This document shows positions 1 through 52,280 of a stretch of DNA of 52,280 nucleotides, piece by piece; the first letter of the stretch is position 1; every line of letters starts with the position of its first letter. The stretch covers positions 482,552 through 534,831 of the forward strand of contig WELB01000019.1 in the NCBI GenBank assembly GCA_009602725.1. The letters run 5' to 3'. Source of the DNA: Spirogloea muscicola (taxonomy: Eukaryota > Streptophyta > Zygnematophyceae > Spirogloeales > Spirogloeaceae). Both the position numbers and the translations under genes were made by a program. The notes beneath the pieces are model-generated. The model was given only the letters and a program-made list of their open reading frames with translations, was not told the origin of the DNA and did not search any database.

Positions 1-2219
1 CGGCGCCGTCGCGCCCCTCGCGCCCGCCGCGGCGGCCGGGTGGAGCCAGAGGCTGCGGCGGCTGGTGCCGGACGCGCTCCTGGCCACGCTGCGCGCCCTG
101 CAGAAGCCCGCCGTCGTCGCCCTCCTCCTCGTCGCCCTCATGACGCAGGTGCGCCACGACGACCGCGCCACCACGACCCAGCCGAGCGCCGGGCGGCCCC
201 TGTGCTCGCCTAGCCAGCCTTCCCCCACGCAGCAGCACAGCCCCACTTGTCCGGCGTCGCCACACACCGAACCACCGCTGCCCTTTGTTCTGACCACCAA
301 GCGGTGCTGTGCTTGCAAGCAGACTCCCGAGGCCGCCTTGGCAGCGGGCGGCGGCAGGATGGGTGGCTCCTCCTTCTCCTCCTCGAGGTCGTCGGGCGGC
401 GGCGGCCGCTCGTACTCAGCGCCCTCCTACTCCGGCCCCAGCCGCAGCTTCTCGTCGCCCAGCTTCTCCGCTCCCTACTACGCTCCGTCGCCCTTTGCTC
501 CCGCCCCGTTCTACGGAGGCTACGGTGCACCGTACGCCGTGGGCCCCTCCGTCGCCGTCGGTACGTGCCCGCCCTCCTTGCGGGACTGTGAGCTTCTCTG
601 CACTGCTTCTGACTGCAGTGACCTCTGGCTCAATCGAGAAGGTCTCCACGCCCCGTGCTGTGTGCTGCTCGACAGAACTAACAGTTGAGCTTCCTTTGTG
701 TTGCAGGAGGCGGCGGAGGCATTTTCAACTTCGTCTTCTTCTCTGTGGCCGCCCTGTTCCTGTTCCAGTTTGTGAACAGCTTCATCTCAGACCGCTCTCA
801 GGGCTCCACTCTGCTCGGTTCTGCCACCAAGGTCAGTGTCGCCCGCGTCCAGGTCGGCCTTCTGGGCTTGGCACGGAACCTGCAACAGGACTTGGACCGC
901 ATTGCAGACAGGGCAGACACCTCTTCAAAAAAGGGCCTCCATTACATCTTGACAGGTGAGACAGTGGGTTGAAGAGTGGTGCATGCTGCCTCAGGCCACG
1001 AGCAGATCCAACTATTTCCAGATTGAAGAGCATGAGCTGCCACTTGAGGTTGCCGCTTGAAGCTATTGCTGTTTCAATGGAGCCATCACTACATAATAGT
1101 GATTTTGCATGTACCCCATCTCCTCATTTTGGCCCTTGCAGAGACAATCATGGCATTGCTGAGGAACCCCGACTACTGCGTCTATGGATATTCTGCAGTA
1201 TGCCCTCGCTCTCGCTGTGACTGCCTTACCCGCTTCATACTGTAATACATCTTTCAACGTGCACTGCAGCCTTGAGTTTTATGTTGTGTCCTCCTGTTGA
1301 GCTTAAAGGTAGTCTGATGATGCACTTGCAGACTGATGTGAAGCGAGACATTGATGAGGCTGAGCGGAGATTCAACCAAGTGTCTATGGAAGAGCGCAGC
1401 AAATTCGAGTCAGAGACACTTGTGAATGTGAACAGTAACAGGAGAAGAATGCAAAGACCACCAATGGCGCAGCGATTCACGTCAGAGTACATCGTGGTAA
1501 GGCCTCTACCTTGATGACAGGCAAAGTGAGAGTAAATAGGTGTGTGTTACACGATGACTGCTACAGCAAAAATGCTGGGCTAATGATGGCCTTGGTTAGG
1601 ATCAGGGTGGTAACCATTCAAGCAATACTGCTACTGCCACGCTTTGGCTGTATTTCAAATTCAGTGGGTGCTGTTGTAGTGCCCCCTTTTCAAATTATGT
1701 GCTGGCTGGAAAGACTGACTTATATATCAGCTTGATACAAGACTCATGAAGTGGTCAACGATTAATTATGCAGGTTACTCTACTGGTGGCAATGGATGGG
1801 GACATCAAGTTGCCTACAATCAACAGCATGAGTGATCTTCGCCAGGCATTGCAAGTGTTGGCGACAGTCCCTGCTGAGGCTGTGCAGGTGTGTCAGAGGC
1901 ACATATACTGCACGCAATGCAGCCTTCACGTCGTTTCCTCGAGTCCATATCCCACATATGCTCAGCGCATGTTCTTTCTTTCTCTCAGAGCAGGGCAAAG
2001 GATAAGGGTCACAGCATTTGATGCTTGGGTATTCGCCTAGCCTGCTTCATGCAGTCGGTTGTTAGGCCAAGATAGTGTGGGTATCTTGAGTTGCCTAACA
2101 TCACACAACAAACTTGGTTCTTGTAGGCTGTGGAGATATTGTGGACACCTCAAGATGAAAACGACACCTTGAGTGCTCGGGAAGTTTTGAAAGATTATCC
2201 TGCTCTCAGGGCACTGTAG
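1..2219 (+). CDS. DUF1517 (FLAP1-like) plastid membrane protein, 5' partial
   Basis: Seven exons fit in phase: <1-148, 323-560, 707-955, 1142-1197, 1332-1496, 1774-1887 and 2127-2219 (TAG). The product has an Ala/Leu-rich hydrophobic N-terminal part, then a Gly/Ser-rich linker (GGRMGGSSFSSSRSS) with Tyr/Pro repeats, then a hydrophobic segment (FNFVFFSVAALFLFQFV). A soluble part follows with LRNPDYCVYGYSA and ERRFNQVSMEERSKFESETL. This order is typical of DUF1517 proteins; the Arabidopsis member FLAP1 is a plastid membrane protein that tunes non-photochemical quenching under changing light. Family assignment is from recalled sequence; the FLAP1 role is inference. The reading frame is open to the left edge, so the start codon and most of the transit peptide lie outside. 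It converges with HCF136. Confidence 0.85.
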
Positions 2220-3062
2220 AGCACTTGGCAGCCACTTTGAGAAATTTAGCTTCAGACTCTCTTTCACATCGGAAATGTATCTGGATTGTAGAGCTTTTGA
2301 AGGCTGGTAAGCCTCACATTGAAAGCAATACATTTTGAGGACGAAGGTGCACCAGTAGTCAAGATATTTTCTTACACTCTTTGTATGATACATTTTTGTA
2401 TAAAGCACGCACTCTTTGAACTTTGTGACAGTCCGAAGCTCACGCTCCTCCAAGGATGTGATGCGAGGATTGCACTCTAACTTTGTATGTTGTTAGAGTA
2501 AAGAGTGGATGGATGTCTGTGATCTCCCTGGATTAGGGAGGAGTAAGATACCACTGTCTTTAGAATGGACGTCATTTTTAAGTCAACCTCTTATAAAAGC
2601 ACTGGCAAAATTTGTGCAAAGGCTTTTTTCTGTGAAGGGAAATATGTCAATTGACAGGCCAGTACACCATCCACTAGTATGTGGAAGCCGAAGTCAACAA
2701 GGCTTGCTTTGTTGCAGCAAATAAGCAGCTGGTGGCCATGCAGTTACTCACTACCACCAGCAAAACCTCCAACGGAGTTGAGCAAGAAAGCAATCTTCTA
2801 CATGAATGCTGCAGGTTGGTTAACTCTTTCTGAACATGTTACCGACTAGACCTGACTAGGCAAGGGTGCTCCAGCTACTGATTGTGTTGTGATGTGCATC
2901 AAGATGGTCGTATCAAAATGATATGAGCACTGACAAGAAGTTGCACATAACGAAGTGGCATAACAATAATTGGTCAAAATTGCTGCAATGCTCTTACAAA
3001 CAGCTCGTGAGGGTGCATCAGGTCCGGTCAGACCCTGAGCATAATGATCAGACTGCATACCC
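2220..3062. other. Convergent intergenic region (3' UTRs)
   Basis: This stretch lies between the stop codons of two convergent genes, DUF1517 (+) and HCF136 (-). I see no coding exon with splice sites and no RNA gene. It most likely holds both 3' untranslated regions. Confidence 0.6.
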
Positions 3063-5607
3063 TCAACCCTTGTACCTGAGGAGCAAGCCGTCATTCCCAA
3101 GGACAAAGCCCTGTCCGTCATTCACGAACCTGCATTTGCCACCATATCACTTGTGGGTCTGCTGCTCGGCAACAAATAACTTGGTGGTCATAAGAGCAAT
3201 TTCTGTGCGCATAGACAACATTCATCTGCCATGTGCTGGATGATGGACACCCACTTGACGCTATAAAGATTGGCCGCTAGGTTGTCAGCAGTCCGATCCC
3301 TTGTCCAGTTCTTGCCACCATCCAGAGTCCGAAGCAGGACGCCACTGCCGCCTGCTGCCCAAGCTTCTTCCTGCACACATTTTCTTCCTCCTCAAGGTCA
3401 GTGCATTGCAGGGTGGAAGAACAACTACCCAAGGTTGAAACCAGCTGGCCATGACTTGCTCCGCTCAACGCACCACTTACTAACAATTTGTCACTGAGTC
3501 AAAGGGCGAGCAAAGCGGTAAGGCACTACAACCTGCTCCAGGCGATACCAAAACGAATCTCAGTAGCCCCTATAGCTGCAAGTATGACGAACCTTGTTCT
3601 TATAGCCCACATCAAGGATACCAAATCCTCTGCTCGAGATCTTTGCTTCGTCAAAGTCCTCACTGACCTGGACAAAAAGAGGGCCAGCATGTCATTATAT
3701 ATAGATGCATGACTTATCACAGTGCTTCTGCCGCCAGCACATTGTCAGTCACAACATGCAGTGTTGCAGCAGTGACAAGCACCACCATTCTCACTGAAGG
3801 CATCACTTACTCCAGTGCCCTTGCCAAGAAAGAGACCTCCTCCTCTTACAAGTAACCACAGGCCACCGTCAGCCCTCCAGCCCATATTCTGTATACGTCT
3901 TGCACTTGTCCGGTTGTGGGGCTGCCAGTAAGGCTGCCAGGAGAAAGCAATGCAGTTGTTGGAATCACACCCCCAAGTACAGGTGATAATACCAGCAGAC
4001 GATCACATGGCAACATCGCAACTTGAAAGGCCGTTGTAAATCTCATCCAGGCCTTAGCACAATAACTTCCAGCAAGCTCAATTGCCCTGTGTCTGTGCTT
4101 GCTGACCTGGCCAGGCTCCCAGGTCAAGTAGAAGTTGCCACGACTGGACACAGCAACATAGTCGCCCTCGGGCGACCTGTTGACGGTGTTGAATGTTCCT
4201 GTGTAGTAGCTGGCTCCACTGATCCCGCTGGATACAGTCCTGCACAAGATTGGCAAGAAAAGGACTCTATTGTGTTGCAAGTTCAACGCAATGAGGCCAC
4301 TATCACAGCCAATACCTCGAAAGCTGATCAGTGGGAGGAGCCAACCACTCCACCCTCACAAAAATCAACCGGCACCAAACAACCACAAGGCAGATGAAGA
4401 CCTCAAGAAGCCAGGGCCAAGGAAAGCTTCTGCTCTGACAGACACCCGGGTTCCTGTTTCCCGTGCATTGACTTGTTACTGCGTGCTTGGAGTGCACCGC
4501 TGGGCAGCTGGAAATGTACCTGTTAAGGGTTGCTGAGACAGTTTCCTCCACAGCTGCCTTCCAATTGTAACCACCATTGCCAGTGACATAAATTGCACCT
4601 TCATCTGTCACCATCTCTGCACCCTTATTGCCACTGGCCTTGATGAGGACCTGGGAAAACAAAGACAGGAGCCTGCTATCACTTACCTCATTCTTTGGCT
4701 TCTTTCAAGTGTAAAGATTGACGGATCTGTGTCAGGAGGCTTCCTTTCAGGCTTTGGCTGCTAAGTACTGTGAATACGTACAGGATTGCCAGGGAGCTTG
4801 GAGCTGAGAGGGACGCGGCCCCAGTTGGCGCCACCATCTGAGGTGTACAGGAGAATGGCGGGCTTGCCAACGATCCAGCCTTCATTTCCGCTGAAGCTGA
4901 TGGAATTGAAGCGGTAATTAAAGTCCTCGTCCTGGGCAGAGGGGATCTCGCGGGGCGTCCAGGTCCTGCCAGCATCCTTGGTCTCAAGGAGCGTTTGCCG
5001 CGTACCCAGGAGAAACCCTGAAGCGCCGATTGCAAAAGCGCTCTCAGTATGACTGCTACGGCATGCCTCTCTTTGCATGAAGCAAGTGAAAGCCCTACAT
5101 CAAAGAGCCTGACTTGACAGAGGGGCTCCGCCAAGTGCTCCAAGTGCTTCGAGCAGATCTTGCTTCCTCGACAACCGTGTCGGGCTGGTCGAGCTGCAGC
5201 GCTCGCGCTCGTGAGAGCGGCCTTACCGTGGCTGGCATCGTCCGGCACGAAGGCAATGTCCAGGAGCACGACGCCGGGGTCGACGGGGAGGGGGACCTTC
5301 TCCCACTGCTGCAGCTCCTCCGCCGCGAGCCCAGGCGGGGTGGCCAGGACGGTGGCCCCGGCGACCACGGCGGCTCCAGCGCAGGCAAGAAGCGCCTCCC
5401 GCCGGCTCAAGCTGAGGTCCTCAGCCGAGGCCTCGCCGGCGTGAGCTCTGCAGGACAATGCAGGCCGGCGCCGGCTGCCAGCGGCCGCAGCAGCGGCAGT
5501 GGCGGCAACAGCCTCCGGCGATCGCAGGGACGGGAAAGCGGACGCCAGGGAGGGGGCGCGGGAGGCCGCCGGGCGGCCACGGCGGAGGCGGCCTGGAGGG
5601 CGGCCAT
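3063..5607 (-). CDS. HCF136: Photosystem II assembly/stability factor HCF136 (Ycf48)
   Basis: HCF136 is a lumenal beta-propeller needed for early PSII reaction-centre assembly. Exons 2-8 fit in phase: 4782-5017, 4520-4650, 4107-4239, 3811-3933, 3593-3667, 3255-3370 and 3063-3129 (TGA). Exon 1 ends at 5227. Family blocks in order are [96 protein letters not shown] and GFVLGNDG. Exon 1 carries a twin-arginine lumenal signal ([18 protein letters not shown]). The start is unresolved: the frame through the Tat signal has no ATG upstream, while a transit-like peptide starting at ATG 5607 is in another frame. A short unseen intron or an indel near 5410-5470 would explain this. The 5607 boundary is therefore provisional. 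Confidence 0.93.
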
Positions 5608-6014
5608 GGCGGCGCGGCGCGGACCCGCGAACCGCGGCGCGGGGAGCGGGGCGGAGGTGCTCTGGCCCGGGGAGCTCGCGAAACGGCGCGGCCGACGGGT
5701 CCCGTTATCCTGCCGCCAGCCATCGATCCCGCGGGGCCTCGCGGGATGGCGACGTGGCAACTTCTCGGCCGCTGCTTGGCGATGAGCCCCATCGGACGGA
5801 GTACGGACGCTTCGTCCAGCGGGCACCTTAAACCCCGAAGCCGTCCTCTGCGCGTCGCGGCTCTGTCAACCCTGGTTGGTCCACCAGCAATGCCCGCAGA
5901 GGACGAGGCTCGCCGGGGGGTTTATCAAGCCCCTGCCACTGCCCTAGGGCTGGATTGAGCACACGTCCGTCTGCCCGAGCTCGCGCAGCGCCCTCCGCCG
6001 CCCGGCGCGCCGCC

Positions 6015-6430
6015 ATGAGGCCCAAGGTAGGCGTCGCGGGCTCTGCTTGCGCCCCCACAGCCTTCTCTGGCGTGTCTCGTCCACAGCTCTGTGCGACCAC
6101 CTGCGCGTTTGCCGTGCAGCCCTGCCAACAGTGGCCGGTCGTGAAAGAGCACCTCGATGTGCTTCGAACACTCGAGGGCCTTGGGCTGTCCTTGGGCCGC
6201 GACGCAAGTGGCGGACTCTCGACATGATAGATAGTTGTTCACAGCCACGTAATTGGACACAGGGGCTAGCAGGAATAATGTAGCAGTTTCACTTTTGAAA
6301 GTATCTTTGAGCGGCGCGACAAGGGTTTGCCATTGCTGATAACTGTTCTCATGCACTTTGACAGTGGAAGAAGAAGCGGATGCGTCGTCTCAAGAGGAAG
6401 CGCAGGAAGATGCGCCAAAGATCCAAGTAG
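6015..6430 (+). CDS. RPL41: 60S ribosomal protein eL41, 25 residues, two exons
   Basis: The first exon, 6015-6026, encodes MRPK and ends at a GTAGGC donor. The second, 6365-6430, follows a TTTGACAG acceptor and encodes WKKKRMRRLKRKRRKMRQRS, then K and a stop. Together they give the 25-residue, almost wholly basic eL41, the smallest ribosomal protein, which sits at the subunit interface. The match to the near-invariant eukaryotic sequence is essentially complete; Pro at position 3, where Ala is usual, is the one obvious change. The four-codon first exon makes the gene easy for automated callers to miss. The GC-rich upstream region (5610-6010) is shared with the divergent HCF136 gene, suggesting a two-way promoter; that is inference. 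Confidence 0.96.
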
Positions 6431-7562
6431 TTTGTTGGAGAGATGAAACCGACATTGCTCTCTGGCACAGCTTACGGGCAAGTGTGCTTTGGTGGCTGGT
6501 TTTGGAGATGACCATTCCTTGGGGCTTAGCGGATGTACCGTACATACTATCGCAGGGCTTTCAGCAGGTTGATATGTGCTTTTGTTGGCACTCTTTGAGG
6601 TCCCGGCAGATTGCGACCTATGTGCTTTAGTTGGACATGATTGAGGACAGACTCTAAACCCTTTCTGAATGAGGAGATGACTTGTCCAGATCTCACTTGT
6701 CCATCTGCACGCGCCAGCTGCCTTTCTCGTATTTTCCTTGAATTTTCATAATGCTTCCCAGAAGATGATTGGTGGAAGTTGCATGGAAATAGATAACATT
6801 TTGTGATTAGCTCACTGACCGTCCCTTGAGTGGGCACTGCATGACTCTGCGTGCTTGCTTAAGTGTTGTAGTACAGTGCAGTGTAGTACTATGCTTGGGA
6901 CGTGGCCCACTGTGCTGTCACAATAGCCTCATCTGAGCTGCACAAGCAATCCGAGGCTCGTGTCGACAGGTTGCACAAGTGATTGTTGATCTCCCAAATA
7001 TTCATACTCCTCGTGCTACAGCGACTTCATCAATATGACAATTTGACAATATGCATTTGAGAAGTCAGTCAACCCTAAATCTATTTTAGAAGTTGCTGCA
7101 CTCTGTTGAGCTCTGTAAAGCTGCCGGTCGTAGTTGCTCCAGCTTTATTTGGCAAGCTCGCCACTGCTAAATATCATGGGCTGCCTCTCATGGCAACGTC
7201 CGTGAAGCAATTGCCTTAATTGATCAAGAATATGCAGTTGCTGGCTGACTGTGAAACGGGTGGCCGTGGTAGATCATACTTGTCTAGGAGTCTGCACCTT
7301 CTGCCTCGTGTTTGTATGAACGCCCAGTCACTGTGGTTTGACCAGCATGAGTATCGAAGTTGAGGAAATGTGGGGCTGCATGCCTCTTAGAAATTCACGA
7401 AGCACAATGCTCCTGTCTGCAAGTGCAAGCTGCCCTTGCTATACTTGGTCCTACGTCATCCTGTAAAACATCCTGCCAAAGGAGGGTCTACGAAATATCA
7501 GTCTCCTAACAGGACAAGCATTGGGAAAAGCAGCTCTTCCAAAGCAGCTCTTGACAGCAATG

Positions 7563-7614
7563 GCTGTGAGAGGCCAGCCCAAAACAGTGGACAAGGTCTG
7601 AAGGGGCCGGATGG
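7563..7614 (-). repeat. GGGCTGGCC hairpin repeat (family C)
   Basis: This copy contains GAGAGGCCAGCCC followed by GTGGACAAGGTCTGAAG. The reverse complement matches copies at 8117-8165, 9600-9662, 24321-24370 and 51140-51200, all with TCAGACCT(TGTCCA) then GGGCTGGCCTnTCnCAGCC. The core folds as a short hairpin (GGCTG/CAGCC). Confidence 0.7.
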
Positions 7615-8116
7615 CGCAAAATGTAGAAAGAGTGTACTTTGTAAACTCTTGACTGCTAGCTGGATATGGTCTAGGTCTAGCTGTTTAGTGTGGAGCTGGG
7701 CTGTAGCGCCTTGGTATGCTCATCACAGACAGCGGTAGACGAGGTTTAGGGTTTTTGACCTAGGAGTGGGTGGATGGCATCAGTCCCACACCCTGGTTGC
7801 CAGGGCAGCGGCTTCTCTGCCGGGCTGGCCGACCAGCTCAGCCTCCCCGCAATTTCCCTGCGGGTCGGGCCGGGGTCCATAAGACACTGGAGGGCACAGC
7901 CCTTGCTCTTCTCAATACCTTCGGGTCCCTCCTAGTCCGGTCGCTCCCCATTCGCCGCCGCCGCGACCGCCGCCGCCGCTGTTGCAGCCGCCGTCGTCGC
8001 CAAGGCCATGGTGGGCGCTGCATTCTTACACAACAAGCGGAATACTAGTCTCCAAGTTGTCAGAAAGTGGGCTACCAATTGGGGCCTTCAACAGCCCACC
8101 CACATGTTTTCTCCTT

Positions 8117-8165
8117 CCAGGCCTTCCAGACCTTGTAGGGTTTGGGCTGGCCTCTCACAGCCACT
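8117..8165 (+). repeat. GGGCTGGCC hairpin repeat (family C)
   Basis: Contains CCTTCCAGACCTTGT, then TTTGGGCTGGCCTCTCACAG, in opposite orientation to the copy at 7563. The two lie about 550 bases apart as an inverted pair. Confidence 0.7.
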
Positions 8166-8395
8166 GCCTTGCATTGGAAAATTGTTTTTCTTTTCCTGTG
8201 CACTGACCTGGCATGTACTCACCAGTCTACATTCGACTTCGAAACTGGTATAGACGATCTGACACAACTTCACATGAGCAATCTAGGCAGGTCGCTGTGG
8301 CAAATTTTGCTCAAAAGTGAAGGTATGAATGTGCAATGTATTGATTGCTGTTCAATTGCACGTAATTCTCCTTTATCCAGAACACAAAACGGCTC

Positions 8396-9163
8396 TTAAT
8401 GAAGAGCTCCTTGGCTATTGTGATGACTGCACGAGCAAGAGGTCAGGATTTACATTGCTGTTGGAAGCTGGAAGACTTACAGAGCATATGCAAGTTGAAT
8501 AGCTTGCCTACAATGCACCTTGGCCTGCTCGAGTCGCTCAAACAACGTCTCCTGCTTCCGAGCTGCCTCTACAAGCTTAAGATCCATGGCCAGCAGTTGC
8601 AGCACCCTCAGGAGCTCAAAGACGAGTTGCTGGTCACCAGGACCTTCTCGAAGGGCCTCTGTGTCGGCTTTCACCTTCTCGATCACGACCTGTCCTGCAG
8701 CGGCAATGCTCTGCCCGCTGCCGAACGGTCGGTCCAGCAGACATCCGAAGACGTAGAGGTAGTCAGCGATCTGAGCCCCCGGGCCCTGCGGGGGCACTGG
8801 AGCGCGGGGCGCTCCTTGGGTGATGGTCGTGCGATATGCGAGCTCGGCCTCCTCCAGCGTCGGGCCAGGCCCGTCGGAGGAGCCAGCGCGCAAGGAAGCG
8901 GGGTCGGAAGCGGCGGCGGCGTCCCTGCTGTCTCCGACGGCTGCCGGGCTGTGGGCCGGCTCCTGGCCCTGTAATGAGCAGCGCACGGGCGAGCACCTTG
9001 ACTCCGGAGCTGCTCGAACGCCAAGCACCAGCTCCGGTGCTCGTCTAGCGAGGGAGGAGGATGTCCGGAAGCCAGCAGAGGCCGGAGGCAGCGCGCAGGG
9101 TGCAGCGGCGGCGCCCGGGGGCGCGGCCAGGGCAGGCGGCGGCGGCCGAGTGGCCAGCGCCAT
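8396..9163 (-). CDS. Unrecognised protein with probable chloroplast transit peptide
   Basis: ATG at 9163; exon 1 is 8481-9163 and exon 2 is 8426-8396 after a GTAAGT donor and TCGTGCAG acceptor. The product is 237 residues and ends HHNSQGALH. The first ~75 residues are Ala/Pro/Arg/Ser-rich with almost no acidic residues and end in VRCSLQ, like an algal chloroplast transit peptide. The mature part begins with a low-complexity Ala/Ser/Asp region. A helical block follows: ADYLYVFGCLLDRPFGSG, IAAAGQVVIEKVKADTEAL, and LVFELLRVLQLLAMDLKLVE through about RQAIQLAYAL. No membrane segment is obvious and the helices look amphipathic or coiled-coil. I do not recognise the family and propose no function. 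Confidence 0.6.
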
Positions 9164-9544
9164 AGGGCAGGCGGGAGGAGAGCGCGTTACCGGACAGTGA
9201 ATGGTCAGAGCGGCTAGCAAAGACGGCCAGGTACAGGGCAAGAGAGCATCAATGATGTAGGCCGCCTGCTGCCACGCCGAGCCACTCTGTAGCCGCGGGT
9301 CCTCATCGCTATCTGATGCACGATTGGAAGGCAAATTCCAAGCCCCCGTGCTACCTACCAGCTAGAGCTGGCCAGCTATCCGGTGCTGAGCATGGGCCTG
9401 AAGTCGCTGCAGGCATACAGACACAGGGCCGGCACAAGGACCAAGGAATCGCTGCAGGCTCTCTGTGGAAGCACACGCAGAGAGGAGAGGAGAGATAACA
9501 AAAAATAAAACAAAGAGAGAGATGCTGTTTGCATTCTAATAGGT

Positions 9545-9662
9545 CCCGAGGGAACTTTTTCTGAGCGCTCCCTGGCTGATGTCTTAGTCCTAGTCCTTCG
9601 CACTCCGGCTCCTTCAGACCTTGTCCACTCCTTTGGGCTAGCCTTTCCCAGCCACCAGTAAA
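9545..9662 (+). repeat. GGGCTGGCC hairpin repeat (family C), longer copy
   Basis: The reverse complement reads GTGGCTGGGAAAGGCTAGCC, then GTGGACAAGGTCTGAAGGAG, then GACTAAGACATCAGCCAGGG. It aligns over about 110 bases with 51781-51900, so the family extends well past the hairpin core. Confidence 0.7.
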
Positions 9663-10857
9663 CCAGTCATCTGGCCGCGCTTTCTTCTTTCTTCTCCTCT
9701 CTATAGCCAGAGGATGCAGCCAAAGCGCGACCAGCACGCAGATGCAACGCGTGTGCATTTGACTCTATTGACAGGCGCATGCGATACGCTTGGGCGAGAG
9801 AGCCTGCCGTCTTGAAGTCGGCCTGCTCCCCTTGTTAACGTTGGGACAGTACTGCGCGCTAGCCGCAGGGAAAGGTCAAGGACAAGGACAAAGATTAGAC
9901 AAGGACAAGGCCAGAGCAGAGAAGACGCTGTCATGCGTGAGGGCGTGGATTGCTAGATTGAGTCGATGGGTATATTCAGGGTCGAAAACTGACGTGCCAG
10001 ACTGCACGATGCACAAACGGATTGGTCACGTTGACCAGGCTGATAAAAGGCAGTGATAAGAGATCAACAGTGACAGTTATTATAGTTCAAGTAGCACAGC
10101 AGTCCTAATATATGAAGAACGGTTGAAGTTTGAATCTGCAGTGTCCCACCCCCCCTCAACTGTTAGTCCTGGCACAGGATGAAAAGTTGGGTGAGTATCT
10201 GAGAAGTCCACACAGAACCAGTCATCTTGCGGATTGGAAGTCAGTGGTGGAGTGAGGCAGTTTATATCAAAACCTCTTTAGCAGTTGGAACACAAGCATT
10301 ACAGCTGCCTGGTCTGAACGCTGACAGTTTCAGAAGAGCAAAGCTCAGGAATCCATTGGTTAGTAGGGTCAATGGTGGTATCAATAACACTCATGTGACA
10401 ACGCGCAATTGTCTGTACATGGTCGCTTGATCCACGAAGTCGAACCACACCTGAAGGGAGTTTCAAAACAACCTGAAGGATCCTGTTGAAGAGTACAAGG
10501 TGTCCTGTGGTTTGATCATTGACATACACAAAGCCTCCCACATCAATGTATTCAGGCTAGATTGTAACCGCCGCTATAGCATACCTGTGCGTACACGATG
10601 TTGAGCAATATGCAAATTCCTCCATTCTTCGATTGGTCTCCTAACTTCGTAGTCGCTCCGTTGTTTTTGTAGTCCAAATATGATGAGAGGTCGATTTGAT
10701 CTCAGTCGTTGAGGTTCCCATCGTTGGCTCGATTCACACCCAAAACCGTGACTCAGCGGCAGGGATCCACTTGTCAAGCCAGGTCAGCTGTCCGAGTCAG
10801 ATCGACATTGATAGTTTGTCGACGGGATTCATCACGACAACGCTTCCAGGAGAGGAA

Positions 10858-10915
10858 GAAAGTGCTCGCCCATTGAGGATAGGGGCTGGAAAAGCCAGCC
10901 CAAAAAAGATTGAAC
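10858..10915 (+). repeat. GTGCTCGCCC element (family B), head fragment
   Basis: Begins AAGTGCTCGCCCATTGAGGA and continues through the GGGGCTGG/CCAGCCC hairpin to AAAAAAGATTGAACAG. It lacks the tail ending GGACTACACTAC. It lies 150 bases upstream of a fuller copy. Confidence 0.65.
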
Positions 10916-11005
10916 AGAGTACGAGAAGGGGGCCAGGGGAAGCGCTAAGAGAAACAAGCACGCAAGGAAACAAAGCAGCTACGAATCACTCGGGGTTTAG
11001 AAGAA

Positions 11006-11117
11006 GAAGGTGCTCGCCCATTGAGAAGAGGGGCTGGCAAAGCCAACCCAAAAAGAATGGACAATGTTCAAAGGCAAAGAAAGAGGTGCTGAAAAAGGAC
11101 TACACTACAAAGTGCAA
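11006..11117 (+). mobile_element. Family B element, near-complete copy
   Basis: Runs from AAGAAGGTGCTCGCCCATTG to GGACTACACTACAAAGTGCA and is almost identical to 39132-39244, with only a few base differences over 110 bases. I see no clear flanking duplication for this copy. It ends about 57 bases before the assembly gap. Confidence 0.75.
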
Positions 11118-11174
11118 GATGGTGCAGAGGGAGATGCAGATGGCTGCTCAGTATCCACGTGTGAGCAACAGCAG

Positions 11175-11693
11175 NNNNNNNNNNNNNNNNNNNNNNNNNN
11201 NNNNNNNNNNNNNNNNNNNNNNNNNNNNNNNNNNNNNNNNNNNNNNNNNNNNNNNNNNNNNNNNNNNNNNNNNNNNNNNNNNNNNNNNNNNNNNNNNNNN
11301 NNNNNNNNNNNNNNNNNNNNNNNNNNNNNNNNNNNNNNNNNNNNNNNNNNNNNNNNNNNNNNNNNNNNNNNNNNNNNNNNNNNNNNNNNNNNNNNNNNNN
11401 NNNNNNNNNNNNNNNNNNNNNNNNNNNNNNNNNNNNNNNNNNNNNNNNNNNNNNNNNNNNNNNNNNNNNNNNNNNNNNNNNNNNNNNNNNNNNNNNNNNN
11501 NNNNNNNNNNNNNNNNNNNNNNNNNNNNNNNNNNNNNNNNNNNNNNNNNNNNNNNNNNNNNNNNNNNNNNNNNNNNNNNNNNNNNNNNNNNNNNNNNNNN
11601 NNNNNNNNNNNNNNNNNNNNNNNNNNNNNNNNNNNNNNNNNNNNNNNNNNNNNNNNNNNNNNNNNNNNNNNNNNNNNNNNNNNNNNNNNNNNN
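11175..11693. other. Assembly gap
   Basis: 519 unknown bases. The left flank is repeat DNA and the right flank is a pure T run, so the gap probably marks a repeat the assembler could not cross. Confidence 0.99.
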
Positions 11694-11815
<122 letters not shown>

Positions 11816-12039
11816 CGCGCCCCGACGAGCGCCTCGCGCCGGGCCTCTCGCCGCCGGCCCTGCCGCTGCGGTGAGCGCGCCGCTGGCCCAGCTCCCCGGC
11901 CTTCCAAGCCGGCGCCACCGCTCCCGCAGGCTCGCGGTGCCCTGCTGCGGCTCACAGGCACACAGCCGCACGCAGAGCTCGGCTCCCGTTGATGGCTACG
12001 GCTGCTCCTTGGCCTCCTGCGCGTGGCATGCCCGTGGCA
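11816..12039. other. GC-rich block, possible first exon of the HMG-CoA lyase gene
   Basis: Bases 11816-11871 are very GC-rich, like the first exons of other genes here, and end at CTGCG|GTGAGC, a good plus-strand donor. The next plus-strand gene, HMG-CoA lyase, lacks a visible targeting exon. The link is inference; the start of any such exon would lie in the T run or gap. Confidence 0.25.
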
Positions 12040-12112
12040 GTGCTTGTACCTCAATTGGATAGAGCACCGAATTACGTATTTGGCGTTGAGGGTCCAAACC
12101 CTTCCAAGCATG
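12040..12112 (+). tRNA. tRNA-Arg(ACG)-like sequence, probably organelle-derived
   Basis: A 73-base cloverleaf can be drawn. The acceptor stem GTGCTTG pairs with CAAGCAT. The D-arm has CAATTGGATAGAGC. The anticodon stem CCGAA/TTTGG encloses TTACGTA (anticodon ACG). The T-stem GAGGG/CCTTC encloses an unusual loop, TCCAAAC, in place of TTCGAAT. The D-stem has one mismatch. It looks like a decayed bacterial-type tRNA, and its neighbour two bases away supports an organellar insert. Confidence 0.55.
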
Positions 12113-12114
12113 TC

Positions 12115-12192
12115 GGGCCCACAATTCATTTGGTTAGAGTACACGCCTGACAAGCGTGAAGTCAGTAGTTCAAACCCACTTCGCCAGGCCCA
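12115..12192 (+). tRNA. tRNA-like sequence with GAC anticodon, decayed
   Basis: Starts GGGCCCA. The D-arm has TTCATTTGGTTAGAGTA, the anticodon stem ACACGC/GCGTG encloses CTGACAA (GAC), and the T-arm has AGTAGTTCAAACCCACT. The 3' acceptor side is shifted by about four extra bases before GGCCCA. Overall it resembles organellar tRNA-Ile(GAU) or tRNA-Val(GAC). A GAC anticodon is not normally used by eukaryotic nuclear tRNAs, which favours organellar origin and loss of function. Confidence 0.45.
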
Positions 12193-12900
12193 TGCCATGG
12201 ACGACTGCACTACCGCCGCTACACGGGGATTCCACGGCCATCCCCTGGACTTCGACCGGGGCGTTCTGGGCCACCCATAGCGGCAAAACCAGCCGCCATT
12301 TCTGCGGCGAGGCTCATGGGGTGGCTGGAAGGCCCGCTACGTTGAGCGGCTGAGCACACCGCCTGGCCCGCCGGTGTGCTCAGCAGACTGGTCCAGTCCT
12401 GACACAGCATTCTGATTTGGCTGCAGGTGGGAGGTGGACTGCATGCATGCCTTGTGCTCCTCTGACTGGCGCACCGGTAGTAGGAGTCACGCCACCGCTC
12501 AGCACCACAACAGTGCCGGGCTGCCTTACTCGAGGTCACACGCTGAGTGTGCACCCCAGTCACCACCAGGCAGTGTTCCTCACGGCTTCCACACATGGCA
12601 AGCGGCCCAGCTGCGAGGCCGCTGTGGAGGTGCCACACGAGAAGCCCAAAGGGACAGCGCTCAAGCTCCCGGTAACGGGGACGAGCGAGGGTTCTGGGCT
12701 GCCTCTTCTGGCCTCGTGCAACCCACTCACAAACTCCACGTGGCAGCATCTCCTCGTTCCCCAAAGCTCAGGGTGAGGGCCACATGCCTCCAAGACATAC
12801 TGTACGTATTTAAGCTCCAATGACCAAGGCCCTCGCCAATGCTCGATGCTGCTCTCATTGACCAAATAAAATAGCACTGACCCTGCGACAGTGGCCACAG
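12193..12900. other. Upstream region of HMG-CoA lyase, no clear exon
   Basis: Moderately GC-rich with several short open frames, but nothing that I can tie to a protein family. It is probably intron or 5' region of the HMG-CoA lyase gene. Confidence 0.4.
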
Positions 12901-14890
12901 ACTGGCCAGCTACTGCAGTCCCTTCCGGAGAGTGTCAAGATTGTAGAAGTGGGGCCTCGTGATGGCCTGCAAAACGAGAAGGCAATCATCCCAACACACG
13001 TGAAAGTTGAGCTCATACAAAGGCTGGCGGCGGCTGGCCTGCCTGTGGTTGAGGCCACAAGCTTCGCCTCTCCCAAATGGATACCCCAGGTGCCCCCCAT
13101 TGGAGAGGCAGAGCAGGAGGGGATCACCTTGCATGCAAAGCTCTATCTCAGATAGCTTGTGCTAAGGTCCGGAAGGAAGCGGAGATTTTACTCCGTCCAG
13201 AAAATTTGTAATGACACCTTAGAATGCAAGCCTTCAGGAAAGTAGGCCTCATGCTTCATGAGCATGCAGAGTGCGTACATGTCACGATGTCTTGATTCAT
13301 ATATGACCACCCTGGAGTCATTTGCAACGCCCATTGCTGCAGCTTGCTGATGCAGGAGAGGTTCTCGCTACTTTGAAGGCAAGCAAGACGACCAAGTACC
13401 CTGTGCTTACACCGAACTTGCAGGTACCTGTCCGAGCTGCAGCTTTAGAGATTGTCGTCAGCATCTGCCATGCAGAGAGCGGCAGACTCGAGCATGTCAA
13501 TGCCTGAGCCTTATGCATGTCTGACAGCTTCAAAGTACAATCCACAATCTGGCTTGACACAACAACATTCCCATTCAAGAGCAGGGGTTTGAAGCTGCAG
13601 TCAAGGCTGGTGTTAAGGAGGTTGCAGTCTTTGCTGCTGCAAGCGAAAGCTTCACTCACAGCAACATCAACTGCTCAATAGAAGAGAGCCTGCAAAGGTA
13701 TCATGCAATTTGTGGGGCTGCCAAGGAAAAGGACATCAGCGTCAGAGGGTAGGCCTCCTCAGCCATCTCCTGATCAAGTTGCTTCATAAGCTTGCCTTGC
13801 ACAGAGCTATGCGACCCTGGTTCCCTTTCTTGCTGCAAGCCTGCTGACATCCTGTACACATTAAAGGCAGCATCACATCCTGCCAAGCTTGTCATGCAGG
13901 TACATATCCTGCGTCGTTGGTTGCCCATTTGAAGGCCGCATAGAGCCCGGGCAAGTAGCACGCGTTGCAGAAGCCTTGTTCAAGATGGGCTGCTACGAAA
14001 TATCACTTGGAGACACTATTGGGGTTGGCACTCCAGGTAACAGTCCATGCTCTAGTAGAGGGCGCTATCATTTATCCTCCGCTTGTTTACCCTTGTCACT
14101 GCTTGCGCGCACGTCAAACAGACTCAGACATGTACAGCATATGGCAGCTCCCTTTGGGGAGTGGGATGGTCCTTACCTTGGCATCTTCTTCTTACAGGTT
14201 GAAGAGCTTCATTGTTCAGGACGAAGCCTTAGTGTGCTCTGTGTGTGATCAATCAGGCAGTGTTCTGCCAATGCTGGATGCCGTCAGGGAAGTTATCCCT
14301 GTGGACAAGCTAGCTGTGCACTTTCATGACACCTATGGCCAGGCTTTAGCAAACATTCTTGTCGCTCTTCAGGTGCCGTTTGCAACCTTCCCGACGAGGC
14401 ATTGTTGTTGGCTCAATCAATCATGCTGCTGGATTGGAGGTCATCTTGTTACTGTAGTCACGTGGAGTCTAACGAAGTCTTAAACTTGGATAGTCTCTAC
14501 CTTCCATGTACCATTGAGTACCTAAATGAGCAGAACTTGATCATACATGCAGGTGGGTATCAATGTCGTGGACTCTTCAGTCTCGGGACTTGGTGGTTGC
14601 CCGTATGCCAAAGGAGCTTCTGGTAACGTGGCCACAGAAGACCTTGTCTACATGCTCAATGGACTGGGCGTGAGGACAGGTGCTCACGTCACACTCCTCC
14701 CAGCATAAGCTGTTGCCATTTGCAATCCATGGGCTTGTTTATGATCTCAGAAGTGGTCCTGGCAGGTGTTGATCTCGCCCAAGTGCTAGCAGCCGGCAAC
14801 TTCATCTTGCACCACCTCGGCAGGCCGTCAGGCTCACGGACAGCTATTGCTTACAACAATTCAGGAGGGCGGCATACTGCTCATCTATGA
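12901..14890 (+). CDS. HMGCL: Hydroxymethylglutaryl-CoA lyase (EC 4.1.3.4), 5' end unresolved
   Basis: The enzyme cleaves HMG-CoA to acetyl-CoA and acetoacetate, the last step of leucine breakdown, usually in mitochondria. Exons fit in phase: from 12901 or 12919 to 13089, then 13343-13423, 13585-13748, 13900-14036, 14257-14372, 14553-14679 and 14766-14890 (TGA). The catalytic blocks are intact: [11 protein letters not shown] (catalytic Arg and metal-binding Asp), [32 protein letters not shown] (metal-binding His pair) and [19 protein letters not shown] (active-site Cys loop). About 306 residues are encoded from 12919, matching the catalytic domain. The targeting-peptide exon is not identified; it may lie near 11816-11871 or in the gap. 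The last codons are duplicated just downstream (14959-15065). Confidence 0.94.
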
Positions 14891-15067
14891 CCACTCTCAT
14901 TCAGGCACAAGAGTCCAGCAATTAACATCTATAAGTACTGATGTATGTTTGCTTGCTCGCTTACAGCAATTGAGGGCGGCATAATGCTCAATTTGTAATT
15001 GCTCACGTTCAGGCACGGAAATTCTAGCAATTGACATCTATGATTCTGATGTGCACTTGCTGCTTAG
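14849..15067 (+). repeat. Imperfect ~110-base tandem duplication over the HMG-CoA lyase 3' end
   Basis: The segment starting GCTTACAACAATTCAGGAGG at 14849 recurs from 14959 as GCTTACAGCAATTGAGGGCG. Both continue with GGCGGCATA, TTCAGGCAC, AGCAATT(A/G)ACATCTAT and CTGATGT. The second copy has an early TGA in the coding frame. The period is 110 bases and the copies have diverged, so it is an old duplication. Confidence 0.85.
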
Positions 15068-16038
15068 TACGGCTGGCTGCTGCGAGCTGATCCACTGTAC
15101 TGTCCTAGCCTGTCATGAAGAAGCTGGCACATAATTTGGCTGTGATGTTTGTGGAGCTCACAAAGACGTGATATATATGTGTAGCTTGCTCATGGGCTAC
15201 CTCAAAGGTGGCATGGTCGAGAGGTTACAAGTATATATTGTTCTCTTGTGAACGTTATAGGCCATACATACATCTTCGACAGTGTTATACTAAAGCTTGA
15301 TGGAAGCAGGATTGACCTTTACATTTCTGCTCTATACTTGTCATATTGTAGAGGCTCGTTCTCCACCTTCGACAGCGTTGAAATTTGTTAACGGAAGCAG
15401 GAATAATACAGCATATGATTTGGCAAATAGCTATCATCTGATAAGTGCTTAAGACTAAGCTATCATCTGATAAGTGCTTAAGACAAGAAGCCTCATGATT
15501 CTGCAATGCACAAATGCTCTGTTGACAACATGAGACCCTCAATGAGCACAGCTCGATACATGTGGGGATCAGCATACCTGCTTCGGAGATAAAGTATCTT
15601 TCACAGTAGTATACATTGAGTTGGTTCTGGGAAATTCCTAAGCTAATGTAAGATTGTCCAGTGACTTAATAGTACAGCTTTCATGCAATGACAGTCAAGC
15701 ATGTAGGAGCTGCAAGGTTCTGCTCCCTTAGCTCCATTCTGTGCAGGCGTGCTAAGGGCTACTAATCTCTACTGTTGCTCTGCTGCAATAAAGAAGCCCC
15801 AAAGCCTCTGCCTGCTAAGGCAGTGAGCTGGGGGGCTTGATCTCTAGTGCAAGTGGCAACTGTGCATTGTCTACACATTAGTGATACACCACGCCTGACA
15901 CTGAGTATAGCGGAGCTGCTCGGAGTGATCAATGTGGGTAGGCAGAAAGATGAATTGGAAGGGCCTGGGGACAGTGGCTTGCAAGACAAGTAGCTCTGCA
16001 CGTACGCCATTCCTCGGAGTTGCAAGACCTGCAGCTTT
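14891..16038. other. Convergent intergenic region
   Basis: Lies between HMG-CoA lyase (+) and the kinase gene (-). It holds the duplicated gene end and a perfect 29-base tandem duplication at 15429-15486. No coding exon is supported. Confidence 0.6.
15429..15486 (+). repeat. Perfect 29-base tandem duplication
   Basis: The unit beginning AGCTATCATCTGATAAGTGC occurs twice with an offset of 29 bases and no visible difference. Confidence 0.9.
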
Positions 16039-19000
16039 TTAGGATGGATGGTGCTCTCGCAAAGGATGGAGGACCTCAAAGTTGATGGATGCAAGCTGGG
16101 ACAGATTCTGCAACACAGTAGCTCTCAGGATGTAAGGGCTGGGCATATAACGATGCACCACTGCTTCAGCTACTTCTTGGGCTCTAAGGCCAATCAAGCC
16201 AAGCAACCGTGCTTGTCCTGGAGCTGACCTGCAGAAATGACGTTCCTTGTATTCGAGCATCTTCCAACTGTACCTGCAGGTATTGCTATTCACTAGACCA
16301 AAGCTATGTCCTGCTTGTCAAGTTATGGAGGTGACTAAGATACACAGGCTACAAGGGCCTCAGAAGATCTACCTTAAAGGAGAAGTTGCTGAAGGCATAC
16401 TTTTCAGAGGCAGTCATCCCAGAATCAATCAAACTCCCTGGATCCTCATCCTGCGATGTTCAAGTGCGAATTCGAGATGATGGATTGAAGTGTTCGAGAC
16501 ATACAAAGATGCTGGTTGCAAGCCATGGTCTACGATCAGTCAGAGGTCAAGGGCTCATCTGCTAAAGAGTAAGAACAAGCACGTCATAGCCTTCTTCATT
16601 GCCACAAACCTTGTTGAGATTTTTGATATGTCGTACCAGGGTTCAGAGATGAGAATTAGAGATGGCTCTTGAGGCCACCACAACTGATTTCAACACTGAC
16701 TGTCATGACTGTCACGAACTAAGGAACCATCATGACTGTCCCTCCTACCATGACGGCCCAATCTTAACAGCATATAGTAGGGGAACGCACCGCTTCCTCG
16801 GGGTGTATTGGCATTTTTCTTGGGCTGCTGTTTCGACTCCTGCTTGCAAGCTCAACATCGCTCACGTCATCACTCTCATCCCGACTTGTTGCGCCATCTC
16901 GATCTCGCCACGCGCCATTTGATCCCCAAAGATGACGCGTGGTGAAGTAACTGGTGTCGTGTGCTGTGTCAGGGTTGGGGACAAAGGCCATCTTCTCGAA
17001 TGCCAGTGTATCCCAGTGAATGTCCCTAAAGAATGGATGGGCGCGGACCTGCTTGGCAGAAGAGAACAGCTTTTATCAGCACAGTGTGACCATCATGATG
17101 CATGATGACAGCTTGCCAATTCACTGGTCTTTGTGGTTTGAATAAATATAATGCACGTTCCAGCCAAACTCAAGAGTGGTACTTCATGCTGCACAGGAGC
17201 TAGTGAGCTACTGAACAACAATTTGTGCACACCTCCACTGCTCCCTTGGCTCCTAGGCGCGCTCTAGGATCCACCGCAAGTAACCTGGCAAAGGATTGAC
17301 TTATTAGCAACCCTGAAGCGTCCTAAGTTGCCCAAATACTTACTTCAGTCCTGCCGAGACTGTGGTTCCAAGTACAACGTACAGTTTGAAGCAGCTGCTT
17401 TCCTGTTCTTCAGGCCACATACATGCAGATGCATGCCAAGAACTTTGGTCTCTACACCTAAACTGCTGCTATGAGTCAGCGAAGCTTTATGAGCTGTACA
17501 TAAAGCTGGAAAGCAAATGGTACGCCGGGAAAACGTGATATGTGCAGTACCTATCTATAAGGTCATAGGCCTCATATGACATCTCCTGTGGTACTTGAGG
17601 CCATCGGATATTACGATTAAGGATGTTCTCAAATATGTCCTGCATTTGGTCACATTTCTGATCAGCAACAAGGAAGGAGTTCTTGACACAACAGCAGGCA
17701 GCAGGTCAAGAAGCAGGAACATGACATGTAGTTGGTGAGTGAGTCAATCCATGGGATGACTCCTCAAGTCTATTCTTTTCTTGACGAGCCATTAGAGGCT
17801 TGGGGTAACCACTGTGCGACGGCCAGCTCGAGTGAGCACCAGATTCTCTGTTATTTCAATGAGATACTTCCCTGTAGATACAGCTAGGCCTGCAACCCAA
17901 AAGTGGAGGCGAGAGATGTAAACGACCTGAGGCGTGGCTGCATTGAAGGGCGGTGCACCCAAGAGAAACTCGTACAAAATGATTCCCACAGACCACCAGT
18001 CCACCGCCGCACCTGTCGAGAGCCAAGGCAGAGCCTGGTTAGCCCCTGTCAACATCCCATAGTGTAGCTTGGCTGAAGCAAAGCAACTCATGCTGCCTTC
18101 CTCGTGTATGCATGTGATGGCAGTGGAAGTCCTCTGAGAAGCAAGCACTACTGCGTTGTACCTCGGTTGAAGAGGCAGAAACTTACCATGCCCCAAGCCA
18201 AGGAGAACTTCAGGAGCCAAGTAGTCTGGAGTGCCGATTGCAGCTTCTTTGTCTTTCACATCAGCTGCGTTTTGGCCAAACAACCTGGCAGGCGTCTGCC
18301 AGCCCTCTTGAGAGGTCTGCTGCTGCTGCAGCGGCGGTTGCTGTTGTTGAAGGGGCACGGGAGAGATGGGGGAGGAGGGGAGGACAGGAGAGTGAGAAGG
18401 GGAGGGAGAAGAGTAGCGCAAATCATCCTCCTTGCTGGCTGGTGAGCATGTCAGATCGTCGGTGCTGTTGATGAGGCCTATCTTGGAGAGGCCAAAGTCC
18501 GTTAGCTGCATATTGACAACAAGCAAGCCAATTTTGAGTGTCGCTGACATGGTGCATAATCATCCTTGATGAGCTTTCCAAGATGCTGAAGATGCACAAG
18601 CCACTTCTGCAGACCACGTCAGGCAACTCTAAGATGACAAGGCTTGTCTATTTTGGAAACAGGCAGCCCAACTGTGATTACAGCCAAGCAACTGCAATCA
18701 CAGCTGGACAGCTGAGGACCGAGCTTGGAGCTTACTTTGATATGACCATCATGAGCAATGAGGATGTTATCGGGCTTCAGATCACGATGGACTACTCCAA
18801 GACTGTGCAGATACTCAAGTGCCATCACCTGTACAGACAGAGGAAGACAATGGTATCAAGCACGTTACTTCTGGAACAGCTGGTCGCGCTTGGCAACCTT
18901 TTTGTCCGGTACTATGCTCTACTCTTAATTCAGTGGTTACAAGTTGATGGAAGGAGGAGTCCTAGGGTATTGAAAGGTGAAGTTGCTTACTAATTCTGCA

Positions 19001-22000
19001 ATGTACACCCTTGCCATATCTTCCTCCAGACAGCCAAGGCCTCGCAAGAGCGAATAGAGGTCCCCACCATTCAGGTACTCCATGACTAGGTAAAGGTTGT
19101 CCCTGCACGTGAAGGAGTAGAAGAAACGAACCTGACAAAAGACAAGCACAAGTATGGCTACTCAGTGCTGCGAACACCTCGTGCAGCTCAATAAACGCCC
19201 AGATGTAACAAGCCATCTAGTGCAGTCTCCTTTTCTTTCCCACTTGCAAAGTACTTCACGGTGTACTCTATTCTATGTACGCTCGTACTTCCCAATGATA
19301 TTTAGCAAAATCACTCCCTGATATTATGAAGCAATTGAAGATTCACAAGCTGAAAAACTAAAAGCAGCTGGGCACACTCCAGCTTACCACAAACGGGTTT
19401 TGGGCAGAAATCAAGATGTTGCGCTCTGCTTGAACACTTTCCACAGCATTCTTCCTTACCATGTCAGCCTTTCTTAGGACCTGCTCAGTGAATGTCAAGC
19501 AGGACGCAAAATAGCTTCTTCAGCACACAACCTGAGTGAAGCAATGACGCTTCCCTGTAACGCACATTATTGTGTACTTTCTCTGGGCGTCTGTATTTAG
19601 AGACCACAGGAGCCACAATCTTACCTTTATGGCAAAAAGGTCGCCTGTGGTTCGTTTCTTGGCAAGGTAAACCCTGCCAAATGCTCCTCGGCTGATGGGC
19701 TTGATGATCTCAAAATCATCAATGCTGGTACGATCCCTGCCAGTGACCGACCCAGCTGCATGGTGAAGGGGTGTTCCCAAGGGAGTCGACCTCCCAGGGA
19801 GCTCATCCTCATAGTCGCTTGCCGGGGCATCCAAGACGTCATCACCCAGCCACAATAGCTCATACTTTTCGCTGCAGGAAGTGAGGATCACAGCAAGCAG
19901 CTTTGCACCCTTAGACAAAGCCATGGTATTGTGCTACTCTTTGAAGCCAAAACAAGGGTACTCCACCAATCATGCAGATGGCTGTCCGATTCTAAGCCAC
20001 CAAAACCCCACACCCGAAGATGACTGACCTCGCAAAAAAACGACAATTAGCACATGCACAAGGACTTACCGTATGAGCTTGTCAATGCGACGTCCAAAGG
20101 TGTCAACGGCAATGAGCTGCTCATCACTCTGCTGCATGACATCATGCAGATCTTTCAAGCAGTTCTGAAGATACGTTTCGGCTTCAGCATCATCCAGGTG
20201 CAATCGTGCCACACATTGTGAAATGTCGGCTAGCTCGTGAATCTGCAACAGCAAAAGACAAAAGTCATACTCCAACTTCAAGAACCTCCAAAGGGACAAC
20301 CCTCAAACAACAAGATCTCCTTGCGTGCTCTCTGTATGCTGCACTCCTCTCCCTCCCTCCCTCCCTCCCTCCCTCTTTCCCTCCCTCCCTCTCTCCCTCC
20401 CTCCCTCCCTGCCTTCCCCCCCTCCCTTCCAGCCAGATAGTCATCGAGCCCAACACATGTCACATACAAGATCTCATTACCACCAATAAGGTATAAAAAG
20501 TCCTCGAATGCTTCTGCTCTAACATGCATACTAGCCCAAGCTATCTTTCATCTAGCAAAATCAGCAAACGACCCATTTGTAGCACTGGCAGAGATAAGGG
20601 CCTGACGCATTCAAGCCCAAGACAACAAGCACAGCTGAGTGTCATCACCTGTCTTATGTCGCTGTGGACATTGTCATGACCCTCAAGTGACAGAGGGGAG
20701 CCTCCCTCAGTCCCACCTTTCTGACTGGCCGAACTGAAGTGGCCAAAGTCGACTGCAGCAATAGCAGCACTCCCAGAGGCGGCGGAGCTTGGGCTCTCAG
20801 TTTCTCGAGTCCTGGCTGGGCTCTCGCCGCCCCTAGTATGGATTGGCCGCAAAGTCTGTGCAGGACTCTCGCTGCCCCTCACGTAACCTCGAGCAGGGCT
20901 CTCGCTGCCTCTGACAAGCACGGGCCCGGGGCCTAAGCTTCTGGCAGGGCTCTCGCTCCCCCTCCCCAATGACTGGCCGTGATTCCACTGGAAGTTGCCA
21001 TCAACCAGGAACGGGCTGCGCTGGGACCACCCCGACTGTGTGTAGCTGCTGCCGGGGGGGTCAGTGGTGCTACCGGATGAGGGGCTGTCAGTGCCGTTGC
21101 CAGCCACTTGGTGCAGGTGAGTACGGCCCAGAGATCCGGCCCAGGCCCCGGCGCCCCAGTTGGAGTCTGTCCCCCCAGGAAAGCCCCCAGCAGTGCCTTC
21201 ACTGCCATCTCCGAAAGAGTCCTGCCTTGATGGACCGCCCTGTCCTTGCAGACCATGACCGTGGGCGCCTTCTGCCATATGGTTGGCCAGCCTAGCAGTC
21301 TCATCGTTCACCATCCTCTCCAGGACCTCAGCTATCCGCACAAGGCGGTCGTCCAGGGCCAATCCATCCGAGTCGCAGCGGTCAGCGATTGCACAGAGGC
21401 GCGAGTGCGACTCCAAGTGGAGGGACGGTACCTCTTCCTCGCAGATCCGGCATATGACCAGGTAGTCATCGTCATGGCCCTCTCCCCCCTCGTGCCCGTC
21501 ATCTTCCTCCTCCTTCCCCCAGTAGCCCCACGCGACTTTCGACAGCCGCCGCTGATGGCGAGGGTGTGACGCCTCACCATCGTCTGTGGAGCCGCGCGAG
21601 CCTTCGCAAGCTTGATGGTACGAGCTCGCCCGCCTGTCTGCTATCAAGGCATCGCTGCCCTCCTCGTCCCTCCTCTTCCTCTCGCTGTGCGAAGCCCTCC
21701 TTAGCTCGTCCTTTTGCGAGTTGCTCTTTGCAGGCCCACGAGGCGGTAGGTCGGCGCTCGTCTTCCAGGATGCCAGGCGTTCTTGCGCCAGGATCGCGGC
21801 TTCCTCACGAGCCGCGACCACATCAGCATCCTCCTGTGCCAGCTCCTCCTCATGCACAGTCTCCTCGAGCACCGGGGCCGACCTGTACATACTGAGTGGA
21901 TCTGATTGCCCAGGCACTCGCCCGTCGTGCGCGGCAGGAGCAAGCAGTTTGTCTCCACGAGCAGCAACTGTGGTGAAGCCGTCCTCTGACGCGCCGGCCT

Positions 22001-23867
22001 GAGCTAACTCCATGGTCCTGAGCTGGCCTTCACGGGACCTCCACTCAGCATGTAGCGTCTCATATGTGAGCGGCAGGCTCGTCGCCCTCTCCCTGCTCGC
22101 AGGAGGTAGTCCGTAATGCTCCACCATCCATGCCATCTCCTGCTGCTGAGCACCCCGCGACCGCTCCTGCCAGGACTCACCCAGCGGTCCACTTTGAAGG
22201 GCACCAGCCAGGCGCTGCGTCTTGGGGTGAAGCGGTGAGCCCTCCGCCAGGCTCTCCTTGTGAAATTGGAGCAGCCGCGTGCAGCGGCTAAGAATGAAAA
22301 GGAGACGCGTGTGCCACCGCTTGAGGAGGCCGGGCGAAAGCTGCTGCCGCTCGAGGTCAAGCGACTGCACGATGGCTTCGCACTGGCTCCGGAGGGCGTC
22401 TGGGGACAGGGCCGTGCAATGCCGGGCCAGGTCCAGCAACTCTTTAGCTGCATCAGCCTCGGATTCATAAAGCTCCGACGCGGAGCTACCCCACCTCCTC
22501 AAGCCGTGAGGCGGCAGCGCAGTATCTTGTGCAAACTTGACACTCCCGTGGCAGTGGTCGAGGGCGTGGCTCACTTCCACAGCAAATGCGTCGAGCTCGG
22601 CATTTACTTCCTTCTTCATGATTTCAAACTTCCTCTGGATGCTGGCCTCCAGGTCCTGTGACAACAATCAACACATTTAACAGCATCATCAAGGAGGGGC
22701 ATTGGCCACTGAGATGCCGCCATCATCACTGGAAATACATTGCCACTTCCAATCACTCCTTGATGTATACTAGGTCTTTACAATTTGTGGAATGGACGCT
22801 GTGCCACTGAAACCGCTTGACTGACAGAGGGCCTGCGCAAAACCCACCTGTAGATTATGGCTGCTCTTGTTGCGGTGCAGCGTCTCCAAACTCCGAGCGC
22901 TGCTGTCCTCGCTCTGCTCTGAAGCCCTGTGAAGTATGACAGCCGCCGGCCTTGCAATGTCGCCCTCAAAGGGCAAGTGATTGCTCCTGTCGCCGAGCGA
23001 TGTCGGCGGGCGAGGGGAGACCTGCCCACCAGGAGACTCAGCACCAACAAGTAGATGATCAGCGCAGAGGGATGGAAGCCTCATCCACCGCCCGGCAGCG
23101 GCCTGGCTGTGCACTTGACATCAAAATGACAATCACTCAAACAGGTCATTCGCTGCGAGCCTCTGTGACCCCTACGCAATGGATGGCCCAATCGGCTGCA
23201 TCCTTGCCGGTTGCACGGGCAAGAGATCCCAGGAAACAACCACATGCCCTGATTTAGGGGCGACAATGGCAACAGAACAAGCGAACACTTTGAGCATCAG
23301 TGTGCTGGCAGGCAAGCTCACATCGTCATCGTTAGAGCCCCGGTCCGAAGTGCGGCTCCGTATGTCGAGGTCATCAAAGGCGTGCCGGCGCAGGCTGCGC
23401 CTCTCCAAGGCAACGGGCGCGTGGACAATCTCCGTGAGGGCCAGCTTGTCCTCGTATGGCGTCCGCAACCGCAACGGCAGGCCGAGAGCAGGCCCTGGCT
23501 GGGGTTCCTCACTCACGGCAGCGGTACTGTTCTTGGACTCCAGCACGGGCGCAAGCACGGCGGCGCCCTTGCCGTCGTGAGCTGCCGCATGCTGCCCCGC
23601 GGCCCGTGGGCCGGCACAGGGCCCGCCGCCGGGCCCGCCTGCGCAGGCGGCTTCATTAGCGGCATCCTCCTTGGCCGTGGACTGGACGCTGAGGCGGCTC
23701 TTGCGAGCCTGCTGGACGGCGCCGGCGCCACCGGGCCCGAAGGCCGCGTGGCGCGCAGCCTGCGTGCGCCCGTCGTGGCCCATGGCGGTGGTCGCCCGAG
23801 CGCGCGCCCTGTGACATGCCCTCCGCTCGCTGGCGACGCGCTCAACCAGGCTCCTGCGCAGCGCCAT
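16039..23867 (-). CDS. IRE-type AGC protein kinase with C2H2 finger, ~1501 residues, 15 exons
   Basis: Plant IRE/IREH1-type serine/threonine kinase of the AGC group, related to animal MAST kinases. Exons (5' to 3') are 23867-23322, 23102-22848, 22655-20649, 20242-20070, 19871-19625, 19480-19388, 19131-18991, 18828-18736, 18505-18187, 18012-17927, 17639-17551, 17284-17233, 17048-16791, 16450-16373 and 16107-16039. All phases agree. The long N-terminal part is disordered. It is followed by the family finger ([23 protein letters not shown]) and a helical block ([18 protein letters not shown]). Kinase motifs are [49 protein letters not shown] and [14 protein letters not shown] long Ser/Pro/Gln-rich insert separates DFG from APE, as in the family. 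The C-terminus keeps [18 protein letters not shown]. In Arabidopsis the family acts in root-hair tip growth; the role here is unknown. Confidence 0.93.
20343..20430 (+). repeat. (CCCT)n polypyrimidine microsatellite in kinase intron 3
   Basis: About 85 bases of nearly pure C/T in tetranucleotide periods (TCCCTCCC), lying inside the intron between exons 20649 and 20242. On the transcribed RNA it is a purine (GGGA)n run, which can form unusual structures. Confidence 0.9.
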
Positions 23868-24017
23868 GCACGAGGCTCACCGCGGGCCCCAGGGGCGGCG
23901 GGGCGGTATGGACTGGGAAGAGGAGGCGGCGCAGCTCGCGAGGGGGCGGGGCGAGGCCGCACCTGGGGGGAGCCGCCGGGGGGCGCCATGGCGGGCCGCG
24001 GCGGCCGCCCCGAGGGG

Positions 24018-24219
24018 NNNNNNNNNNNNNNNNNNNNNNNNNNNNNNNNNNNNNNNNNNNNNNNNNNNNNNNNNNNNNNNNNNNNNNNNNNNNNNNNNNN
24101 NNNNNNNNNNNNNNNNNNNNNNNNNNNNNNNNNNNNNNNNNNNNNNNNNNNNNNNNNNNNNNNNNNNNNNNNNNNNNNNNNNNNNNNNNNNNNNNNNNNN
24201 NNNNNNNNNNNNNNNNNNN
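24018..24219. other. Assembly gap
   Basis: 202 unknown bases in GC-rich DNA immediately upstream of the kinase start codon. The kinase promoter and any 5' non-coding exon may be here. Confidence 0.99.
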
Positions 24220-24635
24220 GAGCCCGCCTGGGCGCCCCCCCCCCCCCCCACCTCCCCTGCCGACCTTCCTCTCCACCCCCCGCTTAACCCCCGCTTAAAC
24301 CCCCACAAGCCACCGCCTGCTTTCAGACCTGTTTACATTCCGTTGGGCTGGCCTCTCACAGCCATGGGCCTTGCGGAGTGTCATTTCTTTCTGGCTGTGC
24401 TTCCCTCTCCTCGAGCTTGGCGCGAGAGCCGCGTCCTGTCGGCCTCCGACGCCGACGGGCGCGCCACTCGACCGCTCCCAGCAGCCTGTAGCAGGCGCCC
24501 GGCAGTCGAGCTCCACACCCCCACCTCTCGACCCCCCAGAGCGGTTCCAGTGCCATGCCCCCGAACGCTTCCGCAGGGTGCACCGTGCACATTGCCTAAG
24601 CCCACGTGGGCGCAATAAATAAGGGCTTGCCCCGA
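24220..24635. other. Intergenic between kinase promoter and E3 ligase 3' end
   Basis: Includes a C-rich low-complexity stretch (24237-24310) and a family C hairpin repeat at 24321-24370. The rest (24371-24635) shows open frames on both strands that match no family known to me and is probably the 3' UTR of the E3 gene. Confidence 0.5.
24321..24370 (+). repeat. GGGCTGGCC hairpin repeat (family C)
   Basis: Contains TTTCAGACCTGTTTACATTC then TTGGGCTGGCCTCTCACAGC, the same layout as the copies at 8117, 9600 (inverted context) and 51140. Confidence 0.7.
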
Positions 24636-27600
24636 CTACATTGGGGGCAGTGGCCGGCGGCACGTCGGACACTCCATCTTGATGTCCATCCACCGCTGCA
24701 GACAGCCGGTGTGAAAGAAGTGGTCGCAGGGAGTCACCTGCAATCGCAACCATCCCTAAAGTTGCTCAGCACTTCCAAAGTTGAAGGGCCTGACAATACT
24801 CCTGGACCACTAGGCTCCACTTCGAGCCTGCACTGAGAAGACAATCGGCATTGGAAGGAGACAAACAGCTGCAGTCTTTGCACGTCCCTGCTCACAAGTG
24901 ACGAGACTCACCATGCATTCCATGCTCTGCTGCGTGTGATCCACAGGGGCCATGCAGATCACGCAGTCGACTGCTGACGCCTCACCAGCGACCACCTTCG
25001 CTTCCACTCGTCTAAAGTAGCTGTACTTCTCTGGCAAGAACTGCACTTGAGCGAGCAGCAAGTAGTCAGTCAACTATGTCAGCATGCATCAGGATTGCAG
25101 GGGTGTATGAATGAAAGTGAAACTGACCCAGCGTCCGCCCATGCTGACCAAGACCTGCAATGGTGGCATGACCCTTTATTATCAGCCAAGCCCTGAAAGC
25201 CAATGCTATTGGCAGATGCACACCTGACGAGGAACAAAGCAGCGGGAGCCAAAATAATGTTGAAGAAGAAGCATTGCAGCCTGTGAAGCCATAAGGATTA
25301 TCAAGGTGATGCACCAAGCTGCACTCGGCTCCACCCTCATGAAGTTCTTTGGGCACCCGAAGGTGTACAAAGGTATGGCCAGACGCGTAATGGTGATGCC
25401 AAGAATATAGTGAGGGTGTAGCGGCTTGCGGGTATCCCTCAAGACGTTTGAGACAATCTGAGGTATCCAGAAGCAATAGAAAAGTAGCAAAATGTAGCGC
25501 AAAATGCCATGTAGCTGGTACATCAGCAGGATGCCACCGAGCAAGAAGCCATCTGCACACGAGGTCGAACGGCACACGAGGTCAAAGTGATGTCTCGTGT
25601 TCTCACTGAACACCACTGATTGCATGAAGGATATGACGTACCTGCCAGCACACAATTGCTGCCTTTCCTGAGGTAATGCACTGACTTACCTTCCTTTGGA
25701 CAGCAAGACAACAACACGAGCACTCAGATGTTGCGAAGGAGAGTAGGCAAGGGACCGGTGCATACAGAAGCGCGAGTACAGTACAGAGAGCTCTCTGCGC
25801 ATGGTGTTCCAGCCCTCGCCTGCGCCAGCTGGCCTTGTGGCTTTCCAGATAGCCAGCAGGTACCGCATCTCAAATATAGAGAAGATAACGAACTTGAAGA
25901 ATGCCGCAGTTGCAAAAGCATTAAATAGAGATTCTGCACACGCACGGTTGTAGATAAGTGAGACATTGCACGTCTTGCCTGGGCTCCTGACGTGCATGAC
26001 AGAGTGATCTACATTCGAATGTAGTCACGTGGTAGCTAGCCGGCCAAGCCAAGGCGAAGCTGGTTTTTGCAATAGTCATTAAGTATGGCATCAGACAATG
26101 TGGCTGCACAAAGATCTGCTTGAACAATTCGAAGTATCAAAAGCTGGATCCTCATGTCTGCATAGTCTGAGCTACATCCACGAAGAAACTGATGTATGAT
26201 GCTACGGGTTTGTCACATGACTTACCTACAACAATACCAGCTGTCAAGTGAAGCAAGCAGAGGTATGCGTCTATTACAGCTTGCTGCCCAATCATCAGCA
26301 GCGACACCTTGGCAGCGCCCTGTTGACAAGATCAACAGCAGTGCAAGTTTGTAGATCCTGACTGTCATGCCAATCCTTAAACAAGCATGTGTTAGGTGAC
26401 TGTAACATTCACATGGAAAAGTGGAAACAAGCGCATCAAAAATTGAGCAAAGTTAGCTTAGAGGCCCTTATGGTACACACCGATTGGGTGTTGCTGTGCT
26501 CCATCTGCCGGATGAGGAAGAGGACTTGCAAGAACGATACCTGTAGATCCTAGAATTAAGGTTGTTCGGGCGTTTGAAGGCAAGGCATTCGTAGGTGATG
26601 GAAGCAATGATTTAGGAGAGAAGAGAAGCCAGACTTGCGCATACAACATAGCAATCCTCAGCGTAGATTGAAGAGGATACAAATGTCACCATCAATGTGT
26701 AATTGACAGCCTTGTTATAAGTCACGTCAAGGTTGACGGCTGTAACATTGATGTCAAGGGGAGCAAAACATGGTGCATTGGGACTGTTCAGCGAACCCAG
26801 CATCTCGCTTGGTATGTGCTGCCAAAGTCCAGCTGCAGAAGCCAAAAAAGGAAAGAAGAGCCTCTAAGCACAGGTTCAACTTTCTGCAACCATATTGCTT
26901 CTGACCAAGATGCCACATACTTGTGAACAGCGCGATGTGATGCAGATTGCATTGCCTGCTAGACTTCGGCAAGGAGGAGGAAACACTCTCACTGTTGGAC
27001 TCCCAGAGCAATGGGGAGACTTGTAGTCGGAGTCGAAGTCCGCAGTTGCTGGCAGCACTTGCTGCAGGCTCTGCAGAACCTAAGGAAAAACATTGAGAAA
27101 TCAGCAACGGGCACCAAGCTATCCCCATTAGACTACAGACTACGTCGTATGAAGATGACCAACTTTGCCTTTACAGCAGAGCTTGTAATATGATAACCAG
27201 CATCTGTGCACTTATCAGCAGATTATCTCTTTGAGCATTGTGCTGGAAATGCATATTCCAGACAAAAGCCCTGCACAGCGCAGAATTGGGCGTACTGCTG
27301 ATACAATCCCGATATGTGACAATCCTTTAGGTTAGACAAGAAGTAGCAGAACAAACTCACCAGACCCACTTGACTTGCCAGACTGTCCTGCATCCTGTAA
27401 AGGCTGCACGCCAGAGAGCTGGCAGGTGAGTACATCATCTTGCAATTCAGCTAACAAGCAAACATATTGATACAAGCCACCAGGTTCTAAGAAGCAGCAG
27501 TTGCTTATCTACGCATCTCTCAAGTATGCCAATGTACAGGCAGACCATCACTACAACGTTCATGTTACATACATTAATTATATGTCAGGAACAGGTGCCA

Positions 27601-29576
27601 ATTTATACTGCTGACTGCCCATATGATAACACTCTGTGGCTGCTACTTGACCTAACAGGACCAACTACTTGTACAACCTATTGTTCCTTGAAGGCAGCCA
27701 CAGCTATACCAGGTGATAGATCCTTGCCATGTGGTATGGACTCCCGTCCTCACTCTCGCCCACCTCTGGATCTGCAGCGCTGCCTTGCGAGCACAAGCTT
27801 TGTGAGTCTTGTTACATCTGCGACTCTAAGAGATACGTCACTTCCAACATGTCAGCAGTTATCGACTCTTTGCGACCCTTGGCAAGGCAGACTCATGTTG
27901 CTGCAGTGAGATGTCCACCAGTCCACCAGTCGTCACTTCGACAGATTGATTATGCAGAGATTTACTCGCTATACAGTGTCTTATATTGTGTATATATAGC
28001 TCAGCATGAGGTTTTCAATCTGACTATGAATGATTGGATCATGGGTTAACCTGCTAAGAGCCACTCGTAGTTGACCATAAGGTCTTATATATACACCCTC
28101 CAGCTTCATGTGTATGTCGCTACTACTGATGTATTTTCCAGTCGTCACTTCGACAGATTGATTATGCAGAGATTTACTCGCTATACAGTGTCTTATATTG
28201 TGTATATATAGCTCAGCATGAGGTTTTCAATCTGACTATGAATGTTTGGATCATGGGTTAACCTGCTAAGAGCCACTCGTAGTTGACCATAAGGTCTTAT
28301 ATATACACCCTCCAGCTTCATGTGTATGTCGCTACTACTGATGTATTTTCCATCTCGAAGTACCAACTCTCCCTGCAAGTGAAAGTGGGGCTTTAAGGGT
28401 TTGTGATACATGCTTTTCAAGCATCCAACACTCCATGCCAGTGCTTAAGTGCCAAGAAAGCAATGCCAACTAATGCCTGCAAGCATTTAGGCAGGTGTCA
28501 ACAAGATGAAAGAAAGAAAGCTAGCAAAAGCTTGGGTCTACTATACCCTAAACATGTATTCCAACCGTAATCTGATGGAGAAGCTACTTACGTGCACATA
28601 GTGAACCTCTGGCTTGGTAGTCATTGCACTGCTGAGATGGAACACTATGCTGCCAGTGTCCTTGCGAAGCCCTCGCAAACGGACACTGTCATTGAATCTG
28701 CTTACGTGCCAACTCCCTGTTGCATAAATCACGGGCATGTATCTTAGCATTGGCAGAGGCTTGTGAAGGAAACAATTTGCTGTGTGTTAGCAGACTGGCC
28801 TTGCTACCTCCTGCAACTTCACTTCACTACAAGTTGCCGTCTGCTTCCGAACACGCTGGCAGAAAGAAGGAAGAACAACTGTCTCCTTTGAAGCGGCAAA
28901 CCCTGGCGTCCTCAGACAACCAAGCGACTGCACCACTTAGGCACATTGAGCAGCATACCTCTGTACGTGCCAGAGACATTGGCAGGGAAGCGTGCTGCCA
29001 ATGCCAACCCGTCTGCGTGGTCGGACGTCGGTCCGGATATTAATGCCTGCTTCGACAAACGCATTAGCACGATATAAGGTATAGCCCTAATTCTTGAGTG
29101 CCGACTCCCGGCAAAATTGATCAGGAGCTGGAGGCTAGGAGCAGCTAATGGGCTGTTAGCGAAGCTCCAAAGAGTGCTCTGCAGCAATCAACGTCCCTAC
29201 TGTAGTCCCCGGCACTGGGTCGAGCCAACCAGCGGAAGCATGTGCGAGTATCGGCCGCTGCCCTGCCAGCACTGCTGGATACAGCTGAGACGGGGCCATC
29301 CACTGGCCCATAGCATCTGGGACAGCGGCGACGGGCCTACACCTGCGCTACTTGCTGGCTCAAGCCGGACTCGGCAAGCTGAGGGCTTTGGTGGATGCTG
29401 ACTTCGTCGGCCCACGGCGGCTGCTGCGGCTCCTCGAGAGGCGCGCCGGGCCGCTTCAGCGGCCGCGCGAGTGCGCCCGAGAGGGCCAGCGAGAGCAGCA
29501 GCGCCAAGCGGAGGCCGCCACCGCCGCTGCCGCCCCCGCAGCGCCGGGGCGAGCGGCGAGGCCAGCCAGAGCGCAT
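24636..29576 (-). CDS. FLYING SAUCER/Tul1-like transmembrane RING E3 ubiquitin ligase
   Basis: Multi-pass endomembrane E3 ligase, homologous to plant FLY1/FLY2 and yeast Tul1. ATG at 29576 opens a signal peptide (LRLALLLSLALSGALA). Phased exons are 29576-29343, 29046-28959, 28716-28592, 28372-28263 and 27779-27710. Later ones are 26831-26681, 26540-26481, 26319-26226, 25933-25766, 25552-25224, 25040-24912 and 24737-24636 (TAG). Exons between 27700 and 26850 are not resolved. Family blocks are VSGTYRG, LEGVYIRPYGQLR, NKAVNYTLMVTFVS, FLIRQMEHSNTQS, FFKFVIFSIFEMRYLLAIWK and HYFGSRCFVPRQ. The RING-H2 domain has CVICMAPVD, then TPCDHFFHTGC and CPTCRRPLPPM at the very end. Plant members tune pectin methylesterification through Golgi/endosomal ubiquitination; that role is inferred here. 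Exon 28372-28263 lies in a recent tandem duplication. Confidence 0.92.
27929..28352 (+). repeat. 212-base tandem duplication including part of an E3-ligase exon
   Basis: Copy 1 is 27929-28140 and copy 2 is 28141-28352. I find one difference (AATGATTGG against AATGTTTGG). Copy 2 holds most of the exon encoding the KLEGVYIRPYGQLR block with its donor. Copy 1 repeats that exon segment but lacks the exon's first ~20 bases and its acceptor. Confidence 0.93.
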
Positions 29577-30036
29577 GCTCGCTGCAGGTCAACGGAGCAT
29601 AGCGACGCGCCTCGGGTGTCGCCGGCGGCTCCGGCGCTGCCGCAAGGCCCGCCGCAGGTCGCGGCGTGGTTTGCGGCGCGCTGGGCGGCCAAGGCCGGGC
29701 CCCGGGAGAGAGAGGGAAGTTGGCACGCGGCGGGTGCCGGCTGGCTGACGCCACCGCCGTGGGGGGGGTCAGGCGGCCGGCCTAACGGCGGCTCGCTTGA
29801 CGGCGGCTTAGCTGTCGGCAGGCGCGCCGCTGACGGCGGGCGAGCTGCCCTGGGCCAGATCACAGCGCAGTTGCAGGCTGTAGGCCGCCGCCGCCGCAAG
29901 GCTTCCGGCGCTGCAGCGGCCGCCTGCGCCGTCGGCTCCCAGCGGCGACGGGCGCCAGGCTTCCCCACGCCCCTACCGCTCCGAGGCCAGCGAGTCTGTT
30001 GCAGCTCCCGTGGAGCAACCTTCTGCTCGCGGTTGC
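29577..30036. other. GC-rich divergent promoter region
   Basis: Very GC-rich DNA between the start of the E3 ligase gene (-) and the small unrecognised gene (+). Long open frames on both strands come from base composition and show no family similarity. It is probably a two-way promoter with 5' UTRs. Confidence 0.5.
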
Positions 30037-30716
30037 ATGGAGTCCATGGAGCGGGAGGCGGAGCGGGGGCGTGCCGTCGGCGAGCTGCACAGCCACGATC
30101 TAGCTCCTCGGCACAGCTTCGGGGACTACTTTGACATGGTGCTGGTGAAGGAGACATCGCGGAGGCAGCCGCAGCGGCCGACAGTGGACGGCTTCCGTGC
30201 ATGTCAGGGTGGGCGGGCTGCCGCGAGCCAACTGCGTGCGAGGAGGAGAGGGCGCAGCGCCCAGCCTGCCGAGTGGCCCTCTGATGAGGAGCTGCGGGCG
30301 ATGAGTTCGCCAATGTCCACGAGCGATGAAGTTCGTGAGCACCGGAAACACGTTCCCGCGATCTTGCATATCGACTTAGTGGTCGTGCATAGAGACTTCG
30401 ACTTGAAGGCGTGATATCTATCATCCATTTTCTAATGAGCTACATATACTGAGACCTCCATTACTTCAAACACTCAGCAGCCACAGGTCACGGCTTCAGT
30501 CGTTGTGGGCCAATGGGGAAACCTATCCGTCCTCTTGAATCTTGTAGACTGGAGCGCTTTTTTGCAGAACTGCACAACGGCAAAGATACTGCGGCCTTAG
30601 ATGCGTTCGACAAGTACATGGAGCCATCTCCGTGGACGTATGCTCATCACGAACATCCTCCTGAGGGCCCCCCCAAGAGCTTGTTTGAAGACGTGTTGGA
30701 GGCCACATCGAGCTGA
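30037..30716 (+). CDS. Unrecognised small protein, two exons, ~135 residues
   Basis: Exon 1 runs from ATG 30037 to 30208 (donor CAGG|GTGGGC). Exon 2, 30481-30716, follows CACTCAGCAG. The phases agree and the total is 135 residues. The N-terminal half is charged (MESMEREAERGRAVGEL) and contains RHSFGDYFDMVLVKETSRRQ. The C-terminal half reads PLESCRLERFFAELHNGKD, then a Pro/His-rich YAHHEHPPEGPPKSLFEDVL near the end. There is no membrane segment or signal. An alternative donor further on (around 30329) would lengthen exon 1. I do not recognise the family. It is divergent from the E3 ligase gene, about 460 bases away. Confidence 0.5.
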
Positions 30717-32240
30717 GAGGACATCATCAACAGATACTGGCATAATACAGAAGGATTGCTGGGCACAACTGACTTGGATCACATGCCCTCAGCAGGGTGT
30801 GAGCATTGAAGTCTGATAAATTGGCAAGAGATCAAGATGCTAACGTAGGTACATGCTCTATGCATCTTGCAGCTATGTTATTCTTAGGCGGCTGCGACCG
30901 TTGACCACCACAGCTTGTCAAGTGAAGGAACAGCAGTGTATATATGAACAATAAAGGCCAGCTATACTGGGGTGGCTCTCAACCGAAAATCCGCCAGATT
31001 TCTTTTCAGAGATCAGCAATGACGGTCCGTTCTGGGTTGTCAGTAGAGCATAGCTTATGACGAACATTAATGATACAGCCAATCCTTATTGGGACAACTG
31101 CACTCCAACCTGGAACTTCCATGCTACCAGGTTAAATGGCCCCCTTGCCACCCCCGCCACCAACCTCCTTGCAGCCTCCCATCGACCCTGGACGGAACAA
31201 CCAGATTGCTCCCCTTCAATTCCTGCTACTATGACTTATATGTAGCATTACAGAATGAGCAGAATCGACTTTGTGACTCCATTCAATATCCTGGGCTCCT
31301 ACTCTGTTAAGGTAAAGGTTGCCTCCTTTGTGGGACAACTTGGCCGCCCCTCTGGCGCATGCAAATATTAGCATGCATTACCGTTATTGATGTGCTGATA
31401 GACATCCTCGGTAGGCAAGGCAGCAGCTCTGTAGGTGAATCAGGGATTGCATGGCCAGCCCAAATGAACTGCTTGTGCTTGAGAATTGAGATGCTGCCAG
31501 CAATAGAGGCGTCATAGACAATAGAGGTCCTCAAGCCATCTGTTACATCATAGCTGTCAGGCATTCCTCACAAACAAATTTCAATGGAAGAGGGTGTCTG
31601 CAAACTCGTCACTCAATGTTCAGCTGTTGACTTAAGGATTTTAGTAGAACCAGGCCTGTTAATTATCTTCGCCTTCACGAGTAGCTCTACTAGGGCCTGT
31701 TCTAATACAGCACCTGGACAATGGCTGCAAAGGGCTGGTTTACGATGGCCCTTGTCCATCGTTCTAGACCTGCATTTGTGTGGCAAGGGCTTGACATACG
31801 ATGTCTCCACCACAGGCGGCTGGTACATGACCATTGCATTGAGCTTCTTCAAGAAATGCTGCTTCCATACGTAAGCTTTGTGCACCGCATGCAAGTGAGA
31901 TGCTAGATACCGCCTCACAGACACTTCCGAGTCTGCATCACCTGAACTCGAGGTACCAACGGTGACTGCCATGTTACAAGAGTGAATGGACAGGGAGGCA
32001 CAACTACATCACATCTGGGGATTTCAGATTGGTGAAGTGAACATGGAAGCAGTGTTAACAAGCTACTAATGAGCTGAGGGCACCATGAAATACATGTACA
32101 AACTCCACTTGCGACAGCCCAGTGAGAGTCTGTCAGCAGTAGCGTTGCTGCTGCTATGTGTTGACATGGCCAAGTGGCTGCTGGCTGACAGACCTTCACA
32201 AGGCTATTTCCACAAACACAAGCAGAGCAAGGGTCACCTG
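30717..32240. other. Region downstream of EXO1, no confident gene
   Basis: Minus-strand frames at 31613-31972 are open for 119 codons and could be a 3' exon of EXO1 or a separate short gene, but no family similarity is visible. The rest shows nothing beyond short frames. Confidence 0.35.
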
Positions 32241-35200
32241 CTATTAGGCACAGCTAGCCCTCTCCTGCTGGGACCTGGTGGACGCAGGTTGCCAGGCCGA
32301 CTGCCGCTGCTAGCGTGCTTGAAGGCCAGAATCTTGTCCACGAAGCTACTCATGGTCCTGTGAGCCACCTGTCTGTAACTTTGTACATGTGCAATGTCAC
32401 ATGCAAAGTTTGCACCCTTGCTCTTGCCCTGGTCCTCAATCTGAGCCACATTGTCACCTGCATCAAAAGTATGTGCTCAGCTTCACTCGTGTTATTAAAG
32501 GCATTGGTACACCTTACTGTACATCTTGACTGTGAGCAAATTATGTAGATTGACAGGAAGTATGGCCTCGACTTTCTGCTCATCCTCTGGCATACAGCTG
32601 GCCAGCAACATGGTCATCATTGGAAGTGGCAAATGTCAGGAATGGAATGTCAGGGAATCTCATGGACCACTGCAAGTCTCATGATCAAGTAGAGCTATGA
32701 CATCACGTATGCAGCATCACCGGTGCTTGTGGTCAACTTACTGGCTGAAGGAGGAATCACTTTATCAGAGAGATTCCCTTTAATCCCAACAGATGGCGTG
32801 TATGCATGCTGCAACAGCACACATTGTAGCAGTACGCTGAGCACACAGGCAAGAATGTGCCATTTAGCCCATTAGTCTGCCAAATTACGCATCTTCGATT
32901 AGGACAGCGAGTGGTGATGACCTGTTTGAGACAGATCTCGTCTACCTCAAGTCCATTGCTGCTTTCGCCCGACTGGGTTGGTTCCTCATCCAACACAAAA
33001 GTCCGATCAGCCTGCACTTGATCAACTCGCTCAAAGTCGCCAGCAGCCAAGGTGGTCGGTACTTGAGCACTGTCCCTCTTGTGGCAAGCTGTAGCGGTTG
33101 TTGGTCTCTTTGGCCGGGGAAGGGTTGTTTCAGGCATTGGAGCTGCTACTCGTTTATTCAAGAGAGATGAAGACAGGGGATAGTCCTTGTAATGTACTGT
33201 GTTCTGTCTTTCAACTGGCTCATTGGCTGCGCAGAAGAATTCGAGGTCCTCCAGCGTGTGAGCTGTACAGACAAGAAACACAATTGTCAAATTATGAGGG
33301 TGGTGAAGAATGAGGACAATGACCTTTATCAGCGCGTCAATGTGTGCAAGACGCATGCACCGTGACTTCGTCATCAATTCTCGTCGAAATCATGTTCTCA
33401 AGAATCTGTCCACTCGCTGACAATCATAAGGAAAGTGGTACCTATGTTGAAGTCCTCTCCTTTGTGACCCCTGTCAAGGCAAGGAGCAATCTCGTCCTGC
33501 AATTCACAGGGACATTGAGCTATGAGTGACTACCTCATTGCTTGGGTGGGCTGAGTCAATGATGAGAGTCTTGTGTGTGCTCGCTCCCTAGCAGGTTGTC
33601 CCTCACCTCACAATCTTGACTGTCGGTAGGAGGTGTCTCGTCAATGGGCGAGGCATCGAGGAGCTCAGAGGGATCTTCCATTGTGGGACTTCTCCACAAG
33701 AATGCATCGAAATCTTCTAGTGGTGATTGAGGATGTCTTGTAGATGCGGAATGAAGTTTGCCAGTCTTGATAACAGGAGACTTGACAATTGATGGAGAGT
33801 CTGTATCCAGCGAAGTGAATGCATTGAGGTTCTGCAGCGAAGACACCGTTTCTCTTGTCTCTGCGACACTGGTCCTTGGAGGACGGAATATCTCCTTTGC
33901 TGCTCTGGAGACAGACACTGCACAAAGAAATGCACCAGACACATGAGAGCAATCAACATGTGGGGGACACACACAAGGTGCAGCTTCATACGTGTGGGAC
34001 AATCCCCCTCAAACAACCCAGGCTATGCAACAAGTTCATGGGGATTCCCTCACTGGACCCTCACCAAAGTACTTGGATAGCTTGCTCTTCTGTACAGGAA
34101 GGGATAGCAGCGTGCGCTTGGATGTCTGTGCAGGATTGCTTCTGCCAGATTCTGTTGGGTGTCCTTTAGGAAACACAACCTCCTGCAAAGATAAGCTTCC
34201 GTTACATCTTCTGTGGGTCAATGCGTTCAGAGACCTACAGTTGTCTAATCTGGAGCCGCAGGACAAGGCCGTGTAGCCGTGGTAGCAAGTGGTCTGCAAA
34301 GGAGAAGATATGCTGCAATGGCTTGGCACTTCCATCACTTGAACGCTGACCTGGATTGGCGCGTGTGTTATGGGGTTGACATCCGCTTCGGCTATGGCTT
34401 TTGCTAACTCCGGTTGTAAGGGCGTATGGGAAGCTAGGGTCAAGGACAACACTTTGAGGTACTCTTACAAAACCCCTTGCAATACCTCATGAGATTCAGT
34501 TGACCAGTGAGTTGCAACATGCGAATCAATAAGACAATCAATTTCTGCAGATAGGTCAGACAGCTTGTTCAAAAGACACGGTGAGAAGGATATGACCCAG
34601 TGCCACTGAGGTCTGCGCTTGACAGCTGATCGACTGGGTGCAGGTGTACTGCAGCTTGAGATCGTGGGTCATAGACCCGCTGATGTCTGAAAGTCACTAT
34701 TGCCCTTACAAAGTTGGCTTCGTAGTCATCTGGAACAGTCACGCCATTGAACCGAAGGCTCCTAATAACCTGGCAATGTGAAGTCAAGATCAAAGGTGGC
34801 ATCGGATGAATGACGCACTTGATCAGAGAGATGGGTTGATGGATGATGAAATAGGACAGGCCAATGACTCCATAGTCCTGGTATGTCAATGGCTTCAGAA
34901 GCTGACAAGGCCGTCGCAGCTGTAAGACTATTGTCTCTTGGACAGCGACTGCAATTCAGAGGTGACGCGCAAGGCCCCTTAGAGGCAGCCTGGCCAAGCA
35001 TAGCTGCTTCTTGGAAACGCCTCTAGCACAAGGCATGGCAGGTGCACCTTGTCGTAGCTCTTGAATCTGCGCATCAAGCCATGGGCTCGCTTCACTCCCA
35101 TGCCCTGTAGTGAAGACAGGTAATCACACCCACTCAAGATACATGTCTCTAAGAACATCTGGTGTGTGAAATTGGTGAAGTTGAGCTCTGACGCTCTGAC

Positions 35201-36465
35201 AATCTGAGAGTACTGGATCTCCAGGCCTTGCCCAGTCTTGTCCATCTTGAAGAGCACCTGCAGAGTGCCAAATGTGGTGATCAGTGTCCTCTCTGCATAC
35301 TTAGAAGTGCTCCTCTGATGGCGAGGCAAGAAGATGTCACGCATGGCACTTGGCACCAGGTGGGCCTTACAGATTGAGGCATTCAACAACCTGGATGCAA
35401 ACACATGCATAGCTGAGCAAGAATGAGCAAGAATGCAAGTCCAGTTATTCACCAACAGAATGAGATGGCACCTTAGGACACCCGTAAGCTAAAAGATCCG
35501 AGTCCTCGGTGATGACAACTTCCACCAGGCCTTGGAGGGCTAGGTAAGCCAACTGAGCATCTGCTTCATACGGAGCCACGATGAACTTGATTCCCCGCTG
35601 CTTGAGCACCTGCAGGACAAAAATGTTGTGCATCACTTCCCAATGAGCATCTATGAAAAATGTGACATTACTGGGCCGCTGCCTTCAGCAGCTAGTGTAA
35701 GGGTAGCGCAAAGTCTGGAAGAGTAGAACTCTTGCTTGGTGGCAAGCATCACACACCTTGATGAGGTTGTGAGCAATGTCAGGTGTTATGTCAACAGCCT
35801 TTTGGTAGCACACGAAAGCAGCGGCCGTGTTCCCCGCAAGCTCGTGGTCTCGCGCCCTGTCCAGGTGTTCTTTTCGAGACCTGCCTCTCAGGATAAAGGA
35901 CGGCGATCAGCATACACGGACAACACAAAATTCAAATGCTGCTGGCTGTGTCAAGTCACCTCTGCCACCCACAACTTGTGACTGACAGAGGGTGACAGCT
36001 TCTTGGCAGCAAGCCCTGTCGCACGTACTTCTGGCGCCGCGCCTCCTGCTCCGCCTTGGCGGGCAGGAGCCCGCCATCAAAGACCATGACGGGCGTCACA
36101 CCGCTGTGGAGGAGGAGGTCCACCCTCTGCATGCAGTAATCCACGTACCTGACGAGGATCCCAAACAGTAGGCCACTGTCAGGCTCGCCCCAAGTCAGTC
36201 GGCTTTCAGTTAGAGGGCTTGGTAAAGCGTGTTAATGTCAGCCTCGGTGCACGTCAGGAGCCCTCCGCTGACAGCTGTGGGGTGCAGTGCTGCCATAGCA
36301 GGACCTGTCAGTGGGCTGGCCCTTGCAGAGCGCGTCGCTGCAGCCAAAGGCGCCCTTGTGCAGCCACGAGTAGGTGTCCACGGCGGCCTTCTTGCCGGCG
36401 TACTCGCGGACGTGCGTCGGCGTGGAGATGGACTTGAAGATTGGGAGGAGCCCCGAGATGCCCAT
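32240..36465 (-). CDS. EXO1: Exonuclease 1 (XPG/RAD2 family nuclease)
   Basis: 5'-3' double-strand DNA exonuclease and flap endonuclease used in mismatch repair, end resection and recombination. ATG 36465; phased exons are 36465-36305, 36148-36029, 35880-35757, 35609-35472, 35257-35048 and 34769-34580. Further exons are about 34549-34494, 34182-34065, 33917-33607 and 33262-32922. The XPG-N block [14 protein letters not shown] is followed by [14 protein letters not shown]. Acidic catalytic residues are present in [29 protein letters not shown] and [13 protein letters not shown]. The Ser/Pro-rich C-terminal tail is poorly conserved. A likely last exon near 32240-32370 encodes [18 protein letters not shown], but its phase with the preceding exon is not resolved, so at least one exon is missing and the end is approximate. 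Exon structure near 34340-34560 is also uncertain. Confidence 0.93.
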
Positions 36466-36967
36466 CCCGGAGGCCTCACCGGCCGTCACCGAGGCGGCGA
36501 GGGCGACGGCGTCGCCGGCGGCTCCTCACGCCAGCCGCCTGAGTGGCTCTGGGGGCCGCGCCGCCGATGCCGCATCCGCAGCAGGAGCAAGTCCGGCGGC
36601 TACTGAAGGCTGCACATCGGATGCCTCCGTGCCGCTAGGCCACGGCGCCGTCTGCCACGGCCAGGGCGCAGGTCCAGAGAGCCGGCGGACGACGGCACTG
36701 TCTCGCCAACGCCGCGCACGAGCTCATGCGGGGCATTCGCCCCGGCATTGCCGCCGGCGGCAGCATGCCGGGGGGGAGTGCCGTCGCTTGCCCAAGCCGC
36801 CGCTGCGGCAGCGCCCGCGGCGGCCCCGCGCCACCTCGCCGCGGTGAGAGCAAGCCCCGGTGCGCCCGCTTNCCGACCACAGCCAGCCTCGACCGGATGT
36901 GACCACCGGGAATCGCAGCCAGCAAGCGATGCTGCGGACCAGAGGAGCGGCTCAGCGGGACCCTCAC
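36466..36967. other. EXO1 upstream region, GC-rich, with one unknown base
   Basis: Very GC-rich DNA with a single N at 36872. It should contain the EXO1 promoter. I looked for the missing second half of the RRM gene on the minus strand here and did not find it. Confidence 0.5.
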
Positions 36968-37174
36968 CTTGGCATCGGTCACACCGTAAGGTTGGAACGC
37001 ATCCTCCAGGGCACGGTCGTCGGTGGCCCAGGCGAGCCCTCCGACAAAGCACCGAAACTCGCCGTCGCCACCGCGACCGCCGCCTCCGCTGCCTCCGCCG
37101 CCTCCCCCACCGTCGTTGCCGCTGCCGTAATAGCCGCCGCCACCACCACCGGCGCCGCCTTCGTCACTGGCATA

Positions 37175-37210
<36 letters not shown>

Positions 37211-37270
37211 GTCGCCGCCGCCTCTGCCGCCGTCGCCGTCGCTGCCAGATTGGCATTGGCGCGAATTTGA
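36968..37270 (-). pseudogene. Glycine-rich RNA-binding protein fragment (half RRM)
   Basis: The minus-strand frame encodes a Gly-rich stretch ([19 protein letters not shown] and similar) leading straight into [20 protein letters not shown], then [11 protein letters not shown] at a GTGAGG donor (exon end 36968). FVGGLAW is the RNP2 motif and first helix of plant glycine-rich RNA-binding proteins. The intron falls where plant GRP genes have one, just after the DSK/DAK position. The RNP1 half (GRSRGFGFV-like) is not visible downstream before EXO1 begins. Glycine-rich sequence before the RRM, not after it, is also unusual. No clear ATG was found. It could be a broken gene, a misjoin or a gene whose second exon is lost at the N. 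Confidence 0.6.
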
Positions 37271-37514
37271 CGACCTCTCGGGCTCCCGGGTGTAAAGCCA
37301 GAGCAGACGGGCCGGAGGGCGAGAGCACGCCAAAGAACCCCCGCGAGACGGGGGTTTGGCGCTGGCCGCCGGCCTGGCGGTGGCCGCCGGGTCAGGCGCT
37401 CGCGGGCGTCGAGACGGAGCAGACAGGCCGAAAGGCGAGCACGCCGCCTGAGAGCCCCCCACTAGACGGCGCGTAGGCGCCGGCTGCCGGGCAGGCGCTG
37501 CGCCCGCGCTGGCC

Positions 37515-38213
37515 ATGGCGTCCATGGTGGACTTCCGCGGCCTGGACGAGGGCCTCGGCGGCCAGGGAAAGCGCAAGCGCGCGAGGGAGGCGCGCGAGGA
37601 TGATGGCGAGGCCGCAGAGCCAGCGGCCGCGCCGCCAGAGGCCAAGCGGCAGGCCGTGGCCATGGACGAGGACGCCCGCACCCCCTCCTACAGCGGCCCC
37701 AAGTACGACGGCGTGATCGCCGGCAAGGTGTCCGGCAGGAAGCACAAGACGCCGCGCCTCCGACGGTCGTCGGCCATCAAGACGTCGCTGGTGCGCGCGC
37801 GCGCTACGTCGCTTGAGGACAAGCGCCGTGAGAAGGAGCTCAAGAAGGCGTACCGTGAGCGCCTCGCCGAGTTCAAGGTCACTCCTTCGCCTCCCTGGCC
37901 TTGCCGCGCTGCCGTGGTGCTAAAAGCTGGCCTTCTTTCGGACGTACGCTCCTGGTGTTGCACAGGGACAGTCTTGATGCAGTTTGGGCCACAACCCATG
38001 TGCTGACTTGCTCATGTCGACTCCTTCGAACTCCTGCTGCAGGAGGACGTGCGACAGCAAAAGGTCGCCAAGCGCGAAGCAGTGAAGGAGAAGCGTCGTA
38101 TCAAGGCGGAAAACCAGGCCAAGAGCCAAGTTGTGCAGAAGGTCACAAATCCCAAGACAATCAAGAAGATGTCCAAAAAGGAGCGCAAGAAGCTGAAGCC
38201 TGCAGCAGGATAA
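37515..38213 (+). CDS. CGR1: CGR1/CCDC86 family rRNA-processing protein
   Basis: Nucleolar protein of the Cgr1 family, which helps 60S pre-rRNA processing in yeast. Exon 1 is 37515-37877 and exon 2 is 38043-38213 (TAA), giving 177 residues. An acidic/Ala-rich N-terminus leads into the family domain: [20 protein letters not shown], then coiled-coil [21 protein letters not shown] and [20 protein letters not shown]. The signature [19 protein letters not shown] is at the C-terminus. Basic clusters act as nuclear/nucleolar signals. ATG 37515 lies in a good context (GCCATGGCG); a second ATG follows nine bases on. The first exon overlaps antisense open frames that are only composition effects. Confidence 0.93.
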
Positions 38214-38807
38214 CGCCGTGGATTGCAGGGCTTCTTGCTTCTTGCCTCGTGCAGGGCTTCTTGCCCTCCGCCTATCACGTGCTTCTACTTTCTCCCCTCC
38301 CTTCCTGCTGTACCCTTTCTTTGCTGCTTGGCATACCACTGCATACAGTTGGTACAGTGAAAGCAAATGCCTTGCCAAAGGCGACCCCAACAGTATGCAC
38401 CAAATTACTTCAGAGCAGGCGGCTGTGGCGGTCTTGGGCAGGCCCGTGCTGTGGTGCCGCTTCTCTCGACTCTTGACATTGTCAATCGAAGCCTAGTCAA
38501 GGTTGAGCTCCTCTTTCCATTGAAGATGATTGATAAGCAAGGTGTCTTGGCCCAAAGGCAGCCCGTGGAGGCAGAGGACACAGACAGCTGGGGAGATGCG
38601 AATGCTGTAGGAATCGTGCAATTGGGATCTAGCTACATGTGCACGAGACAGGACTTGTGGCTCAGGGACGCCCTCTTGTACATCTCTTGCCTGCCTGCAG
38701 CTTTTGGCCCTGCTTCTATCCATCACTCAATAAATACATCACACACTCCACACTTCTCTCCCACTCTCTCTAAGAAGACCGCGTATATAGGAAGAGATGT
38801 AGGCCAA
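38214..38807. other. 3' region of the CGR1 gene, no further gene seen
   Basis: Likely 3' UTR and intergenic DNA. Short frames only. Confidence 0.5.
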
Positions 38808-39292
38808 ATGGCCAGGTACGACGGCAAGCACATCTAAAGATCTACATAATTTACAGCAGATTGACCCGCTCAATAACCACGGGTCAAGACATAAAGGTCA
38901 CTACTCGATGCATGAATACTAGATGCCAGGAACGGAGCCCTTCGGCCACCTACTAGAGCTCGCCCAGCTTTCTGGTGCAAGGCACTAGCCTGAGCACGCT
39001 GCAAACAGGCCGAATTTCGTCGTCGCAAGAGCGACAGATATGAAGCTGGCAAGCCCATGTCAGCCGGAAACACATCTGCACGTCGACTGTAGCCTAGATT
39101 GGCAATGTTTTGAAGCAGAGTGTGGAAGCGAAAGAAGGTGCTCGCCCATTGAGAAGAGGGGCTGGCAAAGCCAACCCAAAAAGAATGGACAATGTTCAAA
39201 GCCAAAGAAAGAGGTGCTGAAAGAGGACTACACTACAAAGTGCAGGAAGCGAGGACCCAGACAGCCAAAGATGTCGATTGCAGCTGGCACGA
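38808..39292 (-). mobile_element. LTRGY repeat (family A), copy 1, interrupted by a family B element
   Basis: Shares about 320 bases with 47571-47945 and 50291-50620. On the minus strand a frame ending at 38870 encodes RFHTLLQNIANLGYSRRADV, FPADMGLPASYLSLLRRR, ACLQRAQASALHQKAGRAL and finally SSSDLYVLTRGY-stop. A 113-base family B element is inserted at 39132-39244; beyond it the family A sequence resumes (GAAGCGAGGACCC) and matches copy 2. Confidence 0.8.
39132..39244 (+). mobile_element. Family B element with 8-base target-site duplication
   Basis: A 113-base insertion flanked by GGAAGCGA on both sides (39124-39131 and 39245-39252). The empty site is visible in the related repeat at about 47888 (TGTGGAAACGAGGACC). 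The element contains a hairpin (GGGGCTGGC/GCCAACCC) and ends GGACTACACTACAAAGTGCA. It is too small to code for a transposase and has no clear terminal inverted repeats. Confidence 0.85.
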
Positions 39293-39699
39293 GTTGATCG
39301 CATTGGGGGTAATCGGAGTAATGCCGCAGTTTCCTTTTGTTCTGCTCCGCCCACTGCGTGCCATACGGCGCCCGAGCTCTGGCCACACCCGGCGGGCCCC
39401 CCCCCACCCGTCTTCGTAAACCCCGGAAACCCGGGAGCTCGCGCTGCGTCCGGGGCCGACGCCATCCCCGCCGCCGCCGCCCCCGTCGCCTGCGCTGCCG
39501 GGAGCTGGCGCTGGAGCAGACCTCGCCCTCGTGTTGGCCATGGCGAGCCTGCTCCCCGCCTAGCGGCCCAGCGGCCTAGTGGAGGCCTCGGCTCCGGCGC
39601 CGGCGCTGGCCAGCCGGCGCCGGCGCTGCCAGCGCCGCGGGNGCCAGGCCAAGCCCCGCGCTCGCTGTGATGACCACCCAGAAGTCGGGCTTGGCGAGC

Positions 39700-40863
39700 A
39701 GCGGCGACGCCGCGACCGTGGGGAACTCATCGAATACAAATACGGCAAGGACAAGGCCGAAAGGAAGCCCCTCCGCCCCAAGTCCTCCAGACGTCCCCCA
39801 CCCCATGTCCTCGTGCGCCAACCTGCCCACCTTCCTTGAACCCCCTTCCCTGCACCTCCTCTCTGGGGTCTGCACGTAGGCAACCATACTGACAAGGTGG
39901 GGCCGATGTCTCAGCCTGGCCCCCTGCCTTGCCGACCCACCGCTTGGTCTCAACAAGCCCCTGTGCCTTTGCTCTTTGGGGAGCTCCGCCTTCCGCGCGT
40001 TGCCACCTTACCTGCCCTCTCCCCTCCTGCAGCTCATGCCCACTCACTCCTCCGCCCGGCCTCGTCTCTCCAAGGACACGGCGGAGTAGTGCTTACAGCA
40101 GGGCTTTTGAGGACTCGCCAAAATGGCAGGCGCCCGTGTCAAGCCAGCTCCTCATTGAGTGTTGACCCTGGGTTCACGCAAGTGCGCAGGATGAGCTGGG
40201 TGATGTCCTCCACTGGATGCGCCAGGCGTTTGGCCTCGTCTGCGGCGTCGCATGGGGCGCCATCCCCCTCCATGGTGGTGCCTGGTTCTTTGTGTAAGCA
40301 CTTACCACTTCCTCAGATCCCCCTGCACATCCACCTTACACCCAGAACACCGCAGATCTTCATACCTGGACAGTAACTTCTTAAGCACATTCGATGGACG
40401 ATTAATCAGCCACCATATTAGAACCAGTGCCTTACTGGCCGCTCTCCATTGCGGGCTCATGACCTGCAAATGTTGTTGCCACTAATTTAGGCAGAGCCCT
40501 ACCGTGGCTGCAGGTACGTTCTTCTGAGCATGGCCCTGGTGTTCTCCTACTACAAGTACTATCTTCGGGTGGACGAGGAGGAATTTGGTGGCCATGCGGC
40601 GCTGCTGCAGGAGGGCCTAGTCGCCGCTGTTGGCCTCTTCATGGTCAGCCTGCGGGTGTCGCCCCAAGCCGGCAGCTCACTCTAAGTTCCTGCCTGCATC
40701 AACTGACAAACTTGCTTGCTGTGCACCTCGACATTGTAGCATTGCGCAGAATTTGCATCCTTGACTGGGTCATGACGTGGACACGGCTGACTCCCTTCTT
40801 GTATTGCTCTTGCATGTGCAGCTTCTCTGGGTGCTCATATACAGCTGCTTGCACGCTCCCTAG
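39700..40863 (+). CDS. Rab5IF/EMC6-family membrane protein (plant Rab5-interacting type)
   Basis: Small ER-type membrane protein of the EMC6/Rab5IF family; human Rab5IF helps membrane-protein biogenesis and respirasome assembly. Three exons are secure and in phase: 40190-40293, 40514-40643 and 40822-40863 (TAG). They encode DELGDVLHWMRQAFGLVCGV, AWGAIPLHGGAWFFV, then YVLLSMALVFSYYKYY, the signature LRVDEEEFGGHAALLQEGL, and a final LLWVLIYSCLHAP. Three hydrophobic segments are visible. DEEEFGGHxALLQEGL is nearly identical to land-plant members. The first exon is uncertain; ELIEYKYGKDKAE near 39720-39765 is a candidate N-terminal part, but its splice to 40190 is not resolved and an unknown base lies at 39642. 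Confidence 0.85.
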
Positions 40864-41600
40864 AAGGTGGAGCAGGGCTTTTGCCTCTTTAGCACTAACG
40901 CCTTGGTGGTCAAGGACTCCCACCTGTCAGATGCTTATACATCTGCCATTGTCCAGCCTTAGCTTTAGCTTTCCCGCACTTCTCATTACTGAAAGTCACG
41001 TCGATCAATCCCTAGATTCTACACTAGACCTGTACCTCCAGTGGTGCACCTCTCAAGAGCAGTGGCCTGGCTAATGCACATGGCGGTGATGCCTTGTTGC
41101 GAGGTACATGAGTTCACCAGGTGAAGTAAGTATTTCCTTTGCAAGATGGCAAGAGATCTCAAGCACAAAGTTCATGCACAAACTGCAGCAGTGGTCAGGT
41201 CAGGAAGCCTTGGACTATTTGCTGGCCTCACAGAACAGCAACAACATCGTCGTCAGCAGTAAAAGTAAAGGTCCGCTGTCTATGGACCGACAAAGGTATT
41301 TTTGGGATTTGCAGGCGGACCTTTCAAGGCAGGTAATTCTTACAGCTGTGATGCTAAAGGCCGCGTACAATTAGGCTTTCTTCAGCCAGGGTAGATAAGA
41401 TGGTTTGCTCTCACAATTGTTTAACAGCCTATCAAGCTCATGCATGCTAAGGCTAGTTAGGAACATGTACATTGGGCTGCGCATAGCGCTAACGTTCCTT
41501 TCGGCATCTGCCACAATAGTGAAGGAAGCTCAAGCCATGCTTCGTGGTTCGAAGTAGGCAAATAGGGTGTACAGTAAAGGGAACGGGTATATATACAAGA
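40864..41600. other. Convergent intergenic region
   Basis: Between the Rab5IF-type gene (+) and G6PDH (-). A plus-strand frame at 41108-41374 (88 codons) starts with ATG but matches no family and has no visible splice links; I take it as chance or UTR. Confidence 0.5.
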
Positions 41601-44600
41601 CTAGCCCTCAGCCTCACCCATGTCGCCCCAGCGTACATTGTGCTTTGCAGCCAGATAGTGGGATCCAATTGGCCCGCGGGAACCATGAGGGTACAACTCG
41701 GGGGCCACCTTATTGCCTTCTAGCTCCTTCAGGAGAGGGGTGAAAATCCTCCAGGCTGCACGCCCAAGTAGGCTGTCAGTGTGGAGCAAGTAGGACGAGT
41801 ATCTGAAACGAAAGGACTGTCAGGACAAGTGACAGAACGATACTTAAGGTCTCCTTATCACAATGCTCAAAGGTAAGTAAGTCTGAGAAGACAGTCAAAC
41901 CTACTCTGACTGCTCAGAGATAAGTCAAGATGTTTTGCGCAGACTATTGCAACATTGACATAAGGATGTAAGTCATACGCAGTGACAGACAGACTCAAGC
42001 TGACAGCTGCTCACCAATGTCAAGCTCATCTGAACGAATGAAGAGTCGTTTGTCGCCTTCAATGGAGTCCAAGATCAATCGCTCGTAAGAATCTGGAATC
42101 TGACCTTTGTACCTGCGCCACAAGCCACGCCAACATCGTCTCACTTTGAAGTGAGACTGACCTAAGCTGTTCTTTAGTTTCTTCTTTATATAACACTAGA
42201 GACTTGATTTATGATACATCTTGGAGACCTTTGCCCCCATTAGCTTAGCCTATCAACACTACCGACTTGATCTACCGACTTGGTTTAATCTCACAATAAA
42301 AGATCTATCCAACTAGATCTGTTTTTGTATTCATACTCATCCCAATCCTACATGGTAAAGAAAGGTAGGTAAGACAAATAGAGCACCAAGAGTTGCAGGC
42401 TTCTTGAAGCAAGTACTGGCAGAGTCATATGTGACGAACCTGTCAGCATAGTGAAGGTTTAGATTGGAGCGATCCAACCGCATCCCTATGCCAGGGATCT
42501 TGTTATTGATCTTGATGTAGATAGCCTCATTTGGTTGGAGACGAATTACAAGCTCATTGGTTGCAAGGTCCAGATCCGTGCCAAAGCTCCTCTTGTACAA
42601 GTTTCCTGGAACATGCCGGAACTGGACTCTAATTTCGGCCCTGCAACATGCAGATATAAGCACGTGCTGGAGTCATAACACTTGCAAGTCCAAGTCCTAC
42701 CGGTTCGCAATATATTCTGTCAATACTACCAGCTCAGACCAGCTCAGACGACAATGATTCTGCTACTTGCAATCAAGGGCACGAATGAGCTCCTTGAGCA
42801 ACAGGCTGTGTCTCTTAGCTGGTAGAAGTCAGCTCATGATACAGGATGCAACAATCGTCCGGGCAAACAGAAGAGCAAGAAGGTCATCTTCATGTGCTTA
42901 CTGTCTCTTATGAAGCGCCTTTCCGGCCTTCATCAGGAAGGGCACTCCATCCCACCGTGCATTATCTATCCAAAGTGCAGCGGCTGCAAAGGTGGGTGTG
43001 ATTGAGTTGTTGGGAACAGTTTTGTCATCTGTGTAGCCCTGATACTTCACACCCCCCCTTGAGTTAGCCTTATACTGGCCAATGACGACGTCTTCCAACT
43101 GCAGCTGCCTCATTGACTTCAGAACCTTGACCTGGCAAAATAGCGAGTCTGTGGAGTGAGATTGGACTCAGTGTTTGCTTTGCCATGGCATATTGCCACT
43201 ATTTGATGAAATATGGTCGGCACAAAGCATAGGAGCAGTCACCAACCAGAGGGCTCTTATGCAACGACTCTACCTCATCCCCTCATGTACAGTGATGAAC
43301 AATTTGTGCAGGTCTGCAAGAGCCATACTGCTAGTCTTGACATGTTTGTATATCCAAGCGGATGTGCATTTTCCAAGACCAACTAAATCACAGAGCAGTT
43401 CAGGTGCTTACTTTTTCATTGATGATGTCCTCTGCTGCTAAGGAGACAGGGGGCTCCATAGCAAAGAGAGCCAAGATCTGAAGAAGATGGTTTTGCATGA
43501 TATCACGAATGATGCCATAGTTATCAAAATAGCTGCAGGAGGAGTGGGGAAACTGTCATTCATAAGCCTTTGTCATGCAGACAAGGAACAGCGGCATTCA
43601 ATGTTATGTTCGAGAGGTCCTGCCAATGTTACTAGCTGCTTGTGTTACCCACTATTGAAGCTATGCTGTCAAATCCGCATGCTTCTCATGTATAAGCACT
43701 GGTACTGTCATGAGCCTGCTGTTATGCCGAGATATAGGTTTTAACAAGGTAGATATTTCTGACATTTTTGCGCTAAAGTTGTCAAACGTCAGCTCAATGA
43801 CGTACCCTCCTCTGCCCTCTGTGCCGAAATCTTCAGAGAATGTGATCTGAACGTTCCTGATATATTGTCGGCACCAGAGGGGCTCAAAGACAAGGTTCGA
43901 GAAGCGCAGGACTGACAGATTCTCAACCAGCTCCTTGCCCAGGTAGTGGTCGATTCTGGACAATTCAGCATCATGGTTCGTCAAGACAGATGGCACATTG
44001 CCCCTCATGATGCAGATATCTGCATGCATTTGATGTGAGTACTAGAAAGCCTCAGCTTCGCATGGCGCAGCAATACTATGCACTCGCCTGTAGGTGTCTT
44101 CCTCGGAGAAGTACTTTGCTAATCCTCGTGTTAAATCTGCTGATGACTCGGTGTCGCGACCGAACGGTTTCTCCACAATGATACGAGTCCACCCCTTTGA
44201 GGCCTTTGCCCCTTTACTTGCCGACTTGGCAACGTCAACAAAGACATTTGGAGGGATGGACAGATAGAAGAGGCGATTGGCGACCTTCCCTTCCTGTGAG
44301 GCAAGCTGGGCTCGTCAGATCAATGCGAGACAGATTGCAGGTTTGCAGCAATGACTTCCACTAAAAAATCCTCCGGATCAATTATGCAATGTCAACTGAG
44401 ACATTTCCTGTTCGTCTGCTTCGAATTTCGAAAACGTGCAAATTCTTACAAAGCCGCCAAGGTTGCGTCCATATTTTCACCTCCTGCTCCTTCAGCTTGA
44501 CGTCCAAGCCCTTGAAGCCGTCTTCATCATCATACATCCCAGAATGGTAGAAGCAACGGTTTAGGAACTCTGCCTGCTTGTCTCCACACTTCTCTCTGCA

Positions 44601-45905
44601 GGATAAAGTGCTTGCAGATTACTATGGCCGCATTCTTTCCTCAAAATTCCAGAGTACGTCCATACTGGCTGAAGCTCGCTAGTAAATTTCCGAGGAGCAA
44701 GCCTGACACCCTAGCCTTACGTGTCCCCAGCATTTGCAGCAACAGGAGGCTGCAGCACATTATTCAACCCTTGCAGCTTACCCTGCATCAATCCTGCACG
44801 TCAACTTCTCGCTAATCATGTCACGCAGCTCCTCATTAGTCATCTTGCTTCTGGCATAGCCAAAAATTGTAAAGTGCTGCAGTGTAATAAACTTGTTGAT
44901 ATTGGTACCGCATTTCACACAATGGCGGCTGCGAAGCTGCTAACTGAAGCTAACGTCAGATCACCGCAACAGATATCGACTGTGCCGCAGCTGGCTCGTC
45001 GTCTCTGAGGCTTCAATCTCAGAGTTAGAGCAAATTCCTCTGCTGTCTACCTTAGGGTGCTGTTATTGAAACTCAGCCAATCAGCGAAGTTGATGACAAT
45101 GCCAATTGAACTTGAAGCAGAAGGCTTAGGGCAAGTGACGTGGTCATAACACTGGAACATTGAGACAAACCTTCGGAAGGTACTCCTCGTAGTATAGGGC
45201 GAAAAGAGCAGGGAAGATCTTCTTCTTAGCCAAGTCTCCAGAAGCCCCCACAACAGTGATGCTCACAGCCGTGGCAGATCCCACATTGCTGGAGGAGGTG
45301 CCAAAGGACTTGGGCACTTCAGGCTCCGTCGATGGCTTCTGGTTCCCTGTGTCGTTTGCTGGAGGAGCCTTTGTCGCAACGTTGGACTTGGTATCTGCAG
45401 GTGATCCAGAGCTGCATTTCAGAACCCTGACAACGAGCACATTAGGTTTCTTGACAGCTTTGATTTTACAGAGCTGAGGTGCAGCTAAGATGCAGTAGTA
45501 ACAGCCTGATGCCCCTGCTGACGTTCCAGAGCTTGCATCGCCGATCAGATGATCGATCATGTGCTTACGCATCCAAAGACAACTCCATGGGATGTCAAAC
45601 CCAAGGATGCTCTTCCATAGCGGCTGGCGCCCTTCCCTACCTTCAGTGGTGGCAGGAGCCTCGGCCCGAGTGCTCCCGTTAAGACCGGCTTTGGGGCCGC
45701 GTCTCGGGCTCGCCACATGACCGGCAAAGTGCGCCCCGGCCGTCCAGACGGCGCGCCTCCGCAGGCCGCGGAAGTCGTCGGCGGCGACCCCGCAGAGCAG
45801 TGGGCAGGTCGAGGACGACGCCACGCGCATTGGCGACGACGGCGGCGGCGCGTGTGCATGTTGCGACAGCGGCGTGGCCGGCGGGGCACGCAGGGCAGCT
45901 GCCAT
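41601..45905 (-). CDS. G6PD: Glucose-6-phosphate 1-dehydrogenase, plastidic (EC 1.1.1.49)
   Basis: First enzyme of the oxidative pentose phosphate pathway, making NADPH in the plastid. Eleven phased exons: 45905-45641, 45457-45171, 44876-44782, 44595-44481, 44293-44088, 43955-43806, 43532-43412, 43131-42902, 42640-42440, 42112-42015 and 41755-41601, 640 residues. An Ala/Pro/Ser-rich transit peptide precedes the NADP fold [16 protein letters not shown]. Then come [15 protein letters not shown], the active-site [44 protein letters not shown] and AWRIFTPLL. Two cysteines nine residues apart (TCRIDAGEKCG) match the thioredoxin-regulated pair of plastidic P1/P2 isoforms, so inhibition by reduction in the light is inferred. 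The fifth intron uses a GC donor (ACAG|GCGAGT). ATG 45905 was chosen as the first in frame before the transit peptide. Confidence 0.96.
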
Positions 45906-46380
45906 GGCGCTCGTGGCGATGGCGAGGCGGCCGAGACTTGTCGGGTCAGTTGGCGCGTCCAGAAGAGAACACTGGTTGTAGAAGGCCAATTTGTAAAAGG
46001 GGGGCAGCTCAAGTGGGTGCCAGCGATCCACCGTCCCGGCTGGCCTTCTACAGCCACCGCCTCATCGACAGAGAGCCTTTCCTTGCTTCAGAAGGGCGAG
46101 CTGCGGTTAGGAGTGGCGGTAGAAGGGCGAAATAGCGGCGCCCGCCCCGTCTCTTCGTGACCCGTCCCCCGCGGAGGGCCCCCGTGGGGGCCTCGGCCCG
46201 CCAATGGGCGGCGGCCCCGTAGGGGCCGCGCTCGTCAAGGGGCCTCCTGCCGACCTCGTCGCCGCGTCCCGCTGGGCCGCCTCATTGCAGGCCATCGGCC
46301 ACCCGCCGCCGCCACCAACATGCACACCTCTAAGCTGAAGTTGGCAAAGCCCGGACCCGATGCTCTTCAACATAAATCAA
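45906..46380. other. GC-rich G6PDH promoter region
   Basis: Very GC-rich at 46130-46310 with repeated GGGCC/GGCCC words. It fits a CpG-rich promoter, or a first exon of an unseen plus-strand gene; no exon can be supported. Confidence 0.4.
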
Positions 46381-46820
46381 AGAACTACTCTCTTCCAAGT
46401 CATTCCCTTGGGTTGTGGACCTCGCCCAACTCTTATGGGCTGGCCTTTTCCAGTTCTCGCCCGCTTCGGAAGACCCACTTTCCTTTGGGCTGGCCTCTTA
46501 CATCCTTCGTGGTACTTGCATGGCGGTGTACTATGCCCTTACCGGCCTTTCTGGAGCTTGTACATCACTTCTGGCTGGCTGTTACAGCCCTCGCTGCCTT
46601 TGGAAGAGCTTACTTCAGTGTGTCGCCTTTGCTATGAAGAAGAAGAGCTGATTTCTTCTTTTGGACGGCCTTTCACAGCTATTGCCACCTTCTGTGCGCT
46701 GTGCTTCTGTGCGCTGTGCTTCTGTGCTCCTGTGCTCACTTGTGGTTACGGAAGTCAACATTCAGCTCTGCTTTCACCCTGTTAACTCGGCCACCCTTAG
46801 CCTAGAGCTTCACTTTTGTT
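46381..46820. repeat. Tandem degenerate GGGCTGGCC repeats (family C)
   Basis: At least three decayed copies follow one another: ATGGGCTGGCCTTTTCCAG near 46435, TTTGGGCTGGCCTCTTACAT near 46486 and TTCTGGCTGGCTGTTACAGC near 46568. Each is preceded by a CCCACTTT or CATCACTT-like word. Confidence 0.55.
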
Positions 46821-46989
46821 AGCCCCACTCCATGTGTTTTTGCATTTTTGCGATTTTACGTTTTTGCCTGAACGGACATTTGGCTCGGCCTCGCCTTCCT
46901 TTTCACTTCATGCACACCACGCGCCTTTCGTTTTGATGATATTGCCACATAGTTTACTCGTTGAGGCTCTTGGGAAAGTGGCGATGGCT

Positions 46990-47066
46990 GAACTCGGCTA
47001 ATCCATGCAATGATGTGTTGCTTTCCGATTAAGACTTGGTTCGAATCCAATCTTAGTTTAATTCTA
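46990..47066 (+). other. tRNA-like T-arm upstream of the rRNA fragment
   Basis: TTGGTTCGAATCCAA forms a T-stem and canonical TTCGAAT loop, followed by CTTAGTT, which can pair with AACTCGG at 46990 in six of seven positions. No believable anticodon stem is visible, so this is at best a decayed organellar tRNA that sat next to the SSU rRNA gene. Confidence 0.3.
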
Positions 47067-47072
47067 AAAAGA

Positions 47073-47420
47073 AGAGTTTGATCCTGGCTCAGAATGGACG
47101 CTAGCGATATGCTTAACACATGCAAGTCGAACGCTGTTCTGATCAAAACAGCAGAACAGAGTGGCGAACGGGTGCGTAACACGTCGGAATCTGCCGAACA
47201 GCTCGGGGAAATCCTGAATACAAAAAGTGAAAAACAGCGCTGTTTGATGAGCCCGCGAAGTATTAAGGTAGTTGATTAGGTAAAGGCTGACCAAGACGAT
47301 GATGCTTTGCTGGTCTATTCGGATGATCAGCCACACTAGAACTGAGACACGGCCTAGATTCCTACGGGAGGCAGCAGTGGGGAATCTTGGACAATGGGCG
47401 CAAGCCTGATCCAGCAGTAT
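47073..47420 (+). rRNA. Mitochondrial SSU rRNA 5' fragment (nuclear mitochondrial insertion)
   Basis: Starts with the universal SSU 5' end AGAGTTTGATCCTGGCTCAG, then GCTTAACACATGCAAGTCGAACG-type sequence. GAATCTGCCGAACAG, AGCGCTGTTTGATGAGCC, GGTAAAGGCTGACCAAGACG, GATCAGCCACACT and GGGAATCTTGGACAATGGGC follow. These match plant-type mitochondrial 18S rRNA more closely than plastid 16S. The likeness fades at about 47420, so only the first ~350 bases are present. A standalone nuclear rRNA function is excluded; it is an inserted fragment, unless the contig is chimeric. Confidence 0.88.
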
Positions 47421-47570
47421 AGGACAAGGGCAAAGGGGCCGGACAAGCGCGCGCTACTCATCAGAGTGGTACTACGGATGGCCACCCAATAAGCAGTAGT
47501 GAAAGCCGCGAGTCGGAATGACCAGCAGCTGGGAAGGAAAACTTTCGTATATTTACAACAAACGAAGGCC

Positions 47571-47945
47571 AAAATGGCCAAGTACAAAGGCAAACACATC
47601 TGATGACGTACATCACCCACAGCAGATTGACCCGCTGAGTGACTACGGGTCAATACATAAAGGTCGCTAACCGATGCCTGGATTCTAGATGGCAGATTCG
47701 AAGCCTTTCTCCCACCAATCAGAGCTCACTCAGCTTTCTGGTGCAAAGCATTAGCCTGAGCACGCTGCAAACAGGCCGAAACTCGTCGTCGCAAGAACGA
47801 CAAGTATGCAGCTGGCAAGCCCATATCAGCCGGAAACACATCTGCACGTCGTGCACAACCTAGATCGGCAATCTTCCGAAGGCGAGTGTGGAAACGAGGA
47901 CCTAAATGGCCAAAGGTATCGACTGCAGCCGGAAAGGAGTCACCC
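47571..47945 (-). mobile_element. LTRGY repeat (family A), copy 2, with a nonsense change
   Basis: Same ~320-base unit as copy 1, without the family B insertion. The minus-strand frame encodes ADVFPADMGLPAAYLSFLRR and ACLQRAQANALHQKA, then stops at TGA (stop at 47726) where copies 1 and 3 read an arginine codon CGA. It begins about 150 bases after the mitochondrial rRNA fragment. Confidence 0.8.
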
Positions 47946-50290
47946 TGCTTATCACCTGAGGCGGCAGCCACGGCTAGTTGCTAGCTGTGGTGCTACTATG
48001 GCGCTCAACTTCACGGCTGCTGAACTAGCACCCAAACTGTACAATGCAAGATGCAAGAGCAGCCTGGTCGCAGCCTGGTCTCCATAGCTCGTCCACTTAT
48101 TCTCGTGTTAGGAGAGTAACACGACGGCATCATGAAGTCGATTCCGATAGGCCAACTATTGATGATGTGATTAATGCTTGTCAGCTTCATTGAGATACAG
48201 CCTGTACATCGGCTGCGCTCAGCAACGTCCATGCCAGATCAAGCATGTAGTCAGTAAGGTACAGATGACTGTAAGTCCAAGGAACTTTCCTAGGAATGAA
48301 CTTGATGTCATCGAGGGGCCTAGATGGTAGTAATCAATTGGTAGGGTTTGACAGACACCGTTGTGCAGATACCAGGGTGAACCGGGCGTGACAAACGATC
48401 CCATGAAGGTACTTTGTTCTAATATGTATTCAGAGATCGTCGTCGACTGGGGTTGACTACCTCCACTTGAACATCCTGCGGACTACAAACTGCCATTTAA
48501 CTGCATATGCATTGACTAGTGATGTGTCAGATGAACCAATGGCATCATCACATAGCAACCATGACCTTAGAAGACCTTCTATTTTGTTCGTCGTTCGTCA
48601 ATGAGTGTATGTATTGGTGTAGGACATAGGAACACGTGCTTGATTGGAAGCAAGAGCTTCTCCCTGCAAAGCGCTATACCTTACAGCCTCTACAACTCAT
48701 CTGTCAGCAATATGCTGGACCTGCAACGACCGTGAGCAGATCTACTTGCCTCCTTCCTAGCTGCTCTTGCTCATATGTGCACACCATCTAGCATAAGCTC
48801 ATGCTGAAAGAAAGTGGGCTAACGATGAGAGGCAGCCTTTGTGAGGAGCCAGCTTGAGATTATTGGACACAAGTCGAGCAAGATCCGCCAGCGAGACAGT
48901 ACATCCATTCGAGAGTTCCAGTAGCTGACATAGTAGATTCAGTAGCTCTCGTCAATGCCGCAAGTTGGACACACTGGCAGTAGGGCAGGAGGCGCACTGC
49001 CATAAGCGCAATGATGCACGCCTAGCGTGGAGCTGTGAAGCAAACGCCTGAGTTGCTGCAGCCAGACGGAGAGAGGCATGCGGTAGGGCGAGAGAGCTCG
49101 GAACACGACGTCAAGCTGCTCGCTTCGTTCTGTGTTTGTCGCCTTGCCTTGTTGCAGTGTATCAGCCGCAGTCCATGGTGTAGCTGACTTATCACAACTA
49201 GAAAGGCACCAGATACATACATGTTGTGTGTACATTTAGCATCCTCGCCAGTCAAAACATGACACGATTGTCACCGTCATCTTATGTTGGACAGAAGGAG
49301 CCTTTGAATATGTATCTCATAAGTCATGATCAGGAGTATAGATGTTAAAAGATATATATCTCTCTAGACCTTCTTTCTCTCTTCTCCCTCTTCAATGCCA
49401 TGATCAAAGGACGTTCGAGTCCGATCAGTGTAAGCAAAGGGAGATCATCTAGAAGGCTGCATGGCTAGCCACCATGGCATCCTGGCACCATGAAGAAGAA
49501 AGGTCAACTCTGTGCTCTTGCTGTTCATCTGTTGATCAATAGATCTAATATTACCAAAGTGTTATACAATTGGCTGCCAGTCGGTTCAATCGACTTTCCC
49601 CATGCCATGACGCTTGCACTTATCCACGCAAGGGCTCCTTGTTAAACAACTTCACGGCTAAGTTAGCTGTAGGACAACCGAGGAGCCTAACACGATGAGT
49701 GATATACACTCTTCAAGCGCCAGCGGCAGCCACGATACCCTGGACGACTGTGTGTGGAGCAAAAGATTCGGAGCATAGAGAACGATCAATCAGCCCGATG
49801 GAAGAAGCACCCAACTCAAAGAACACCGACGAGCCTTTTCATTGTGAGTAGTGTTTAAATCTGCAAGCGCCAGCAATAGCCGTGCGCTCATCGCCTGGAT
49901 GGAGTTGTTAAGGTGGAGCACGAGCGAGAGAAACCAAAGCATACAGTACGATCGACCAGCCCGGTGGCAGTAGCGTCCAACGCAAGTAGCAGATGACAAC
50001 ACGCATGTCTCGACAAGTACAGGTGTGTGGGCTAAGTTCGGGCAACGCAGCTTACGCTTGACCTCCTCTCTGCGAGCTGGTGGCAACTGACCTGAAGAGT
50101 AGCTAATTCAAAGATGTCGAGGGCTGCCAGCCTAGAGCCTGAGGCTACATTGCAGGCGGGCGGAGGGGTTGGGCCCGACATAACGGGGCGAAAAATGTGT
50201 TTCAACTCTCCCTTTCATTTCATGCGTCCCGCGCGCCTTCTCTCTCTTCAAGGGGGAAAACGTATGTTAAGAGATGGGGAGGCCATGTTT
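47946..50290. other. Gene-poor region
   Basis: No coding exon, RNA gene or known repeat recognised at 47946-49690. At 49693-50010 two diverged ~150-base units lie in tandem (see the separate entry). The rest shows only short frames. Confidence 0.5.
49693..50010 (+). repeat. Diverged ~150-base tandem repeat
   Basis: CAAGCGCCAGCGGCAGCC at about 49714 recurs as CAAGCGCCAGCAATAGCC at about 49862. GATCAATCAGCCCGATGG at 49784 recurs as GATCGACCAGCCCGGTGG at 49950. The spacing between anchors differs (148 and 166), so indels separate the copies. Confidence 0.65.
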
Positions 50291-50620
50291 GGTCAAGTAA
50301 AAAGGCAAGCACATTGACAAATGTACGTCACCTGCTGCTTAGCTGACCCGCTCAGTAACCACGAGTCAGCACATAGAGGTCGCTAACTGATGCTCGAATA
50401 CCGGACGGCAATCGACAAGCTCTTGAACTACCAGCCAAGGCTCGACCAGCTTTCTGATGCAACGCATGAGCCTGAGCTCGCTGCAGACAAGCTGACACTC
50501 GACGTCGCAAAACTGACACAGAGGCTGCCGGCATACCCATCTGGGCTGGAAGCATATCCTCGCGTCGTGCATATCCCAGACTCGCTATGTTCTCAAGTAG
50601 GGTATGGAAGCGAAACGGGG
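50291..50620 (-). mobile_element. LTRGY repeat (family A), copy 3, open frame
   Basis: Shares the family A unit. The minus-strand frame ending at 50352 is open through RFHTLLENIASLGYARREDM, LPAQMGMPAASVSVLRRR, ACLQRAQAHALHQKAGRAL and RASVSDLYVLTRGY-stop. It continues open upstream to 50858 through another repeat, but that part is not shared with copies 1 and 2. Confidence 0.8.
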
Positions 50621-50796
50621 TGGCCGTGGGGCGGCCGGTGCGTGGTGGGAGAGAGCTCGATGCGCAAGACGGCGAGCGGTGCGCGTGAAACGAAAGGATG
50701 GCCAATCGAAGTTCATCAATTGTTCGGGCAAGCGGGCGGCATAGTGGGGCTATGAAGCGAAGCCCTGGGCTTGGAGAAAGGTGCGCGGTGCGCATG

Positions 50797-50915
50797 AAAG
50801 AGAGAGAAGGCGAGCGGGGCGCACGCAATGAAATGGAGGCCAATGCAAGCCGATACATTGTTCAGGCAGAATGTAGGGCAAATTGAACAGGGCTACATAA
50901 TATAGAGACCGAAAC
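50797..50915 (+). repeat. GAAATGGAGGC repeat (family D), copy 1
   Basis: Shares with 51433-51540 the words GAGAGAAGGCG(A/C)GCGGGGCGCA, AATGAAATGGAGGC, ACATTGTTCAGGCAG, TAGGGCAAA and GGGCTACATAATA. Shorter relatives lie at 50640-50790 and, inverted, near 50213. Confidence 0.75.
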
Positions 50916-51139
50916 TAAGGTGCCTAAGGTGACATCAGTACCCATGAAAGGATACGGCTGCTGAAAGGAGAGAGGCGAGGAGGGGCTAAGTAGGGCGGTA
51001 GAAGGGCTTCGTGGCCACTTGAGTCAGTGTGTGTTTTAATGTTTTCGTGGCCCCTTCCTGGCCCCTTCCTGGCCCCGTGGATGCTAGGCTTCCATCTGCG
51101 GTCGTGTCGTGTCTAGCTGTGTAGTTGCTGAATTCGGCA

Positions 51140-51200
51140 CGTTTTGGCTCTTTGGACCTTGTCCATTCTCCATGGGCTGGCCTTTCCCAGCCCCTAACTA
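51140..51200 (+). repeat. GGGCTGGCC hairpin repeat (family C)
   Basis: Contains TTTGGACCTTGTCCATTCTC then ATGGGCTGGCCTTTCCCAGC; GGGCTGG and CCAGCCC form a perfect short hairpin. Confidence 0.7.
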
Positions 51201-51279
51201 CCCTTTGTGGGCGAGCAACCCTTTCGAGCTTTCGTGGCCCCTTCGACCTTTGTTCATTCATTTTCTATTGTAGAAGGGC

Positions 51280-51330
51280 TTAGTACCCGCGCGTGAGCAA
51301 GTACAAGTCGGACAGGCTGACTTGGAGAGC
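51280..51330 (-). mobile_element. LTRGY repeat (family A), copy 4, short diverged fragment
   Basis: The minus strand encodes LSDLYLLTRGY-stop. Almost every codon differs from copies 1 and 3 at a synonymous position (for example GGG for GGT, TAC for TAT, TAA for TGA), so this is a much older relative with the same protein end. Confidence 0.55.
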
Positions 51331-51432
51331 CAGAGCACCGTCACGGAAGTGGCGGGGTGGAGTGGGAGAGAACTCCAGCGCGAGGTGCGCATGACATGAA
51401 GGGGTTCGCCAAGTCAAGCGAACATTGTCAGG

Positions 51433-51540
51433 AGAGAGAAGGCGCGCGGGGCGCATGAAATGAAATGGAGGCAAATTAAAGCCGACACATTGTTCAGGCA
51501 GTCTAGGGCAAACTAAACAGGGCTACATAATACGGAAATG
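51433..51540 (+). repeat. GAAATGGAGGC repeat (family D), copy 2
   Basis: Matches 50797-50915 with scattered substitutions and small indels, in the same orientation, about 635 bases away. Confidence 0.75.
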
Positions 51541-51616
51541 GAAACCGAAATGTCAGGAATACATTGTCAGTAGTAGCAAAAAGAAAGAGCGGCCAGGCTA
51601 ATTGGTGGCTGGGAGA

Positions 51617-51780
51617 AGTGCTCGCCCATTGAGAAGTGGGCTGGCAAAGCCAGCCCAAAAAGAATAGAAGAAAGTGCTCGCCCATCGAGAATAGGGGCTG
51701 AAAAACCAGCCCGAAAAAGAATGGACTGTCCAAAGCCAAAGAAAGAAAGAGGTGCCGAAATAGGACTACACTACCAAACA
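51617..51780 (+). mobile_element. Family B element with 8-base target-site duplication, head duplicated
   Basis: A 164-base insertion between two CTGGGAGA copies (51609-51616 and 51781-51788) inside a family C repeat. The head (AGTGCTCGCCCATTGAGAAG through the hairpin) is present twice, then the tail GGACTACACTACCAAACA. Both this and the 39132 copy end in CA and leave 8-base duplications. Confidence 0.85.
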
Positions 51781-51900
51781 CTGGGAGAGGCCAGCCCAAG
51801 GGAATGGACAAGGTCTGAAGGAGCCGGAGTGCTAAGGACTAGCATCTCCGACCTGCGGCTGCTTAGCTAAGGACTAAGACATCAGCAAGGGGACTTTCAG
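51781..51900 (-). repeat. GGGCTGGCC repeat (family C), longer copy hosting a family B insertion
   Basis: GAGGCCAGCCCAAGGGAATG, GACAAGGTCTGAAGGAGCCG and GACTAAGACATCAGCAAGGG match the reverse complement of 9545-9662. TAAGGACT occurs twice (51833-51840 and 51868-51875) around 27 bases absent from the 9545 copy. Confidence 0.7.
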
Positions 51901-52150
51901 GGCCTGTTTACACTTGGTCACGCGGTCACGCACGTGCTGACCGCGGGGTCAAGGATTTGGTCACCGCCACGGAGGCCGAGGCCGCCTGCACTTGCGGTAT
52001 CACCTCCCAAGCCCCGCCAGGTCGGATTGGCTGCCCGGCGCGCTAGGGCAGCAGCTTCAAACCCCGGCAGCAGCGCCGCCTCCCCCCGCCTAGTCGAGCG
52101 CCCCCGCAGGCGCACGCTCCTCCCTCCTGCTACCGACCAGGCCTGCAGGC

Positions 52151-52280
52151 ATGGGTCCCGAGCGGAGGCGGATCTGCTGCATCACGATAGCCGTCCTGGC
52201 CCGCTGGCAGTTGTGCCCGGCGGAGGCGGAGGCGGAGACGGAGGCGGAGGCGGAGGCGGAGGTGGAGGCGGAGGTGGAGG
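52151..52280 (+). CDS. Possible 5' end of a gene with a Glu-Ala repeat, cut by the window edge
   Basis: An ATG at 52151 opens a frame to the end of the window: MGPERRRICCITIAVLARWQ, then LCP and an (EA)n run from GGCGGAGGCGGA repeats. The short hydrophobic stretch after arginines could be a signal anchor. The repeat also encodes Gly-rich peptide in another frame, so this may be no more than a G-rich minisatellite. No family is recognised. Confidence 0.25.
   Translation, partial: MGPERRRICCITIAVLARWQLCPAEAEAETEAEAEAEVEAEVE

Follow-up and report, generated by a model that had tools for sequence, protein, structure and literature searches.

A repeated C-terminal peptide in Spirogloea muscicola very probably marks the end of the single protein of RLE-bearing, R2-group LINEs

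A C-terminal peptide that is repeated in a stretch of Spirogloea muscicola DNA is, with a probability of roughly 0.95, the end of the sole protein that RLE-bearing LINEs of the R2 group encode. The placement of these LINE families in the R2 group is based on their domain order, on profile matches to the PDB and on matches of predicted folds. The element class is already known; what had been an unexplained repeated peptide is assigned to a defined LINE group that is abundant in the genome of this alga.

The stretch that we analyzed (the window, 52,280 nucleotides) is positions 482552-534831 of contig C19, in a genome of 153 Mb and 471 contigs that we also searched. We scanned the whole window with a degenerate pattern for DL[YC]xLTRGY-stop, allowing at most 3 mismatches, and found four matches, all on the minus strand, whereas 100 shuffled sequences had 0.02 matches on average and never more than 1. 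Three of these are free of mismatches (38870-38899, 50352-50381 and 51280-51309, minus strand), while the match in copy 2 (47636-47665, minus strand) has 3 mismatches because this copy reads LTRSHS and has lost its stop codon. Copies 1 to 3 are members of one family with two subfamilies, and copy 4 is a member of a different family. The LINE pieces in the window, with their matches to full-length elements elsewhere in the genome, are:

9225-9424, minus strand: older C-terminal remnant of family I (subfamily B-like), 67% to L039
9694-9831, minus strand: family III-like C-terminal remnant, 66% to L062 4054-4199
10998-11174, minus strand: family III 3'UTR remnant, 72% to L062 4231-4401 (repeats D3/D5)
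38776-39362, minus strand: copy 1, a 5'-truncated LINE of family I (subfamily A), 94% identity to L040
39131-39244, minus strand: insert nested in copy 1, the 3' end of a family II/III LINE, with similarity to the L062 3'UTR
46828-46938, plus strand: family IV 3'UTR remnant, 66% to L063 3980-4092
47547-47940, minus strand: copy 2, a decayed 3' end of family I (subfamily A), 82% to L040
50208-50254, plus strand: family IV 3'UTR remnant, 85% to L063 4049-4093
50262-50613, minus strand: copy 3, a 5'-truncated 3' end of family I (subfamily B), 92% to L039
50784-50944, minus strand: 3' end of family IV with the last codons and the UTR (repeat D4), 82% to L063 3942-4100
51280-51349, minus strand: copy 4, the final 22 codons of a LINE of family IV, 80% to L063 3882-3951
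51430-51612, minus strand: a second, decayed family IV 3' end, 73% to L063 3898-4089
51643-51774, minus strand: family III 3'UTR remnant, 72% to L062 4289-4416

Copy 1 aligns to L040 as two blocks (39362-39236 and 39131-38776) and contains part of the endonuclease region, the C-terminal tail, a stop at 38870 and the 3'UTR. Its C-terminal ORF (38870-39232) is open for 120 residues, and upstream the open frame is broken by the nested insert. Within this insert, the stretch 39125-39236 is 78.8% to the L062 3'UTR; 39132-39247 matches 11004-11119 at 97% (repeat D5), and the remnant at 10998-11174 is a repeat of the same kind. The insert has a hairpin-like GGCTGG..CCAGCC and the end GGGCGAGC, and is bracketed by the 7-bp GGAAGCG (39124-39130 and 39245-39251). 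The C-terminus of copy 3 is open as far as the stop at 50352, with a protein identity of 87% over 86 aa. Copy 4 ends in ..VSLSDLYLLTRGY-stop (22 aa by tblastn, 73%), and the tail is alike in L042 and L047.

The initial annotation, made from the window's sequence, had described four minus-strand copies with the same C-terminus, of which copies 1 and 3 stayed open and copy 2 differed by one CGA to TGA change. Both open copies are as described, and the shared C-terminus is found in three of the four copies, but not in copy 2, which reads on past LTRSHS; its in-frame TGA is indeed present, although it is not the sole defect of a copy that has also lost its stop. The remark that copy 4 varies at third codon positions yet keeps its residues holds, because 9 of its 10 codons (stop included) differ from those of copy 1 with one conservative change, V to L. 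Copy 4 had been taken for a diverged sister of copies 1-3, and in this respect the description has to be replaced, since it is rather the end of a separate LINE family. The window also contains LINE remnants beyond the four copies of that description, among them the older one at 9225-9424.

Extending genomic copies upstream, as had been proposed, leads to full-length open elements elsewhere in the same genome. With a query of 250 aa from the upstream-extended protein, with scoring limited to 150 of the 14,813 first-look candidates, there were at least 150 matches in the genome, several of them within open frames of 1,267 aa. The open frame of L039 (1267 aa) ends in SDLYVLTRGY and that of L040 (1350 aa) in SDLYVVTRGY; two further families are represented by L062 (1418 aa) and L063 (1316 aa), which were obtained by searches with their C-termini. 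In an alignment that runs from the zinc finger through the C-terminal residue, the L040, L062 and L063 ORFs are 77%, 42% and 43% identical, respectively, to that of L039. The L039 element is ∼3,970 bp long and has a single ORF, of 1,255 aa from the first in-frame ATG, followed by a 3'UTR of ∼99 nt. Four copies (L039, L064, L066 and L068, on contigs C2, C89, C151 and C255) begin within ∼17 bases of each other and are 99.3-100% identical there, and from this identity at the 5' ends the group appears to have been active recently.

The families also have defined 3' ends. Subfamilies A (L040) and B (L039) share a common 3' end near ATACACG, which in many copies is followed by a short pyrimidine run, and none of the family I 3' ends listed is followed by poly-A. 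Families II and III have another common 3' end, GGCTGG..CCAGCC with GGGCGAGC, which is window repeat D3/D5, and window repeat D4 is the 3'UTR of family IV. RNAalifold predicts several stems in the 3'UTR, GGCCA/TGGCC among them, but the hairpin has no support from covariation because two-sided changes are seen in 0 of 15 pairs among 8 sequences. Two scans of viral contigs confirmed no relatives.

The peptide recurs as a C-terminus because the copies are 5'-truncated. Across 59 loci, we counted the distinct copies that reach the family 3' end and are uncut by the locus edge (n = 127): 34 consist of UTR only, 10 include 1-60 nt of the ORF, 26 include 61-150 nt, 16 include 151-300 nt, 11 include 301-749 nt and 30 include at least 750 nt, the last class being enriched because many loci were picked by the 250-aa query. 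The flanks of the insertions share short words. In 40 family I insertions, including window copy 1 (12 alignments that were ≤90% identical or edge-cut were left out), the longest shared word has a mean of 6.8 nt compared to 4.9 nt in shuffled pairs, and none of 1000 shuffles was as high; words of 7-13 nt are found in 19 of the 40 insertions, whereas shuffles yield a mean of 4.1 and a maximum of 10 such insertions. The truncation, the 3' ends and the flank words are together what target-primed reverse transcription (TPRT) with early stops should leave behind, and the insert inside copy 1, with GGAAGCG on both sides, is one such early-stopped event. The copies show the 5' truncation, common 3' end and short target duplications that define a LINE as a product of TPRT.

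The shortest pieces, which contain the UTR alone or the UTR with ∼15 codons (the insert in copy 1 is an example), could instead be SINE-like elements with a borrowed LINE 3' end, a reading that would suit the 34 UTR-only copies among the 127 distinct 3' ends and the 10 more with ≤60 nt of ORF. However, their 5' break points are scattered over many positions, although a few values recur, and cmscan of the window at gathering thresholds gave no RNA-gene match at the short pieces; we consider a SINE-like origin unlikely. For truncated LINE copies, we propose that the LINE protein would bind the 3'UTR of its own RNA, that the RLE would nick pyrimidine-rich DNA sites, in many cases immediately 5' to CC(T), and that the nick would prime reverse transcription. 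DNA synthesis may frequently halt inside a few hundred bases, so that many copies would be formed of the 3'UTR and the last codons alone, and after insertion the resident copies would decay neutrally.

The 40 family I insertions sit in different sequences rather than at the one 28S rDNA site used by the R2 clade proper. We examined the site layout in 17 of the 19 insertions that share at least 7 nt (L023 and L026 were omitted as low-complexity), and found that 11 of the 17 shared words begin with CC and that a C stands directly before 12 of them; this bias is a preference and not a motif, because microhomology blurs the edges of the words. Insertion into the 3' ends of other LINEs was considered and rejected: a LINE match begins ≤25 nt from the 3' junction in 13 of 41 insertions, without clear enrichment over background windows taken from these loci (66 of 247). 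One truncated family I piece has (TTTAGGG)3 directly 5' of it (L005:1479-1499); no other exact TTTAGGG array of at least three units was present among the loci then retrieved.

The order of domains in the full-length ORFs is an N-terminal zinc finger, a reverse transcriptase, a CCHC knuckle, a predicted RLE and the tail. The Pfam family RVT_1 is above its cut-off in all four ORFs (E values of 1e-18, 1.1e-16, 2.5e-13 and 2.3e-15), and this, with the predicted R2-type endonuclease fold, bears out the initial suggestion that the peptide is the end of a retroelement protein; the window C-termini by themselves have no Pfam family above cut-off. The cysteines and histidine of the zinc finger line up in all four ORFs, with Pfam zf-C2HC_2 found in one of the four at an E value of 4e-4, below its cut-off. 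All four ORFs likewise have the RLE motifs D-x14-D ... Kx2[KH]Y and H[DN], and the first match of the predicted endonuclease fold is the R2 RLE, at modest model confidence; a sequence profile of the C-terminal part alone gave 0 hits in the PDB. An AF2 model of the 972-aa region from the reverse transcriptase to the tail had a pLDDT of 44 and was discarded.

R2 proteins (Platysternon, Taeniopygia and Bombyx; PDB 9nl2, 9nl3, 9dou, 8ibw and 8gh6) have the same single-ORF order of zinc finger, reverse transcriptase, CCHC knuckle and RLE, and they provide the best matches both to the reverse transcriptase profile and to the endonuclease fold. The families described here differ from R2 in several aspects. 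R2 uses one 28S site, whereas the present inserts are found in many different sequences; no Pfam Myb family is found in the four ORFs; and a conserved tail follows the endonuclease, which may be a further difference. The knuckle also differs in spacing, being CxCx11-12HxxxC in all four ORFs compared to the CX2-3CX7-8HX4C given in an excerpt of PMC5678591.

If the elements were instead LINEs of the Dualen/RandI type, with APE and RLE, or of the L1/Zepp type, with APE, we would expect an APE domain, but the four full ORFs contain no APE family at a Pfam E value ≤1. Such elements have precedent, as L1 (Zepp-like) and Dualen LINEs are those mentioned for green algae and reported in Chlamydomonas relatives in the excerpted PMC8226300, and RLE is present in Dualen too (PMC4640811 and PMC3636483, in excerpt). 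Indeed, like the present family, Dualen/RandI of Chlamydomonas is a green-algal LINE with an RLE, and differs in that it additionally has APE (excerpts of PMC4640811, PMC8226300 and PMC3636483); Zepp/ZeppL of Coccomyxa and Chlamydomonas is a green-algal LINE as well (PMC8226300, in excerpt), but of the L1 type, in which LINEs have APE (PMC3636483, in excerpt). Further points against both types are the ∼3,970-bp element with one 1,255-aa ORF, whose part before the reverse transcriptase is proline-rich with a zinc finger, the PDB profile search, in which the best reverse transcriptase matches are R2 proteins, ahead of LINE-1 ORF2, and the family I 3' ends, which are listed without a poly-A run. 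We regard a Dualen or L1 assignment as very improbable.

The LINE reading also accounts for the pattern of selection. Nei-Gojobori estimates of dN/dS are low between lineages: 0.107 for subfamily A against B over 972 codons and 0.111 for window copy 1 against copy 3. Between families I, III and IV, dN/dS over the long alignments is 0.22-0.33 in the 4 of 5 pairs for which it is defined; these values are rough, with synonymous sites near saturation. Against its nearest full-length relative, dN/dS is 0.53 for copy 1 (L040) and 0.52 for copy 3 (L039), and 30 close family I copies have a dN/dS of ∼0.90 among themselves, summed over non-independent pairs. Therefore, the lineages were selected and the residents largely are not, and the constraint is the history of active lineages; a value near 1 in young copies with a low value between lineages is the LINE prediction. 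The value of 0.107 upholds the initial proposal that the element was translated while spreading; the ratio near 1 across copies that had been named as evidence against it is found among the young copies but not between the lineages. A reading of the copies as a domain or exon of a host protein, each under selection, would agree with the three of four window copies that are open to the same stop, but is refuted by their near-neutral divergence (∼0.90 among 30 copies), by their scattered positions with shared flank words and by the peptide terminating ORFs that bear a reverse transcriptase.

The tail, AGRAL..(∼17 variable residues)..SDLxxLTRGY, sits past the endonuclease fold and is poorly predicted in the structure model (pLDDT <50). 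When families I, III and IV are compared, 7 of the 10 final positions are invariant, but only 1 of the 17 positions that precede them; from residue 291 onward, 7.4% of all 10-residue windows are conserved to at least the degree of the tail. Families I-IV end alike in a scan of the retrieved loci, and it is unusual that a 10-residue tail is common to families with ORFs merely 42-43% identical to L039. Since conservation of the tail is seen at the amino acid level and not at the nucleotide level, the tail probably plays a role within the protein, with RNA, DNA or inter-domain contact as candidates.

An RLE-only LINE in a green-lineage alga is likewise unusual; that the host belongs to the green lineage is also indicated by its nuclear gene for the RuBisCO small subunit. 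HERO elements are known from animals. The RLE LINE groups are CRE, R2, R4, NeSL and HERO, and RLE LINEs are mostly target-specific, with HERO and some others as exceptions (PMC4640811 and PMC3636483, in excerpt). Non-site-specific RLE LINEs lack one specific target, as does the present family (excerpts of PMC3636483 and PMC7650587); among them, BLAG comes from a cockroach and a tardigrade, unlike our algal family (PMC7650587, in excerpt). In a limited literature search, at the level of titles and abstract openings, we found no report of an RLE-only LINE from green algae. We raise, tentatively and as a doubtful extension, the idea that the green lineage may harbor a deep RLE-only LINE lineage of its own, with dispersed inserts and with several families that share a tail which known R2-group proteins would lack and which retrotransposition would require. 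If this were true, such LINEs would bridge the gap that separates R2-group LINEs of animals from the Dualen elements of algae with their two endonucleases, and if the gap in the literature is real, the family bears on the mutual replacement of the two LINE endonucleases. The loose target choice provides a natural comparison for the site-specific R2.

Other features of the window and genome were also noted. A fragment of bacterial-type small-subunit rRNA (47074-47459, plus strand; Rfam RF00177 positions 9-546) lies close to LINE copy 2, ∼90 bp from its 3' end, and is probably a piece of organelle rRNA in a nuclear contig. An N run followed by a long poly-T at ∼11170-11820, beside LINE 3' ends, is probably an assembly gap. 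A 62-nt inverted repeat, 92% complementary (9590-9651 and 51781-51842, 42 kb apart), is another dispersed repeat, and 27926-28349 is a 212-bp exact tandem duplication. The window contains a tRNA-Arg (ACG) at 12040-12180 (plus strand), with a second tRNA-like match close behind (12123-12180), and the YCF48 photosystem II assembly gene. The RuBisCO small subunit is found at four places in the genome, in two pieces at each, as if split by an intron.
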